Assembly: GCF_019455445.1 (NCBI RefSeq)
Contig: NZ_JAHWUS010000001.1
Span: 1-64,000, forward strand
Source of the DNA: Pseudaquidulcibacter saccharophilus
GTDB taxonomy: Bacteria; Pseudomonadota; Alphaproteobacteria; Caulobacterales; Aquidulcibacteraceae
Length of the DNA stretch: 64,000 bases
Direction of reading: 5' to 3'
This document shows positions 1 to 64,000 of the stretch, one piece after another; the first letter of the stretch is position 1, and each line of letters begins with the position of its first letter. The position numbers and the translations under genes are program-made. The notes beneath the pieces were generated by a model, which was not told the origin of the DNA, did no database searches, and worked only from the letters and a program-made list of their open reading frames with translations.

Positions 1-271
1 GCAAATGAGCGCAAAAATTACCGTCGAGACCTATCACTAAATCCCGCCATATTGTCTTCACTCATTGCTTGAGGTCGGCTTAACTAGTCGCTTCAACCAA
101 CCATGTCAACTACCATCTGCAGTCAACTAGCAGCGAAAATTTCTTCTGATTAAATTGCTCGCAAAAGCACGAAAATCAAAGGGTTTTCACCATTTCTCGA
201 AGGTCTTTCAACCACCCCGTCAAACCGTCTTTCGAAGGATTTCAGAGCCGCGTTGCCGCGCCGAGGTGGGC
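1..271 (-). other. Probable rRNA-operon leader, no protein gene
   Basis: No credible protein gene is seen here. If the minus-strand promoter at 272-300 is an rrn promoter, this stretch is the transcribed leader and 16S rRNA would begin to the left of base 1. Directly after the promoter the minus strand has a GC-rich initial segment, as in alphaproteobacterial rrn leaders. No recognisable 16S sequence or clear boxA is visible, so the assignment rests on the promoter alone. Confidence 0.35.
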
Positions 272-300
272 TATCTAGTGGGCGGCAAAAAACTTTGCAA
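272..300 (-). promoter_or_regulatory. Strong sigma-70-type promoter, probably rrn
   Basis: Minus-strand -35 TTGCAA (300-295), exactly 17 bases, -10 TAGATA (277-272), followed by a GC-rich start region near 265. This combination resembles rRNA promoters of alphaproteobacteria. The transcript would run leftwards out of the window. The spacing and hexamers are seen directly; the rRNA identity is inferred. Confidence 0.5.
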
Positions 301-415
301 CCCCCTTTTGCAGCGCAATATCAGCAATCATCACGCATGGCGTTACCGCGTTTTTTCATATCGTATAGGGCATAGGGATTCTATGACTGATTCATGACAC
401 TGAATTAAGTGCAGC

Positions 416-853
416 TTATGATGTGATATATGTTTTTATGGCATCAGCCTCGGCAAGTATCATATCTATTTGCGCTTTTACGAGATCGCCAATGGATACA
501 ATTCCCACTAAATGCCCAGAATCTACAACTGGCAAATGGCGAATCCTACGGTCTGTCATACGGGCAAGTGCACTTTCGACAGAATTTTCAGAGGTTGCCA
601 GCTCAAGATTCCTTGTCATTGCCTCCTGAACTTTATAATCAAGTGGATTATTTGCCGCCAATGCACAAATTCTTACAATATCGCGCTCTGACAATATACC
701 GATAAGCGCCCCGTTGGTATCAACAACAGGCAAAGCCCCGATTTTACGCGCATTCAACGTCTCGGCAGCAGAGCGCAACGTAGCATCAGGCGTAATGCTT
801 ATCATTATTGCGCCCTTGGCTTTATGATTTTCCAATATGTGTTTTATAAGCAT
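416..853 (-). CDS. CBS-domain pair protein
   Basis: A 145-residue cytoplasmic protein made almost entirely of two CBS domains (about residues 12-70 and 80-140), with the repeated pattern of a conserved Gly-x-Leu-Pro-Val strand followed by Leu-x-Gly-Ile-hydrophobic. CBS pairs bind adenosyl ligands and usually regulate a partner; no catalytic domain is attached, so the role is unknown. The start at 853 is chosen because AAGGGAG lies eight bases upstream; an in-frame ATG at 886 has no ribosome binding site. Monocistronic, on the same strand as the rhomboid gene at 986-1771 upstream of it. Confidence 0.85.
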   Translation of the reverse strand: MLIKHILENHKAKGAIMISITPDATLRSAAETLNARKIGALPVVDTNGALIGILSERDIVRICALAANNPLDYKVQEAMTRNLELATSENSVESALARMTDRRIRHLPVVDSGHLVGIVSIGDLVKAQIDMILAEADAIKTYITS

Positions 854-985
854 GCGGCTCTCCCTTACAATATAATGTTCAAGCACCTTAGAATGGTGCC
901 ATTATTCTTGCCGGTTAATCCGACATATATTGGGAGAGGTTTTTAATAGAATGAAAGGTTTTTATATTTTTGCAAGCTGATTCTT

Positions 986-1771
986 TTAATAGCCCGCAAA
1001 TCTTTCGGATATTTTCATAAAAACTGGATAAAGAATCATTCCAGCCACAAATCCGGCAAGGTGCGCCTCCCAGGCAATTGGAATCATTCCCGATGCCCGC
1101 AGTAAATATGCACCAAGAACGTTAACCAGCAAAAATACAATTCCAGAGCTTACGACTGGTTTAAAGACATACCGGCCCTCTGGTGCCATTTTAAATGCCG
1201 CAATAAGGTAGCCGCCGAAAATACCACTAATCGAACCAGAGGCACCAACAAGATACCCCTGTGAATTCATATTAAGCAGATAATAGCCAATGCCAGCCGC
1301 AACCCCACACACTAAGAAATAAATTATAAACAGGATTGCCGCCGCAATCTTTGCCCCCTGCACTTGCGGCAAATATTTAATATGGCGATAATTAACAATA
1401 TTCGCACCCTTTATAAAAGAGATTTCGGTAAATGGCCCAACCTGCATAAGCATTGCCGCATTCATAACCAAATGGAAAACCCCACTATGGATGAATTGAT
1501 AACCTATTAATGGCCAATAGCGTTGCACAAACCCCATGCCATCATATTCAGAGGTGCCTTTTAATATGTTGGTATCAAATACAGAATCTGCCGCCCAGTT
1601 AAACTCATAACCCTGCGGTGCAAATTGTCTAACGATATGAACAAGCACCATAATGCCAAGCAGGATAACCGTTCCATAATTTAAATTATTAAACATAGGC
1701 TCGTGCTTATTGCCTTGTTCAATTAATTCGGGCGGTTGGTTTTCTTGTGACATATCAGATGGTTCGGACAT
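986..1771 (-). CDS. Rhomboid family intramembrane serine protease
   Basis: A 261-residue polytopic membrane protein with a soluble N-terminal tail of about 30 residues. The rhomboid signature is complete: His95 and His100 with Asn104 in the HxxxxHxxxN segment, GASG at 176-179 with nucleophile Ser178, and catalytic His237 in an AHLAG segment. Rhomboids cleave transmembrane helices within the bilayer; the substrate here is unknown. A loop of about 30 residues (113-140) between the second and third membrane segments is somewhat long. The ATG at 1771 lacks a strong ribosome binding site, and Met7 is an alternative start. Confidence 0.88.
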   Translation of the reverse strand: MSEPSDMSQENQPPELIEQGNKHEPMFNNLNYGTVILLGIMVLVHIVRQFAPQGYEFNWAADSVFDTNILKGTSEYDGMGFVQRYWPLIGYQFIHSGVFHLVMNAAMLMQVGPFTEISFIKGANIVNYRHIKYLPQVQGAKIAAAILFIIYFLVCGVAAGIGYYLLNMNSQGYLVGASGSISGIFGGYLIAAFKMAPEGRYVFKPVVSSGIVFLLVNVLGAYLLRASGMIPIAWEAHLAGFVAGMILYPVFMKISERFAGY

Positions 1772-2171
1772 ATATAACCCTAATGTGGTAATTTATCATT
1801 ATATATAATGACGCGATGACCAAAGTTACAAGTCGCATATACATACGCGATTTATAATAAAGATTACTTTTAATTATAGAAAACAAAATAAAATTGCAGT
1901 TTTGTTTACCATATATAAATCTCACTATAATAGTTTTAAGTAATATTAGAGATTTATTAACTTTTGAAAGAAAAGAGCCAAATAAAGAAATACAATTAAT
2001 AACATTTAATCAAACATTACAATCCGATGTGTGGTTAATTATTTTCATTGATACTGTCCCATTTTGGGAATTTTGGCACAGCACTTGCATGGTTAACAAA
2101 GAATAAAAAAATATAGGACTTTTTTGCCTAGCCCAAAGCAAAGATAAAAGCGTCCGAATAAGGAGTTAAAT
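1772..2171. other. AT-rich intergenic region upstream of hfaA
   Basis: Four hundred bases between the divergent rhomboid and hfaA genes. Very AT-rich, without a credible gene; a 70-codon open frame at 1894-2106 has no ribosome binding site or recognisable composition. The only clear signals are the sigma-54 promoter at 2074-2089 and the hfaA ribosome binding site AAGGAG at about 2160. An activator or IHF site may lie in the AT-rich part, but none can be defined by eye. Confidence 0.6.
2074..2089 (+). promoter_or_regulatory. Sigma-54 (RpoN) promoter of hfaABD
   Basis: TGGCAC at 2074-2079, five bases, TTGCA at 2085-2089: an exact match to the -24/-12 consensus with correct GG-to-GC spacing. 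Transcription should start near base 2100, giving a leader of about 72 bases before hfaA. RpoN itself is encoded at 17335-18816. A sigma-54 promoter requires an ATPase activator, which is not obvious nearby. Confidence 0.75.
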
Positions 2172-2714
2172 ATGATGGAAGCCGATTACGAGCCGACAGA
2201 ATCATTAGAAGACAATGATTTAGCCGTGCCATACGATGGCTTGAAGTTTAAAAGGCGTGCTGGTGCAGCATTCAGTCTTGCCGTAATTGTTTTATCGGGG
2301 GCGGCATTTCTTGCCGTATCAGATGCCAATGCGCAGACCGTTCCTAGCTATGCTAATGAATTTACACAACCATATGGCTCCAACTCATATAATATGATGA
2401 CACCATATGATGCCACAACGCGCGATAGTGCGGCAAACCGTGTAATCATTGATGGCGTTATTATGTATGGTGACAATATCGCACAAAGTCTTGCCAATAA
2501 AGCAATTGGTGGCGACGGAACATCATATTCAGGCACAGGATACGCAATCGGCAACCAATTAAATGTAAGCGTATCTGGCTCTTATAACAACGTAATCGTC
2601 GATTCGACACAAATTAATAATGGCGATCAAACGGTCATAATCAATAATGGCTCAGCCAGCACATCAACAAATTCCAATTCTTCTAGCATTCTGAATGGGG
2701 GGCTAAACTTCTAA
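2172..2714 (+). CDS. hfaA: Holdfast anchor protein HfaA (curlin-like)
   Basis: A 180-residue exported protein with a charged N-region of about 30 residues, a hydrophobic core (about 31-50) and a likely signal peptidase site after ANA near residue 54. The mature part is rich in Asn, Ser, Gly and Thr with NNG/INN patterns recalling CsgA-like amyloid subunits. In Caulobacter, HfaA, HfaB and HfaD anchor the polysaccharide holdfast to the cell pole. Identity comes from size, composition and position: the next two genes are the CsgG-like HfaB and a large Asn-rich HfaD candidate. AAGGAG lies seven bases before the ATG. Its stop overlaps the hfaB start by one base. Confidence 0.75.
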   Translation: MMEADYEPTESLEDNDLAVPYDGLKFKRRAGAAFSLAVIVLSGAAFLAVSDANAQTVPSYANEFTQPYGSNSYNMMTPYDATTRDSAANRVIIDGVIMYGDNIAQSLANKAIGGDGTSYSGTGYAIGNQLNVSVSGSYNNVIVDSTQINNGDQTVIINNGSASTSTNSNSSSILNGGLNF

Positions 2715-3718
2715 TGTTAAAGGTAACTCAAAAATCATTTGCAACAATCGCTTTAGCCTCTTGTGTGGCTTTAACTGGTTGTATTTCACCCGTTCCAGCC
2801 TACAAAGGCAATTATGCAAAACCAATTGGCTCTTCGCCAGTTACTGCAAACCCAACGCCATATTCAAATGCGCTGGTATGTCTTGGTAACTATGCACGCG
2901 CGAACGGAATTCGCGGGCCAAAAATCACGGTTGGTCGTATCCTTGACTTTACTGGTAAAGCAGATGCCGAAGGCGGTCGCCAAATTACGCAAGGTGGATC
3001 TTTGATGGCAATGTCGGCATTCGGAAAAGCCGGTGCAAGACTTGTAGAACGCTTTGACACTTCGGTTTCAGAACTTGAATTAAAATATGCCAACAACCGC
3101 CTTATTGGTGACGAAGGTACGGATTACCGCAAAATCATGGCAGGACAAGTTCCGGGATCTGATTTCTACCTTGTCGGTGGTATTACGGAATTAAACTATA
3201 ACATCCGTTCTATTGGTTCTGACAACTATGTTGGTGACAAACGTTCCGACAAAGCAAAAGGCATTGTTAATGGCAAGCTATATGTGATGAACGTTGGTCT
3301 TGACCTTCGCCTTGTTGATACACGCACTCTAGAAGTGGTTGACGTTATTTCATACCAAAAACAAATTATTGGCCGTGAAGTTGGTCTTGGCTATTTCCGC
3401 TTCTTTGACAATCTTGTGGTTGACCTTGGTGCAGGTGAACGTTCACTAGAACCAATTCAGCTTGCGGTTCGCTCTGTTATCGAGCGCGCGGTTGTTGAAA
3501 TGATGTCAAACATTTACGGTGTTCCGGGCGCATCAGTATGCCAAGGCTCTTTTGGCCCAGGTGGCGACCCAATGGGCCCAATTGGCGTAACCGGCGCGTA
3601 TGTTCCACGCTCACAGGCAACTGCTTCTGGCGCTGATGAACGCGCAGACCCTAGCAATTGGAAAAATGTTGGCGGCACCACCATTCTTGGTGAACCATTG
3701 CGCGGACGCAAAAACTAA
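2714..3718 (+). CDS. hfaB: Holdfast anchor secretion lipoprotein HfaB (CsgG family)
   Basis: A 334-residue lipoprotein: N-terminal signal with lipobox LTGC (Cys23), then a CsgG-type domain (about 40-280). CsgG forms the outer-membrane pore that exports curli subunits; HfaB does the corresponding job for HfaA and HfaD. Supporting features are the conserved opening of the CsgG fold around residues 70-95, the GSDFYLVGGITE-like strand near residue 155, and the two-strand insertion with aromatic residues expected of the barrel. The C-terminal 60 residues are Gly/Pro-rich and probably flexible. Translationally coupled to hfaA by TAATG. Confidence 0.85.
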   Translation: MLKVTQKSFATIALASCVALTGCISPVPAYKGNYAKPIGSSPVTANPTPYSNALVCLGNYARANGIRGPKITVGRILDFTGKADAEGGRQITQGGSLMAMSAFGKAGARLVERFDTSVSELELKYANNRLIGDEGTDYRKIMAGQVPGSDFYLVGGITELNYNIRSIGSDNYVGDKRSDKAKGIVNGKLYVMNVGLDLRLVDTRTLEVVDVISYQKQIIGREVGLGYFRFFDNLVVDLGAGERSLEPIQLAVRSVIERAVVEMMSNIYGVPGASVCQGSFGPGGDPMGPIGVTGAYVPRSQATASGADERADPSNWKNVGGTTILGEPLRGRKN

Positions 3719-3725
3719 TCAGATA

Positions 3726-3753
3726 AAGGGCAGGCATTATAGTGACTGCCCTT
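3726..3753 (+). terminator. Stem-loop between hfaB and hfaD
   Basis: AAGGGCAG (3726-3733) and CTGCCCTT (3746-3753) form an 8-bp stem with a 12-base loop just after the hfaB stop. The following T-run is weak, so it is more likely an attenuator or mRNA-stability element than a full terminator. Confidence 0.45.
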
Positions 3754-3795
3754 ATTCCGTTTATGGCGGGTAATTTTAAAATAGTGCGGTGGCAA

Positions 3796-5196
3796 ATGAC
3801 AAATAGAAGCAATAAATTTTTAAATGGTGGCATCAGTCCACTATTATTTGTTGGTGCCAGATTATTTGTTGGTGTCAGTATTATTGTTGGTTCTAATGCT
3901 TTTTTTGCAACAGCAGCAAGCGCACAATCTTCTATACCTTGTGACCAGATTTTACCCTCTTGCCAAACTGGTAATCAAACCAATGACATTACCCAAGATC
4001 AAGTCGGCAATGTCGCCGCAAGTATCGTTATAAATGGTGAAACCGTAACGATTGACGTTCCCAATAATAATGGCGGTACATCGCCGGTAGAAATTACTGC
4101 AACCGATATTTCAAGCGTTTCTAGTGCTGCGGGTAATGTGATTTCTGCTACGGCCGCCAATAATACAAATCTTGATTATAAATCTTTACAAAACTTGTCA
4201 GGCAATGTCTCTGCATCCAATAGTGTAACCACAACAGGCCATGTACCTGGAATGGTTTATATGGTTACTTCAGCAAGCGGTAACTCATCACAAGCAGAGA
4301 CCAATAGTGGTGATATGAGTTATGTTGCAACACAAAACGTTGCCTCATCATCACAAATTACGGCCACTGCTGCGGCAGATACTGCACCCGATATGGGTAG
4401 TCTACTTATAAACACGCAAGCAAGCGCCAATACCGCCGCAATTAATAAGAATAATGGCTTGGTCAGCCTTGAAGCAAATCAGACAAATTATGGCACGGTT
4501 AATGCCAACACCAACGAAGTGAATTGCTGTAACGTTGATACAATGAACACCAATTCAATCGCGACCGGCAATACAACCAGCAGCGTTTCGGTAAATTCGA
4601 CATCATATAATTATGTCTTGCAAAATAATTACGGCGATATCACTTCAAACACGCGCCAAACAGTTACTAATGACAATAGTGATACAACAGTAACGGCACA
4701 AACCGCGGGCAATAGCGCATTTAATTACAATCAGTTTGGTTATACTGAAATGAATGCCGCACAATATTCTGGTGGCAATATTAGCTCTAATGCCAGACTT
4801 GATAGCGCATATTTCGATGGAACTGTTGTTGTTGGTTCGGCATCACAAGGCAACTCGACCGTAATGTCATCAATCGGTACAAGTGGTGCACTTTATGCAA
4901 CCCAAGAAACAGGCGCAGGAAGTGTGATTTCGGCAAATACGATTTTTGACACCTTTACAGAATATGGCGTGGGTTATGGCACAGCTTCGGCAAGCGGTAA
5001 CGCATTGGCAGGGTTTATCTGCGCGGGCTGTTCAACTGATTCTGTTTCTATGAACGGAACTATTTATCAAGAGAATAACGCGGCCGAAGTTGCAACCATT
5101 GGAATGAGTGCGTCTGGAAATGGCCGTCTGCATTCATATGGCGTTGCCGCAGGTAATAGCGCGACAATAATAACCCAAAACGGTCAAAGCTATTAA
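3796..5196 (+). CDS. hfaD: Probable holdfast anchor protein HfaD
   Basis: About 466 residues: signal peptide (hydrophobic core about 15-40, cleavage after ASA) followed by a long surface-type domain dominated by Asn, Thr, Ser, Ala and Gly, with repeated short beta-strand units typical of beta-helical or amyloid-like adhesins. A Cys pair lies near the mature N-terminus, a CC pair near the middle and a CAGC motif near residue 400. HfaD in Caulobacter is a large outer-surface holdfast anchor; assignment rests mainly on synteny and composition. The ATG at 3796 is preferred because the GTG at 3742 falls inside the stem-loop at 3726-3753. A strong terminator follows. Confidence 0.65.
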   Translation: MTNRSNKFLNGGISPLLFVGARLFVGVSIIVGSNAFFATAASAQSSIPCDQILPSCQTGNQTNDITQDQVGNVAASIVINGETVTIDVPNNNGGTSPVEITATDISSVSSAAGNVISATAANNTNLDYKSLQNLSGNVSASNSVTTTGHVPGMVYMVTSASGNSSQAETNSGDMSYVATQNVASSSQITATAAADTAPDMGSLLINTQASANTAAINKNNGLVSLEANQTNYGTVNANTNEVNCCNVDTMNTNSIATGNTTSSVSVNSTSYNYVLQNNYGDITSNTRQTVTNDNSDTTVTAQTAGNSAFNYNQFGYTEMNAAQYSGGNISSNARLDSAYFDGTVVVGSASQGNSTVMSSIGTSGALYATQETGAGSVISANTIFDTFTEYGVGYGTASASGNALAGFICAGCSTDSVSMNGTIYQENNAAEVATIGMSASGNGRLHSYGVAAGNSATIITQNGQSY

Positions 5197-5225
5197 TAAA
5201 GCCGCTACATCAATTAATAAAATAA

Positions 5226-5253
5226 AAAAAGCCGGAAATTAATCCGGCTTTTT
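5226..5253. terminator. Bidirectional rho-independent terminator
   Basis: AAAAAGCCGG and CCGGCTTTTT flank an 8-base loop, with A-run and T-run on the two sides. It separates hfaD (plus) from the convergent exported-protein gene (minus). Confidence 0.9.
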
Positions 5254-5273
5254 TATTATACTATTCAAGACAC

Positions 5274-7148
5274 TTAATTAGTAACGGTCATAACAAGGCC
5301 TGTTTCTTTTGATGTTGCATCTTTTGCAAATAATCTTGTAATCTTTACAGGCTGCTCAGGATTGAATTTAAAGCTGATAGAGCCACCCTTTTCAATGAAT
5401 TGTCCGAATGATGCCGCAAATTCGCGTGCAAGCGGGCTATTATTCTTGTCTTTTGATTGTTTCACAAAAGATTGCGCCCAGTCTTTACGAACCGCTTTTG
5501 CAGTTTTGCCTTTGCTTGCCGCTTCGGACAAGGCAAGGCGGTTTAAGAAGCCGAATTCTTTTAAGTTCAGATTTAAGTCGATGATGGTAATGTCTTTATA
5601 TAACGACAATCCTTTGTCCATCGCCTTGACTTGCATTTCAAGCAATTTTTTACTGTCTTCTTTGCCATTTTTATTTTTTGCGGCTTCTGCCTCAATAGAT
5701 TTACTATAATCAGTAAGATCTTTTAATTTGGTGTTTTTCATGAAGTCATTCATGCCGCCCATTCTGCCCGCTGCAGTTAATTCACCAATATCGGCTGCGG
5801 TAATAACATTGTTATTATTAGAAACAACGCCTGTAGCAGGATCATAGACGCCGTCACCGGCCATACTCAAACGCAGGCTTTTCAAACCAAATTCAGATAA
5901 GAACTCGCCGAATTCAGATGCGGTTTTACGGGATTTATCAGTAACCGATGCTTCAAAAGTTGCTTTTGGCATTGAAATAGCGGTCACGATATTTTGCGCA
6001 TTAATGGTTGGCAAATAGCTCATATCATCGAGGGTGAACTTCATGCCATCAACCGCAAGCAAAATGTCCGCAAAACGCGCTTTGGTTATTACCATGCCAT
6101 AAGGGCCAAACGGCGCAATATCAGCCAAGGTTTTATCGCCAATTGCTTGGTTTTTGCTGCCCTCTAAAGATTGAATGATAGTTTTGAAATACAAAAGGTT
6201 CAGATTATCAAAGCTAAACTCACCAACTTTAATATTAATTGGGGCTTTCTCCGCGGTTCCACCAGTTTCAAAGCCATTAATAGTAAAATGTTTCAGAATA
6301 TTTTTCTCAAGCCCTGAAATTTCAAAATTTGCAAGTTTTAAACCATCAAATGAATTACCGCTATCTTTGTTTTTACCCATCATTTCTGATGTAACTTCGA
6401 CACCGCCAATTCTGAATAAATCAAGGCCGACATTATCCCAATCTTTCTCTAGGCTTTTGCCGTTTGAATTTATAATGTTAAATAATGCATCATTAAGGCC
6501 CGCAACGTCGATTTCTTTCATTTTCACACGCGCAACCATAAAGTCTGCGTCAACGTCGCGAACATGAATATCATTGAACTTCACATTCTTATCTTTGGCT
6601 TTAAGGCCATTGATAGAAAATTTGCCAAGTTTAATCGGCATTGAACCTGCATCAATTACCAAATTTTCGGCCGCAATATCGCCGTTCAAATCAGTTTTAT
6701 CAAGATTATTCGGGTTGAATAAATCGCTTGTCGCACTTGCGTTTGGTAACTCATCGAAAACCATGACGAATTTATCGCCATTAAGCGACATATCATCTTC
6801 ACTAATGGCGACACCGTCCATTGTAATCCGAATCCGTCCGGTTTCCTCTTGATTATCAACCGTCATTTTCTCAACGGTTAGGCCTTCGGGTGTTTTAACA
6901 TTATAGAAAATAATTGCGCCGTTTTTCTTTTCCTGCTTGGCAAATTTAAAGTCTTTATTTTTAGGGGTAAGGTTTAATTTTTGAACTGCCACTTCGGCTC
7001 TTAGAGGGGCACTTGCAGGAACCGCATTTGAAAGATTAGGAATAAGCACCGCAGAAATTGCAATTGCCGATACCATCATAGGGAAAATTTTAGATGGGAA
7101 AATTTTTGTTTTTGAAAATTTATTTTCGGACGTTACAAACATACTCAT
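5274..7148 (-). CDS. Exported protein of unknown function
   Basis: A 624-residue protein with a long N-region, hydrophobic segment (about 22-38) and likely signal cleavage after SNA near residue 42. The rest is soluble, Lys/Asn/Asp-rich and composed of repeated amphipathic strands of the type 'INGL / VDGMKF / DITIIDLNL', suggesting an elongated beta-rich periplasmic protein; a Lys-rich helical segment lies at about 475-510. I do not recognise the family. The start has a GGGGAAA ribosome binding site. It stands alone between the hfa cluster and the penicillin-binding protein. Confidence 0.7.
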   Translation of the reverse strand: MSMFVTSENKFSKTKIFPSKIFPMMVSAIAISAVLIPNLSNAVPASAPLRAEVAVQKLNLTPKNKDFKFAKQEKKNGAIIFYNVKTPEGLTVEKMTVDNQEETGRIRITMDGVAISEDDMSLNGDKFVMVFDELPNASATSDLFNPNNLDKTDLNGDIAAENLVIDAGSMPIKLGKFSINGLKAKDKNVKFNDIHVRDVDADFMVARVKMKEIDVAGLNDALFNIINSNGKSLEKDWDNVGLDLFRIGGVEVTSEMMGKNKDSGNSFDGLKLANFEISGLEKNILKHFTINGFETGGTAEKAPINIKVGEFSFDNLNLLYFKTIIQSLEGSKNQAIGDKTLADIAPFGPYGMVITKARFADILLAVDGMKFTLDDMSYLPTINAQNIVTAISMPKATFEASVTDKSRKTASEFGEFLSEFGLKSLRLSMAGDGVYDPATGVVSNNNNVITAADIGELTAAGRMGGMNDFMKNTKLKDLTDYSKSIEAEAAKNKNGKEDSKKLLEMQVKAMDKGLSLYKDITIIDLNLNLKEFGFLNRLALSEAASKGKTAKAVRKDWAQSFVKQSKDKNNSPLAREFAASFGQFIEKGGSISFKFNPEQPVKITRLFAKDATSKETGLVMTVTN

Positions 7149-7269
7149 TTATTTCCCCATTTTATGTGGTTTAACGAATTAATTTTTCACAGTTTTTACA
7201 GATTGGCAAATAATGTCAAATCAAATTTTCAAAAATGAAACTTTTAATAGCAATCAGCAAAGTTTTTGC

Positions 7270-9450
7270 TTATTTGCCTTTTTTATCAACTTCGCGCACC
7301 AATTGATCAATTGATTTAACCTCGCCCTGTGGCTGATTATTTGGTGAGCTTGCCTCAGGATTAACAGGTGCTGTCCCATTGCCTTTTGGCGCAGGTCTAT
7401 TTGGGGCAGGTTTATTATCAGGCGAAGTTGCAATATTTGGCGTGGTCTGTGCCGCAGTTCCATCAACCGCTGCCACACCATCTGAACCATAATCATCCAT
7501 TGGCGCATCAACAGGTGCAACCTGATTAGAAGAGGCGTCAACATCTTGAATAGCCTGTGTCACACTTGAAAGCGGAAGCAAGAAGTCTTTGCGCGGTATA
7601 TCTGCTGAGGCTTGGGTCATAAATGCACGCCAAATACGCGCCGGCGCAGAACCACCAGTAACCTTGTTCATACGCTTACCAAAGTCATCATTACCAACCC
7701 ATACACCTGCGGTATAACCACCGGTAAAGCCAATGAACCAAGCATCACGATAATCAGATGTTGTGCCGGTTTTTCCGCCCACCATTCTATCTGGCAACGC
7801 AGCAGAACGTGCGGTTCCCGCCAATACCACTTGGCGCAGCATTAAATTCATATTGCGTAGAACTGAATCTTCGATTGCGCGTTGTGGCTGTGGATTTGGT
7901 TTTTCCCACAAAATTTTACCAGAACGGGTACGAATTCTTTTAAAGCCATAAGGCGTTACCGCAGCACCACCATTGGAGAATGGTACATAAGCGCCGGTTA
8001 ATTCCATTGGTGTCACCACCTCTGTGCCCAATGCCAAAGTTACCTCGGGGTCAAGGCGGGAACGAATACCAAGGCGGCGGGCAACACGCACAACCGCATC
8101 ACGCCCAGCTTCTTCACCTAATTGAACCGCAATTGTATTCACAGATAATGCAAAAGCATTAAGCAAGGTCATAGGGCCACGATAGCCACCATCATAGTTT
8201 TGCGGCTGCCAATTTCCAATTTTAATTGGTCGGTCAACGCGCACACTATATGGGGTTTCACCCTTTTCAAATGCCGCTAGATAAACAAATGGTTTGAACG
8301 AAGAGCCTGGCTGCCGCTTTGCATCGGTTACGCGGTTAAATTCACTTTCGTTATAATTACGACCACCAACCATGGCACGCACGCCGCCGTCACCCGCAAT
8401 TGCCACCAATGCCGATTGTGACATATTAAGTGCCTTGGCATTTGCATTAAATTCATTGTCAATTGCCGCCTGTGCCGCAACCTGATCCCGAAGGCTAAGC
8501 GTGGTTTCAACGATGATATCTTCTTTTGGCTCATCAATGATGGCACCAACTGATGGCTCGATCCAATCAAGGAAATAACCATTGTTATTGGTTTTCCCAG
8601 TTGCCGAGAAACGCAATGGTTCTTTTACTGCGGCAAGGCGTTGTGCATGGGTAATAACGCCTTCTTTTTCCATGATATCAAGCACCACTGTTGCCCGCTC
8701 TGCCGCGCGCTTGGTGGATGAAACCGGATTATATTTTGATGGGGCCTTTAACATACCCGCCAAAAGTGCCGCCTCAGAAATTGTAAGGTTTGATGGCGAT
8801 TTATTAAAATAACGTTCTGATGCTTCGGTGATGCCATATGTACCCGCGCCGAAATAAACCCGTGCAAGATATAATGACATAATTTCATCTTTTGAAAATT
8901 TACGTTCAAGCCAAAGGGCAAGCAAAACCTCTTGTGCTTTACGTTTTAAATTTTGATCCGATGAAAGAAATAGGTTTTTTGCAAGCTGTTGGGTCAAGGT
9001 TGAGCCACCCTGCACCACGTGCCCAGCTTTTAGGTTTACCACCATCGCCCGCATCAAGCCAAATGGGTCAATACCAAAGTGATGGTAAAACTTGCGGTCT
9101 TCAACCGCCATTACCGCCTCGGGGACATATTTTGGCAAGGTTTTTAAATCAACCGGTGGCGCATCTGCGGCCCCCCTACGGTCAATAACTTGTCCATTAA
9201 TATCAACATAGGTGATTGATGGCCTATCAGTTTTTTTCCATAATTCTTCGGGATTTGGTAAATCGGATGCCACATAAATAAATAATATTACGCCCGCAAC
9301 CGCCGCCCAAAGGCCAAGCACCGCACCCCAATAAAAGATAGTTCCCCAAAAGCCACGCCCCCTTTTTTGCGGGCGGCGCGGTGGCGGCGGATAATTCCCA
9401 CCACCATATTCATGACCATAAGAACCATTTCTCGCACCACGTTTAGCCAA
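7270..9450 (-). CDS. Class A penicillin-binding protein (PBP1A family)
   Basis: Bifunctional peptidoglycan glycosyltransferase/DD-transpeptidase. With the TTG start at 9450 (GGAG seven bases upstream) it has 726 residues; a GTG at 9513 would add 21. Order: Pro/Arg-rich cytoplasmic tail, membrane anchor (about 35-61), GT51 domain with catalytic Glu117 in EDRKF and the QGGST-LTQQLAKN motif (147-159), then transpeptidase with SxxK (Ser383-Lys386), SVN (436-438) and KTGTT (560-564). The C-terminal 100 residues are a Pro/Asn/Ala-rich low-complexity tail. It polymerises and cross-links murein in the periplasm. Monocistronic. Confidence 0.93.
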   Translation of the reverse strand: MAKRGARNGSYGHEYGGGNYPPPPRRPQKRGRGFWGTIFYWGAVLGLWAAVAGVILFIYVASDLPNPEELWKKTDRPSITYVDINGQVIDRRGAADAPPVDLKTLPKYVPEAVMAVEDRKFYHHFGIDPFGLMRAMVVNLKAGHVVQGGSTLTQQLAKNLFLSSDQNLKRKAQEVLLALWLERKFSKDEIMSLYLARVYFGAGTYGITEASERYFNKSPSNLTISEAALLAGMLKAPSKYNPVSSTKRAAERATVVLDIMEKEGVITHAQRLAAVKEPLRFSATGKTNNNGYFLDWIEPSVGAIIDEPKEDIIVETTLSLRDQVAAQAAIDNEFNANAKALNMSQSALVAIAGDGGVRAMVGGRNYNESEFNRVTDAKRQPGSSFKPFVYLAAFEKGETPYSVRVDRPIKIGNWQPQNYDGGYRGPMTLLNAFALSVNTIAVQLGEEAGRDAVVRVARRLGIRSRLDPEVTLALGTEVVTPMELTGAYVPFSNGGAAVTPYGFKRIRTRSGKILWEKPNPQPQRAIEDSVLRNMNLMLRQVVLAGTARSAALPDRMVGGKTGTTSDYRDAWFIGFTGGYTAGVWVGNDDFGKRMNKVTGGSAPARIWRAFMTQASADIPRKDFLLPLSSVTQAIQDVDASSNQVAPVDAPMDDYGSDGVAAVDGTAAQTTPNIATSPDNKPAPNRPAPKGNGTAPVNPEASSPNNQPQGEVKSIDQLVREVDKKGK

Positions 9451-9569
9451 GGGCGTACTCCATATAATTATTAACCTTTTAAACACATTTTTGGTTAATA
9501 GGCGGTTACTCACTTATGAATTAGGCAAAATTGAGGTGATGCGCTGTTATTTGCATATTTTGGTTATAA

Positions 9570-10481
9570 TTAATCGCTAGATGGTGCACAATAATCATCC
9601 ATTTTTGTTTCTAACCAATTGAAAAACACAATTGTCCTCGACGGCAAGTTACGCCTTTGTGGGGTTAAAAAATTTATAGGCATTGGCAAAGGTTTATAAT
9701 GCGGCAATATTTCAATTATATCACCACTATTAATTAAATCTCTAACCCCAATAAACGGTATTTGTATGATGCCGAAACCCGACATACAAGCGGCATGATA
9801 GGCCACTGAATTATTAACACTAATCATATGCTTCATTGGGGCTTCAATTGTTTTATTGCCGTCAAAATACTCAAAACATGGGTTCTTTTCGGTGAAATTC
9901 AGTGCGTAATCAACCACATAATGACTATCTAAATCTTCAAGGCTTTTGGGAATACCGTATTTCTCTGCATAGGTTCTGCTGATACAATTTATAACGGGCT
10001 TTTTACCTAATTCACGTATTCCGGCGTTATTATCATTGTTCTTGCCTACCCTGATTACACAATCGAAACCTTCATAGATAATATCAACATTTCTATCCGT
10101 GCTTGATATTTCAACATTTAGTCGTGGGTATTTATCAATAAACTCCCATAATGATGGGATTACTAATTTTTGGGCCATTCCAATTGGCATATCAACTCGT
10201 AAAGTCCCGCTTATTTTATCAATATTGGCACGGAACATATTTTCCAATTCGTGGGCGTCATATAGAATTTTTTCTGCGCGTTCATAAAATGAACTGCCGT
10301 CTGGTGTTAATTGCACCTGTCGTGTTGTGCGCAGCAAAAGCCGTGTACCCAGTTTTTGTTCAAGGCGCGCAATCGCCGCCGAAACAGCACTCTTTGGTAA
10401 TTCTAAATCATCGGCTGCATTGGTGAATGATTTTAAATCTGCAACCTTTTTAAATATCATTAGCGATTTTTGAAAATCCAT
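9570..10481 (-). CDS. LysR-family transcriptional regulator
   Basis: A 303-residue protein with the N-terminal LysR winged helix-turn-helix (about 1-60, with the AxxxxxxxxSAVSAAIARLE recognition segment) and a periplasmic-binding-like co-inducer domain from about 90. It is divergent from the SDR oxidoreductase at 10577, the usual arrangement for a LysR regulator and its target. The 95-base gap is AT-rich and shows no unambiguous T-N11-A site. Inducer unknown. Confidence 0.92.
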   Translation of the reverse strand: MDFQKSLMIFKKVADLKSFTNAADDLELPKSAVSAAIARLEQKLGTRLLLRTTRQVQLTPDGSSFYERAEKILYDAHELENMFRANIDKISGTLRVDMPIGMAQKLVIPSLWEFIDKYPRLNVEISSTDRNVDIIYEGFDCVIRVGKNNDNNAGIRELGKKPVINCISRTYAEKYGIPKSLEDLDSHYVVDYALNFTEKNPCFEYFDGNKTIEAPMKHMISVNNSVAYHAACMSGFGIIQIPFIGVRDLINSGDIIEILPHYKPLPMPINFLTPQRRNLPSRTIVFFNWLETKMDDYCAPSSD

Positions 10482-10576
10482 TGTTCAATATATCCGAACA
10501 CATTAATCATAATTACTAACTTTATACATCAAAATAAATACAATAAATAGGTGCAATTATTACCTAGGAGAGATAA

Positions 10577-11332
10577 ATGACCAACAAAACAGCAATTATT
10601 ACAGGCGGAAGTCGTGGCATTGGCAAAGCAACGGCTTTAAAACTTGCCGATAATGGTATCAATGTAATTATTACATATAATTCAAAAGTCGATGAAGCAC
10701 ACGAAGTAGTGGCGGCAATCAAAGCAAAGGGGCTTAAGGCAAACGCATTCCAACTTGATGTCAGCAATCGGGAATCGTTCATGGATATTGCCAATAAAGT
10801 TCAGTATTCATTGAAAGAAATTGGCGAATGCAAATTTGACTTTCTTATTAATAATGCGGGAATAGGTCTTACAAGCCCATTTACCGAAACCAGCGAGGAA
10901 GATTTTGACATACTTGCCAATGTTCACCTCAAATCAGTATATTTTATCACCCAAAAATTATTACCGATAATCAATGATGGCGGTGAAATTGTTAATATCT
11001 CAAGTGGTTTAACACGCATTGTTTATAATGATTATGCACTTTATGCCTCTTTAAAATCTGCCATAGAAACCCTTACACGTTACCAAGCAAAAGAACTTGG
11101 GGCACGTAAAATTAGGGTGAATGTCGTTGCACCAGGCGCCATTGAAACAGACTTTCGTGGTGGCGCTGTTCGTGATAATGCCCAGATTAATGCAGCAATT
11201 GCAGGGCTTACCGCGCTTGGTCGCGTTGGACAAGTGGCCGATGTCGCAGGTGCAATTGCTAATTTGCTTCGCGATGATTCTTATTGGATTAATGCCCAAA
11301 GAATTGAGGTTTCGGGTGGGCAGGCGATTTAA
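10577..11332 (+). CDS. SDR-family NAD(P)-dependent oxidoreductase
   Basis: A 251-residue classical short-chain dehydrogenase: cofactor motif TGGSRGIG (8-15), NNAG near residue 90, catalytic Ser near 141 and YASLK with the Tyr/Lys pair near 155-159. The closing segment (INAQRIEVSGGQ) is FabG-like. Substrate cannot be deduced. AGGAGA lies about eight bases before the ATG. It is probably controlled by the divergent LysR regulator. Confidence 0.92.
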   Translation: MTNKTAIITGGSRGIGKATALKLADNGINVIITYNSKVDEAHEVVAAIKAKGLKANAFQLDVSNRESFMDIANKVQYSLKEIGECKFDFLINNAGIGLTSPFTETSEEDFDILANVHLKSVYFITQKLLPIINDGGEIVNISSGLTRIVYNDYALYASLKSAIETLTRYQAKELGARKIRVNVVAPGAIETDFRGGAVRDNAQINAAIAGLTALGRVGQVADVAGAIANLLRDDSYWINAQRIEVSGGQAI

Positions 11333-11365
11333 ACCCATTTGACAAACCGCATTATTCATAAATAT

Positions 11366-11393
11366 GGTGGAGGTTCGCAAACGGACTTCCACC
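11366..11393 (+). promoter_or_regulatory. Hairpin abutting the GNAT start codon
   Basis: A 12-bp stem (11366-11377 with 11382-11393, two G-U pairs) closes a CAAA loop and ends on the base before the ATG at 11394. The only GGAGG sequence lies inside the 5' arm, so the hairpin could hide the ribosome binding site. It could also act as a weak processing or stability element after the SDR gene. Confidence 0.5.
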
Positions 11394-11858
11394 ATGAATG
11401 AATTTAAAATAACCCCCGACCCTTTAACATCTGATGCCATCAAACATTTATTGCAAACGCATTTGAATTTGATGCATTCGCAAAGCCCGGCATGTTCGGT
11501 TCATGCATTACCGCTTGAAAAACTACGGGCAAAAGATGTGAGTTTTTGGTCCATTTGGAATGGCGAAGAATTACTTGGTTGTGGCGCATTAAAAGAAATA
11601 AATCCCACACATGGCGAAATTAAATCAATGCATGTCTATAAAAAATACCGTGGTCGCGGAATTTCAAAGATAATGCTTGAACATATTATTAAAACCGCCA
11701 AATCGCGCGGTTATAATAAACTTTTCCTCGAAACCGGCTCGCAAATTGAATTTGCCCCAGCACGCGCACTTTATAAAAATGCAGGTTTTAGCGAATGCCC
11801 ACCTTTTGAAGGCTATAATGAAGACCCTAACAGCACTTTTATGACCCGTGAAATCTAA
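11394..11858 (+). CDS. GNAT-family N-acetyltransferase
   Basis: A 154-residue single-domain acetyltransferase. The acetyl-CoA site is the segment MHVYKKYRGRGI (motif A, RGRGI at about 87-91), followed by the helix ending in LFLETG and the ARALYKNAGF motif B. Such proteins acetylate small amines or protein N-termini; substrate unknown. The ATG at 11394 is used, although a further in-frame ATG at 11364 exists without a ribosome binding site. It sits 61 bases after the SDR gene, with the hairpin between. Confidence 0.88.
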   Translation: MNEFKITPDPLTSDAIKHLLQTHLNLMHSQSPACSVHALPLEKLRAKDVSFWSIWNGEELLGCGALKEINPTHGEIKSMHVYKKYRGRGISKIMLEHIIKTAKSRGYNKLFLETGSQIEFAPARALYKNAGFSECPPFEGYNEDPNSTFMTREI

Positions 11859-11872
11859 TTTTAAAATAAAAT

Positions 11873-11899
11873 AACCGGTGCGCTGGGGACGCACCGGTT
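11873..11899. terminator. Terminator between convergent GNAT and TonB receptor genes
   Basis: AACCGGTGCG (11873-11882) and CGCACCGGTT (11890-11899) form a perfect 10-bp stem around a 7-base loop. The T-run is short on both strands, but the position between convergent genes fits a bidirectional terminator. Confidence 0.75.
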
Positions 11900-11963
11900 T
11901 AGTTAAGCTCTATCATGGGTAGACAGGCGACCAATGGCCGCCTGCCCTACTGGGGAGGAAGAA

Positions 11964-14942
11964 TTACCACTTATATTTCAAACCAATTTGGTAAGAACGT
12001 GCAGGGCCAGTTGTGTTATTTTCGCCAGCACGTGTTGCACCTGAACCAGTGTCACGACCACTAGTCCAACCGCCATAAGTGTGGTTGACCCAATCAAATA
12101 CGTTGATTGCCTGACCTTCTACGGTAAACACATTTCCATTTGGAAGGGTAAAGTCTTTACCAATTTTCAAATCAAGCTGTTTGTATCCGATTTTGTCTTT
12201 CGGGAAGTAATAAGCATCAATGATTTGTAATGCAGTTGTATTAGGCGCAACGGTCACATCCGCAATACGGGCAAACGGTGTGCCAGATGACAAGGTCAAT
12301 AAGCCTGAAAGCTGGGTATCCCAAGGGCCATCAACGATTGCCGAACCAACAAAGCGCCACTTTTCAACATCTTCGGCATGGTGCCAACCAGTTGCAGAAG
12401 CATTGGCATAATCAAAGATAAATGGGTCGTTGTGACCGGTGCTTTCGGCATTGTTCAAATCAAGTTTCGCAGTCCAGCCATATTTGTCTTCTTTGGAATA
12501 TGCTTTTTCCGCAGTGATAAATAATGAGGTTGAACGTGCCTTGCGGTCATTGGTTGACACAATTACCGCACCATAGCCAGGCGCACCAAAGCCCCATGGT
12601 TGGCAAGCATATTGTGAACCATACTGACACCAGCCACCATTTAGTGATGGGTCGCGGTTACCCAATACCCAGTTGAACAAATCACGTGCTTCGGTATGCG
12701 ATAAAGTTACAGAAGTTTGGATTTTGCCAAATTTCTGACGAACACCAAGGTTGAATTGATCTGAATAAGGTACTTTTTGGTTATTATTCAGAACAATAAT
12801 CTCACCCTTGATATTTTTCGCAATAGCAAGTGAAGTTAGCTGCGAAGGATCGGTCGCATATGATGAGTTCCAAGGTGTTGTGCTATCAAAATAGATTGTT
12901 GCATTGTGTAATGTTGCACGACGTTGCTCAAGTTGAACAATATCAAAGATGTTACGGTCATAATAACGTCCATAGCCAGCAAAGAATACTGTTTCCCTAT
13001 CACCGTTCAAGTCATATGAAACGCCAAGACGTGGCTGAATTGCACCTTTAAAGCTTTTACGATTTGAACCATTTGAAATATAATCTTCTGGGTTAAATAC
13101 GTCATTAAAGCCGTTAAGGTTACGAAGGGCAGTTGCAACATCCGCAGGGGTTTGGAAATTATTGTTAAACATATTTGATTCCCAATCCCAACGAATGCCG
13201 AGGTTGAAGGTCAAATGCTGGTTAACTGTCCAATCATCCTGCACAAAAAGACCAACCTGGGTGTTTTTGCTTTTAATGGTTGGGTCGCCATCCACAATAG
13301 TTGCCGCAAATGGGGTATTATTTCCGCCAACAACATAAGTTGCAGCGTCATAATATAATTGCGGATTTGTTGTTGGAATGGATTCCATTGCAGTATAGTC
13401 ATAAACCGCAAGTTTAAAGCCAGCTTTCACAATATGGTCACCATGCCAATTAAGGCCAGTGAATGTCATATTATTTTTGAATGAAATGCTATCCTGTGCT
13501 TTTTCTTGGGCATACGGCAGACCACCAAATGAAAAAAGAGTGGGATTATATGAATATAGGTCATACGTTGCATATCTTATATCATTAGGATGATTAGGGT
13601 CATATATAATATTAGTTGGCTTAACAAGCTGCGTACCCGGACCCGTTGTTAATGGTGAGTTGCGCCAGTGTGCAGATTGCCAATCAAGAGAAGCTTCGTT
13701 CAAGAAGTTGTTGTCGCGGTGTTTCCATTGCAATGAACCTTCACGAACATATTGGTCAAGGTTGTTGCCACGTTCATATGCGGTGCTAGCATTAAATCCA
13801 CGGATATCACTTTCATCACGGTTACGATAGGTCAAATCAACACTATCAACCTCATTGATGAACCATGTTAATTTACCAAAATAGCTTTCTTGTGAGAAGT
13901 CTTTTGGATAATTGCCATCATATTTTGTCGCTAATGCGTTTGCAGCAGCTGGATTGATAGCAACCAAATCAGCGCTGTTTTTAACATTAACTGTATCGCC
14001 AGGGCGGGTATCTTCACGTTTTTCATAGGTGAACATATAGAACAATTTATCTTTGATAATTGGTCCATCTAGCTCAACACCATATTCCTTATTCTCATAC
14101 TTATCATGGCTTGGGCGAGAATAATAAGGAACACCAATCATGTCATTTGATTGATAGTTTACAAAGGCTTCACCATGATGCTCATTAGTACCAGATTTTG
14201 TAACCGCAGTAATAATTGCCGAAGCAGATTGTTCATATTCCGCCTTAAAGTTCTGTGTTGAAACTTTATATTCCTTGATAGCAGATTGCGGGAACGGGTT
14301 ACCGCGTGACGCATCCTGACCAGCAACACCACCTTGAAGAACTTGGTTTTTCTGTGAAATACCGTCAATGAACACGTTCACGGCATTGGCATTCAACGCA
14401 CCACCTTGGAAAGTTTTACGTTCATCATTGGTTGAAACCGATACGCCCGGCGCAAGTGTTGCAAAGCTTAAGAAGTTACGACCTTGTTGTGGAAGGGCAT
14501 CAATCTGCACCCTTGAAATAGAGGTTGATACTTCAGATGATTTGATGTTTGCACTGCCGCGACGGCCAATAACAACAACTGCTTTGGTTGCTTCTTTCAT
14601 ATCACCATCAAGATATGAAGTTTCACCAACTGATAATGTGATTGTTTGCACCAACACATTGCCATCCGGTGCCAAGAAGGTAACTTCATAATTACCTGGG
14701 CGCAGGCCAACAACATCATAAGTACCATCGGCACGCACAGCAACAGTCGCTTTTGCACCGTTTTCAACGTTGCGTGCAGTAACTTTTGTGCCTTGTGGCG
14801 CATCGGCAACTTTACCCTGTAAGGTCGCGGTTGTTTCAACTGCGGCTGCTGGGGTAGCTACTAGCGCGACCAAGCCAAATGCAACACCAATTGCAAGTGC
14901 CGATGCGCTGCTAACCCCTTTAAATTTACTGAAACCCTTCAT
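11964..14942 (-). CDS. TonB-dependent receptor with carboxypeptidase-like N-terminal domain (Oar-like)
   Basis: A 992-residue outer-membrane protein. Order: signal peptide (cleavage after PAAA near 34), carboxypeptidase regulatory-like beta-sandwich (about 37-105), plug (about 115-235) and a 22-strand-type barrel ending in Trp, as expected for an outer-membrane beta-barrel. The start at 14942 is favoured by GGGGAGGA; an in-frame ATG at 14975 is poorer. It lies 56 bases after the lacI-type gene on the same strand, which suggests sugar- or glycan-responsive uptake. The ligand cannot be read from sequence. Confidence 0.9.
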   Translation of the reverse strand: MKGFSKFKGVSSASALAIGVAFGLVALVATPAAAVETTATLQGKVADAPQGTKVTARNVENGAKATVAVRADGTYDVVGLRPGNYEVTFLAPDGNVLVQTITLSVGETSYLDGDMKEATKAVVVIGRRGSANIKSSEVSTSISRVQIDALPQQGRNFLSFATLAPGVSVSTNDERKTFQGGALNANAVNVFIDGISQKNQVLQGGVAGQDASRGNPFPQSAIKEYKVSTQNFKAEYEQSASAIITAVTKSGTNEHHGEAFVNYQSNDMIGVPYYSRPSHDKYENKEYGVELDGPIIKDKLFYMFTYEKREDTRPGDTVNVKNSADLVAINPAAANALATKYDGNYPKDFSQESYFGKLTWFINEVDSVDLTYRNRDESDIRGFNASTAYERGNNLDQYVREGSLQWKHRDNNFLNEASLDWQSAHWRNSPLTTGPGTQLVKPTNIIYDPNHPNDIRYATYDLYSYNPTLFSFGGLPYAQEKAQDSISFKNNMTFTGLNWHGDHIVKAGFKLAVYDYTAMESIPTTNPQLYYDAATYVVGGNNTPFAATIVDGDPTIKSKNTQVGLFVQDDWTVNQHLTFNLGIRWDWESNMFNNNFQTPADVATALRNLNGFNDVFNPEDYISNGSNRKSFKGAIQPRLGVSYDLNGDRETVFFAGYGRYYDRNIFDIVQLEQRRATLHNATIYFDSTTPWNSSYATDPSQLTSLAIAKNIKGEIIVLNNNQKVPYSDQFNLGVRQKFGKIQTSVTLSHTEARDLFNWVLGNRDPSLNGGWCQYGSQYACQPWGFGAPGYGAVIVSTNDRKARSTSLFITAEKAYSKEDKYGWTAKLDLNNAESTGHNDPFIFDYANASATGWHHAEDVEKWRFVGSAIVDGPWDTQLSGLLTLSSGTPFARIADVTVAPNTTALQIIDAYYFPKDKIGYKQLDLKIGKDFTLPNGNVFTVEGQAINVFDWVNHTYGGWTSGRDTGSGATRAGENNTTGPARSYQIGLKYKW

Positions 14943-14998
14943 GCTAGTTCCTCCCCTAAACGGTTTCCAAACCAAAAATCCAAACCTTCCGCAAAATA

Positions 14999-16018
14999 TT
15001 AAACTTTGCGGACCTTTTGCGTAGAAGCACGAATTATCAACTCCGGTAAAAAGACAATTCCACTTCGCTTGTCGGTGCTTTGAAACTCTTTGTCTTCAAG
15101 CATTGAATACAAATAGTTTAAGCCCCTTTTCCCAACCTCAAATATTCCGACGCGAATTGTCGAAATAGTCGGGCTGGTGAAACGTGTAATCGGAATGTCG
15201 TCAAAGCCGATAATGGCAACATCATCGGGAACTTTGATTCCAATTTCCTGTAATCTTGTAAGCGCACCCACCGCCATCATATCATTGGCGGCAAAAATAC
15301 CGTCTGGCGGGGTGCCATTTTTAAAAAACTCATCAATTGCGGCGCGACCGGCTTCTTCGGTAAAATCGCCCTCAAATACAAGTGGTTCTTGACCTATGAA
15401 ACAGGTCTCTAAACCTTTTAAGAAACCATTTTCACGCTCATTGGCCTCAAAGTTTGATTGTGGGCCACTTATGTGGGCAATACGTTTGCAGCCGACATCA
15501 TATAAATGACGAACCGCCTTTAAAGCGCCACCACAATTATCAACCGATATAACACCGCCATTGTCATCATTAAGCTGGCTAGAAATTGCAACAATAGGAA
15601 AATCATTCGGCAATATTTCGCGCAAACTATTTGGGCTGGCAAATGGCAACATTACAAGCATACCATCAACACGGCCGGCCATAGAACGAATTGCGCCAAC
15701 CGTCTCATTCAAATCACCATGTGAACCCGAAACCATAATATGAAGGCCACATTCACGGGCACTTTGATCAATGCCACGAATAATTTCCGAAAAGAATTCG
15801 CCGTAAATATCTGGTAAAAGTACGCCAATTGTATTGTTGCGACTGGTGGCAAGTGAGCGCGCGCCACCATGTGGAATATATTTTAATTTAGAAGCGGCAG
15901 AAAGAACACGCGAACGAACGTCATCGGTCACATTATCAAGGCCATTTATGACCCGTGACACAGACGCGACAGAGACCAAAGCCTCTCTGGCAACATCTTT
16001 TAGCGTTGCACCCTTCAT
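14999..16018 (-). CDS. LacI-family transcriptional regulator
   Basis: A 339-residue repressor: N-terminal helix-turn-helix and hinge (about 1-60, with TLKDVA and SVASVSRVING), then a periplasmic-binding-like sugar domain with GFDDIP near residue 265. The ATG at 16018 has AAGGGA upstream; the ATG at 16051 would add 11 residues. Two palindromic operators lie about 110-155 bases upstream, pointing to autoregulation and control of the co-directional TonB receptor. Confidence 0.92.
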   Translation of the reverse strand: MKGATLKDVAREALVSVASVSRVINGLDNVTDDVRSRVLSAASKLKYIPHGGARSLATSRNNTIGVLLPDIYGEFFSEIIRGIDQSARECGLHIMVSGSHGDLNETVGAIRSMAGRVDGMLVMLPFASPNSLREILPNDFPIVAISSQLNDDNGGVISVDNCGGALKAVRHLYDVGCKRIAHISGPQSNFEANERENGFLKGLETCFIGQEPLVFEGDFTEEAGRAAIDEFFKNGTPPDGIFAANDMMAVGALTRLQEIGIKVPDDVAIIGFDDIPITRFTSPTISTIRVGIFEVGKRGLNYLYSMLEDKEFQSTDKRSGIVFLPELIIRASTQKVRKV

Positions 16019-16124
16019 CCTTGCGTTTCCCTTTGTATACCTTTTCGGCATCCCTGCTGTTTCAACCCTTTTATTTAGGCCTAAAACATTGGCTTTTTTG
16101 GTTTGTTACCAATTTTTAAAATTG

Positions 16125-16173
16125 TGTAAACGTTTACAATAATCTTGTCAATAAAATTATGTAATCGTTTACG
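16125..16173. promoter_or_regulatory. Two LacI-type operators
   Basis: TGTAAACGTTTACA (16125-16138) is a perfect 14-base palindrome with the CG centre typical of LacI-family sites. TGTAATCGTTTACG (16160-16173) is an imperfect second copy centred 35 bases away, so the two are not on the same helical face by a whole number of turns. Both precede the lacI-type gene on the minus strand. Confidence 0.75.
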
Positions 16174-16247
16174 CAAATAAATATAATTACGCTTTTGGCG
16201 TATTATTTATGAAACCAAATCAATAAATTAAAGGAAATTGTGGGAAG

Positions 16248-16718
16248 CTACGCTACCTGAGAGCTTTCGTCTTCATCGGTCAATAACGCCAATAATGCCG
16301 CCGCAGAACGTGCCGAACGCAAAGAAGAACGGTTCTTTGGCTCACGCATGATGCGGGTTACTTTGGCAAGTGCCTTAAGATGGCTTGCGCCCGAATCTTC
16401 AGGAGACAAAATAAGGAATACCAAATCGGCAGCGATATTATCAGGCCCTTCGAAATCGGTAGGCTTTTCAAGCAAAGCAAAAACACCAACCGATTTAGCA
16501 AGACCTTTTATACGAGCATGCGGAACCGCAACACCTTCGCCAACGCCGGTGCCGCCAAGTGCCTCACGCTTCATTGCATTTTCGAATGCTTCATCGGCGT
16601 CAACGCCATAAGCATCGTGTGCAGTCGTGCAAAGACGTTTCAAAACCTCACGGCGGTTTGCACCCTTTGCACGATATAAAACGCTGTGCGCATTAACTAA
16701 ATCGCCTAATTTAGGCAT
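16248..16718 (-). CDS. ptsN: PTS IIA-like nitrogen-regulatory protein PtsN
   Basis: A 156-residue EIIA-Ntr protein. The phosphoacceptor is His67 in GVAVPHARI. In the nitrogen phosphotransferase system it receives phosphate from NPr and modulates potassium, nitrogen and stress regulation. The start at 16718 has GAGGA six bases upstream; longer in-frame extension to 16838 crosses the hpf terminator and is not credible. It lies downstream of hpf in the conserved rpoN cluster, but the terminator at 16802-16825 gives it its own promoter or read-through. Confidence 0.93.
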   Translation of the reverse strand: MPKLGDLVNAHSVLYRAKGANRREVLKRLCTTAHDAYGVDADEAFENAMKREALGGTGVGEGVAVPHARIKGLAKSVGVFALLEKPTDFEGPDNIAADLVFLILSPEDSGASHLKALAKVTRIMREPKNRSSLRSARSAAALLALLTDEDESSQVA

Positions 16719-16801
16719 CGCAATCCTCACACATAATTTGCAAAATCGAACCGACATAAAGGTCGAAAAACACACAATTTTTGCAATTATGTAAAACTTA
16801 T

Positions 16802-16825
16802 AAAAACCCACTGTAATACAGTGGG
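16802..16825 (-). terminator. Terminator after hpf
   Basis: On the minus strand CCCACTG and CAGTGGG form a 7-bp stem around TATTA, followed by TTTTT (16806-16802). It separates hpf from ptsN. Confidence 0.85.
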
Positions 16826-16907
16826 CGCACCAGCACAATAATCACGAACGAAATTCACAATTATCAGGCGCGCCCAAATAGCCTAAAGTGTTATTTCCCG
16901 CAAGTCA

Positions 16908-17249
16908 TTATTCAGTGACTTCTCTAGGGGCTTGTCCATGTGGGTGATGGTCTTTTAATTTTCTTTTATTTCTTCTTACCCGTTTTTCGATTTTATCAAG
17001 GGCAACGGCAAATGCGGCATGCGGATCATCCGCATCGGCACTAGCCTCCATTTTGACCTTCGAATCGAGGTGGAGATGAATATCGACCGTGTAAAGATGT
17101 CGTTCCTTGCTTATAATGACGTTTGCTTCACCATCACGAGAGCTTGCATATTTTGCAATGCCTTTGCTCAAATCTTCTTCGATTTTGCCGCGTAGAGCAT
17201 CACCAACATCAAGATTTTTTCCAGTAACACGTGTGCGTAGTTCGGTCAT
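16908..17249 (-). CDS. hpf: Ribosome hibernation promoting factor, short form
   Basis: A 113-residue HPF/YfiA-family protein: ribosome-binding beta-alpha-beta-beta-beta-alpha domain (1-100), with the basic RRNKRKLKDHH segment at the end. It binds the 30S decoding region in stationary cells. Many alphaproteobacterial homologues, as I recall them, are long forms of about 190-200 residues with a C-terminal dimerisation domain; that domain is absent here and no remnant is visible in the 190 bases downstream. Start has AGGAGG about six bases upstream. Confidence 0.9.
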   Translation of the reverse strand: MTELRTRVTGKNLDVGDALRGKIEEDLSKGIAKYASSRDGEANVIISKERHLYTVDIHLHLDSKVKMEASADADDPHAAFAVALDKIEKRVRRNKRKLKDHHPHGQAPREVTE

Positions 17250-17334
17250 ATAAGCCTCCTTTTGTTGTTATTCTTCAAACTGTAACACAAAAATGGCAAA
17301 TTTAAGATTTGATTACATATTGCAGCGCATCAAA

Positions 17335-18816
17335 TCAGAATGACTTTTGGCGTTTTCTCGTTACAGATGACGGGATACGCATTGCTTCGCGGTATTTTGC
17401 CACAGTCCGGCGGGCAATATCTATACCGGTCTGTTTTAGAATATCCACAATGGCATCATCCGATAATGGGGCAAGAACCGGTTCTTCGTCAATAAGTGTT
17501 TTAATTTGATAACGCACAGATTCGCTTGAATGTGCCTCACCACCATATGAAGAAGAAATTGATGTTGTAAAAAAGTATTTTAATTCAAAGACACCGCGTG
17601 GGGTCGAAATATATTTATTTGATGTAACGCGACTTACAGTCGATTCGTGCATATCAATCACATTTGCCACATCTTTAAGCACAAGCGGGCGCAAGTGCGA
17701 CACACCATAAGTCAAAAAGCCGTCTTGTTGACGAACTATTTCGCGGGCAACTTTTAAAATTGTGCGCGCACGCTGATCAAGGCTTTTTACCAGCCAGCTC
17801 GCCTCATTTTGGCATTCAGTGATATATGACTTTTCATCTTCGGTGCGGGCATGGCGTGAAACCATTTCACAATATGAATTATTAACCAAAACTTTTGGCA
17901 AGTTTTCAGTGTTCAATTCGACAACCCACAAACCATTTGGCGCCTCGCGCACAAAAACATCCGGTGTTATGGCATCGCTAGAGGTACTTCCAAATGAAGC
18001 ACCAGGTTTTGGGGTTAGAGAGCGGATTTTACCAATCATCCCCGCCAAATCCTCACCATCTACCTCAAGAATATGGCACAAAGAGCGCAAATCATGTTTG
18101 GCTAGCATATCAAGATTATCAAGCAAAAGCGCCATTTTTTCATCCAATTGCTTTTTCTCGTGCAATTGGGCCGCAAGACATTCCTTCACATTGCGCGCAC
18201 AAACGCCAATCGGGTCAAAGGTTTGCAGAACCGCAATGATGTCTTCTAGTTTTTCTTCATCAATACCAAGATTGCGGGCAACCTCTTCGCCATCAATTCG
18301 CAAATAGCCACCATCATCAATCGAATCTATCAAATAGGCGGCAATCATTTTGTCTTGTGGATTTTCAAAAGCGAGATTTGCCTGTGTCTCAAGGTGGTCG
18401 CGCAGACTTACTTCCTGCGCCAATGTTGATTCGAGAGAATCAAGTTCGTCATACGAACGCCCCGAACCCGCGCTTGACCAATCGGTTTGCGAACCATAAC
18501 TTTCAGCTGCAGGAATATCCGCATCATTATAAACATCTTCGTATGATGCATCGATAGAATCAGAAGCGCCCGGTTCATCGCCTTCGGCGGAAACACCCAA
18601 TTCGGTAACATCATCGGATTTTGCAAATTCGTCTGAAGCTTCTTCGGAAAACTCTTCTTCTTCACGCTCTAGCGCAGGATTACGTTCAAGTTCTTGATTT
18701 ATATAGTCATTCAGCTCAAGGTTTGACAATTGCAGGATTTTAATTGCCTGTTGCAATTGTGGGGTCATTACCAGACCCTGTCCCTGCTTTATTTCCAACC
18801 TATTGGCAATTGCCAT
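17335..18816 (-). CDS. rpoN: RNA polymerase sigma-54 factor RpoN
   Basis: A 493-residue sigma-54. Gln-rich activator-interacting region I (about 1-50, with MTPQLQQAIKILQLS), acidic region II (about 50-135), core-binding domain, helix-turn-helix, and the diagnostic RpoN box ARRTVAKYRE (about 468-477). It directs polymerase to -24/-12 promoters that need an ATPase activator. Three exact -24/-12 sites occur in this window (2074, 28657, 45160). It lies 49 bases after lptB in the conserved lpt-rpoN-hpf block. Confidence 0.97.
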   Translation of the reverse strand: MAIANRLEIKQGQGLVMTPQLQQAIKILQLSNLELNDYINQELERNPALEREEEEFSEEASDEFAKSDDVTELGVSAEGDEPGASDSIDASYEDVYNDADIPAAESYGSQTDWSSAGSGRSYDELDSLESTLAQEVSLRDHLETQANLAFENPQDKMIAAYLIDSIDDGGYLRIDGEEVARNLGIDEEKLEDIIAVLQTFDPIGVCARNVKECLAAQLHEKKQLDEKMALLLDNLDMLAKHDLRSLCHILEVDGEDLAGMIGKIRSLTPKPGASFGSTSSDAITPDVFVREAPNGLWVVELNTENLPKVLVNNSYCEMVSRHARTEDEKSYITECQNEASWLVKSLDQRARTILKVAREIVRQQDGFLTYGVSHLRPLVLKDVANVIDMHESTVSRVTSNKYISTPRGVFELKYFFTTSISSSYGGEAHSSESVRYQIKTLIDEEPVLAPLSDDAIVDILKQTGIDIARRTVAKYREAMRIPSSVTRKRQKSF

Positions 18817-18865
18817 ATAATTTTCCCTCTTGAACCAGAGGAAAAATTAAAATTCCTTCCCCTGA

Positions 18866-19609
18866 CTAAAAATCTTTTCCAAGATAGTATCGTCTTACTA
18901 AATCATTGTTAAGAACTTCTTGTGATGTCCCTTCGAACAGCACACGCCCCTCAGCAATAATTGCAGTTCTGTCCACAATTTGCAGAGTTTCGCGCACGTT
19001 GTGATCAGTTATAAGAACACCAATACCGCGTTCTTTTAAATAATTTACTAACGCGCGAATATCGGCAATCGCAAGTGGGTCAACACCGGCAAAAGGTTCA
19101 TCCAAAAGGATATATTTAGGGTCGGTAGCAAGCGCGCGCGCAATCTCTAATCGCCGTCTTTCACCACCAGAGAGGGTTGGTGAGGGCTGATTCTTAAGTC
19201 GTTCGATATTTAATTCGCGCAATAATTCTTCCATTTTGTCTTGGCGAACTGATTCGTTGCTTTCAACGGTTTCCAAAACCGCAAGAATATTGTCCTTTAC
19301 ACTAAGGCCACGGAAAATTGATGGCTCTTGTGGCAAATAACCAAGACCAAGGCGGGCACGAACATACATTGGTAAATCGGAAACATCGGTTCCATCGATT
19401 TCAATATAACCAAAGTCAGCCTGAATAAGGCCGGTAATCATATAAAAGCACGTAGTTTTACCCGCACCATTCGGCCCCAAAAGCCCCAAAACTTCACCGC
19501 GATCGAGGCGCAGTGAAACGTCGGAAACCACCTCACGCCCCTTAAAGCTCTTGCCCAGATTACGGGCAACCAAACCAGATTTATCTTTTTTCGCAGAGCT
19601 ATTCATCAT
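18866..19609 (-). CDS. lptB: LPS export ABC transporter ATPase LptB
   Basis: A 247-residue ABC ATPase with Walker A GPNGAGKT (45-52), signature LSGGE and Walker B ILLDEP. LptB drives lipopolysaccharide extraction from the inner membrane with LptF and LptG. It sits eight bases after lptA and immediately before rpoN, the standard arrangement. Two adjacent ATG codons (19609 and 19606) are possible starts. Confidence 0.97.
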   Translation of the reverse strand: MMNSSAKKDKSGLVARNLGKSFKGREVVSDVSLRLDRGEVLGLLGPNGAGKTTCFYMITGLIQADFGYIEIDGTDVSDLPMYVRARLGLGYLPQEPSIFRGLSVKDNILAVLETVESNESVRQDKMEELLRELNIERLKNQPSPTLSGGERRRLEIARALATDPKYILLDEPFAGVDPLAIADIRALVNYLKERGIGVLITDHNVRETLQIVDRTAIIAEGRVLFEGTSQEVLNNDLVRRYYLGKDF

Positions 19610-19617
19610 ATTTCCGA

Positions 19618-20169
19618 TTATTTTTTTGCTTTTGGTTTAGTGGCGGTTTGATCATTAGGGAACATTACCGCTTTTACCCGCCCAGAACTCGACTTTAACT
19701 GGGATTGATTGGTGATGGTATTTACGCGCAATTCATCGCCTTGGGCAACGCTTTGCCCCTGTACCAAAATAACATTGCCGGTAAAAATAATGATATTGTT
19801 TACCGCATCATAGAATGCCTTATCGGCACGAACTTTTTGCGTTGGGGAAACAAGGAAAGTTTCGCCATCTGAATAAACTTTTTGAATTTTACCAGCCTGT
19901 GCAGTTCCCTCTGCCCCACTAATGATACGGAAAGAAGGCGCACGCAACACCTTGTCTTTGTTTACAACTTCGGCATGGCCACTAATAACGGTTGTATTAT
20001 TCTGCGGTTGAAAATCAACGCTATCGGCGCTTATGCTTATTGGGCCATTGGCGGTTTGTTGTGCAAAAGCAAGTATTGGACAACCCAAAACAGCAAGGCC
20101 AGTTATAAAAAATGCCGATACGGAATTGGCAAATTTCTTTTTAACCGCATTGCAATCAATCGCTTCCAT
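19618..20169 (-). CDS. lptA: LPS transport periplasmic protein LptA
   Basis: A 183-residue exported protein: signal peptide (cleavage after AFA near residue 36), then an OstA-like beta-jellyroll (about 45-160) and a Lys-rich tail. LptA forms the periplasmic bridge carrying LPS between LptC and LptD. One base separates it from lptC, so the two are translationally coupled. Confidence 0.93.
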   Translation of the reverse strand: MEAIDCNAVKKKFANSVSAFFITGLAVLGCPILAFAQQTANGPISISADSVDFQPQNNTTVISGHAEVVNKDKVLRAPSFRIISGAEGTAQAGKIQKVYSDGETFLVSPTQKVRADKAFYDAVNNIIIFTGNVILVQGQSVAQGDELRVNTITNQSQLKSSSGRVKAVMFPNDQTATKPKAKK

Positions 20170-20170
20170 T

Positions 20171-21118
20171 TTAGTTTTCCTTCACCATCAAGCCGTTTAC
20201 CTGGCCCTTAAGAACCACGCGCTTGGTATCAAGATTATATTCATAACTTTTCGCGCTAGCAGAATTTCCGCCTGAAGTAATTACAATATTGCCAAAGCCA
20301 TACATAGTTTTGGTTTTATTATCATAATCAAGCGTTTCCGATTGCGCAGTAACATTTTTTGACGTTACTGTAACGCCACCCGCTGCATAGGCATGGCTAC
20401 CAAGCCTATCGAATTTTATGCTATTTGCAGTAACACGATTTTCTTCCGAGGTTAATACAACGCTTCCTTGTGTATCCAATATTTGCGTTTTGTCATTCCA
20501 TATTGCCAAGGTCGAGGTTAAATTTTCACCGCTTTCACGGAAAAGCCTTACATTACCCATTAACCAGATTAATGGCTGGCCCATTGGTTTTTTCATTGCA
20601 TTTTTGGGTGCGGGCGCTTTTACATCATGGGTGCGCGGGTCGTCCGCCATCCAATACGCTTTATCAGACGTTGAATTATCACCATTGGTGTTTTTATATA
20701 CCACATTATCAATAAGCTCTAACTCTTGGGTTTCTTGGTTCCAATTACCGGTTTTAGCAACCAAATCAGCGCCCGATGCAGATGTAACATGCGGATTAAC
20801 CAATGAAACCACCGCAGCATTACCATTTATAGAGCGTAATGCCTTTTCAGCAACAATCGTTATTTTGCCACCAGATTCAGAATGCCCAATGAAACGTGGG
20901 TTGGAAATAACCAAATCATTGCCAACAATTAATTGCTTTTGCAAATCTTGCTTTGGCAATAATAGTGACAACCCAAGGAATCCACCAAACAAACCCGCAC
21001 TTATGGCTGCCGCAAGCAATAAGCCACGACGCAGCAAATTAATCCGCATATTGCGCAAAGTGAATTGCGGTAGCGAAAATACATTATTCTTTGGTGATAC
21101 AGGGGCTTCGGTTGTCAT
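20171..21118 (-). CDS. lptC: LPS export protein LptC
   Basis: A 315-residue bitopic inner-membrane protein with one membrane helix (about 30-52) and a large periplasmic LptC/OstA-like beta domain. It hands LPS from LptBFG to LptA. It is longer than the enterobacterial protein (about 190 residues); an inserted segment near residues 150-170 contains the AWMADDPRTH region. The start overlaps the rnd stop by one base. Confidence 0.9.
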   Translation of the reverse strand: MTTEAPVSPKNNVFSLPQFTLRNMRINLLRRGLLLAAAISAGLFGGFLGLSLLLPKQDLQKQLIVGNDLVISNPRFIGHSESGGKITIVAEKALRSINGNAAVVSLVNPHVTSASGADLVAKTGNWNQETQELELIDNVVYKNTNGDNSTSDKAYWMADDPRTHDVKAPAPKNAMKKPMGQPLIWLMGNVRLFRESGENLTSTLAIWNDKTQILDTQGSVVLTSEENRVTANSIKFDRLGSHAYAAGGVTVTSKNVTAQSETLDYDNKTKTMYGFGNIVITSGGNSASAKSYEYNLDTKRVVLKGQVNGLMVKEN

Positions 21119-21729
21119 TAGTGGGAGAATATATCAGTTTCTCCAAAACCAAGCAAATCAATATCTGCCTGTGTATTGAGAAAATTAAAACATGATTTTG
21201 CAATTTCTAAACGCTCATGACGTTTTAGCATCATGACCAATTTTTCCTTGGCGGCATGTAAATATAATACATCAGAAGCAGCATAATTTTGCTGCGCCTC
21301 GGTAAGTTCGTCTTGCCCCCAATCTGAAGATTGCTGCGCCTTATTCAATTCAACGCTAACCAATTCACGCAATAAATCTTTTAGACCGTGACGGTCAGTA
21401 TAGGTACGAACCAGTTTTGATGCAATTTTTGTACAAAATACAGGGCGACACTCTACGCCAAGGTATTTTTTTATCATCGCCACGTCAAAGCGCGCAAAGT
21501 GAAACAGCTTTTCAATCTTTTCATCGCCAAGCAGTTTTTTAAGATTTGGGCAATCATAGTTTTTACGGTCAAGCTGCACAACATGGGCATTACCATCACC
21601 CGCCGAAAGCTGAACAACACATAATTGATCACGAACTAGGGAAAGCCCCATGGTTTCGGTATCAATGGCAACACAATCGCCAAAATTGATACCTTCTGGC
21701 AAATCGCCTTTATGGTAAAAAACGGTCAA
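21118..21729 (-). CDS. rnd: Ribonuclease D-type 3'-5' exonuclease
   Basis: A 203-residue DEDD exonuclease: ExoI motif AIDTETMGL (Asp23, Glu25), ExoII around HFARFDVAMI, and ExoIII with YAASDVLYL. It lacks the C-terminal HRDC domains of E. coli RNase D (about 375 residues), as is common in alphaproteobacteria, where this short form precedes lptC. It would trim tRNA and other structured RNA 3' ends. The start is TTG with AAAGGA upstream. Confidence 0.9.
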   Translation of the reverse strand: MTVFYHKGDLPEGINFGDCVAIDTETMGLSLVRDQLCVVQLSAGDGNAHVVQLDRKNYDCPNLKKLLGDEKIEKLFHFARFDVAMIKKYLGVECRPVFCTKIASKLVRTYTDRHGLKDLLRELVSVELNKAQQSSDWGQDELTEAQQNYAASDVLYLHAAKEKLVMMLKRHERLEIAKSCFNFLNTQADIDLLGFGETDIFSH

Positions 21730-21983
21730 AATATTATTCCTTTAGAATAGCCTTCTTTAACCAATACCGCCGCAATTGCCAAGTGCGTTGTTTGCTTTAT
21801 GTCAATGCCATATTTTTTGGCATAAGTTGCTAATTTTCATAGTATTTATGCATAAATTACATGCCCGCAATCGATTTCTTACCTCCAGTAGTAATTTAAT
21901 TAACCTGTCGGTAACTGTTTTGCGTGAACATTTAATTTAGCAAATGCTAATTTAGATAACTTATCTGGGACTGGGGACGGTAT

Positions 21984-23687
21984 ATGCGTAAGTTGAGCGC
22001 GATTTTCTCAAATTTCAACATGCCTACAAAAATTAATCTTATGATAGGCTTTTCTCTAATCGTTATGCTGTTCCTTGCGATGATGTCGTTAGCGCAAACA
22101 CAGAACACATTGATGCGCGAAAAGAGCATTCTGATAAAACAACATGTTGAAATGGTCGATAATATCGTCCAGCAATATTATTCAAAGCAACAAGCCGGCA
22201 CCATTACCGAAGCACAAGCCGAAGCAGGGGCAAAAGAAGCAATCCAGAAATTGCGTTATGACGGCAATAATTATTTTTGGATTATGGATAAAAATGCCAA
22301 AATTATTCTTCACCCTATAAAACCAGAATTAAACAACAGCGATGGCAATAAAATAAAAGATCCAAAAGGAAAGCACCTTTTCACCGAAATGGCGCAAGTT
22401 ATCGCAAAGGATGGCAGTGGTTTTATTCGCTATGAATGGTCAAAACCAACAGCAGATCCTAAAAAGTCTTTTGCCAAAATGGCTTATGTGCAGGATTTGA
22501 AAAAATGGGGTTGGACCGTTGGAACCGGTATTTATATTGATGATGTAAATCGTGAAATACTAGCTGCATTTTCACGCATCGCAATTGGTATCTTTTTCAC
22601 AATGATAATATTTGGCTTTGTTGCCTATCTATTCTCAATCGATACAGTTGGCGCAGTAAAAAATATTATTGCAAACCTTGAACTGCTTTCGCATGGCAAA
22701 AGATGCCAAGATCTTCCGGTTTCAAGACGTGATGAATTTGGCAATATGGCGAAGAACATTTCTGATGCTGATGAAAAGTTACATATCGCCCGCCAAAGCG
22801 AAGCACAAAGAATGGAAAATGCGCAAAATGAAATCAAGAAAAAAGAAACTCTTGAAAAATTAATTTCCGAATTTGAGGCGCGCTCAGGAACTATTCTTAC
22901 ATCTGTTGATAATGCTGCGGATGTTATGTTTGAAACCTTTGAAAATATGACATCACTTGCAGAAGAAGTAAAAACCCGCGCAACCAGCGTTGCGCACGCA
23001 TCTTCTGAAACTTCTGAAAATGTGCAAATGGTGGCATCGGCAACCGAAGAAATGTCAAGCTCTGTACAAGAAATATCTACGCAAACCCAAATCTTTACCG
23101 ACACAATGGTTAGCAGTGTTGTACAAATGCAAAAAGCGGATCAAACTTCGGTATTGTTAAATGCGGCAACCACCAAAATTGATGAGATTACAGGCGTAAT
23201 TCAATCTATTGCCGGACAGATTAACATGTTGGCACTTAATGCCACAATTGAATCTGCACGCGCTGGTGAAGCCGGTCGTGGTTTTGCCGTTGTTGCCAAT
23301 GAGGTTAAACAACTTGCCGGACAAACCGAAAAGGCAACAATAGAAATTTCGGAACATATCCAAAATATCAAAGATGCGTCATCACAAGTTATTGAGACCA
23401 TTGGCCAGATTAAAACAACAATTGAATCGGTTGATGGAATTTCAGGCTCAATCTCTTCTGCGGTTGAAGAGCAATCCGCAGTGACCCGCGAAATTGCGCA
23501 AAATATGGCAAATGCATCAAGCGGAACTTCCACAATTGATGCCCATATCAATGAAGTTAGCCAGTTCTCAGCGGATGTGGCACAAGCCGCAACGCAAACC
23601 GGACAAAGCGCGCATAATATGGTGGATCAAACCAGAATTCTGGGCAATGAAATCAATAAATTCTTGCAGGCAGTTCGCGCCGCATAA
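21984..23687 (+). CDS. Methyl-accepting chemotaxis protein with single Cache domain
   Basis: A 567-residue chemoreceptor. First membrane helix about 17-37, periplasmic single-Cache domain (about 38-190, with the NYFWI and [12 protein letters not shown] motifs), second helix about 195-220, a HAMP-like linker, and a cytoplasmic signalling domain whose hairpin tip is [21 protein letters not shown]. It would sense a small organic ligand and control CheA. Upstream lies a near-match to a CtrA site (21900-21914). It is monocistronic, with a terminator after it. Confidence 0.93.
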
Positions 23688-23705
23688 TTTCGGCATATAA
23701 ACAAA

Positions 23706-23733
23706 AACACCGCCCAAAAGGCGGTGTTTTTTT
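23706..23733. terminator. Bidirectional terminator after the chemoreceptor
   Basis: AACACCGCC (23706-23714) and GGCGGTGTT (23720-23728) around CAAAA, with T-run to 23733 and an A-run on the other side for the convergent gene. Confidence 0.92.
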
Positions 23734-23748
23734 GTGCGATTAAAAAAC

Positions 23749-24339
23749 TTATTTTGCTTCTTCGGATGACATTTTTACCAAGAATGCACCGCGCAAATCA
23801 CCTTCTTTAAAGCCTGTTGCATCGTCATGCGGATAAAGGCTTTTAATCTTTGCATTTAATGCAGGGTCAATATTTGTTCCGTGGCAAGTTGTGCAAGGCT
23901 TATCCTTTAGCGTAATTGCGCGCATGAAATATACATAGTTTTTGCCATCTTCTTTGGCGGTGAAAATCGCTTCTTTTGGGGTTTTGTCTTCATTTAATGG
24001 TGCGGCAACCCATTCGGTTAGATATTTCTTTTCAACCTCATTGGGCATAGCAATTGGATTACGTGCCTTTAGGCTAATCCGTTTTATACTTATGCCATTT
24101 TCTTGTGAAACATCTTGGGCAATTGCTGGTGCTGCTTGTTGGCAAACTTCAACCGCACCCACAGGTCCACCCGCCTTAAGCGCAGCACCAAGGGCAGCTT
24201 GCAATTTTGATGAATATTGTTTGATTACAATATCCGATTTTGCACTTACTTTTGCTTTATCGTATTTAACGGCCTCATCGGCGGCACATGATGCAACCAA
24301 TGCCATAAAGGGTAATATTAAAATTTTAAGATTTTTCAT
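23749..24339 (-). CDS. DUF3365-type lipoprotein with one c-type haem site
   Basis: A 196-residue lipoprotein: lipobox VASC (Cys18), then an alpha/beta domain of the DUF3365/Tll0287-like type, and one haem attachment motif CTTCH (Cys149-His153). Such domains are seen alone or as sensor inputs; a haem-based redox or gas role is possible but unproven. The ATG at 24339 is chosen because GAGGA lies about six bases upstream; a GTG four codons earlier is less likely. Confidence 0.8.
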   Translation of the reverse strand: MKNLKILILPFMALVASCAADEAVKYDKAKVSAKSDIVIKQYSSKLQAALGAALKAGGPVGAVEVCQQAAPAIAQDVSQENGISIKRISLKARNPIAMPNEVEKKYLTEWVAAPLNEDKTPKEAIFTAKEDGKNYVYFMRAITLKDKPCTTCHGTNIDPALNAKIKSLYPHDDATGFKEGDLRGAFLVKMSSEEAK

Positions 24340-24404
24340 AACAATCCTCACTCGCTCAGCCCTTATTAGTCATCACTAATATATTGTGCAAGTGGGATTA
24401 TTAT

Positions 24405-27400
24405 TTATTCTGAAACTTTAACCCGTCCGCTTCTTTCTAACTGCCCCCAACCGGCCCAAAGACCAGAAATAGCAGTGAAAATTGCTTTGATGCTTACTAT
24501 ATACATAATTTGGCGATAGGCGAATTTTTGAATAATCATCAAAAGCCATGGGAAATTACTTTTACGGGTTTCAATTGAATAGGCAATGAAACCACCGCCA
24601 ACATCAATCGTTACAAAGCATAACCAATAGACAAGCATACGCAATAAATCGGTATGGGTCGCCATAAAGCCGTGCTGATGCACTTTGATAATTGTATTGA
24701 TGATACTTATGACCAATGCCAAATCAATCAATGGCGAAATTAGCGCAAAGAAAATTTGGAATACCCATGCTTGTGTCATACCAATGAAGGCAAGGCCATT
24801 TGGGCGGGTCTTTGGATTATCAAAGAATATACCACGGTGTTTCCACAAACATTGCAAAGTACCATATGACCAGCGGAACCGTTGTTTTGAAAGCGCCTTA
24901 AAGGTTTCTGGCGCTTCTGTCCACGCAACAGCATCATCATCATAGACAACTTTCCAGCCATTACGCTGGATGGCGATGGTTAAGTCTTGATCTTCGGCAA
25001 GGGTGTTTTCTGGATATAGGCCCGCTTGTTCAAGTGCCGCACGACGCCATGCACCAACCGCACCCGGAACAACCGTAATCGCGTCAAAATTTGCAAGGGC
25101 GCGGCGTTCAATATTTTGTGCCACAACATATTCAATACCCTGCCAACGGGTTACGAGGTTTACCTCATTACCCACGCGGGCATTTCCTGCCACCGCACCA
25201 ACTTTCTCATCAATAAACCAACGCACCAATTTTGAAATTGTGTCGGGTTCAAATTGGGTATCGGCATCAAGGGCAATGATAATATCGCCTTTTGCAAGCT
25301 CGATAGCCTTGTTAAGGGCGCGGGCTTTGCCACCATTTTCAAGATTTAATAATGTAACTTTTGGATTGGCTCCGAAATTTTCTTCAACAATTTTGGCGGT
25401 ATTATCTTTTGAGCCATCATTGGCAATGATTATTTCAAAGCTTGCGTTGCGCGTCATTAACACACGCTCAATCGCGTCTTTAATCACCATTTCTTCGTTA
25501 TAGGCAGGGATGATAACCGAAACAAATTCTTGCGCATTAATTGGTGGCGGGGTTGATTTTTCAACCTTTATTTTTTGCCATACGCCCAAAATAGTCATGC
25601 TTAGGGCTTTGACAATTCCAAGGAAGATTGCAATCGCAAACAGCCATGCCAATATTGCCTTTAAAACCGCCATTGAAATAAAGATTGCAACATCGGCATC
25701 AACTGCGGCCCTATCTTTGCCGCTGATTTCAGGCATAGTGAACCCTTTGGGTTTACCCAAAAATTCTGACAGTGTAACAAATTGATAGCCTTTGGCTTTT
25801 AGAGTTTGAATAATAACCGGAAGTGCTTTTAAAGTCTGCTCACGGTTACCACCGCTATCGTGAAGCAAAATTATTTGTTCTGAACGGTCGGAATTCGCAC
25901 CCTCTACTTGAGCGATTGTGGTCTTGATAATATTATCAACGCCAGGGGTTTTCCAATCGTTCGGGTCAACGTGCAGACCAACATTCACATAGCCAAGTTT
26001 TTGCGCATTAAGGGCGGGAATTAATTCGTCTGGTGTTGTTGGTTCCGCATCACCAAAATATGGCGCGCGAAATAGACGCATTGAGTGTTTTGTATATGCC
26101 TCGACTAGGCGCTGGGTTGTGTTTAGCTCAATCTCTGTGCCTTGCTGGTTATCGCGGGCAAGATTGGGGTGGGTATAAGAATGGTTGCCGATTTCATTTC
26201 CTTCGGAAATTACACGGTTTAAAAGACTTGGGTGCGAAAGTGCATTTTCACCAATTACAAAAAAGGTCGCGTTGACCCCTTCTTTTTTCAAAACGTCAAG
26301 AATTTTTGGCGTCCATGTAGCATCGGGGCCATCATCAAATGTTAATGCCAACATATTTGGCTTGGCAGCAGAAATTCGGTTTACAACAAATGGTGTTGGA
26401 AGCGTTACAAAATCCTGATTGCTGATTAATTGATTTTGGTCAAATATAATGTTCCTGAAACCATCTTTTGGGGTTTCGGTAATGTAAAACACCTCCCCAT
26501 TGCCTTCGACATCCACATCACCAATTGTTTTAAGGTTATTTAACTGTGGCAGGGTGTTAGTAATGATTGCGCTTTGCGCTTTCCAATAATTACTGTCCTC
26601 TGAACCAAGGCGCCAAAGTGCTATGCCATAGGTATTTTCAACCTGCACCGCCTTCATTTCATTCCATGCACTTGCGGCATCAAGAAGCCAAACAGTATGG
26701 TTCACGCCATTTTCTTGATAGTTAAAATAGCTATTGCCGCTTTTGGGGTCGAATGTAATCTTGGCACTACTATCATGGGCAATAAGCCATGCTTCTTCTA
26801 TCGATAGCGCCTCGGCATTTTGCCCATTATCGGCCCAATCATAAGCATAATTGCCGATGGCAATAATGGTTTTATCGGCGCCAATTTTCGCTGTAACTTC
26901 GCTTATATTTTTTACAAACCACGCTTGAGACGCTATTGGCCCTGGCGCGCCGCCAACCCAATTTTCATCATATGCCATTAAAAAGATTTTATCGCTTACA
27001 GCCGCATATTTTTTGAAATCCCACGACGCATCAGCAGCCGGCGCAGTTATTGTAACAATAATATTATTTTGATTTAGAACAGACTTTGCAGATTTTAAAA
27101 ATTGCAAATATTTGTCGTGGTCGCCATTATCAAGGTTTTCAAAGTCAAATACCACACCGCTATAAGATGAGTTTTTCGCGGTTTGAATAATTTGATTCAA
27201 AAGGTTTTGCTGCCGCATTGGGTTGGCGATAAGCTTTTTCAGAACATCTTTGTCCCATTGATCATTGGCAATATTTTGCACCATCAATAATTTTGCAGGA
27301 TTCTTTGGCTGTGCCGATAAAAATGCGTTTAACTTACGGTCATTAACCACATTAAGGCTTTGATCTGTTGGCGATAGTGTTCCCGAACCTACAACCAGCC

Positions 27401-27761
27401 AGTCAATATCATTATAATGGTGCTTTAACGAGGCAAAACTTGCGTCATCCCACGGCACATAGAACGCAACACGCACCGGATTAAAATGTTCATTGGCGGC
27501 TTTGCCCTTTTGCTCTTTTGGCAACCAATTACCAATTTTGGTCAAGGTTCGGTTAAATTTGCCAACTTGATGCGAAATTGGAACCGATGACGGATGCTCA
27601 AAATTCAATTTAATTGCATCGGGAACCCGCGCCGAAAGAATGGTTATTACAAAAACCACGCTTGCTGCAAGAATTATGAAAATGCCTATGCCAAGGCTAA
27701 GATATGAGATGTGCAAACGTTTGCGCGAAGGGTCATAGAAAACTGGTTTATGGGCACTCAT
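24405..27761 (-). CDS. Three-domain GH18 / polysaccharide deacetylase / GT2 membrane protein
   Basis: An 1118-residue fusion. After an N-terminal membrane helix (about 21-42) comes a GH18-like barrel (about 95-400) with FDFEN at 205-209 (Asp206, Glu208), then a NodB-type deacetylase (about 468-665) with TFDDGPD 474-480, HSYTH 527-531 and RAPYFGD 565-571, then a membrane helix (about 692-720), and a processive GT2 domain with NDG 781-783, DADT 832-835, EDQD 923-926 and QRFRW 960-964, ending in several membrane helices. It likely polymerises, deacetylates and trims a beta-linked GlcNAc-type polymer. It lies 86 bases downstream of the deacetylase gene. Confidence 0.92.
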   Translation of the reverse strand: MSAHKPVFYDPSRKRLHISYLSLGIGIFIILAASVVFVITILSARVPDAIKLNFEHPSSVPISHQVGKFNRTLTKIGNWLPKEQKGKAANEHFNPVRVAFYVPWDDASFASLKHHYNDIDWLVVGSGTLSPTDQSLNVVNDRKLNAFLSAQPKNPAKLLMVQNIANDQWDKDVLKKLIANPMRQQNLLNQIIQTAKNSSYSGVVFDFENLDNGDHDKYLQFLKSAKSVLNQNNIIVTITAPAADASWDFKKYAAVSDKIFLMAYDENWVGGAPGPIASQAWFVKNISEVTAKIGADKTIIAIGNYAYDWADNGQNAEALSIEEAWLIAHDSSAKITFDPKSGNSYFNYQENGVNHTVWLLDAASAWNEMKAVQVENTYGIALWRLGSEDSNYWKAQSAIITNTLPQLNNLKTIGDVDVEGNGEVFYITETPKDGFRNIIFDQNQLISNQDFVTLPTPFVVNRISAAKPNMLALTFDDGPDATWTPKILDVLKKEGVNATFFVIGENALSHPSLLNRVISEGNEIGNHSYTHPNLARDNQQGTEIELNTTQRLVEAYTKHSMRLFRAPYFGDAEPTTPDELIPALNAQKLGYVNVGLHVDPNDWKTPGVDNIIKTTIAQVEGANSDRSEQIILLHDSGGNREQTLKALPVIIQTLKAKGYQFVTLSEFLGKPKGFTMPEISGKDRAAVDADVAIFISMAVLKAILAWLFAIAIFLGIVKALSMTILGVWQKIKVEKSTPPPINAQEFVSVIIPAYNEEMVIKDAIERVLMTRNASFEIIIANDGSKDNTAKIVEENFGANPKVTLLNLENGGKARALNKAIELAKGDIIIALDADTQFEPDTISKLVRWFIDEKVGAVAGNARVGNEVNLVTRWQGIEYVVAQNIERRALANFDAITVVPGAVGAWRRAALEQAGLYPENTLAEDQDLTIAIQRNGWKVVYDDDAVAWTEAPETFKALSKQRFRWSYGTLQCLWKHRGIFFDNPKTRPNGLAFIGMTQAWVFQIFFALISPLIDLALVISIINTIIKVHQHGFMATHTDLLRMLVYWLCFVTIDVGGGFIAYSIETRKSNFPWLLMIIQKFAYRQIMYIVSIKAIFTAISGLWAGWGQLERSGRVKVSE

Positions 27762-27847
27762 TAATTATTGTCCCTGATATTTTTCACCCATATAGCAAAT
27801 GCGTGGGGCGGCTAATAATGAATTTTCTGTATAGTTTGTTAAAATAG

Positions 27848-28591
27848 CTATTCATCAAACTGTGTCAATGCCATTGCGGCTTTGACAGTATGCACTTCTA
27901 TTTCATATTTTTTTAGCATCGCCATAGCGTGATCCAGCATTTCAGGGGTCGCACCCCACGGTGTCGGGTTTTCACATATGTCATGGGTAAATAAGCAAAG
28001 CCACGAATTAGTTTCTTTTGCATGACGCACCCAATTTTCAATAAATTCCGGCGTCCATAAACGCGCCTCGATTGGCACTGCCTTTAGCTGTGCCATATCA
28101 AACCACTTGCCATTCAAACCTTGGCGAATGCCACGTGAAAGCGGGTAAAGTTCGGAATAAAGTTTTTTGGTACGCGGTGAAATATCACCAAATGGATAGG
28201 CAAAGGTTGAAACTTGATAATCGCCCAAGACTTCGTTGAAGAATGCCTTATTATCGGCCTCTTCCTTGCGTAACGCCGCATCGGATGCGGTATAGACCGA
28301 TGTATGTTTATTGGTATGCGAGCCTAATTCATGCCCCTGGGCCACCAATTCACGAAGATCATCCTCGTCATATTGCTGAACACCCTCTGCAACCTTACCG
28401 CAAAAGCCGCCAACAGCATAATAAGTTCCTTTTACGCCATATTTATCAAGGATTTTGCCGCCGACTTGCCATGCAGACTTGGCAAAATCGTCAAATGAAA
28501 TACTTGCAAGAGGTCGGTTTGCCTTGTTTTTCACAATTTTCACTGGAAGATGTGCAGTAATTTTCAAATTTAGTGAATTAAGAATATTCAT
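27848..28591 (-). CDS. NodB-family polysaccharide deacetylase
   Basis: A 247-residue carbohydrate esterase family 4 protein without a signal peptide. Motifs: ISFDDF (metal-binding Asp pair), HTNKH (metal-binding His), AYPFG, and a final LFTHDI. The size and lack of export signal recall the Caulobacter holdfast deacetylase HfsH, which would fit an organism with hfaABD, but orthology is not shown. The ATG at 28591 overlaps the stop of the FkbH-like gene by one base. A -24/-12 promoter lies 50 bases upstream, inside that gene. Confidence 0.88.
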   Translation of the reverse strand: MNILNSLNLKITAHLPVKIVKNKANRPLASISFDDFAKSAWQVGGKILDKYGVKGTYYAVGGFCGKVAEGVQQYDEDDLRELVAQGHELGSHTNKHTSVYTASDAALRKEEADNKAFFNEVLGDYQVSTFAYPFGDISPRTKKLYSELYPLSRGIRQGLNGKWFDMAQLKAVPIEARLWTPEFIENWVRHAKETNSWLCLFTHDICENPTPWGATPEMLDHAMAMLKKYEIEVHTVKAAMALTQFDE

Positions 28592-30387
28592 TATGCCACT
28601 TTCCAATCCAAATTATCGGTCAAAACAACAATTTCTGATGATGCAAACTTTGTGCCATTATCATAAATATAACTATTTTTGTCTTGTTGTTTAAAGCCAA
28701 GTTCATCAAGCATGTCGCGTGATGCCTTGTTTTTTGGTGTTTCATGATATGAAACCATTATTTTATCGTGTCCCGATGCCTGCAACTTCTGGCGTAGCCA
28801 TTCATAAAACGCATTTTCGACACGTTTCTTTTGCGCGCGGCAAGACATAAAAAATTGGTCGATTTTTCCCGCCGCTTTGTCAATAACTACAAAGCCAATC
28901 AACCCATATTCGCCAAAATTATCACGACAGGTAAGGGTAACACAAACATGGCTCTCATCGTCTTTTAATGCCAATAATTCATCAAGCGGATATTTATAGC
29001 CATTATAATTAAGTTGGTTGGTTCTTTGCGATAATTCATGAACCCGCGCCATATTTTTATCGTTAAGGCGGTCGATTATAAGGCTCATATTAGCTTTGCG
29101 CAAAAACTCTTCATAATCATCTCCACCGGAAACAAGTGCCTGATTACGCACCTCATCGGCCTTATACATTGCGCGGCGGTTTTTGCTTTCTTCGGTTACA
29201 GACGTTGGAAAGAAATCAAATTCCGGCAATTTACCAACATCTTCATGCGTTAAAATTCGCATTTGCGGGTGGGCATTGCCCACTTCGGCGCGTTCAAACG
29301 GTTGGTCATCAACAAAAACAAAGCTATCAATCCCAAGGCTGATTTGCTCTGCAAGGTTTTTAATAGAAATTGATTTTGGCCCCCACCCAATTTGCGGATA
29401 AAGGAAATATTCATCAAGCCCGAAATGTTTCAGCGCCTTTTCAACCAAATCTGGATCATTTTTTGAGGCGATTGAATGAACAATGCCGCGTTCATCAAGG
29501 GTTTGGATTGCCTTAACCGCTTCGGGGCGAACTTTGACCCCCTCTATGCCATCTTCAACCAAAATCCCATGCCACAGGGTTTCATCCAAATCCCAGACCA
29601 CAAGTTTCGCCGCTTTTGCCGGTTTGGTTGCGGCGGGTTTTGCAACAATCGCTTTTGGCTTTAATTCCGCAGCCTCTTTAAACGTCACAAAATCACATAG
29701 ACCAAAAACAATTGCCCGCCCCTCGGCCTCATTCATTGGTTCAATTTGGATTAGGAATTTTTGGTTTAAATCAACATGCTTTTTAATATCATCAAGATTG
29801 ATAACAAGACACCCATATTCAGGCGTAACTGCAACCTGCCCCAAATACATTTTGCCATTTGCGGCAACGTCAACATTAAAAATCGACACCGTAATTGCGT
29901 GGGTTTCACCATCCCCACTTATGGCCTCCAATACAAAGGCATCGGCCGCAAGTTCAAGGTGTGCATCGGCCTTTTGTTGTTGATTTAAATTATAGGCAAA
30001 ATTTCGCTTTACAAAATATGGAACAATTGGAAGCCGGTTTGCAACCTCCATAATAATCACTTTGGCATCATTTGTGCCGTGTGGTTTTTCACCGCCCACA
30101 GCCTCGATTTTTCCCCATTTGCGAAAGCGAACAAGTTTACATTCTTTTGAATTTTCAAATGCCTCAAACCCCGCAACAAAGCGGCGGCAATGCAAATCTT
30201 CACGCGGCGAATAAAAGCTACAAGTTGCATAACAAGACGGATATGAGCATTCCGAACAATGTTCCTCAAACACAAGACCCATTTTGGCGCCTATTTGCGC
30301 CTTTAATGCCTGATGCTTTGCGGTAAAATCTTCGGGAATGGCAAAATTTGTATAGGATTTTTTGCCTTGCTGCTTCTCTGTAATCAT
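28591..30387 (-). CDS. FkbH-like HAD-IIIC protein with Cys-rich N-terminus
   Basis: A 598-residue protein. A Cys cluster (residues 44, 47, 52, 56, 67) near the N-terminus looks metal-binding; residues about 105-235 form a beta-sandwich-like region; the HAD-IIIC domain (about 260-410) carries WDLDETLW with Asp266 and Asp268; the C-terminal 180 residues have a GNAT-like fold. FkbH-type enzymes load phosphoglycerate-derived glyceryl groups onto carriers. Pairing with a deacetylase suggests modification of a glycan. Translationally coupled to the deacetylase gene. Confidence 0.82.
   Translation of the reverse strand: MITEKQQGKKSYTNFAIPEDFTAKHQALKAQIGAKMGLVFEEHCSECSYPSCYATCSFYSPREDLHCRRFVAGFEAFENSKECKLVRFRKWGKIEAVGGEKPHGTNDAKVIIMEVANRLPIVPYFVKRNFAYNLNQQQKADAHLELAADAFVLEAISGDGETHAITVSIFNVDVAANGKMYLGQVAVTPEYGCLVINLDDIKKHVDLNQKFLIQIEPMNEAEGRAIVFGLCDFVTFKEAAELKPKAIVAKPAATKPAKAAKLVVWDLDETLWHGILVEDGIEGVKVRPEAVKAIQTLDERGIVHSIASKNDPDLVEKALKHFGLDEYFLYPQIGWGPKSISIKNLAEQISLGIDSFVFVDDQPFERAEVGNAHPQMRILTHEDVGKLPEFDFFPTSVTEESKNRRAMYKADEVRNQALVSGGDDYEEFLRKANMSLIIDRLNDKNMARVHELSQRTNQLNYNGYKYPLDELLALKDDESHVCVTLTCRDNFGEYGLIGFVVIDKAAGKIDQFFMSCRAQKKRVENAFYEWLRQKLQASGHDKIMVSYHETPKNKASRDMLDELGFKQQDKNSYIYDNGTKFASSEIVVLTDNLDWKVA
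28642..28657 (-). promoter_or_regulatory. Candidate sigma-54 promoter inside the FkbH-like gene
   Basis: On the minus strand TGGCAC (28657-28652), five bases, TTGCA (28646-28642): an exact -24/-12 element. The start site would be near 28631, about 40 bases before the deacetylase ATG. It lies in coding sequence, so a chance match is possible. Confidence 0.5.
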
Positions 30388-30423
30388 TGTCCACCAGTTA
30401 TTTTTAATAAAACTATCACCTTG

Positions 30424-30444
30424 GGCTTAAAATGGGGTTAAGCC
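30424..30444. promoter_or_regulatory. Palindrome in the gap before ettA
   Basis: GGCTTAA (30424-30430) and TTAAGCC (30438-30444) flank a 7-base spacer in the divergent gap between the FkbH-like gene and ettA. It could be an operator or a small hairpin; no regulator is assigned. Confidence 0.3.
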
Positions 30445-30535
30445 TACTGTCACTGGTTTTTTACTGCCCTTTAAAATTTCACAATTTTAGGCTAAACGAG
30501 GCGCAATCAGTTTTAACAACAATTGGGGCATTAAA

Positions 30536-32197
30536 TTGGCACAACAATATATTTTCCAGATGCAGGGTCTTTCTAAAACTTATGCGGGCGGTAAAAAAGT
30601 TTTTGAAAACATCTGGCTTAGCTTTTATCCAGATGCGAAAATCGGCGTGGTGGGTGTAAACGGTTCGGGTAAATCAACCCTTCTTAAAATCATGGCCGGC
30701 CTTGATAAGGATTTTAGCGGTGAAGCAATGGCCGCCAAAGACGTTAAAATGGGCTATTTGCCCCAAGAGCCAGTGCTTGACCCAACCAAAAGCGTTTGGG
30801 AAAACGTAATTTCAGAATGCCCTGAAAAAATCTTGCTTGATAAATATAACGAAGTTTCCATGAAAATGGCGGAAGATTATTCCGACGAATTAATGGAAGA
30901 AATGACCGCATTGCAAGAGCAAATCGACGCCGCCGATGCATGGGATATTGATTCAAAAATTGAAATGGCAATGGGCGCATTGCGTTGCCCCGACAATGAT
31001 GCGGATGTCGCCAAACTTTCAGGTGGTGAAAAACGCCGTGTTGCGCTTTGCCGCCTACTTTTATCTAAACCAGATATGATTTTACTCGATGAGCCGACCA
31101 ACCACTTGGACGCGGAATCTGTTGCGTGGCTTCAACACCACCTTGAAGAATTCCCTGGTTGCGTAATTCTTGTAACCCACGATCGTTACTTCCTTGACCA
31201 AGTAACCAAATGGACACTTGAGCTTGATCGCGGCAAAGGCATCCCATACGAGGGTAATTATTCCGCATGGCTTGAACAAAAAGCCAAACGTATGGTTCAA
31301 GAAGAACGTGAGTCAGACAGCCGTAAACGCGCCATCGACCGCGAACTTGAATGGGTGCGCCAATCACCAAAGGCGCGCCAAGCCAAATCAAAAGCCCGTC
31401 TTGCGCGCTATGAAGAATTGGTCAACGCGGCGGAGCGTGAAAAACAAACCTTTGCCACCATCCAAATCCCACCTGGTCCACGCCTTGGTAACAAGGTTAT
31501 CGAGGTTGAAAACCTTGTTAAGGCCTATGGTGATAAATTATTGGTCGATGGTATTTCGTTCAAACTTCCACCGGCAGGCATTGTTGGGGTTATTGGTCCG
31601 AACGGTGCGGGTAAATCAACCCTGTTTAATATGATTACCGGCAAGGCCCAGCCCGATAGTGGCACAATCACCCTTGGCGACACCGTGAAACTTGGCTTTG
31701 TTGACCAATCACGTGATGCACTTGATGATAATAAAAACATCTGGGAAGAAATTTCAGACGGCCTTGATATTATCGAGGTTGGCGGTCGTGAAATCAACTC
31801 CCGCGCTTATGTTTCATCATTCAATTTCAAAGGTGGAGATCAACAGAAAAAAGTCGGTCTTTTATCAGGCGGTGAAAGAAACCGTGTTCACCTTGCCAAA
31901 ACCCTTCGTATGGGTGCGAACGTATTACTTCTCGATGAGCCGACCAACGATTTAGACGTTGAAACCTTGCAGGCATTAGAAGCGGCACTGGATGATTATC
32001 CGGGTTGTGCCGTGGTTATTTCCCACGATCGCTGGTTCCTTGACCGTGTGGCAACCCACATTTTGGCATTCGAAGGCAATTCACATGTTGAATGGTTTGA
32101 AGGCAACTTTGAAGCCTATGAAGAAGACAAAAAACGTAGATTGGGCGTGGATAATCTAATCCCTGAAAAGATTAAATTCCAAAAATTTGCGCGGTAG
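30536..32197 (+). CDS. ettA: Energy-dependent translational throttle protein EttA (ABC-F)
   Basis: A 553-residue soluble ABC-F protein with two ATPase domains. Walker [10 protein letters not shown] (about 39-47) and GPNGAGKST (about 346-354); signatures LSGGEKRR and LSGGERNR; Walker [11 protein letters not shown] and [10 protein letters not shown]; a charged linker between. EttA binds the ribosomal E site and gates initiation according to ATP level. The start is TTG at 30536, which places the conserved opening of the family at residue 1; GGGGC lies upstream. Confidence 0.94.
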
Positions 32198-32233
32198 TTT
32201 TACCCACCAACCACAATTGTTTTATCAAATAAC

Positions 32234-32263
32234 AAAGCCCCCGAAAGTAATTTTGGGGGCTTT
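32234..32263 (+). terminator. Terminator after ettA
   Basis: AAAGCCCCC (32234-32242) and GGGGGCTTT (32255-32263) form the stem, extended inward by GAAA/TTTT, with a T-rich tail. Confidence 0.92.
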
Positions 32264-32327
32264 TGTTTTCTACAAATTCAATATAAAATTGCTTTGGTGA
32301 AAATGATTACTATGTGGAATAAAGAAA

Positions 32328-33245
32328 ATGACTCCACCCTTTTTATATAAATACAAACCAGCTATAAATTTTGCGGACAAAAACAGGCACCCAGATTTTC
32401 TTGAGAGTGGACTGTTAAGGATGACCCCACCATCTGAATTCAACGACCCTTTTGAGGGGCTTTTTAATATATCTGATTCTAATGAATATGCTGAAGAATT
32501 TGTTTGCGATTATTTAAAAGAAAACAAAGCATCCCAAGCTTTTGATATAAGAATACAAAAAATAGAAATGGGTATCAAAAAAGGCACCTCAAATCGTCAT
32601 GAAAGAAGAAAGTCTATAAAAGTTATTAAAAGTCCAAAAATTAAAAAAAGCTTCATTAAAAAAATAAATAGCAACCTTAAATCCTTTACTCCAGTCGTTG
32701 CAGAAAGCATAGATAATGCAAGTAGTAGTTTCGCAACGACAAGAGATAAATTTGGTGTATTATGTCTTACTGAAAATTGTTTCGATACGACAATGTGGGC
32801 TCATTATGCAGAAGAAGGAAAGGGATATTTAGTTGAATTTGATAATTCAAAACACATTATAAATGATGAGTTTTATAGGGAAGGCATACTTTATGAACCG
32901 CAAAAAGTTTTTTACTTAAAATCCAAGTCAATATCTCTGTCAAAAAATAATATTGAAAGTTCTCAAAACCCTTTGCTTTCCAAACATGATAATTGGATAT
33001 ACGAAAACGAATGGCGTATAATTGGCGAAACAGAAAAAATTAACCTTCATAAAAATTCGCTTGGAATTGGATTAGTTGAAATTAAACAGGATTCTGTAAA
33101 AAGCATAACTTTGGGATATAATATTAACAACGCCGACCTAAAGCAGTATCGTGAAGTGATAAAAAGTGGTCCATTCAAGAATGTTAATTTACGGCAAGCA
33201 ACAGTGAATAAGGAAAAATTAGAATTAGAGTATATTGAAATATAA
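32328..33245 (+). CDS. DUF2971-family protein
   Basis: A 305-residue cytoplasmic protein with the DUF2971 pattern: LYKYK at the N-terminus, LRMTPPSEFNDPFEG near 30-45, CLTENCFDTTMWAHYAEEGKGYLVEFD in the middle and ENEWRI near 225. The family is widespread and patchy, often in accessory or defence-associated regions; its biochemical activity is not established to my knowledge. The gene is visibly more AT-rich than its neighbours and is followed by a patch of palindromic repeats, which suggests acquisition. No strong ribosome binding site is seen. Confidence 0.82.
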   Translation: MTPPFLYKYKPAINFADKNRHPDFLESGLLRMTPPSEFNDPFEGLFNISDSNEYAEEFVCDYLKENKASQAFDIRIQKIEMGIKKGTSNRHERRKSIKVIKSPKIKKSFIKKINSNLKSFTPVVAESIDNASSSFATTRDKFGVLCLTENCFDTTMWAHYAEEGKGYLVEFDNSKHIINDEFYREGILYEPQKVFYLKSKSISLSKNNIESSQNPLLSKHDNWIYENEWRIIGETEKINLHKNSLGIGLVEIKQDSVKSITLGYNINNADLKQYREVIKSGPFKNVNLRQATVNKEKLELEYIEI

Positions 33246-33300
33246 TCTAATGCTTTTATACAAATAAATAAGTTTAAAATTAATTACATAGCAAAGCATT

Positions 33301-33330
33301 ACCCCGTATTTATTGCGGGGTCTTATTTTT
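33301..33330 (+). terminator. Terminator after the DUF2971 gene
   Basis: ACCCCG and CGGGGT pair across a 9-base loop and are followed by CTTATTTTT. Confidence 0.75.
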
Positions 33331-33335
33331 CCAAA

Positions 33336-33657
33336 ATCCCGCAATAAGTGCGGGATGATAGATGGATAGCTTTACGACACCCTACCGTCCGCTTAGCGTC
33401 CACCTTCCCTAAAGGGAAGGATTTATAGAAAGTGCGCCTTTTGCTTCGCCCGTTGCTAATGAAGCTGTCGCTATGATGAGCCCCGAAAAGTTTTTAACTT
33501 TTTGAATAAGGCAAAGAAAAAAATAATGTGGGTGAAGGGTGAGCCGTAATTAAAAATTTGTTGTCATCCCGGAATTTTATGAAATAAAATGTCCGGGATC
33601 TCATTGTAATAATTACCAAGATACCGGACAAATCCTTTGGATTTTCCGGCACGACAA
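33336..33657. repeat. Patch of short palindromic repeats in a 595-base gap
   Basis: The gap 33246-33840 has no gene. It holds, in order, perfect or near-perfect palindromes: ATCCCGCA/TGCGGGAT (33336-33356), CCTTCCCT/AGGGAAGG (33403-33420), a dispersed stem-loop (33471-33516), ATCCCGGA/TCCGGGAT with a second inner stem (33566-33599), and CCGGA/TCCGG with inner AATCC/GGATT (33624-33649). The sequences resemble the intergenic palindromic elements seen in many alphaproteobacteria. The rest, to 33840, is AT-rich with nothing recognisable. Confidence 0.75.
33471..33516 (-). repeat. Dispersed stem-loop repeat, copy 1
   Basis: Read on the minus strand, this 46-base segment matches 36 of 46 bases of 51237-51282 and of 51374-51419. 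The best conserved part is AACTTTTCGGGGCTCATCA. In the other copies the element folds as CCGAAAAGT/ACTTTTCGG. Confidence 0.75.
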
Positions 33658-33840
33658 GGCTTAAGTATCTCACCCGTGACTTATCCACCATGTTAACTTC
33701 CCGTGATAAAATCAAATCTTACAAACGGCTTGTAAAAAGCCTTGTGCAAGCAAATTATATCAGGAAATGTCAGGTTTTTTGGTGGTGACAAATTTTGGAG
33801 GAAGAAAATATATTTAAAAAAATGTAGGATTACAGGGGTT

Positions 33841-34836
33841 TTATTCCGCCACCCATTTCATCGCAACATCGGCGCGTTCATATTCATGCCCGTATTTATC
33901 CATAATCTCTCCCGAATGAACAAACCCCAATTTTTCATATAAATGGATGCTTGAACGTTGTTGGTGGTTGGTCAAAAGGAATAGGGATTTTAAACCCATT
34001 TCGCGGGCGCGGGCGAATGCGGCGTAAATAAGTTTTTCCCCAATCTTAAGGCCGCGGTAATGGCGCGAAACCCCAAGTTTGGTAAATTCATACTCAGGTT
34101 CCTCCCCATTTTGGGCATCCATTTTCATAAGCGCACAAGTGCCAACAATTTCGCCATTCGACAAACGCGCCAAAAGGATAATGCCGCCCTTGTCCAAAAT
34201 GGCCTCATTAGGGTGGGAAAGGACGTATTTATCAATATCTTCGACCACAAAGTTTTCGGAAATCCAATCAATATTGATTTTGTAAAAATCACCGGCGTAT
34301 TCGTCCGAATATTCGATAATTTCAACATCTTGGGGCGTTAATTTTGCCTGTTTTTCAAGGAGGGTTTTAAAGCGCGTGTCAAAACTTTGGTCATCTAATG
34401 CCGCCTCGATTTTATTTAGGTTTGAGCAGAAATCGGGCGCAACCTCAAGCAATAAGTCGCGGATAACCCCGTCAACACGTGGCCAAATTTTGCCGCGCAA
34501 CCCCGCCAAAAGCCCCTGCCCGTCATGGGTTAATGACACCATACGAACCCGACTATCCGCCTTGACGGTGACGGTTTCGATAAGGCCCATATCGCGAAGG
34601 TTGTTAAGGTTGCGGGTTATTGCCGGCTGGCTTTGCCCCAAAATTTCGGCAAGCTGGGCAACAGATATTTCGCCCGCATCACCAATTTGCGCAAGCAAAA
34701 CTGATTGCGATGGAAACATTTCAAAACCCAAATCATGATGGATTTTGGCGGCATCGGTTAAAAAACGATCGGACAGGCGTTTAAGGCGGCTTCCAAGGAA
34801 AATATATGGGTTTTTTAAGATTATATCATTTTGCAT
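33841..34836 (-). CDS. MarR-type regulator fused to GNAT acetyltransferase
   Basis: A 331-residue fusion: MarR winged helix (about 1-145, with AEILGQSQPAITRNLNNLRDMGLIE) and a GNAT domain (about 165-330, with LGVSRHYRGLKIGEKLI as acetyl-CoA motif A and LYEKLGF as motif B). Such bifunctional proteins are common in proteobacteria; target and substrate are unknown. Two tandem palindromes overlap its own start codon, indicating autoregulation. Confidence 0.93.
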   Translation of the reverse strand: MQNDIILKNPYIFLGSRLKRLSDRFLTDAAKIHHDLGFEMFPSQSVLLAQIGDAGEISVAQLAEILGQSQPAITRNLNNLRDMGLIETVTVKADSRVRMVSLTHDGQGLLAGLRGKIWPRVDGVIRDLLLEVAPDFCSNLNKIEAALDDQSFDTRFKTLLEKQAKLTPQDVEIIEYSDEYAGDFYKINIDWISENFVVEDIDKYVLSHPNEAILDKGGIILLARLSNGEIVGTCALMKMDAQNGEEPEYEFTKLGVSRHYRGLKIGEKLIYAAFARAREMGLKSLFLLTNHQQRSSIHLYEKLGFVHSGEIMDKYGHEYERADVAMKWVAE

Positions 34837-34858
34837 AACGTGTTATATAACATGTTAT
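34835..34858. promoter_or_regulatory. Tandem operators over the MarR-GNAT start codon
   Basis: ATAACGTGTTAT (34835-34846) and ATAACATGTTAT (34847-34858) are directly adjacent 12-base palindromes with the same arms. The first covers the ATG at 34836. Binding would block the promoter region or the transcript start; the regulator encoded here is the obvious ligand. Confidence 0.75.
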
Positions 34859-34878
34859 ATTATTTATGCAATACAAAA

Positions 34879-34907
34879 ATCCCCGCATTATTTAAAAATG
34901 CGGGGAT
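34879..34907 (-). terminator. Terminator after the glutamate dehydrogenase gene
   Basis: ATCCCCGCATT and AATGCGGGGAT form an 11-bp stem around a 7-base loop; on the minus strand it runs into TTTTTG. Confidence 0.92.
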
Positions 34908-34914
34908 AAATGTT

Positions 34915-37900
34915 TTAACCAATCACCGCGCGGGCGACAAAGTCTTTTAATTGCGTATTGGCAATGGTTAGTTTTGCAAAACTCCAACCACCGGCTGCTT
35001 TAAGGTCTTTGATTGCGCTGGTTGCCCTTGAAGCCTCAAGTGAATTTAGCGCAAACCATTGTTTCACAATACCATCAGACCATTTTTTATCTGCCTTATC
35101 AGGGATTGCGCCTTTTGACTTGGCAAATTCGATGATTTTTCCGGTTAATTGCGCCTGCTCACCCATGAAATCTTCGATGATGCGGCGGGTTGCAACCTTG
35201 TCCCAATGATCTTGACCAGTAACCATGCCTGCGGCGTGGCGCATTTCGTCAAAGCCGATTTCCGCGCCAATTGCATGATAAATTCGTGCCGCACCCAAAA
35301 GCGGTGCATCAGAATTTTTGGCAATATCAACAATATCGGTCGATGAAATCATAACCCGAAGGTTGGCGATTTCATGCGCCAAATCAGATGGCGCCCCTTC
35401 ATTGATAAATTCCTGCGCCAATGCTTCGATACGTGAATATTCATAAGGCGATACCACATTATCAATAACAGGTTTTAGTTGCGCGATTTCAGGGCTGTAT
35501 GAATTAATCATATCTGTAACCTGATCATTTACGCCAATGCTTGCGTGCGGGGTGCGGCGCGCCAACCAATAGGTTTGACGACGGATTACATTCTGCACCT
35601 CTAGCATCATTTTATATTGAAGCGCGGCCGGAATTTTTAAATCTTGACCATTGATTTTTTCAATCGCTTTATCAAGTTCAAAGATTTTACGTGCCGCCGC
35701 ATATGCCTTTACAATTGCGCCAGTGTCGGCAATCGCGCTTTCACGAACCCTATCCATAAAGGTGATGCCACCAATATCAACAATTCGGTTTGCCAAAACT
35801 GTTGCAATGATTTCACGGCGCAGGCGGTGACCACGCATTGCGGTTTCAAACTGATGGCAGCCTTCAGGGAAATAATTGACAAGTGTTTTTTCAAACCATT
35901 CATCATCAGGGGCATGTGATGCCACAATCTCACCGAAAAGCTGTATCTTGCTATATGCCATCAAAACCGCAAGTTCAGGACGGGTTAGCCCTTCGCCACG
36001 TTCAATTTTGGTGCGCATTTCATCATGAGCCGGCAAGAATTCCACCGCACGATTTAGCTGCCCCAATTCTTCTAGTTGCACCATAAATCTTTCATGGGCA
36101 TCGGCATCTTGTGCGGCATTTATCTGCTGCAATGATAATGCAAGAGTTTGGTTATAATTATGCTCAAGAACATGGTGCGCGACATCATCGGTCATTGAAA
36201 CCAATAATGCGTCGCGTGCCTCTTCGGTCATTGCGCCACTACGCACCAAGGCATTAAGCAGAATTTTGATATTAACCTCGTGGTCGGATGAATCCACACC
36301 TGCAGAGTTATCAATCGCATCGGTATTAAGACGAATGCCGGCCTTTGCCGCCTCAATACGACCCAATTGGGTTACGCCAAGGTTTGCCCCCTCGCCAATC
36401 ACTTTAACCCGAAGGTCAGAACCATTGATGCGAATTGCGTCATTGGCCTTGTCACCAACATCTGAATTAGCCTCAGTTTTAGATTTGATATATGTACCAA
36501 TACCACCAAACCACAATAAATCAGCATTCGCCTTAAGAATTGCGGTCATCAATTCAAATGGTGTTACCTCATCATTGGCAATATCAAGCAATTCCTTGAT
36601 TTCCGGTGTAAGTGTGATTGATTTTAAAGAGCGTGGGAAAATGCCACCGCCCTTTGAAATCAACTCTTTATTATAATCCTGCCAAGAAGAACGTGGCAAT
36701 TCAAACAAACGCTTACGTTCGGCAAAGGATTTCGCACAATCAGGATTTGGATCAATGAAAATATCGCGGTGGTCAAACGCCGCCACAAGACGGATTTTCT
36801 CTGATAATAGCATACCATTACCAAACACATCGCCCGACATGTCACCGACACCAACCACATTAAACTCTTCGGATTGTGTATCATGGCCCATTTCGCGGAA
36901 GTGGCGTTTTACCGCTTCCCAGCCACCTTTTGCGGTGATACCCATCTTTTTGTGGTCATAACCATTTGAACCACCAGATGCAAAAGCGTCACCAAGCCAA
37001 TGCCCGTATTGAAGTGAAATCGAGTTCGCAATATCAGAGAATGTTGCAGTGCCCTTATCGGCGGCAACCACCAAATATGGGTCATCACTATCAAGGCGAA
37101 CCACATCTTTTGGTGCAATAATTTTACCCGCCGCATCGATATTATCGGTTATATCCAACAAGCCGCAAAGGAAGATTTTATATGCCGCAATACCCGCCGC
37201 CATAAATTCTTCACGCGTTCCACCCTTTGGCAAAGCTTTGGGGAAGAATGCACCCTTTGAACCCACGGGAACAATAACCGCGTTTTTAACCTGCTGCGCC
37301 TTTACAAGCCCCAACACCTCGGTGCGGAAATCATCACGGCGATCTGACCAACGCAAACCACCACGCGCCACCGGGCCAAAACGCAGATGCGCGCCTTCAA
37401 CAATTGGTGAATAAACCCAAATCTCACGGAATGGTTTTGGATTTGGAACTTCGGCAATTTGCGAAGTCGCAATTTTGAATGAAATATATGGCTTGTTTTT
37501 GCCATCGGCATCTTTTTGGTAATAATTGGTGCGAACCATATTATTAATCAAATTGGTGATGCGGCGTAATACGCGGTCGGCATCAAGACTTGGAACCTCA
37601 TTCAACAATGTTGAGATTTCAGTATTGATTGCCTCACATTTTTTACCACTTTCTTTGCCCAAAGCCGGGTCAAAGCGAGTTTCAAAAAGCTCGATAATTT
37701 TTTGGGCGATTAATGGATAATCGGCAAGTGCTTGCTCTTGCACCGCTTGTGACGGATCAAGACCTGTCTGACCACGCCAACGTGCAAAGGCCCGAATGAG
37801 GCTTGCTTGGCGCCAAGTAATACCAAGTTTCAATATAAGGCGGTTAAAGCCATCATTTTCCGAAGTTCCGCCAAAAATCGCGGCAAAGGCATCTTCAAAT

Positions 37901-39813
37901 GAATTTTCCACCGCCGCAAAATCAAGCGGTGCGCCATCTGATGAACGCATTTCAACATCATGCACCCAAAGAACTTGCGTTTCTTCATCTTGTGACGCAG
38001 TTTTCGGTTTGATTTTGAATTGCGCCTCGGATTCAACATAAAGACCCATGCTTTCAAAAATCGGCATTGCTTCGGATAAGGCAACTGGATTATCACGCTT
38101 ATAAAGTTTACAGCGTAAAATATTATCCTTGTCACCATCCATGCGATAAGCACGAACCCAAACATCAACTTCTTTTAAAATCAGCAATTCCTGAATATCT
38201 AAAAGCGCTTCGGATGGGGAGAATTTTTCTTTATAGCCCGCAGGAAAAGCACCAATGAATGGTGCGGCACGAACATTGTTTTTACCCGCACAAACGTCAA
38301 GGTCATCATCCCAAGTACGTGTGATTTCGATAATATCACTTTCGAGCTTTTCTAAATCAGGCTCAAGATGATTATAAGGATTAATGCCGATAATATAATG
38401 GATGCGTGCCAATGGCGCGTCACCAAATAATGGGTAATAAGATGATAAACGCCCGCCATAGCTTTCGGCAAGTTTCTCACCAACCCGCATTCTTACCGCA
38501 GTATTATATTTATCACGTGGCACAAAAACCAAAATTGATAAAAAGCGATTGAATTGATCGCGGCGCGCAAACATTGCGGTGCGCGGCCTGTCCATCAAAT
38601 GTTGCACACCCATTGCGATACGCAATAGATCATCTTCTTCGATTTGGAATAATTCATCACGTGGATAGTTTTCCACAATATTGCGAAATTTCTTATCATT
38701 GTGCGAACCAGGGTCAAAACCAGCTCGTTTGATAACCTTGTCAATCTTGCGGCGCAAAAGCGGAACGTCACGCACCATTGAATCATAGGCCTCAGCAGTG
38801 AAAAGGCCAACGAACCGCTCTTCACCAATTAATTTGCCTTTTTCATCGTATTTTTTAATGCCGATATAGTCCAAAACTGCGCGGCGATGCACTTTTGAAC
38901 GAAGGTTGGATTTTGCAACCACAAGCGGGCTGCCATCCTCAAGATAGGCAACCAATTTATCAGTTAGCATGGTTGGCTCTGAAGAGCGGCGCAAAATACT
39001 ACGTAATGGGTCACGCAAAATACCAAGATTGCGGTCTTCGACAATATCCGGCTCTTCTTTTGAAAGAGTGCCATCTTCATTGCGTAAATAATTATAAGAA
39101 CGCGCACCAATGAAAATAAAATGCTCATCCTCAATCCATTTAAGGAAGGCGATATATTCACTTATTTCGTCAGCATTAAGGCCAACATTGGCAACCGCAA
39201 GACCCGCAATACATTCTTTCATGCGTGCCTTCATTGCGCGGAAATCTTTTACCGACATTGAAACATCATTCAATGTTTCACGTACGCCCATTAGAATTGC
39301 ATCGCGTTTTGCCTGTGGCAAAGACGGTAAATGAACCTGAATCATGCTTTCGCGGATGATATGCCCATTATCTTTGGTAACATCATCGATACGTTGCCCA
39401 TCATCGTCACGTATAACGTCAACAATCGGGTGGAACATGGCGCGGACTTCAACGCCTTGCGCACCGATTTCGCCCATAATGGAATCAACCAAAAACGGTG
39501 CATCTGGGCCAACAATTTCTAAAATATCGCGCCCTAATGGCTGCTTGTTTTCGCCTACGCCCTCGATAAGGCGGATTTCTTTCTTTTGCGGGTGCTTGCT
39601 TGATGCCCAACTCCAAAAATCATAGGCAAGGTGAGCCAAATCACCAAGTGATAATGCACCAACATCATCAATTGTCGCGTCGCGACCAAACTGGCCTAAA
39701 AACTCATTAGCAGCATGGGTTAGCACACCTCCTTGAGTAAAACCATCATATTTTTTTGCAATTTTTAAAAACTCAGCAACATTAATGCGCTCATCAGTGG
39801 CATCAACAGACAT
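34915..39813 (-). CDS. gdhZ: NAD-specific glutamate dehydrogenase, large form
   Basis: About 1632 residues, matching the 180-kDa NAD-GDH class that oxidises glutamate to 2-oxoglutarate and ammonia. It has a long N-terminal regulatory part with ACT-like segments (about 1-720) and a catalytic core (about 725-1250) containing the substrate region ARGGLRWSDRRDDFRTEVLGL, the downstream VPVGSKGAF motif and the nucleotide-binding segment VIGEGANLGVTQLGR, followed by a helical C-terminal domain. In Caulobacter the equivalent GdhZ also influences cell division. The ATG at 39813 has GGAGGGGA upstream; a TTG five codons earlier is unlikely. Confidence 0.95.
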   Translation of the reverse strand: MSVDATDERINVAEFLKIAKKYDGFTQGGVLTHAANEFLGQFGRDATIDDVGALSLGDLAHLAYDFWSWASSKHPQKKEIRLIEGVGENKQPLGRDILEIVGPDAPFLVDSIMGEIGAQGVEVRAMFHPIVDVIRDDDGQRIDDVTKDNGHIIRESMIQVHLPSLPQAKRDAILMGVRETLNDVSMSVKDFRAMKARMKECIAGLAVANVGLNADEISEYIAFLKWIEDEHFIFIGARSYNYLRNEDGTLSKEEPDIVEDRNLGILRDPLRSILRRSSEPTMLTDKLVAYLEDGSPLVVAKSNLRSKVHRRAVLDYIGIKKYDEKGKLIGEERFVGLFTAEAYDSMVRDVPLLRRKIDKVIKRAGFDPGSHNDKKFRNIVENYPRDELFQIEEDDLLRIAMGVQHLMDRPRTAMFARRDQFNRFLSILVFVPRDKYNTAVRMRVGEKLAESYGGRLSSYYPLFGDAPLARIHYIIGINPYNHLEPDLEKLESDIIEITRTWDDDLDVCAGKNNVRAAPFIGAFPAGYKEKFSPSEALLDIQELLILKEVDVWVRAYRMDGDKDNILRCKLYKRDNPVALSEAMPIFESMGLYVESEAQFKIKPKTASQDEETQVLWVHDVEMRSSDGAPLDFAAVENSFEDAFAAIFGGTSENDGFNRLILKLGITWRQASLIRAFARWRGQTGLDPSQAVQEQALADYPLIAQKIIELFETRFDPALGKESGKKCEAINTEISTLLNEVPSLDADRVLRRITNLINNMVRTNYYQKDADGKNKPYISFKIATSQIAEVPNPKPFREIWVYSPIVEGAHLRFGPVARGGLRWSDRRDDFRTEVLGLVKAQQVKNAVIVPVGSKGAFFPKALPKGGTREEFMAAGIAAYKIFLCGLLDITDNIDAAGKIIAPKDVVRLDSDDPYLVVAADKGTATFSDIANSISLQYGHWLGDAFASGGSNGYDHKKMGITAKGGWEAVKRHFREMGHDTQSEEFNVVGVGDMSGDVFGNGMLLSEKIRLVAAFDHRDIFIDPNPDCAKSFAERKRLFELPRSSWQDYNKELISKGGGIFPRSLKSITLTPEIKELLDIANDEVTPFELMTAILKANADLLWFGGIGTYIKSKTEANSDVGDKANDAIRINGSDLRVKVIGEGANLGVTQLGRIEAAKAGIRLNTDAIDNSAGVDSSDHEVNIKILLNALVRSGAMTEEARDALLVSMTDDVAHHVLEHNYNQTLALSLQQINAAQDADAHERFMVQLEELGQLNRAVEFLPAHDEMRTKIERGEGLTRPELAVLMAYSKIQLFGEIVASHAPDDEWFEKTLVNYFPEGCHQFETAMRGHRLRREIIATVLANRIVDIGGITFMDRVRESAIADTGAIVKAYAAARKIFELDKAIEKINGQDLKIPAALQYKMMLEVQNVIRRQTYWLARRTPHASIGVNDQVTDMINSYSPEIAQLKPVIDNVVSPYEYSRIEALAQEFINEGAPSDLAHEIANLRVMISSTDIVDIAKNSDAPLLGAARIYHAIGAEIGFDEMRHAAGMVTGQDHWDKVATRRIIEDFMGEQAQLTGKIIEFAKSKGAIPDKADKKWSDGIVKQWFALNSLEASRATSAIKDLKAAGGWSFAKLTIANTQLKDFVARAVIG

Positions 39814-39926
39814 TCTTCCCCTCCGCAATTTGGTTTCGCGAAAATTTTTCTTTTATCTTACAGAAACCATAATTCTGTTTCAAGCAAAGTATCTTTACAC
39901 CAATAGATTGCCAAAAGATTATGATT

Positions 39927-41036
39927 TTAAGAAGTTTTTCCATCCGTTGCCGTAACGTCACTATCAGGACGACCATTTGCACTCATAAGAATAGCTAGGG
40001 CGCGGGTTTGTTTAAACTGCGCAAATATAATCATAATCATTACAGTAAGTGGAACGGCAAGGAACATTCCAGATCCACCCCAAATTTTGCCCCAAAATGC
40101 CAATGATAGAAACACCATTAACACTGATAAATTAAGGCTATCACCGGTCATACGGGGTTGAATGATGTTTCCAACCACAAACTGAATGCCCTGTGTAATG
40201 GCAAGAATCAAAATTGCTGGGATTGGAGTTGTAAATTGCACCAATGCAAAAAGCGCAGGAAAAACAGATGCAAGCGCCCCGCCCAATGCCGGAATATAAC
40301 TTAGGATAAAGGTGACAAGCGCCCAAAACATTGCATTTTTAAGCCCCATAATCAAAAAGACTACATAACACGCAACCGAGAGCATTATTCCAGTTATGGT
40401 TTGCACCCACAAATAATCTTCCATTGATTTGCGAATTTTCGCCGAAAGCGCAACAACACGATCTCTTTCTTCTTTTTCTTGGAAAATATAGATGATTTTT
40501 TTCGGCAAAGTTGACTGCATGGCGAAAAGGCAAAGCACATAAATAACAACAAACAATGCCTCGCCGCCAAAACCTTTTAAAACCTCACCGACCTGATTTA
40601 ATAAGCTGGATGGGTTTATTTTGCCAAATAATTGCACAAGTGTTGGCGCGGGGGCGTTAATATGCAACATGGTATAAATCTGTATAATCACATCATTAAT
40701 GCGATTGTTATAAAGATTTATGTCTTTTGCAAAAGCTGATGCGTAATCTGCAACAAAAGCAACTAGACCTGCAAGGCAGGCAAAAACCAAAATAAATACA
40801 ATCGGCAATGCCAGTTTGCGTGATATATTTGGAATTTTTTTATGAATTAAGTCTGCAAAACCATCAATCATAAGCCAAAGGAAGATTGCCAAGGCCAATG
40901 GGGTTAAAAGATCGGCAAAATATATAAGACCAAGCACAACAACGGCAGTTGCAGTTATTGATAAAGATGCGGATGTGATTTTTTCCGGGTTCACTTTTTT
41001 GAGCGTAGTTTTTTCAGACGTAGTGTTTTTATTCAT
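39927..41036 (-). CDS. AI-2E family transporter (PerM/TqsA type)
   Basis: A 369-residue inner-membrane protein with about eight predicted helices, in the usual family layout: three N-terminal helices, a central soluble segment (about 95-150), then a cluster of helices with the conserved FILSYIPALGG and GNIIQPRMTGDSLNLS motifs. Members export signalling or other small molecules or act as proton-coupled exchangers; substrate cannot be inferred. It lies 26 bases downstream of ccmB on the same strand. Confidence 0.9.
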   Translation of the reverse strand: MNKNTTSEKTTLKKVNPEKITSASLSITATAVVVLGLIYFADLLTPLALAIFLWLMIDGFADLIHKKIPNISRKLALPIVFILVFACLAGLVAFVADYASAFAKDINLYNNRINDVIIQIYTMLHINAPAPTLVQLFGKINPSSLLNQVGEVLKGFGGEALFVVIYVLCLFAMQSTLPKKIIYIFQEKEERDRVVALSAKIRKSMEDYLWVQTITGIMLSVACYVVFLIMGLKNAMFWALVTFILSYIPALGGALASVFPALFALVQFTTPIPAILILAITQGIQFVVGNIIQPRMTGDSLNLSVLMVFLSLAFWGKIWGGSGMFLAVPLTVMIMIIFAQFKQTRALAILMSANGRPDSDVTATDGKTS

Positions 41037-41062
41037 TACGCCAAAATACCGCGATTTTTGCC

Positions 41063-41740
41063 TTAATCAAGGTTTAGTTTTATCGCAGCAGCAATTGCAA
41101 GCGGGCAGAGAACAATTGCAAACAAAACAATTGCCGACAAAAGGAAAAAGCCTTGGGTAAAAACCCCGTTGCCCATCATTATCTGCCCTGCGGTTGATGA
41201 GCCAAAAATCACAATCGGAGTATAAAGTGGCAACGCCAAAAGCGCCACCAAAAGGCCGCCACGCTTTACACTTGCGCCCAATGCCGCACCAACCGAGCCA
41301 AGCAAAAACATCGCCAAGGCCCCAATAAAAAGCGTAAATGTCATTGGCATAACATATTCAGATGGAATGTTTAGCATTAATCCAGCGACCGGCATCGCCA
41401 CCAAAAGCGGTAAGATTATTGCCACAAATTGCCCTAAAATTTTGCCAAGCATTGCGATTGAAAATGGCAACCCAGATAAGGACAATTGTTCCATTGTGCC
41501 ATCATCAATATCGCCCTGAAACAACCGTTCCAGTGAAACAAGCGAGGCAAGCGCCAAGGCAAGCCATAAATAACCACCGCCAATTTTGGCAAGTAACTCC
41601 CGATCTGGCCCCACCGCGAATGGCAATAATAACATTGCACCGGCAAAGAATGCGGTTGGCAATAATGCGCCGCCACCTGTTCCAAGGTTTAATTTAACCT
41701 CACGCGTGATGATTGATAAAAAGGTTCTTAGCTCTTTCAT
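41063..41740 (-). CDS. ccmB: Haem exporter membrane subunit CcmB
   Basis: A 225-residue polytopic membrane protein with about six helices, carrying the family's SLERLFQGDIDDGTMEQL loop near residue 70. CcmB works with CcmA and CcmC to release haem-bound CcmE in system I cytochrome c maturation. It overlaps ccmA by four bases. CcmC and CcmD do not follow; an AI-2E-type permease does. Confidence 0.93.
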   Translation of the reverse strand: MKELRTFLSIITREVKLNLGTGGGALLPTAFFAGAMLLLPFAVGPDRELLAKIGGGYLWLALALASLVSLERLFQGDIDDGTMEQLSLSGLPFSIAMLGKILGQFVAIILPLLVAMPVAGLMLNIPSEYVMPMTFTLFIGALAMFLLGSVGAALGASVKRGGLLVALLALPLYTPIVIFGSSTAGQIMMGNGVFTQGFFLLSAIVLFAIVLCPLAIAAAIKLNLD

Positions 41741-42372
41741 AAATCATCCCCCGCATATTCAGGGACATAATCCATCAAATTAAGTAATTGCATGGGTTTA
41801 CAATTTGGTGTGTCATGAACGGCGGCAATGATTATGCCACCATTTGCCCGATGTTCATCAATAATTTCGCCCAATTGCGCACGACCCTTTTCATCCAATG
41901 GGGCAAAAGGTTCATCAAGCAGCCAAACAGGACGGTTGGCAATTAAAATTCGCGCCAAAGAAATACGCCGCTTTTGCCCAGCACTTAAAGAAGCGCCCAT
42001 TAGGGGCAAAAGATGCGGAATATTAAGGCGGGTAACAATTTTTTGGATATTGGCGCGGTCACCGCCAAATAAATCGCACCAAAACTCAAGCTGTGCCTTT
42101 ATGGTTTGGTTGGCTTTTATCGCGTCAAGATGCCCCAAAAAACATAGGCTTTCGGTAAGCTCGCGACCGCCATGACCGTTAAAAACAATCTTACCAGCAA
42201 GTGGTTTATGCATATTGGTTATGGCGCGCAAAAGCGTTGATTTGCCCGCGCCATTCACACCGCGCAATTCAACCGCATCCCCAGATTTAAGCGCAAGATT
42301 AAGACCAGAGATTAACAATCTCTCGCCCCGTTTTAGCGCTATTTCATTTAATTCAAGGGTGCAATCAAACAT
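41737..42372 (-). CDS. ccmA: Haem exporter ATP-binding protein CcmA
   Basis: A 211-residue ABC ATPase with Walker A GVNGAGKST (about 38-46), signature LSAGQKRRISLAR, and Walker B VWLLDEPFAPLD. It powers the CcmABCD complex of cytochrome c biogenesis. Its ATG immediately follows the hisI stop codon with no spacer, and its end overlaps ccmB. Confidence 0.93.
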   Translation of the reverse strand: MFDCTLELNEIALKRGERLLISGLNLALKSGDAVELRGVNGAGKSTLLRAITNMHKPLAGKIVFNGHGGRELTESLCFLGHLDAIKANQTIKAQLEFWCDLFGGDRANIQKIVTRLNIPHLLPLMGASLSAGQKRRISLARILIANRPVWLLDEPFAPLDEKGRAQLGEIIDEHRANGGIIIAAVHDTPNCKPMQLLNLMDYVPEYAGDDL

Positions 42373-42765
42373 TTATTTTTCTTGTGGCTTTTTACCATTA
42401 ATTACAAGTGCGGCATTATCATCAAGTTCACGGTAAAAGCAATTTGCAAATCCAACATGGCAACATCCGCCATCACCCCCAACCTCAACCAAAAGCAAAA
42501 CCACATCCTGATCACAGTCGGTTTTAATTGCCTTCACACTTTGGATTTGACCAGAAGTTTCACCTTTTAACCACAATGATTTGCGAGAACGTGAATAATA
42601 ATGCGCCTGTTTCGTTTCAATGGTTTTCTTTAGTGCTTCTTCATTCATATAGGCAAGCATGAGAACTTCACGGGTTTCAAAATGCTGGGCAATCACTGGA
42701 ATCAAGCCGTTTTCATCAAATTTTGGGGTAAATTTCGACCCCAATTCCAATTCTTCTTTACCCAT
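42373..42765 (-). CDS. hisI: Phosphoribosyl-AMP cyclohydrolase HisI
   Basis: A 130-residue single-domain enzyme of histidine synthesis that opens the adenine ring of phosphoribosyl-AMP. The metal- and substrate-binding stretches are present: LKGETSGQ, a DCDQDVVLLLVE segment with conserved Asp residues, and GCCHVGFANCFYRE. The ATG at 42765 has AAGGA eight bases upstream. It is the first gene of a run hisI-ccmA-ccmB-AI-2E permease. Confidence 0.94.
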   Translation of the reverse strand: MGKEELELGSKFTPKFDENGLIPVIAQHFETREVLMLAYMNEEALKKTIETKQAHYYSRSRKSLWLKGETSGQIQSVKAIKTDCDQDVVLLLVEVGGDGGCCHVGFANCFYRELDDNAALVINGKKPQEK

Positions 42766-42897
42766 AATTTCTAATCCTTTTATCCAAAAAGCTTTAGAAG
42801 ATTTAGGAATAATGGTCAAATTATAAGTATCTGTTACCAATCCACATTTATAAAGGTGTGACTTTTAATTTTCACCAACCAATGCTATGCGCACCCT

Positions 42898-44268
42898 ATG
42901 TCAGAGAAATTAAAACCATGGAAAGACGAATTTACGGCAACATTTTTGTTGGCGCTGCCGATTATATTGTCAAATCTTTCCAACACTTTGATAAATGCAA
43001 CCGATGTATTTTTATTGGGGCGCTTGGGCAAAGATGCCTTGGCGGCATCGGCAATTGGTGTGGGGCTTGTGATTTCACCGTTGGTCTTTGGCATTGGTGT
43101 AATTTCGGCATCTTCGGCAATGATTGCCAAAGAATTGGGGGCAAAGGCACATTCGGTGCGTGATGTTCGGCGCACAGTGCGCGCATCATTCTGGGTCGCA
43201 TTTCAATTTTCATTGCCGGTGATGGTTGCACTTTGGTTTACGGGTGATTTTGCCCGCTTTGCAGGTCTTGAGGAACATCTTGCCAATAATATCGGCCTAT
43301 TTGTTCGCGGGTTGGAGTTTGAAATCCTTCCGGTTTTGTTGATTGTGGCATTACGAAACTTTGTGGTGGCACTACATAAACCGATGTGGTCCATGATAAT
43401 TGGTTTTATAAATGTCGGTTTTAATGCGTTTATCAATTCTGGCTTAATTTTAGGATATTGGGGTTTTCCCCAAATGGGGCTTTTGGGCGCGGGGATTGGT
43501 TCATCATTTACGGCATTATTCTCATTATCATTATTCATTTTTATCATAAGCACGCAAAAACCATTTAGACGCTATTCCATTTTTGGACGGTTTTGGCGCA
43601 TCGATAAAGTTCGCCTCAAAGAATTATGGAATTTGGGTATGCCAATTGGCTTCCAAGTTGGTTTTGAGGTTTCAGTTTTTGCCGCCGCAGTTTTTCTTAT
43701 GGGCTTTATTAGTACCAATGCAACGGCGGCCCATTCAATCGCGTTACAGATTGCATCAATAAGCTTTATGGTGCCGATGGGAATTGCCCAGGCGGCAACG
43801 GTTCGGGTCGGTAACGCGCTGGGTCGTGGCGATGAAATGGGGATTGCCCGTGCCGGTTGGGCATCATATATTATTGGGGTTGGCTTTATGGCAATGATGG
43901 CATTGGTCATGTGGAACATTCCATACACACTTGCCGGACTATTCATTGAAAAAGACGCCGCCGATGCCGCAACCGTTATTATGATTGCCGTAAGCTTTAT
44001 AAAAATTGCCGCCATTTTCCAAATTTTCGATGGCGCGCAAGTGGTTGGTGCAGGTATGTTGCGCGGGCTTCATGATACCAAGGCTCCAATGATTTTTGCA
44101 CTTATTGGCTATTGGGTTATCGGCCTTGGGGTTGGCGCATATTTGGCGTTTTACACACCATTACAAGGTGTTGGCATCTGGATTGGTCTTGCCACTGGTC
44201 TTGGTGTGGTTGCAATATTAATGATTATCCGTTGGCAGTTTAGACGACAATACGGTCTTTTGCCATAA
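42898..44268 (+). CDS. MATE-family efflux transporter
   Basis: A 456-residue membrane protein with 12 predicted helices in two six-helix halves, as in NorM-type MATE pumps. Conserved features include the LPIILSNLSNTLINATDVFLLGRLG opening, the GIAQAATVRVGNALGRGD segment in the second half, and QVVGAGMLRGLHDTKAPM. It should export cationic compounds using sodium or proton gradients. Monocistronic; the convergent TM2 gene abuts its stop codon. Confidence 0.94.
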   Translation: MSEKLKPWKDEFTATFLLALPIILSNLSNTLINATDVFLLGRLGKDALAASAIGVGLVISPLVFGIGVISASSAMIAKELGAKAHSVRDVRRTVRASFWVAFQFSLPVMVALWFTGDFARFAGLEEHLANNIGLFVRGLEFEILPVLLIVALRNFVVALHKPMWSMIIGFINVGFNAFINSGLILGYWGFPQMGLLGAGIGSSFTALFSLSLFIFIISTQKPFRRYSIFGRFWRIDKVRLKELWNLGMPIGFQVGFEVSVFAAAVFLMGFISTNATAAHSIALQIASISFMVPMGIAQAATVRVGNALGRGDEMGIARAGWASYIIGVGFMAMMALVMWNIPYTLAGLFIEKDAADAATVIMIAVSFIKIAAIFQIFDGAQVVGAGMLRGLHDTKAPMIFALIGYWVIGLGVGAYLAFYTPLQGVGIWIGLATGLGVVAILMIIRWQFRRQYGLLP

Positions 44269-44580
44269 TTACCGATATTGCTGTGCCAATATACGGGCAT
44301 ATTCTATGCTTTTTTGGCGCGCCGTTCCGGCCGCAACAAACCAGTCAATCATGACCCAAATCCCCAAACCACCAAAAGTTATTAACTTTAGAAAACCTAA
44401 TAAAAAATCCCCTAAATAAAATTTGTCAGCCCCAAAATTACCCAGCCACATATTCCAACCATAAGCCAAAACGGGGTTCTTTTCATTTTCCAAATATGTT
44501 GAAATAAAAGATTCACGACGATCAATTGGTATTGAATCATAAATTGAAAAAAGTTCACGCATATAAGTTTTTCTATTCAT
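44269..44580 (-). CDS. TM2-domain membrane protein
   Basis: A 103-residue protein with a charged N-terminal half and a TM2 domain (about 40-85): two hydrophobic helices with the FGADKFYLGDFLLGFLKL pattern and a short acidic ITFGGLGIWVMIDW turn. Function of bacterial TM2 proteins is largely unknown. The start at 44580 has GGGGGATA upstream. Its stop codon directly follows the convergent MATE stop. Confidence 0.85.
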   Translation of the reverse strand: MNRKTYMRELFSIYDSIPIDRRESFISTYLENEKNPVLAYGWNMWLGNFGADKFYLGDFLLGFLKLITFGGLGIWVMIDWFVAAGTARQKSIEYARILAQQYR

Positions 44581-44633
44581 AATATCCCCCAAAACATAGA
44601 AATACTTATGGGTGAAACAAGCACCATGTCAAC

Positions 44634-44662
44634 CAAAAAAATCCCGCCAATAAAGGCGGGAT
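44634..44662 (-). terminator. Terminator after the XRE regulator
   Basis: ATCCCGCC and GGCGGGAT flank a 6-base loop; on the minus strand it is followed by a 7-base T-run (44640-44634). Confidence 0.92.
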
Positions 44663-44695
44663 AGTTGATCAGTGTATGAGTGGGATAATTTGTTT

Positions 44696-45088
44696 CTATG
44701 CCGCGTCAGTAGAAGTTTCTTCCATCGCTTGTGCCAAATCCAAAAGACGGCGGCGTGTACGTTCACCAAGGCGGTAGTAAGTGCGAATAAGTTCGCGTGT
44801 TTCTTTTTGACGCAAGATTTCAGGGCTAATATCATCATGATCATTCGCAACAGGTGCATTTGCAGGCGTTACATTAAGGCCATCATAGAAATATTGTACT
44901 GGCACAGATAATGCAGAAGATAATTCAAACAAGCGGCTTGCAGTGATGCGGTTTGCGCCACATTCATATTTTTGAATTTGTTGGAAACGAATGCCAACAA
45001 TATTTGCAAGCTGTTGTTGGGTCATACCCATTAGCCTTCTGCGGCGGCGAAGTCTGCGTCCTACATGAAGGTCAATTGAAGTAGCCAT
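44696..45088 (-). CDS. XRE-family helix-turn-helix regulator
   Basis: A 130-residue DNA-binding protein: an Arg-rich N-terminus, a Cro/CI helix-turn-helix (about 10-65, with MTQQQLANIVGIRFQQIQKYECG), and a C-terminal helical tail rich in Arg and Glu (about 95-125). This type is conserved in alphaproteobacteria, usually as a single gene. AAGGAG lies upstream of the ATG. An exact -24/-12 promoter precedes it, giving a 46-base leader, and a palindrome overlaps the -24 box, so it may be part of the sigma-54 regulon. Confidence 0.92.
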   Translation of the reverse strand: MATSIDLHVGRRLRRRRRLMGMTQQQLANIVGIRFQQIQKYECGANRITASRLFELSSALSVPVQYFYDGLNVTPANAPVANDHDDISPEILRQKETRELIRTYYRLGERTRRRLLDLAQAMEETSTDAA

Positions 45089-45144
45089 TAAAAAATCTCC
45101 TTAAGTATCATTTTGAAACAAAATTTTTCTTCAAAAGGAGTAAT

Positions 45145-45160
45145 TGCAACCGTTGTGCCA
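45145..45160 (-). promoter_or_regulatory. Sigma-54 promoter of the XRE regulator
   Basis: Minus strand TGGCAC (45160-45155), five bases, TTGCA (45149-45145): exact consensus and spacing. The start site should be near 45134. It lies in the intergenic region divergent from the hbd gene. Confidence 0.7.
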
Positions 45161-45176
45161 TTCCCAATTGGGGAAT
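45160..45176. promoter_or_regulatory. Palindrome adjoining the -24 box
   Basis: CCCAATTGGG (45163-45172) is a perfect 10-base palindrome, extended imperfectly to ATTCCCAATT/AATTGGGGAAT. It touches the -24 element at 45160, so a bound protein could block RpoN holoenzyme. Confidence 0.45.
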
Positions 45177-45313
45177 TTTGAAACACCAAATCAAATTTGC
45201 CACCAAAAACTCGACCAAAGCATATGAAAATTTGCAACTTTTGCATTGCACAATTCTCTTGAACCTTTATTTTATTGCGCCTAAGTTCACGCAAATTTTG
45301 CAAAGGTATATTT

Positions 45314-46192
45314 ATGAGCCAGATTACGACTGTTGGGGTTATTGGTGCAGGACAAATGGGAAATGGTATTGCCCATGTTGCCGCACTAGCAGGTTATAAT
45401 GTTGTTCTTTCCGATATCAGTCAGGAAAGCCTTGATAAAGCACTAAAAACAATTGAGAAAAACCTTGGCCGTCAGGTTTCAAAAGCCCTTATTACAGATC
45501 AAGAATCCAAAGACGCATTCGCAAAAATTACTATTTCTACTGACCTTGCTGCAATGAAAGACGCTGATATTATCATCGAAGCAGCAAGTGAAAATATCGA
45601 AATCAAAAAAGCAATTTTCAAAAACCTTTTGCAACACATTAAACCAGAGGCAATTCTGGCTTCTAATACTTCATCAATTTCTATTACCCGCCTTGGGGCA
45701 TCAACCGACCGTCCGGAAAAATTCATTGGTCTTCACTTTATGAATCCGGTTCCAGTTATGAAATTGGTTGAGATTATTCGCGGCCTTGCAACCGATGAAA
45801 CCACTTATGCGGCGGCGCTTGAAGTTGTTACCCGTATGGGAAAAATTACAACCAATGCCGAAGATTTCCCTGCATTCATCGTAAATCGTATTCTTGTGCC
45901 AATGATTAACGAAGCAATTTACACCCTTTATGAAGGTGTTGGCACGGTTGAATCAATCGATAAAGGCATGCGCATGGGGGCAAATCACCCGATGGGTCCA
46001 CTTGAATTAGGTGACTTTATTGGTCTTGATACCGTTTTGGCAATTATGCAGGTTCTTAACGAAGGTCTTGCCGATACCAAATATCGCCCTTGCCCACTTT
46101 TGGTTAAATATGTTGAGGCAGGGTGGCTAGGCCGTAAAACTAACCGCGGTTTCTATGATTACCGTGGTGAAACACCGGTTCCAACCAGATAA
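45314..46192 (+). CDS. hbd: 3-hydroxybutyryl-CoA dehydrogenase
   Basis: A 292-residue NAD(P)-dependent enzyme interconverting acetoacetyl-CoA and 3-hydroxybutyryl-CoA. Rossmann motif GAGQMGNGIA at about 9-18; catalytic His in the GLHFMNPVPVMKLVEI segment; C-terminal domain with ANHPMGPLELGDFIGLD. Full length for the family. The ATG at 45314 has AAAGG upstream; an in-frame TTG at 45275 is unlikely. It could serve polyhydroxybutyrate or fatty-acid metabolism; no partners are adjacent. Confidence 0.95.
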   Translation: MSQITTVGVIGAGQMGNGIAHVAALAGYNVVLSDISQESLDKALKTIEKNLGRQVSKALITDQESKDAFAKITISTDLAAMKDADIIIEAASENIEIKKAIFKNLLQHIKPEAILASNTSSISITRLGASTDRPEKFIGLHFMNPVPVMKLVEIIRGLATDETTYAAALEVVTRMGKITTNAEDFPAFIVNRILVPMINEAIYTLYEGVGTVESIDKGMRMGANHPMGPLELGDFIGLDTVLAIMQVLNEGLADTKYRPCPLLVKYVEAGWLGRKTNRGFYDYRGETPVPTR

Positions 46193-46200
46193 TAAAACAA

Positions 46201-46226
46201 AACCCGCCAAATTAGGCGGGTTTTTT
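46201..46226. terminator. Bidirectional terminator overlapping a stop codon
   Basis: AACCCGCC (46201-46208) and GGCGGGTT (46215-46222), loop AAATTA, T-run to 46226. The minus-strand receiver gene ends at 46225, so its stop lies within the T-run side of the structure. Confidence 0.92.
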
Positions 46227-46998
46227 ATTCTTCAAATTCAAAACGACCACTTCGGGCAAAGGCGGTTTCTATCGCCTCCAATAATTTATTCACGTCAAAT
46301 GGCTTGACCACAATTGCGTCCGCACCACGGGTCAAAGTATTGAATAATTTGTCATCAACATTGCCCGACATGGCAATGATACCAACATCCGGAAACTTCT
46401 CACGTAGTTTGGGAATAGTATCAATCGGCACAATCCCCGGCATATTCATATCGCTAAGGATAACATCAACATCTAGCAAATCCACTGAATCAAGGGCATC
46501 ATTCATTGATTCCGCCAATGTTACCCGATAGCCAATTTCATTGAGGATTTTATAGCATATTGTGCGTATTGATTTTGAATCATCAATAACAAGTACATGT
46601 GGCGGATGTTCGCCATTTTCCATGTAATATTCAAGGCCTTCAAGAATTGAGGTAAGTCGTTCTTTATTAAATGGCTTGGCAAGCAGAAATTCCGCGCCCA
46701 CCATTTTGGCATGCATCAGATGGGAATCCATTTCGTTTATTTCATCGGTCGCACTCATCGCGATGACAATAATATCTGGATCAGTGGCTTTTAGTTTTTT
46801 TACGTTGATGCTGCCCTCAGAATCCGGAAGCCCCAAATCCAAAAACGCCACCTTTGGATTGGTTGCCTTAACAAGCTCGATACCTGATGCGAGATCAAAA
46901 GCAATTTGTGCTTCCCAGCCCTTTTCATCGAGCATTTTGGCAATAAGCTTTGCTTGTATTTTTCCGTCTTCAATAATGACACAAAAATTGTTTGGCAC
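46225..46998 (-). CDS. Double-receiver response regulator without output domain
   Basis: A 257-residue protein of two CheY-like receiver domains. First (about 5-125): acidic Glu10/Asp11, phosphoacceptor Asp54, Lys108. Second (about 133-250): Asp139/Asp140, Asp183, Lys near 232. Both phosphorylation sites look intact. No DNA-binding, GGDEF or enzymatic domain follows, so it may act as a phosphate relay or through protein contacts. The start has a weak ribosome binding site. Monocistronic. Confidence 0.88.
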   Translation of the reverse strand: MPNNFCVIIEDGKIQAKLIAKMLDEKGWEAQIAFDLASGIELVKATNPKVAFLDLGLPDSEGSINVKKLKATDPDIIVIAMSATDEINEMDSHLMHAKMVGAEFLLAKPFNKERLTSILEGLEYYMENGEHPPHVLVIDDSKSIRTICYKILNEIGYRVTLAESMNDALDSVDLLDVDVILSDMNMPGIVPIDTIPKLREKFPDVGIIAMSGNVDDKLFNTLTRGADAIVVKPFDVNKLLEAIETAFARSGRFEFEE

Positions 46999-47082
46999 AA
47001 AAGGCTCCAGCTATTTTAATAAGCTAATTTAAATTTTCAAATCATATACATCAAACATCTAAATATATTACCAACAGATGTT

Positions 47083-47412
47083 TCAAATTTTATGGGTCTG
47101 ATCAAACCTTGAATACTCAAATTCAATGCATTGGGTGATTAATAAACGCCATACAGGCTCGGCAATATTGGGGGATAAACCAACCACCTCGGCTGATTTA
47201 AGAACTTTTTGGATTACATCCTCAATACGTGGTGCATCATAAACCATATCGCGGCTTTCTTTTATGCGTGCAGCCGCACCCATAAATGATTGTCTTTCGG
47301 CAACCAATTCCACCAAAATCCTATCAATACGGTCAACTTCATGTCTAACATCGGTCATCGTCTGACATTCATCAGCGGTTTTTAATTTCGGTAAATGTTC
47401 CAATTTCGTCAT
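47083..47412 (-). CDS. Chorismate mutase (AroQ class)
   Basis: A 109-residue all-helical chorismate mutase: N-terminal helix with conserved VDRIDRILVELVAERQSF (substrate-binding Arg), RIKESR loop and a C-terminal helix ending EPVWRLLITQCIEFE. It converts chorismate to prephenate, the first step to Phe and Tyr. The ATG at 47412 is preferred; an extension to 47493 would run through the parE terminator. It is short, resembling the stand-alone PchB-like form. Confidence 0.85.
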   Translation of the reverse strand: MTKLEHLPKLKTADECQTMTDVRHEVDRIDRILVELVAERQSFMGAAARIKESRDMVYDAPRIEDVIQKVLKSAEVVGLSPNIAEPVWRLLITQCIEFEYSRFDQTHKI

Positions 47413-47476
47413 ATCGCTTAAGTATCGGATGAAAAAATAAATTACAATAAGGTTTGGCAATAAATCACGCCAAAAT

Positions 47477-47502
47477 AAAAGGCACTTTGCCAAGTGCCTT
47501 TT
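47477..47502 (-). terminator. Terminator after parE
   Basis: AAAAGGCACTT and AAGTGCCTTTT form an 11-bp stem around TGCC with a T-rich tail on the minus strand. Confidence 0.9.
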
Positions 47503-47508
47503 AAAAAA

Positions 47509-49545
47509 TTAAATATCAATCTCTTCTGCGTATTTCGCATTTTGGGTAATCCAATTAAAACGGAGTTCCGCCTTTTTACCCATCAAAGTTTCCACCAAAT
47601 CAGAAACCATTTCTTCATCCTCTTTGGCGATTTGTAATCGTGCCAAAGTACGGGTGACAGGGTTCATAGTAGTTTCTTTTAGCTGGGCCGGCATCATTTC
47701 GCCCAAGCCCTTAAATCGTCCGATTTCCACCTTGGCATTGGCACGGAATTCGGTGCGCAAAATTTCTTCTTTATGGGCATCATCACGCGCATAAAAACTT
47801 TTTGAACCGTGCGAAATTCTATATAGCGGCGGCATCGCAAGATATACTTTGCCCGCTTCAACCAGTTTTGGCATTGCACGATAAAAGAATGTCGCCAAGA
47901 GTGCGGCAATATGCGCACCGTCAACGTCCGCATCGGTCATGATGATAATGCGTTCATAGCGCAAATCAGCAAGATTGAATTTGGACCCCATGCCAACACC
48001 AAGGGCAAGTGCCAAATCATTCAATTCCTGATTCCCAGTAAGTTTATCGCCGCTTGCCGAAGCAATGTTCAAAATTTTACCACGCAATGGTAAAATTGCC
48101 TGTGTCATACGGTTACGCGCCTGTTTAGCAGAACCACCCGCAGAATCACCCTCTACGATAAATAACTCGGTTCCTTCGGCATCTTGTTTGGTGCAATCGG
48201 CAAGTTTACCAGGAAGGCGAAGTTTACGAGTTGCAGATGCGCGTGAAACCTCTTTTTCCTTACGACGCTTAAGACGTTCATCACAGCGGGCAATAACCCA
48301 ATCAAGAAGCGCACGTGCCTCTTTTGAATTACCAGCTAACCAGTGATCAAATTTATCACGAACCGCATTTTCAACAATACGTATTGCCTCTGTGGTTGCC
48401 AATCTGTCTTTGGTTTGCCCTACAAATTCAGGCTCTTTAATAAATACCGAAATCAAAGAAGCCGCAGAATCAAACACGTCATCCGCAGTAATATTTGCGG
48501 CCTTTTTATCATTTAACAATTCACCATAGGCACGAAGCCCCTTGGTAATTGCCGCCCTAAGGCCTTGTTCATGCGTGCCGCCTTCTGGGGTTGGAATGGT
48601 GTTACAATAGCTTCTCATAAAGCTATCGGCATCGCCAAAGCCGCGCATCCCCCACGCCACCGCCCATTCAACCGAGCCATGCCCCTGTTGTTTATCGGTG
48701 CGCCCGGTAAAGGCGTTTTGGGTTACGGTTGGTGAGCTTTCGACAACGGTCTGTAAATAATCGGCAAGACCATTTGGGAAGCAGAACACCTCCTCGGTTG
48801 GGATGTTTGACCCTGGCTTAATACGCTCTGGCGCGCATTTAAAACGGATTTCAACCCCGGCAAAAAGATAGGCTTTTGAGCGCGCCATATTAAACACGCG
48901 CGCCGGATCAAATTGCAAATTTTCACCAAAAATTTCGGCATCGGGATGGAAACGTGTTAATGTACCACGGCGGTTTTGAACAGCACCCAATTCCTTAATC
49001 GGACCTTGGGGAATACCGCGTGAAAACTCCATAGCATAAAGTTTTCTGTCGCGTGCCACCTCGACATAAAGCCTATCGGAAAGGGCGTTTACCACAGAAA
49101 CACCAACCCCGTGCAAACCGCCCGAAGTTTGATAAGATTTATCAGAGAATTTACCACCGGCGTGAAGCACGGTTAGAACAACTTCTAATGCTGATTTCCC
49201 CTCATATTTCGGGTGGGGGTCAACCGGAATACCACGACCATTATCAATAACCACCAATGATCCGTCTTCTTCAAGGCTTACCTCAATTCGGTTGGCATGC
49301 CCTGCGACCGCCTCATCCATTGAGTTATCGAGAACTTCGGCAAAAAGGTGGTGTAATGCGCGGCTATCGGTACCGCCAATATACATGCCCGGGCGTTTGC
49401 GCACGGGTTCAAGCCCTTCGAGAACCTCAATCGAAGATGCCGAATAATCAGAAGAACTGCTTGGTTGTGTGTTGTTTGTTGCTTTTGGCTGTGGTTTTTG
49501 TTCTGGTAACTCGCCGCCAAATAGACTTTCCGCACTTTGCGTCAT
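47509..49545 (-). CDS. parE: DNA topoisomerase IV subunit B ParE
   Basis: A 678-residue type IIA topoisomerase ATPase subunit. GHKL ATPase (about 35-250, with the EVLDNSMDEA and GRGIPVD motifs), transducer domain, and TOPRIM (about 455-570) with EGDSAGGSAKQARNR and the DADVDGAHI metal site. ParE rather than GyrB is indicated by the length (no long insertions) and by the KFSDKSYQTSGGLHGVG lid. With ParC it decatenates sister chromosomes. Confidence 0.93.
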   Translation of the reverse strand: MTQSAESLFGGELPEQKPQPKATNNTQPSSSSDYSASSIEVLEGLEPVRKRPGMYIGGTDSRALHHLFAEVLDNSMDEAVAGHANRIEVSLEEDGSLVVIDNGRGIPVDPHPKYEGKSALEVVLTVLHAGGKFSDKSYQTSGGLHGVGVSVVNALSDRLYVEVARDRKLYAMEFSRGIPQGPIKELGAVQNRRGTLTRFHPDAEIFGENLQFDPARVFNMARSKAYLFAGVEIRFKCAPERIKPGSNIPTEEVFCFPNGLADYLQTVVESSPTVTQNAFTGRTDKQQGHGSVEWAVAWGMRGFGDADSFMRSYCNTIPTPEGGTHEQGLRAAITKGLRAYGELLNDKKAANITADDVFDSAASLISVFIKEPEFVGQTKDRLATTEAIRIVENAVRDKFDHWLAGNSKEARALLDWVIARCDERLKRRKEKEVSRASATRKLRLPGKLADCTKQDAEGTELFIVEGDSAGGSAKQARNRMTQAILPLRGKILNIASASGDKLTGNQELNDLALALGVGMGSKFNLADLRYERIIIMTDADVDGAHIAALLATFFYRAMPKLVEAGKVYLAMPPLYRISHGSKSFYARDDAHKEEILRTEFRANAKVEIGRFKGLGEMMPAQLKETTMNPVTRTLARLQIAKEDEEMVSDLVETLMGKKAELRFNWITQNAKYAEEIDI

Positions 49546-49773
49546 TATTCTTTGCCAAACCTTCTTTAATTACATTAACCCCTATCCCAAAAGCTATTTC
49601 GCGCATTTGGTCAAGATTTACGGCTGCTTTGGGCGGGGGATAGTTTATTTAGGCTCGCATGAAGGGGTTGCATCACGACCCCATTCGTTATAACAAATCA
49701 CCACTTGATTTAAGGCAGGCAAATTGCCAAGTTAAATAATAACCCAGATTGAATAATAACTAAGGGACAGATC

Positions 49774-51201
49774 ATGCTTGATAAACGCAAATTCTATATC
49801 AATGGCGAATGGGTAAACCCGACAAAACCAAATGACCATTTCATCATCAACCCCGCCAATGAAGAGCAAATCGCCGTTATTTCGCTTGGCACAGAAGACG
49901 ATGTCAACAAAGCAATCGCCGCCGCCAAAGCCGCATTTGAAACATTCCAATTTTCATCAATTGATGAACGCATTGCGATTTTGGAAAAAATCACCAACCT
50001 TTTAAAAGAACGCAATGAAGAAGTTGCACAAGCAATCAGTGATGAAATGGGTGCGCCTTTATGGCTTGCACGCTCATCCCAAGCACCTTCTGGTTATGCA
50101 CATTTTGCCGAAACTTTGCGGGTTTTAAAAGAATATAGCTTTGAACGTAAAATGGGGCCGTCACAAGTATTGCGTGAACCAATTGGCGTTTGTGGCCTTA
50201 TTACCCCTTGGAATTGGCCAATTAATCAGGTGGCGTGTAAAGTTGCCCCTGCGCTTGCGGTTGGCTGTACTATGGTTTTAAAACCATCCGAACTTGCACC
50301 ACTTGATGCCATGATTCTTGCCGAAGTTATTGACGCGTCAGGGGTTCCAAAAGGTGTGTTCAACCTAGTAAATGGTGACGGTATGGGCGTTGGCGTTCCA
50401 TTGTCTTCGCACCCTGATATTGATTTTGTTTCATTTACTGGTTCAACCCGCGCAGGGATTGAGATTTCAAAAAATGCCGCGCCAACCGTTAAAAAAGTCG
50501 CCCTAGAACTTGGTGGCAAATCACCAAACATCGTGCTTGAGGATGCCGATATTGAAAAGGCAGTCCGCCAAGGTGTAAGAATTTGTTTTGGCAACTCTGG
50601 TCAATCGTGCAACTCTCCAACCCGTATGTTTGTGCCGCGCGCCAAATTGGAACAAGCCAAAGAAGTCGCAAAGGCAACTGCGGAATCGGTTGTGGTTTCC
50701 AATCCTTCTGATGAAAACGCGCCAAAAGGCGCAATTGGCCCGCTTTCAAATGCCCGCCAATTCACCAAAGTCACTGGCATGATTGAAGATGCTATCAAAG
50801 AGGGCAATGAATTAATCGCCGGAGGTACTGGTCGTGCCGATGGTTTTGACAAAGGCTATTTTGTCAAGCCAACCGTTTTTGTTTCCAAAGATAATAATTC
50901 AACCATCGCCCGCGAAGAAGTATTTGGTCCAGTTTTAACCATTATCCCTTATGATAATGAAGAACATGCAATTCAAATGGCAAATGATACCGTTTATGGT
51001 TTATCGGCCTATGTTCAATCATCGGATAATGACCATGCACGTGCGGTTGCCCGTAAACTTCGGGCGGGTATGGTGCATCTAAACGGCATCCCAACCCAAA
51101 TCGAAGCGCCATTCGGCGGATATAAACAATCCGGCAATGGGCGGGAATGGGGTGAATTCGGCCTAGAAGAGTTCACAGAAGTTAAGGCAATTATGGGATA
51201 G
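49774..51201 (+). CDS. Aldehyde dehydrogenase family protein
   Basis: A 475-residue NAD(P)-dependent aldehyde dehydrogenase. Cofactor region TPWNWPINQ near 145-153, general base Glu in LELGGKSPN, catalytic Cys in GNSGQSCNSPTRM near 275, and a C-terminal GGYKQSGNGREWGEFGLEEF oligomerisation segment. Similar enzymes oxidise short aliphatic aldehydes; the substrate is not evident. AAGGGA lies before the ATG. The last 57 bases are repeated twice more downstream. Confidence 0.94.
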   Translation: MLDKRKFYINGEWVNPTKPNDHFIINPANEEQIAVISLGTEDDVNKAIAAAKAAFETFQFSSIDERIAILEKITNLLKERNEEVAQAISDEMGAPLWLARSSQAPSGYAHFAETLRVLKEYSFERKMGPSQVLREPIGVCGLITPWNWPINQVACKVAPALAVGCTMVLKPSELAPLDAMILAEVIDASGVPKGVFNLVNGDGMGVGVPLSSHPDIDFVSFTGSTRAGIEISKNAAPTVKKVALELGGKSPNIVLEDADIEKAVRQGVRICFGNSGQSCNSPTRMFVPRAKLEQAKEVAKATAESVVVSNPSDENAPKGAIGPLSNARQFTKVTGMIEDAIKEGNELIAGGTGRADGFDKGYFVKPTVFVSKDNNSTIAREEVFGPVLTIIPYDNEEHAIQMANDTVYGLSAYVQSSDNDHARAVARKLRAGMVHLNGIPTQIEAPFGGYKQSGNGREWGEFGLEEFTEVKAIMG

Positions 51202-51475
51202 GGTTTTCCCTACCCCATTCCCTATATTTTGTTGTTCTTCGCCCTATCCGAAAAGTCTCCAACTTTTCGGGGCTCATCAATGAATGGGGTGAATTCGGCC
51301 TCGAAGAATTCACCGAGGTTAAGGCGATTATGGGATAGGGTTTTCCCTACCCCATTCCCTATATTTTGTTGTTCTTCGCCCTATCCGAAAAGTCTCCAAC
51401 TTTTCGGGGCTCATCAATGAATGGGATGAATTCGGCCTCGAAGAATTCACCGAGGTTAAGGCTATTATGGGATAG
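51145..51475 (+). repeat. Tandem reiteration of the aldehyde dehydrogenase 3' end
   Basis: Three 57-base copies of the gene end (51145-51201, 51282-51338, 51419-51475) alternate with two identical 80-base spacers (51202-51281, 51339-51418), a 137-base period. Copy 2 differs from copy 1 at five positions, all third codon positions and synonymous. Copy 3 differs from copy 2 at two positions, one changing Gly to Asp. Only copy 1 belongs to an intact gene. Confidence 0.9.
51237..51282 (+). repeat. Dispersed stem-loop repeat, copies 2 and 3
   Basis: Within the 80-base spacer, CCGAAAAGT and ACTTTTCGG pair around a short loop and are followed by GGGCTCATCAATG. The same element is repeated at 51374-51419 and, diverged and inverted, at 33471-33516. 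Confidence 0.75.
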
Positions 51476-51586
51476 ACACTCAAGTTGCCACCCTCCTCGC
51501 TTCGCTCGTCACTCAGCGACTTGGAGCATAAAGAGAAATAAAATCCAAAAGCTTGGTTTTCGATTTTATTTCACATATTTTTAAAG

Positions 51587-51607
51587 GCCCTGCATCGCAG
51601 GGCTTTT
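51587..51607 (+). terminator. Terminator downstream of the aldehyde dehydrogenase region
   Basis: GCCCTGC (51587-51593) and GCAGGGC (51597-51603) around ATC, followed by TTTTATTTTT. Confidence 0.88.
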
Positions 51608-51679
51608 ATTTTTACGGCTTCTTTATTTTTTTTACGACCTTAATTATCGCGCCTTTAGTTTGCATCGGCTAGTTTGTAC

Positions 51680-51747
51680 TTGTCACGGGGAATGTGCGCG
51701 CCAAGACCTTCCAACTGCCCCCAACAGTAAGCGCTGCCCCGTGACAA
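51680..51747. other. 68-base closed inverted repeat, possible structured RNA
   Basis: TTGTCACGGGG (51680-51690) and CCCCGTGACAA (51737-51747) are perfect 11-base arms. The 46 enclosed bases contain GCGC/GCGC and ACTG/CAGT inner pairings. The base composition is markedly more GC-rich than the surroundings. It lies 36 bases after the mutL stop codon and could be a small RNA, a 3'-UTR structure or an insertion element. I do not recognise it as a known RNA family. Confidence 0.45.
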
Positions 51748-51783
51748 TAATTTATATGTGACAATAATTTTCAATTAAATTTA

Positions 51784-53622
51784 TTATTTTCTACCAAATA
51801 ATTTTTCAATATCATTCAGGCTGAGCTTAACGAATGTTGGTCGCCCGTGATTGCATTGCCCCGAACGTGGGGTAACTTCCATTTCACGCAAAAGGGCGTT
51901 CATTTCAACTGGCCCCAATTGGCGCCCCGCCCGCACCGAGCCATGACATGCCATACGCGACAAAATCTCGTCAATTCTTTCTTTAAGACGCATGGCATTA
52001 TCAAAACCAGCGATTTCATCGGCAAGGTCTTTTAATAATTCTTTGGCGTTTATCTTACCCAAAATAGCCGGGGTTTCGCGCACCAAAATGGCACCATCGC
52101 CAAACCCTTCGATAACCAAGCCAAATTGTGCCAATTCATCGGCCTTGGCCAACAGATTATCGCAATCAACCGCATCCATTTCGACAACATCGGGTATAAG
52201 TGATAATTGGCGCGGAATTCCGGTTTCGTTCATTGCCGCCTTCATTCTTTCAAGCACAAGGCGTTCATGCGCGGCATGTTGATCAACAATTACGATGCCC
52301 TCATCAGTTTGGGCAACAACATATGTATTATGAAGCTGTGCCTTGGCTGCACCCAATGGGAAATTTTGTGGCGAAGATTGTGGCTGTACTTCTTCGGTTT
52401 GTGGTTCTTCAAATGCCCTTGCCATTGGTGCGGGGGCTTGTTGCGGCGTAAATTCACGCGGCATGCCTTCATAAAAACCTGTCTGAACAGGTTTTGGCGC
52501 GGGAGTATAATTATAATTACCCTGATAAAATTTCGGCGCATCAGTTTGTTGCAATGACTTCCCAAGTGCGCCAATGGTTTGGCTCGCAAGGCTAGTGCTG
52601 GCACGAACCGAAACTTCGCCAATTGCGTGCCGTAATGCACCAATTATAAGACCACGAATTAAGGCAGGGTCACGAAACCGCACTTCTGTCTTTGCGGGGT
52701 GAACATTGACATCAACCAATTTGGGTTCAAGTTCCAAAAATAGTGCCAAAATCGGATGGCGATCTTTTGCCAAAACATCCTGATATGCCGCGCGCGCCAC
52801 ACCTTTCAGCATTGGATCTTTTACAGGGCGATTGTTCACAAATAAAAACTGAAAACGCGAATCTGAACGCGATGCCGTTGGTAATGATGCAAGCCCATAT
52901 AGCCTCACCCCCTCGCGCTCGACATCAATTACAAGGCAATCATCCGCCAAATCTGCACCAATAATATCGCGTATTCGTGCGGCAGGTTCGGTTTCATCGT
53001 GATTTTTGGTACGAAAAGAAATCTTGCCATCAAGATAAAGCGAAAAACCAATTTCCGGGCGTGACAAAGCAAGGCGTTTTACAACATCAATAATGGCGAT
53101 ATTTTCACTGCGCACGCTTTTCATGAATTTAAGACGAGCCGGTGTCGCAAAAAACAAATCCCGCACCTCAATACGTGTACCAGAATTCAACCCAGCCCAA
53201 GCACAAGGTTTTATTGGTGAAACCTGCCCACCTTCAATATTTATTTCCCATGCTTCGGAAGATAAATAATGGCGTGATTGAATTTTCATGCGTGCGACCG
53301 CGCCAATTGATGGCAAGGCCTCACCGCGAAAGCCGAGGGTATTGATATTGGTTAAGTCAGCCGTATTACCATCATCTTTTAATTTTGATGTCGCGTGGCG
53401 CAAAATCGCAATTGGTAACTCATCCTTGGTTATGCCACTGCCGTCGTCTTCGATTAAAATACGTGCCAAGCCGCCTTCATCGCACCAGATATTAACACTC
53501 TGGGCGCCCGCATCAAGTGAGTTTTCAATAAGCTCTTTTAAGGCAGATGCGGGTCTTTCAATAACCTCGCCGGCAGCAATCTGGTTTATAACCTGTTGTG
53601 AAAGCTGTCGAATACTTCCCAT
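51784..53622 (-). CDS. mutL: DNA mismatch repair protein MutL
   Basis: A 612-residue MutL. N-terminal GHKL ATPase (about 1-330) with NQIAAGEVIERPASALKELIENSLDAG, the DDGSGI motif and GFRGEALPSIG; a Pro/Gln-rich linker (about 365-430); C-terminal dimerisation domain with DQHAAHERL and ACHGSVRAG near 560. No DQHA(X)2E(X)4E-type endonuclease site is obvious beyond DQHAAHE-RLVLE, which does match that pattern, consistent with a nicking MutL. It couples mismatch recognition by MutS to excision. Confidence 0.95.
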   Translation of the reverse strand: MGSIRQLSQQVINQIAAGEVIERPASALKELIENSLDAGAQSVNIWCDEGGLARILIEDDGSGITKDELPIAILRHATSKLKDDGNTADLTNINTLGFRGEALPSIGAVARMKIQSRHYLSSEAWEINIEGGQVSPIKPCAWAGLNSGTRIEVRDLFFATPARLKFMKSVRSENIAIIDVVKRLALSRPEIGFSLYLDGKISFRTKNHDETEPAARIRDIIGADLADDCLVIDVEREGVRLYGLASLPTASRSDSRFQFLFVNNRPVKDPMLKGVARAAYQDVLAKDRHPILALFLELEPKLVDVNVHPAKTEVRFRDPALIRGLIIGALRHAIGEVSVRASTSLASQTIGALGKSLQQTDAPKFYQGNYNYTPAPKPVQTGFYEGMPREFTPQQAPAPMARAFEEPQTEEVQPQSSPQNFPLGAAKAQLHNTYVVAQTDEGIVIVDQHAAHERLVLERMKAAMNETGIPRQLSLIPDVVEMDAVDCDNLLAKADELAQFGLVIEGFGDGAILVRETPAILGKINAKELLKDLADEIAGFDNAMRLKERIDEILSRMACHGSVRAGRQLGPVEMNALLREMEVTPRSGQCNHGRPTFVKLSLNDIEKLFGRK

Positions 53623-53634
53623 ATTATCCGGCCA

Positions 53635-54201
53635 TTATAATCCCGGAAGTTTAAAGCCTTTTGGGGCGTTCTGCTGGATTTTAACGTCTTTGCCGCCAGT
53701 TGTGTTTTCAATTGCGCCTTTTTCTTCGAGGCGTTCCACCTCAGAAGTCGCATCAAGCGGAGCCGAACCATTAACATCAACCGGAGTTTTACCAAAGTTC
53801 AAAATCTTATCAGCAAACTTTTCTGGCTTATGGGCAATTTTTCCAGTTTCTTCGTCAAGAATCGCACGAATACGCGGATCGGCATTTTGTGCGCCCATTT
53901 TATAGATAAGTTCTTTTTCGCCAGAGCTTGCATCAGTACCAAGCTGCACACCAAAAATCGCAGATTTCGCCTGCATATCAGCACGAAGTTCCAGAGGTCT
54001 TGCCTCACCTGGACGAGGTGGGCGAAGATTATATTCAGGTGGAATAACCAATGGTGCCTTTGTAACCACACGGAATTCATCAGGTGTAACTTTTTCGCCA
54101 CCGGCAGCACGTCTTAAGCTTTCACAGCCAGAAAGACCAATCGCGCCCGCGCAAAGCAGGACAAGCGGAATAATTTTTGCGATTTTATTTGTATTAATCA
54201 A
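53635..54201 (-). CDS. bamF: DUF3035 lipoprotein, BamF-like
   Basis: A 188-residue lipoprotein: lipobox LSGC (Cys26), then a short RRAAGGEKVTPDEFRVV segment matching the motif shared by BamC and the alphaproteobacterial BAM subunit BamF, then a Pro-rich extended stretch and a flexible C-terminus. It should sit at the outer membrane with the beta-barrel assembly machine. It follows lspA by 57 bases on the same strand, a usual alphaproteobacterial neighbourhood. Confidence 0.8.
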   Translation of the reverse strand: MINTNKIAKIIPLVLLCAGAIGLSGCESLRRAAGGEKVTPDEFRVVTKAPLVIPPEYNLRPPRPGEARPLELRADMQAKSAIFGVQLGTDASSGEKELIYKMGAQNADPRIRAILDEETGKIAHKPEKFADKILNFGKTPVDVNGSAPLDATSEVERLEEKGAIENTTGGKDVKIQQNAPKGFKLPGL

Positions 54202-54258
54202 GGTTACACTCCAATATTCCGATTTTATAAACTTTAAATTCTTTCTGGTCTAGCGGCT

Positions 54259-54765
54259 TCATACATCTTTATTTTTTAAGTTTTTGTCATTTTCGGGCGT
54301 AATAAGCATATCAATCAACAAAATTGCAGCGCCAAGCACCACACCACTGTCGGCGATATTGAAAACCCACGGGAAGTAAAGCCCTGAAAAATCAAGAAAA
54401 TCAGCAACTGCACCAAATCTAATACGGTCAATCATATTACCCAATGCGCCGCCAATTACCAAACCAAGGGCAAGAATAGTAATTTTACGTTCTGATTTCA
54501 AAAGCCAGTTTAAAAACAAACCTGAAATAACCAATGATAAAACTACAAGCCCCCAACGACCAATTGGAGAATCGGCACGCAATGCACCAAAACTTACGCC
54601 ATAATTCCAAACCATTGTTAAATCAAAAATTGGTGAAATTTCGATTTTTTGAATCTCACCAAGTTTTACAACATTCAAAATCAGATATTTTGAAATCTGG
54701 TCCAATGTCACAACCAATAAAATTGGCAAAATCGCGAGAAACTTGTTTAGTTTTGGTTTGTTCAT
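54259..54765 (-). CDS. lspA: Lipoprotein signal peptidase LspA
   Basis: A 168-residue inner-membrane aspartyl protease with four helices. Catalytic Asp122 (GAVADFLDF) and Asp139 (FNIADS) are present, as is GGALGNMIDR. It removes signal peptides from diacylglyceryl-modified prolipoproteins such as HfaB and the BamF-like protein in this window. Full length for the family. Confidence 0.95.
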   Translation of the reverse strand: MNKPKLNKFLAILPILLVVTLDQISKYLILNVVKLGEIQKIEISPIFDLTMVWNYGVSFGALRADSPIGRWGLVVLSLVISGLFLNWLLKSERKITILALGLVIGGALGNMIDRIRFGAVADFLDFSGLYFPWVFNIADSGVVLGAAILLIDMLITPENDKNLKNKDV

Positions 54766-54962
54766 ATCAGATGATTGGGTTTGAATTAAAAGTACGCTTT
54801 ATTTAGGGAATTAATGTTTTTGTGTAAACCATCAAAATGTAATCTACAGACAAACATCAAATCCATTGTTTTGCCCGTGCTTTATACTTTATGGCATGTT
54901 TAATGCGGCATGCTTGAATTATTGTAATAATTCGTTCTATACAAAATAATATGCGGGGGGCC

Positions 54963-56639
54963 ATGAACAAAACAATTCAATATAATAATGACGAAATTTC
55001 ACCAGAAAAATTGCGCCTTGTGGTTTTTGCCTCAAGCCTTGGGACAATGTTTGAATGGTATGATTTTTTTATCTTTGGGCTTTTGACACAAATTCTTGCC
55101 GACCACTTTTTTGCAGGCATTAACCCAACAGCAAGCTTTATCTTTGGGCTTCTTGCCTTTGGCGCCGGTTTTATGTTCCGCCCACTAGGTGCATTGGTTT
55201 TTGGTGCGATTGGTGACAAAGAAGGGCGTAAAGGCGCTTTTTTGATAACCGTAAGCCTCATGGGAATGTCAACATTTTTGGTATCCGTATTGCCGTCTTA
55301 TTCCACGATTGGTATTTGGGCGCCAATTTTATTAATGGCACTCCGTATTATTCAAGGGTTTGCTTTGGGTGGTGAATATGGCGGCGCAGTTATTTATGTT
55401 GCCGAACATTCACCGCATGATAAGCGCGGATTTAATACATCTTTGGTACAATCATCAGCGGTCGCAGGTTTATTGACCGCGCTATTGGTTGTTTATAGTA
55501 CACGTACAATTTTGGGCGAGGCTGCATTCCATGAATGGGCATGGCGTATTCCGTTTGCGGTTTCATTGTTTCTTTTGGCAATTGCAATTTATATTCGTAT
55601 GCAACTTGAAGAAAGCCCAAGCTTTAAACGGATGCAGGATGAAGATAACCATGCCAAGGCGCCTTTAAAAGAAGTTTTTGGCAATAAAAAATACCTTGGC
55701 CTTATGCTTGTGGCATTATTTGGCCTAATGATTGCCCAAGGGGTTACATGGTTTACGTCACATTTTTATTCGCAAGTATTCCTTGGGAAGCAATTAAAAA
55801 TCCCCGAAGCCACGATTAATTTCATGCTTATGATTATTTCGTTTGTATCAGGGTTTTTATACGTATTTTTTGGGTGGCTATCTGATAAAATTGGGCGCAA
55901 ACCGGTGATGTTATTTGGTATTACGCTTGCGCTTATTAGTTTTTATCCCGGTTTTAATGGCTTTGTAAAATTTGGAAACCCGGATTTTGCCACCGCAATT
56001 AAAAATGCGCCAATAAAAGTAATTGCCGATCAAAAAGAATGTTCGATACAATTTAACCCGATAGGCAAAACACCCGATGGGCGTGATGCCTTTGCCACCT
56101 CATGCGATGTGGCCAAATCATATTTGGCGGGAAAAGGAATACCATATCAAAATATTAGCGCCACAAAGGGAACAGTTGCCAAAGTGATTATTGGTGACAC
56201 AACCATCAACAGCATTGATATTTCCAAACTTGATTTAAAAGCACAAAAAACGACCAAAGAAGCATTTGGCAAGGAAATGGCGGCCGCATTGGCAAAAGCT
56301 AATTATCCTGAAAAAGCAAATCCAAAAAAGATTAATTTCTACGGTATTCTTGGCATATTATTTGTGTTCATTATTGCCGCCACCGCACTTTATGGCCCAT
56401 TGGCAGCCAGCCTTGTGGAATTATTCCCGATGCGTATTCGCTATACTGCACTTTCAATACCTTATAATATTGGCACAGGGATTTTTGGTGGCTTTGTACC
56501 CGCGATTGGTTTTGCGATTGTTGCCACAACGGGCAATATGTTTTCGGGGCTTTATTACCCAATGATAGTTGCAGTGATTTCAATTATTGTAACACTGATA
56601 TTTTTACCGGAAACCAAAGACCGCGATATTCATATATAA
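54963..56639 (+). CDS. MHS-type major facilitator transporter
   Basis: A 558-residue proton-coupled symporter of the metabolite:H+ symporter group (ProP/KgtP/ShiA-like): FEWYDFFIFG opening, FRPLGALVFGAIGDKEGRKGAF loop 2-3 motif, RIIQGFALGGEYGGA, and LSDKIGRKPVM in loop 8-9. About 110 residues (about 350-465) are inserted between the eighth and ninth helix regions, with two Cys residues that could pair. The ATG at 54963 is preferred over 54951. Substrate unknown, possibly an organic acid or osmolyte. Confidence 0.9.
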   Translation: MNKTIQYNNDEISPEKLRLVVFASSLGTMFEWYDFFIFGLLTQILADHFFAGINPTASFIFGLLAFGAGFMFRPLGALVFGAIGDKEGRKGAFLITVSLMGMSTFLVSVLPSYSTIGIWAPILLMALRIIQGFALGGEYGGAVIYVAEHSPHDKRGFNTSLVQSSAVAGLLTALLVVYSTRTILGEAAFHEWAWRIPFAVSLFLLAIAIYIRMQLEESPSFKRMQDEDNHAKAPLKEVFGNKKYLGLMLVALFGLMIAQGVTWFTSHFYSQVFLGKQLKIPEATINFMLMIISFVSGFLYVFFGWLSDKIGRKPVMLFGITLALISFYPGFNGFVKFGNPDFATAIKNAPIKVIADQKECSIQFNPIGKTPDGRDAFATSCDVAKSYLAGKGIPYQNISATKGTVAKVIIGDTTINSIDISKLDLKAQKTTKEAFGKEMAAALAKANYPEKANPKKINFYGILGILFVFIIAATALYGPLAASLVELFPMRIRYTALSIPYNIGTGIFGGFVPAIGFAIVATTGNMFSGLYYPMIVAVISIIVTLIFLPETKDRDIHI

Positions 56640-56649
56640 ATGCAATAAA

Positions 56650-56671
56650 AAAGGGGGCAAACGCCCCCTTT
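56650..56671. terminator. Bidirectional terminator after the MHS transporter
   Basis: AAAGGGGGC (56650-56658) and GCCCCCTTT (56663-56671) around AAAC, with flanking A- and T-rich runs for the convergent porin gene. Confidence 0.92.
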
Positions 56672-56694
56672 AAAATTTCTAGCTATGATAAATC

Positions 56695-57405
56695 TTAGTA
56701 AGATTTTTTCAAAGCGATATATGCGCGACCTTTAACGTCGTCATATTTGCCGTTCAAAGCCCAATAAGAAGTTGCAGCTTCTGCTTTTTTGATGTCGGTG
56801 TCAGTGTAACCAACTTCAAGAGCGATACCGTTTTCAGTTGTACCAGTTACAGCAGCTTTCCAGTTTGCAAAATCGTCAGTTGCGTTTTTGATACCGATAG
56901 TTTTACCATAAGTAGCAGCACCAGTAAGTGCAAATGGACCAACTTTTGCGCCGAATAGAGGAGCAGAAACACCAACTTCAGTGTAGTTGTAAGTGTCAGT
57001 GTTGTAATAGTTAGTCAAAGAAAGAGCAACGTCTTTAGCAACAACTGCGCTTACGCCAGTTTTGTATTCAACGAAGTTTGCACCAGTTGCATTTGGATAG
57101 TTTGCAGTTGCAACACCAAGGTCAAAAGTCAAAGGACCAACAGAAGGCTTCCAACCAGCATAAAGGTCAGCTTCGATGTTTGCAGAACCGAAGTCAACAT
57201 TTGACAACCAAGTACCTGCATACAAAGTGCCAGCAGTTAGGTCAGCACCAGCAGAGATTGCTGCTTTGCTGTCAGTTTGTGAAGTACCACGCCACAAATA
57301 GTCAGAAGCAACCGCAGCGTTATAAGAAACAGTTGTGTCGCCAGCAGTTGCTAAAGCGGGAGCAGCAACAGCCAATGCAAGAATAGATAGAGCTAATTTT
57401 TTCAT
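56695..57405 (-). CDS. TorF-family putative porin, copy 1
   Basis: A 236-residue outer-membrane protein of the TIGR02001/TorF type: signal peptide (cleavage after ATA near residue 20), conserved SDYLWRGTSQT segment, LYAGTWLSNVDFG, and a final aromatic Tyr as for beta-barrels. Strands alternate throughout. The ATG at 57405 has GGGGA upstream. A hairpin precedes it in the leader. A second family member is at 61478-62179. Substrate unknown. Confidence 0.9.
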   Translation of the reverse strand: MKKLALSILALAVAAPALATAGDTTVSYNAAVASDYLWRGTSQTDSKAAISAGADLTAGTLYAGTWLSNVDFGSANIEADLYAGWKPSVGPLTFDLGVATANYPNATGANFVEYKTGVSAVVAKDVALSLTNYYNTDTYNYTEVGVSAPLFGAKVGPFALTGAATYGKTIGIKNATDDFANWKAAVTGTTENGIALEVGYTDTDIKKAEAATSYWALNGKYDDVKGRAYIALKKSY

Positions 57406-57428
57406 AATTTTGAATCCCCTCAAATTAA

Positions 57429-57450
57429 GGTGCGGTCATAATGCCGCACC
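57429..57450 (-). promoter_or_regulatory. Leader hairpin of porin copy 1
   Basis: GGTGCGG (57429-57435) and CCGCACC (57444-57450) pair across an 8-base loop, about 20 bases before the start codon. It probably stabilises the mRNA or affects translation. Confidence 0.55.
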
Positions 57451-57670
57451 CTGATAGATAAGTCACAAAGGTTAATAATTCAATGACATTTATGCAACAC
57501 ATGTTTTCCAAACATCACATAAATTTTATAACATACTGTTTATATTGAATATTTTATCTTGAACATTAAATTGATTTAACAAAGCAAGGTGATGCAAAAT
57601 AAGCACATTGCATAAAATGTGGTCATAATTAATCGTACATTAACCGTATCTTATGGAAAACAAGGGGCCT

Positions 57671-58579
57671 TTAGAATGTGGCGCGCGCAAAAATAGCGGT
57701 TGGTAATGCCCTATCAATTTGCGAAAAAGGCAAGGCCATTTCACCGGATTCAATATTTGCATTTACAAAACCATTCGCGCTTAGCGAATCTTCCATTGTG
57801 TTTTTAAGCGCCATAAAAGACAAACGAACCGCATAAACAGTTGCTACAAGAAATAATGGTTTCTCACTTAAGATTTGTGCGCAGCTTGATAAAAGCTCAT
57901 ATAGGCTTTCTTCTAGTTTGAAAATTTCACCATTTGGTCCACGACCGTGTTTTGGTGGATCAAGAATAATGCCATCATATTTATTACCGCGCCTTATTTC
58001 ACGCTCAACAAACTTGATTGCATCCTCAACAATCCAACGAATTGGCGCATCCTGCATGCCACCCAACGCCTGATTTTCGCGGGCAAAACCAATTGCCTTT
58101 TTCGAGGCGTCAATATGCGTTACCTGTGCCCCGGCTTTTGCACAAACCAATGACGCAAGACCGGTATAACCAAACAAGTTTAAAACTTTGGGCGCAGATT
58201 TTGCCGCCTTAATCCTATCAGAACAAAATGCCCAATGTGTCGATTGTTCTGGAAATAACCCAAGGTGACGAAACGGGGTGCAGCGGGCATAAAATTCAAC
58301 ATCGCGCCACTTCATTTCCCATTTTTCCGGGACACGATTTTTAAAGTTCCAACGCCCCATTTCTTCGCCATCGCGCCCCGTGAAAGAGGCATCAGCACGC
58401 CATTCACTAACTGGATTTTTTGGCTTCCAATAAGCTTGTGAATCTGGGCGGATAAAGCGATATTTACCAAACCGCTCTAATTTAAAGCCATCGCCAGCAT
58501 CAATTAGCTCATAATCACTCCAATCATCTGCAAGCAATAAAGGAAATTGGTTTTGGTTTTTATTCATTGATTTTTCCAT
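57671..58579 (-). CDS. Class I SAM-dependent rRNA methyltransferase (RlmI-like)
   Basis: A 302-residue methyltransferase: N-terminal RNA-binding part (about 1-120) and a Rossmann domain with VLNLFGYTGLASLVCAKAGAQVTHIDASKKA and the catalytic DPPKHGRG motif, typical of 23S rRNA m5C or related base methyltransferases. The start may be 58579 or Met5 at 58567. It begins five bases after the TrmH-family gene, so two RNA methyltransferase genes form one unit. Confidence 0.9.
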   Translation of the reverse strand: MEKSMNKNQNQFPLLLADDWSDYELIDAGDGFKLERFGKYRFIRPDSQAYWKPKNPVSEWRADASFTGRDGEEMGRWNFKNRVPEKWEMKWRDVEFYARCTPFRHLGLFPEQSTHWAFCSDRIKAAKSAPKVLNLFGYTGLASLVCAKAGAQVTHIDASKKAIGFARENQALGGMQDAPIRWIVEDAIKFVEREIRRGNKYDGIILDPPKHGRGPNGEIFKLEESLYELLSSCAQILSEKPLFLVATVYAVRLSFMALKNTMEDSLSANGFVNANIESGEMALPFSQIDRALPTAIFARATF

Positions 58580-58584
58580 ATAAA

Positions 58585-59403
58585 TTAGGAATTTTTTCCA
58601 TTAAAGTCGCGTTGACGCCAAATTTCATAAAGGCTTATACCTGTGGCAATTGCCAAATTCAAACTATCGGCGCGACCTTTCATAGGAAGTTTAATTAACT
58701 CATCACAACTATCGGCAAGGTCGTCATCAATACCAGATTGTTCATTACCCATCAAAAGAATTGTTCGCGCGCCCATATTGGTTTTGGTGTGCAAATCATG
58801 TGCCTTAAGCGATGTACCAACAAGCGTGAAATCGTTTTGCTTTTCCCAAGCCAAAAATTCTTTAATTGGTGATTTTACGATTTTTACACTAAACAAAGAA
58901 CCCATTGTAGAGCGTACGGCCTCTACGGAAAATGGATCGCACGCATCCTCAAGTAAAATAATTGACTTCCCGCCAACACTATCCAAAGTTCTAATAATTG
59001 TGCCAAGATTGCCGGGATCTTTTGGCCGTTCCAAGGCAACAATCAAGTCTTCGCCAATAATTGCATCAAGGGTTGAGAATTGTTGATAGAAAATTCCGAC
59101 CACGCTTTGGGCATTATCGCGATGGGTTATGGATTCCAAAATTCGGTCATTAACCCGCCCAATCTTTATTTCTGGATCTTGGCATGATGCAAGCAAATCC
59201 TTGACATGCGGCCGGCTTTCGACCGCGCCCGAAAACAATAGCGCATGAAGACGCCACCCAAGGTCCACCCCCTCTTTAACAAGACGCGCACCTTCGGCAC
59301 GAAAAAGCCCCGTTTCTTTACGTTCTTTTTTGCGATCAAGTGCACGGGCAAGTTTTACCAAAGGATTTTGAGGACTAGTTATATCATTTATGATAATTGT
59401 CAT
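58585..59403 (-). CDS. TrmH-family (SpoU) RNA 2'-O-methyltransferase
   Basis: A 272-residue SPOUT methyltransferase. N-terminal L30e-like substrate-binding domain (about 1-105), then the knotted domain with motif 1 RPKDPGNLGTIIRTLDS, motif 2 LLMGNEQSGI and motif 3 LPMKGRADSLNLAIATGI. It would methylate a ribose in rRNA or tRNA; the exact site is not predictable. Upstream of the RlmI-like gene in the same operon. Confidence 0.93.
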   Translation of the reverse strand: MTIIINDITSPQNPLVKLARALDRKKERKETGLFRAEGARLVKEGVDLGWRLHALLFSGAVESRPHVKDLLASCQDPEIKIGRVNDRILESITHRDNAQSVVGIFYQQFSTLDAIIGEDLIVALERPKDPGNLGTIIRTLDSVGGKSIILLEDACDPFSVEAVRSTMGSLFSVKIVKSPIKEFLAWEKQNDFTLVGTSLKAHDLHTKTNMGARTILLMGNEQSGIDDDLADSCDELIKLPMKGRADSLNLAIATGISLYEIWRQRDFNGKNS

Positions 59404-59662
59404 CTTTTCAATTCTATATAATTAAAGACATCATTTTTATAATGATTTCGCGAATATGGCATAATACCACAAGGCAACTGCAATTTTATGCCCTAATTAA
59501 GCGAGTTGAGTTGCAAATCCTTTAAAATATCGCAAATTGCAAGAACTAACTTAAAGTCGGATAATTCCCATTTTACCGGGGGTTTAATTCTTTTGCCAAT
59601 GAAAATACCCAATAGGGCATTACCAATGGCGCTGAGGATGGCTTAATATATTGGGGAAAAAT
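59404..59662. other. Divergent gap between trmH and OmpA-like genes
   Basis: About 260 bases of AT-rich sequence containing presumptive promoters for both sides but no motif that I can define with confidence. No RNA gene is recognisable. Confidence 0.5.
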
Positions 59663-60472
59663 ATGGAAGAGGTTAAAAAGAGAAATTGTATGCCGTGGCT
59701 GCTGCTAGGTTTACTTTTGTTCGGATTATTAGCTCTTTTATCTAATTGCGTTGGTGCCTCTAATTATAAAATCATGGCCGATAAGGCAAAAACCACCGCA
59801 CAAGACGGCCTTACAAAAGCTGGCTTTGCCTATGCCACTGCAAAACTTGAAGGCGCAAATGTTGCTATTGAAGGCAATGCCGAAACCCAAGATGCCAAAC
59901 TAGCGACATGTGAAGCCGCCAAAACCGCGCTTGAAGCAAAAAGAATGGTTGGGCTTCCTGGCGTTGTGCGCGATGTAATATGTAAAGTTAAAGCCCCAGG
60001 TGACGATGCCAATGGGGCAAGTGGATTTAATATGGGCGCAGGTTATGGTGGAAGCTCTAATAACATTCCTTCCCCTAAACTAAGCGCTGCCGCACAAGCA
60101 TGTCAGACAGAATTATTAAATACAGCCAAAACTGGAAAAGTAACCTTTGTAAAAGGTAGCCCAAATATTCAAAATGGCAAACCATTATTAAACGATATTG
60201 CCAAAGTAGCCATTAAATGCAGTGACTTTAAAATTGAAGTTGCGGGCCATACCGATACTGGCGGCGATGCCGCAATGAACCTTAGCTTGTCACAATTGCG
60301 CGCCGATGCAGTCAGAAGTTATTTGATTGGTAAAGGGGCACGACCAGAACAAATTATCGCACGTGGTTATGGCGAAACCAAGCCATTGGTTGATGACCAT
60401 GCGGTAGTTGGTGTTGACAACCCAGACCGCGAGAAAAACCGTCGTATTGAATTCAGTATTTTAGCGCAATAG
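59663..60472 (+). CDS. OmpA-family protein with BON-like segment
   Basis: A 269-residue envelope protein. A membrane helix or uncleaved signal (about 11-30) precedes a BON-like alpha/beta segment (about 35-110), a Gly/Asn-rich linker, and an OmpA C-terminal peptidoglycan-binding domain (about 150-269) with VAGHTDTGGDAAMNLSLSQLRA and NREKNRRIEF-type motifs. It likely anchors membrane to murein. Start ATG at 59663 with GGGG upstream. It is followed after 30 bases by a coiled-coil protein, probably co-transcribed. Confidence 0.88.
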   Translation: MEEVKKRNCMPWLLLGLLLFGLLALLSNCVGASNYKIMADKAKTTAQDGLTKAGFAYATAKLEGANVAIEGNAETQDAKLATCEAAKTALEAKRMVGLPGVVRDVICKVKAPGDDANGASGFNMGAGYGGSSNNIPSPKLSAAAQACQTELLNTAKTGKVTFVKGSPNIQNGKPLLNDIAKVAIKCSDFKIEVAGHTDTGGDAAMNLSLSQLRADAVRSYLIGKGARPEQIIARGYGETKPLVDDHAVVGVDNPDREKNRRIEFSILAQ

Positions 60473-60502
60473 TGCAAATTAAAATTAGTGTGAGATTGAA
60501 AT

Positions 60503-61312
60503 ATGCCTTATATAATTGCTCAAAACTTATTATATCTGCTTCTGGCAATGCTTTTGGGTGCATTGATTGCGTGGTTATTCGGACTATGCAAATGCAAAAG
60601 TGACGACCTTCAAATAGAGCTTGATGGTGCAAGAGCGGAACGTGACGCACTCGCAGAAAGGCTTGCAAGAGTTGGCACCAATAATGGCGTTGCCAATAAT
60701 AGCGTAACAACAGAAAACAACGAAGCGGACGCGGCAAAACTTAAATCTCTACAAGCACAACTTGATGCAGCAAATGAAAAAATTGCATCACTTGAGGCAA
60801 ATGGTGGCATGTCTAATACTGCGGCTGGCCTTGTTGATGCTGGCGCCATATCTGCATTAAAGAGCAATGAGGTTGCAATTGATAGCGATGAATTGGCTAC
60901 AATAAAGTCTCGCAACAAGTTTTTGGAAACTAGGCTTAAATTTATTGAAGAGGCACAAGCAACCAAAGAACCTTCAAAAGAGAGTTTTGCGCCATCTGAT
61001 GCTGTAAATATGTCACCTGATCAATTGGAAGAATTGGTGGTTGCAGCAGGAGAAGGCACAAAACCAAAAGCCGTAAAGCGTGGCGATGATGCCGATGATT
61101 TATTGCTAATTGAAGGCGTGGGGCCTAAAAATAATAAATGGCTTAATGAGAATGGAATCCATTACTTCTGGCAAATTGCGACAATGAATCCTGCGGAATT
61201 GGCGTGGATTTCAAACAATCTTCCGAAATTTGGAACACGCGTCTATCGCGAAAACTGGGTCAAGCAAAGTGCAAACCTTGCCAAAGGTTTGGCGGCAAGA
61301 ACTGGTTTTTAA
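60503..61312 (+). CDS. Membrane-anchored coiled-coil protein with HhH-like C-terminus
   Basis: A 269-residue protein: membrane helix (about 8-30), long coiled-coil stretches (about 35-160), and a compact C-terminal domain (about 195-265) with LLLIEGVGPKNNKWLNENGIHYFWQIATM, a helix-hairpin-helix-like pattern also seen in predicted DUF4332-like or nuclease-associated modules. Function unknown. Co-transcription with the OmpA/BON gene suggests a shared envelope role. Confidence 0.8.
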   Translation: MPYIIAQNLLYLLLAMLLGALIAWLFGLCKCKSDDLQIELDGARAERDALAERLARVGTNNGVANNSVTTENNEADAAKLKSLQAQLDAANEKIASLEANGGMSNTAAGLVDAGAISALKSNEVAIDSDELATIKSRNKFLETRLKFIEEAQATKEPSKESFAPSDAVNMSPDQLEELVVAAGEGTKPKAVKRGDDADDLLLIEGVGPKNNKWLNENGIHYFWQIATMNPAELAWISNNLPKFGTRVYRENWVKQSANLAKGLAARTGF

Positions 61313-61337
61313 ACCCTAAAAATAAGCAAATAATTAC

Positions 61338-61360
61338 AATGCCCCGAAACTCGGGGCATT
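61338..61360 (+). terminator. Terminator after the OmpA/coiled-coil operon
   Basis: AATGCCCCGA and TCGGGGCATT form a 10-bp stem around AAC, followed by TTTTGTG. Confidence 0.9.
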
Positions 61361-61395
61361 TTTGTGTTATGAATTCGCAACAGTCTGTGACTTTT

Positions 61396-61423
61396 TTGTC
61401 ATTGTTTAAAAACTAAATATAAA
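61396..61423 (+). promoter_or_regulatory. Promoter of porin copy 2
   Basis: TTGTCA (61396-61401), 16 bases, TATAAA (61418-61423). The predicted start near 61430 places the leader hairpin at the very 5' end of the mRNA. Confidence 0.5.
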
Positions 61424-61431
61424 TTATAGAA

Positions 61432-61458
61432 AGCTGTTTGTGTTTTCACAACACAGCT
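61432..61458 (+). promoter_or_regulatory. Leader hairpin of porin copy 2
   Basis: AGCTGTTTGTG and CACAACACAGCT pair with a one-base bulge around a TTTT loop, ending six bases before AGGAG. It resembles 5' mRNA stabiliser hairpins of abundant outer-membrane protein genes. Confidence 0.55.
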
Positions 61459-61477
61459 CTATTAGGAGATGGGAATA

Positions 61478-62179
61478 ATGAAATTAAAAACTGTATTGTT
61501 GGCTGCTGCATTGATTGCTGCTCCTGCATTTGCTCAAGCTGAAGGCGTTACAACATCTGTTAAAGCAGGCGTAAGCACTGATTATATTTGGCGTGGTCAA
61601 TCACAATCAAACAACCAAGCAAGCGCTTTTGCTGGTGTTGATATTGGCACTGACCTTGTTTATCTAGGTGCATGGGCTGGTCAAGTTAAATTTGACACTG
61701 CTGATCTTGAAACCGATCTTTATGCTGGCGTTAAACCTGCTATCGGTCCTGTTACTTTTGATTTGGGCGCACTTGCTTATATGTATCCTCAAGATACCGA
61801 CCTAAATATGTATGAAGGTAAATTGGGCGCGACCTATAATTTCACAAACGGCATCACTGCTGGTCTAGCTGCTTACTACACTCCTCATGTTGGTAAAGAT
61901 GGCCCTAAAAACACCTATACTGAACTTACTGTTGGTGTTCCTTTCAAAAACAAAATTGGTCCATTTGATGTTGCTATGAACACTTCTGTTGGTTACAACG
62001 ACCCAGAAGAAGGTGACACATATTACAATGCAAAAGTTGCTTTCGCTGGTGTTACTGAAGCTGGTTGGGGCGTTGAAATTGGTGCAACTACCACCGATAT
62101 CGACAAAACAAACCTTAGCGTTCACCAAGCTAAATTCAGCGCAAACAAAGGTTATTTGACCCTTTCTAAAGCTTTCTAA
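61478..62179 (+). CDS. TorF-family putative porin, copy 2
   Basis: A 233-residue outer-membrane protein of the same family as the protein at 56695-57405: signal peptide (cleavage after AQA near 20), STDYIWRGQSQSN, LGAWAGQVKFD and a final Phe. Codon choice is notably GCT/GTT/GGT-rich compared with neighbours, suggesting high expression. AGGAG lies nine bases before the ATG at 61478; an ATG at 61469 is too close to it. Confidence 0.92.
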   Translation: MKLKTVLLAAALIAAPAFAQAEGVTTSVKAGVSTDYIWRGQSQSNNQASAFAGVDIGTDLVYLGAWAGQVKFDTADLETDLYAGVKPAIGPVTFDLGALAYMYPQDTDLNMYEGKLGATYNFTNGITAGLAAYYTPHVGKDGPKNTYTELTVGVPFKNKIGPFDVAMNTSVGYNDPEEGDTYYNAKVAFAGVTEAGWGVEIGATTTDIDKTNLSVHQAKFSANKGYLTLSKAF

Positions 62180-62201
62180 TTTAATTGAAAGTTTTAAATA
62201 T

Positions 62202-62226
62202 AAGGCCGCCCCAAAAGGGTGGCCTT
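62202..62226. terminator. Bidirectional terminator after porin copy 2
   Basis: AAGGCCGCCC (62202-62211) and GGGTGGCCTT (62217-62226) pair with one G-U around CAAAA, with a T-run on the plus side. It separates porin 2 from the convergent YdbH-family gene. Confidence 0.88.
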
Positions 62227-62227
62227 T

Positions 62228-64000
62228 TTATTTTGGCGCATCGTCTTTGCCAACATTTGGCAGATATTGATATGTGCCATCCTCATTACGCTTCAATGCA
62301 TTAGTGTCAAATTCAAACGCTCTTTGATAAAAACTACGAAGGCTTCCAACAGGCGCATCAAGCCCAATACGGAATAAAAACCCTTTGCCTGATAATAAGT
62401 CTGGGTTATTACCCTCTAGCAAAATTTGAAAGTTCATATCGCCTGTTATGCGACCATTAATTTCCATCGCCAAAACTTTGTAATGGAGATTTCGCAATGC
62501 CTGAATTGCCAAATCCGCACCTTGAGGCGCAGGCTTGCCAGTAAATTTTTCTTTTAGTTTTTCAACATTGGTTTCTTTAACTGGCTGCTTTCCAGAAACA
62601 TCGGGCCCGATGTAGCGTAAAATACCACCTTCATCAGCACTTAATTTACCCGAGACAATTTCAACGTCATTATCTATCATACGTACAGGTAATGTACCAC
62701 TCATCCGACCTTCTACTTCAATGTTTGGTACTTTTGTAAGCAATAATAATTTTGCGATATCAATATTCTCTGCCGATACCGTAAGATTCTTCTCACCTTG
62801 GCTAAAATCAATTTTCGCGGGATCAAGGCGTAGAATACCGTCCGCAAAAGGCCATTGGGCATTAATTACATTTATTGAATTGTCGCCATCCAAAGAAAAC
62901 GTAAGAACGCCATTTTCAATCGGAAGGCCACCTGGGTTTAATTCTTTTATTCTTATTTCTTGATGCGGTGCGGTTTTAAGGCTCAATAAATCATCAAGAA
63001 CCAAATTACCCGCCACACCATAAAACTGTGCCGGAACGGTATTAAAATCCAAACCATCTGTATTTATATTGGCATTTGATTTCAAGGCCTTGCCGCGCCC
63101 CCATTCAAAACGGGCATCGCCATTTATTATGCCAGATGTATCAACCAAAGTACCGCGCAAAATTGGCACCAAATCTTCGATGCCAAATTTCGGCTTTTTG
63201 TCCGCATTATTATATGGATAGAATTGAAGTGCGGTGGCGTTTATATCGGCCGAACCTTCACCACTTGCCAATTCATGATTAACATAAAAAGTCGCAATTT
63301 GGTTGGCGCTGGCTTCATGATTTATAACGCCTTGCAAGAATAAATGATTGTTTTTAAGGTTTCCACTACCGCTAAGGATTAAGTCGCCAAAACGTTTTTC
63401 TTTTTCAGCATCTTTGACACGCAAATCTTTAAAAGCAAATTTGCCATTCATTCCATCTTTTTGCGAAATATTAATGGTGGCATCGGCGCTTCCATCAATG
63501 GTCATTGGCATATTTTGCGCACTAATTTGCGATAAAGTGCCTGATATTGTCGTATTGCCGCCTTTTACTTTCAGTGCAATTTTTGCGTTTTCTGCGTTGA
63601 AGTTTCCAAATTGGTTTTCACCAGTTTTAATACGCAAATCAAGATTACGAACATTGCCATTATAAAGGATTTCACCATTTTTGCCGCCAGAAAATGCGCC
63701 ATCAACACCCGTAAAACCAATGGTTTGGGCATCAGCACCACTTCCCATACGAATTACTGCGCCATCAATTGCCGTGCGCGCATATAAATATGTTTGACCA
63801 TCATTTATTAACGCAAGACGACCCGCATTATCGGGGCATAGGCGCCCCTTGGCATTCGGAAGGTAATAATCATTGGCGGTGAAATCTTGCAAATTGATGC
63901 CAAGACATTTGGGCGAATTAAACGCCATACGACCGCCGGCAATATCGGCAACCATTGCACCATTTATTGATAATGCCTTTGATTTAATGCTGTTTGAATT
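62228..64000 (-). CDS. YdbH-family (AsmA/TamB-like) envelope protein, partial
   Basis: The C-terminal 590 residues of a large protein whose frame is still open at the right edge. Repeated amphipathic beta-strands and the closing pattern YKVLAMEINGRITGDMNFQILLEGNNPDLLSGKGFLFRIG match the intermembrane transport/YdbH family, in which elongated beta-groove proteins move phospholipids between membranes. Residues near the right edge (LSINGAMVADIAGGRMAFNSP) fit the same family. The true N-terminus lies beyond base 64000. Confidence 0.82.
   Translation of the reverse strand, partial: NSNSIKSKALSINGAMVADIAGGRMAFNSPKCLGINLQDFTANDYYLPNAKGRLCPDNAGRLALINDGQTYLYARTAIDGAVIRMGSGADAQTIGFTGVDGAFSGGKNGEILYNGNVRNLDLRIKTGENQFGNFNAENAKIALKVKGGNTTISGTLSQISAQNMPMTIDGSADATINISQKDGMNGKFAFKDLRVKDAEKEKRFGDLILSGSGNLKNNHLFLQGVINHEASANQIATFYVNHELASGEGSADINATALQFYPYNNADKKPKFGIEDLVPILRGTLVDTSGIINGDARFEWGRGKALKSNANINTDGLDFNTVPAQFYGVAGNLVLDDLLSLKTAPHQEIRIKELNPGGLPIENGVLTFSLDGDNSINVINAQWPFADGILRLDPAKIDFSQGEKNLTVSAENIDIAKLLLLTKVPNIEVEGRMSGTLPVRMIDNDVEIVSGKLSADEGGILRYIGPDVSGKQPVKETNVEKLKEKFTGKPAPQGADLAIQALRNLHYKVLAMEINGRITGDMNFQILLEGNNPDLLSGKGFLFRIGLDAPVGSLRSFYQRAFEFDTNALKRNEDGTYQYLPNVGKDDAPK

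Follow-up and report, generated by a model that had tools for sequence, protein, structure and literature searches.

In Caulobacter crescentus the holdfast anchor genes hfaA, hfaB and hfaD lie in a row (PMC6707917; promoter control is not among the topics of that paper). Holdfast induction in C. crescentus flagellar mutants requires shkA, and tacA, shpA and rpoN were recovered in the same screen (PMC7885107). c-di-GMP governs ShkA and TacA, which act at the G1/S transition (PMC7010744). Four enhancer-binding proteins have been described for Caulobacter, NtrC and NtrX without a GAFTGA motif, FlbD and TacA with one; TacA controls sigma-54-dependent genes including staR (PMC10274813), whose product, an XRE-family regulator, is a repressor of hfiA, the gene for a holdfast inhibitor (PMC3900383, PMC10688885).

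The hfaABD operon and its upstream region

The window analyzed here, a 64,000-nt stretch of Pseudaquidulcibacter saccharophilus DNA, has the C. crescentus gene order:

2172–2714, plus strand: hfaA, holdfast anchoring protein (NCBIfam NF037934, 79.5 bits, cut-off 50)
2714–3718, plus strand: hfaB, CsgG-like outer-membrane anchor (NF037935, 401.6 bits, cut-off 300; Pfam CsgG)
3742–5196, plus strand: hfaD, holdfast anchor protein (NF037936, 86.7 bits, below the cut-off of 100; operon position)
5225–5254: stem-loop terminator AAAAAAGCCGGA...TCCGGCTTTTTT, closing the hfa operon and common to a convergent gene

The stop of hfaA and the start of hfaB overlap by one base. Compared with the C. crescentus operon, HfaA and HfaB exceed the NCBIfam equivalog cut-offs while HfaD does not; it falls slightly under the curated value, yet its position and profile coverage agree with HfaD. 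The hfaD start, GTG in the ORF list, is uncertain. Upstream of hfaA is a 400-bp gap, bounded on the other side by a divergent rhomboid gene (986–1771, minus strand), with the following features:

2074–2089, plus strand: sigma-54 -24/-12 element TGGCAC-AGCAC-TTGCA (TGGCACAGCACTTGCA), an exact match, conserved in Caulobacterales
2100–2171, plus strand: predicted transcription start at A2100 and 72-nt leader, from spacing
2057–2069: inverted repeat TCCCA-TTT-TGGGA (TCCCATTTTGGGA), adjoining the -24 box on its upstream side, read from the sequence
2089–2096, minus strand: CtrA-type half-site TTAACCAT, between -12 and +1, a pattern match

The consensus is matched exactly by TGGCACAGCACTTGCA, with GG at -24, GC at -12 and the correct 5-base spacer. 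Setting C2088 of the GC as -12 places +1 at A2100, and the hfaA ATG at 2172 is immediately preceded by an AAGGAG ribosome site. The earlier note had reported an exact element in sense orientation with a 72-nt leader, and its sequence, spacing, orientation and leader length were all verified. It had also called the gap otherwise featureless, which does not hold, given the inverted repeat and the CtrA-type half-site. The inverted repeat is retained in the sister genome (G003/L034) and absent from the remaining genomes in a promoter alignment of five same-genus genomes; it is possibly a regulator site. The half-site over the start region also occurs in the sister genome, where as here a CtrA role would be conjecture from the pattern.

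Exact TGGCACN5TTGCW sites number three in the window, against 0.16 expected per 64 kb (dinucleotide shuffles, both strands), and at least three were seen in 0 of 100 shuffles. Scaled from these shuffles, the expectation for the sense strand of the 400-bp gap is ~5e-4. Pattern searches of the whole genome (2.84 Mb) gave eight TTGCA-type sites versus one of the reversed pattern, and one TTGCT-type site versus none. With two mismatches allowed the window shows no enrichment (38 matches, 33.7 expected), so that, taken alone, only the exact match has weight.

Conservation of the element in Caulobacterales

Loci of hfaB or hfaA were gathered from a family-wise search of 60 relatives, from 80 named genome contigs and from 61 genomes of a single genus in the order; HfaA was placed by iterated profile, the upstream DNA was then scanned, and removal of near-duplicates left 78 non-redundant upstream regions. 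TGGCAYN5TTGCW is found in 59 of these 78 Caulobacterales regions, every time sense to hfaA, where first-order shuffles give a mean of 0.04. None of the 78 has it antisense, and none has the reversed pattern on either strand; among alternative spacers, 2–4 and 6–8 bases gave zero matches and 9 bases gave two. Carriers include Henriciella, Hirschia, Asticcacaulis, other Hyphomonadaceae and a Caulobacter sp. The earlier note had pointed to the hfaA upstream regions of relatives as the place to look for conserved -24/-12 elements, and they are indeed there.

In the genus of G050, exact TGGCACN5TTGCT precedes hfaA in 29 of 30 fetched loci; the element of G092 (L212), for example, is TGGCACGAGGGTTGCT. 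We assign this genus to Caulobacter because G131 and G092 have ShkA homologues that are nearly identical (~98% and ~99%, by eye from printed alignments) to the chain of PDB 6qrj, which we take to be C. crescentus ShkA. Five genomes of the genus to which the window belongs share TTGGCACA and TTGCA without any change, although the more distant of them align to the window promoter region at only ~46–52% identity. Predicted leaders cluster at 25–35 nt (median 29 nt, 56 promoters), and the 72 nt of the window is the longest.

One could suppose that the hfaA element is a chance match to the consensus: certain exact matches of this genome do fall within genes (e.g. L005, inside a ccoG-type gene), and the window's own exact site at 28642, described below, is not conserved. 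The low expectation in the gap and above all the conservation across the order in a single orientation refute a chance origin, which we consider extremely improbable. Judged from these comparisons, the putative sigma-54 promoter arrangement before hfaA either goes back to the ancestor of Caulobacterales or is very widespread among them. The searchable literature, which does not extend to key older papers, gave no direct report of sigma-54 or TacA control of hfaABD; going by it, the new finding is that a direct sigma-54 input to this operon would be conserved throughout the order.

The strict element is missing from 19 of the 78 upstream regions, notably from those of the Robiginitomaculum group: (i) In this group its place is taken by a conserved block, TAACACAATATCAACATTTGTAGTTCAGGAAG, immediately 5' of hfaA (L144, L160, L167, L186, L195, L205), which is a candidate for either a promoter switch or a leader element. 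(ii) Several Ponticaulis-type regions (L173, L174, L178) retain TGGCTTGCGGGCTGCA (GG-N10-GC) and, ~50 bp further upstream, have a TTCCCC-N7-CGA element; these sites may have diverged rather than been lost. Loss of rpoN as the cause of missing sites was rejected: rpoN was found in all 41 genomes tested, whether the site is present or absent, the Robiginitomaculum group included.

Activators encoded in the genome

The sigma factor itself is encoded, intact, in the same 64-kb window as the hfa operon:

17335–18816, minus strand: rpoN, sigma-54, with AID, core-binding and DNA-binding domains (Pfam PF00309, PF04963, PF04552)

Four full enhancer-binding proteins were found in the genome (L010–L013), and only two, L010 and L011, have GAFTGA, the loop by which such proteins contact sigma-54. 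L010 is FlbD (742 bits to NF050807, cut-off 750) and adjoins flhA- and fliN/fliH-type genes, while L012 and L013, both lacking GAFTGA, are NtrX and NtrC. The remaining protein, L011 (G000:C4, ~920 kb), is a receiver-AAA+-HTH regulator that is not FlbD, NtrC or NtrX; since the inventory equals the published Caulobacter set, L011 is most likely TacA. The genome also encodes a hybrid kinase, L240 (G000:C4, ~375 kb). Its clearly best solved relative, with 357 bits over 477 residues against 231 bits for the next, is 6qrj, nearly the full length of which is covered by the alignment; L240 fits a ShkA-like kinase. Clear full-length ShkA-like matches occur in most other genomes tested; in Robiginitomaculum genomes G061 and G064, which have no hfaA site, the best matches (L296 and L295; 207 and 257 bits) are partial or weak, and Ponticaulis breaks the correlation with the hfaA site.

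Another exact site of the window lies before a regulator gene:

45145–45160, minus strand: second predicted sigma-54 promoter, TGGCACAACGGTTGCA, exact, before the XRE regulator, with a predicted leader of ~46 nt
44696–45088, minus strand: XRE-family regulator (HTH_3; relatives search)

A search for relatives of this regulator in 51 Caulobacterales genomes found them in all 51, and [TC]GG[CT]A[CT]N5[TG]TGC lies at a similar position upstream of 25/29 and 10/15 of these relatives, with no antisense occurrence among the 29. The regulator may be StaR, the C. crescentus version of which is a TacA/sigma-54 target (PMC10274813), or a paralogue, and we treat it as a StaR-like candidate. Its site keeps its position throughout the order, including a family where no HfaB was found.

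The predicted hfaA promoter resembles the TacA/sigma-54 developmental promoters of C. crescentus, such as that of staR, in having an RpoN element before a polar-development gene, and the window's genome shares the activator inventory of C. crescentus and has a ShkA-like kinase. It differs from them in its target, which here is the holdfast anchor operon.

FlbD, being the genome's other GAFTGA activator, might act at hfaA instead; anchoring would then be coupled to the late steps of the flagellar hierarchy and not to the TacA programme. The FlbD/sigma-54 class III–IV flagellar promoters of Caulobacter have the same -24/-12 element and spacer as hfaA, and in this genome two flagellar sigma-54 sites, L006 and L009, precede a flgF/flgG-type operon and a flagellin gene. 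Both carry a TCGGCAAAAATTGCCGA-type box, 118 bp (L006) and 111 bp (L009) upstream of the site, and on the strength of these two promoters the box would be that of FlbD. In this respect hfaA differs from the FlbD-dependent promoters: no such box lies within 250 bp of the window's hfaA or XRE sites, and with as many as three mismatches allowed none was found in relatives' hfaA upstream regions (0/78 and 0/22). A looser GGCAA-N3-6-TGCC pattern is present in 6/78. Provided that the box belongs to FlbD, its absence disfavours FlbD; moreover, holdfast control is known from the literature to involve shkA (PMC7885107), which acts upstream of TacA. We consider activation by FlbD unlikely.

Elements upstream of the hfaA site

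Among Hyphomonadaceae hfaA promoters, the dyad TTC-N10-CGA tops the many tested, occurring in 22/59 against 2.9 expected, mostly 40–42 or 50–51 bp upstream of the -24 box. The two positions differ by roughly one turn of the helix, the spacing expected if the bound protein has to face the polymerase. In its fuller form, TTCCCC-N7-CGA, the element is found 40–51 bp upstream of the -24 box in L023, L140, L143, L145, L148, L170, L189, L194 and others, and it is a candidate activator site. The dyad was not seen at the equivalent position in XRE promoters and is not evident in the window's own hfaA promoter, and for this reason it cannot be called a TacA site. An activator site common to hfaA and XRE promoters was searched for and none was found. 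CtrA is an alternative owner of the upstream element, particularly of its Caulobacter form, TTAACCA, a CtrA-type half-site at hfaA in this genus (L209–L237) that is often followed by CGAGACC.

These half-sites bear on another scheme, in which basal or cell-cycle expression would come from a sigma-70/CtrA-type promoter, with the sigma-54 element as a second input. Nearly every non-redundant Caulobacter promoter has TTAACCA 47–50 bp upstream of the site (21 occurrences in 22), the start region of the window's promoter is overlapped by TTAACCAT, and the Robiginitomaculum group, with no sigma-54 element, has another conserved block adjoining hfaA. On the other hand, sigma-70-like matches in the region are not above shuffles (11 vs 10.1), and the full TTAA-N7-TTAA box is absent from the 400-bp gap. 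We consider dual control of this kind less likely than not.

Probable control of hfaABD by sigma-54

The best explanation of these data, and a highly probable one, is that 2074–2089 is a genuine sigma-54 promoter transcribing hfaABD; its use in vivo we infer. As far as sequence comparison can establish a promoter, this one is established. RpoN control of the holdfast anchor operon, as proposed in the earlier note, is a strong inference from the conservation (59/78 upstream regions and 29/30 Caulobacter loci), the intact rpoN and the GAFTGA activators of the genome. The note had further held that an AAA+ activator is needed: activators of the GAFTGA type are indeed encoded, and as to which of them would act, TacA is favoured over FlbD.

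In the proposed mechanism, RpoN-RNA polymerase would bind the -24/-12 element as a closed complex, to be opened by a GAFTGA-type AAA+ activator, and the outer-membrane holdfast anchor would be made when, and only when, that activator is active. The likeliest activator would be the TacA-like L011, fed by the ShkA-like L240, as in the swarmer-to-stalked programme of C. crescentus. TacA is favoured because of the missing flagellar-type box at hfaA, the holdfast role of shkA and the recovery of tacA and rpoN in the C. crescentus screen (PMC7885107); it is our best guess and somewhat better than an even bet. Cell-cycle timing of hfaABD is plausible and would agree with the stage at which ShkA and TacA act in C. 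crescentus (PMC7010744).

More broadly, holdfast anchoring could be a direct sigma-54 output of the c-di-GMP-ShkA-TacA switch in all Caulobacterales, C. crescentus included, with the promoter replaced in Robiginitomaculum; we give this generalization an even chance. If it is true, one signal runs the stalk programme and deploys the holdfast anchor. The anchor as a direct sigma-54 target would explain the genetic link of shkA, tacA and rpoN to Caulobacter surface attachment. The sigma-54 input would be the ancient part of holdfast regulation, which some lineages may have rewired. As the element is exact in Caulobacter too, such control is directly testable in laboratory strains.

A third exact site in the window

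The last exact site (28642–28657, minus strand) stands before a distant HfsH-type polysaccharide deacetylase (27848–28657 region) and is contained in the 3' end of the preceding FkbH-domain gene. In 29 other homologous loci, the sister genome included, no site with at most one mismatch was found. Its location in the FkbH-domain gene and this lack of conservation led us to reject it as a holdfast promoter. The sister genome's copy of the deacetylase (G003:C8:27755-28454) shows as two split matches.
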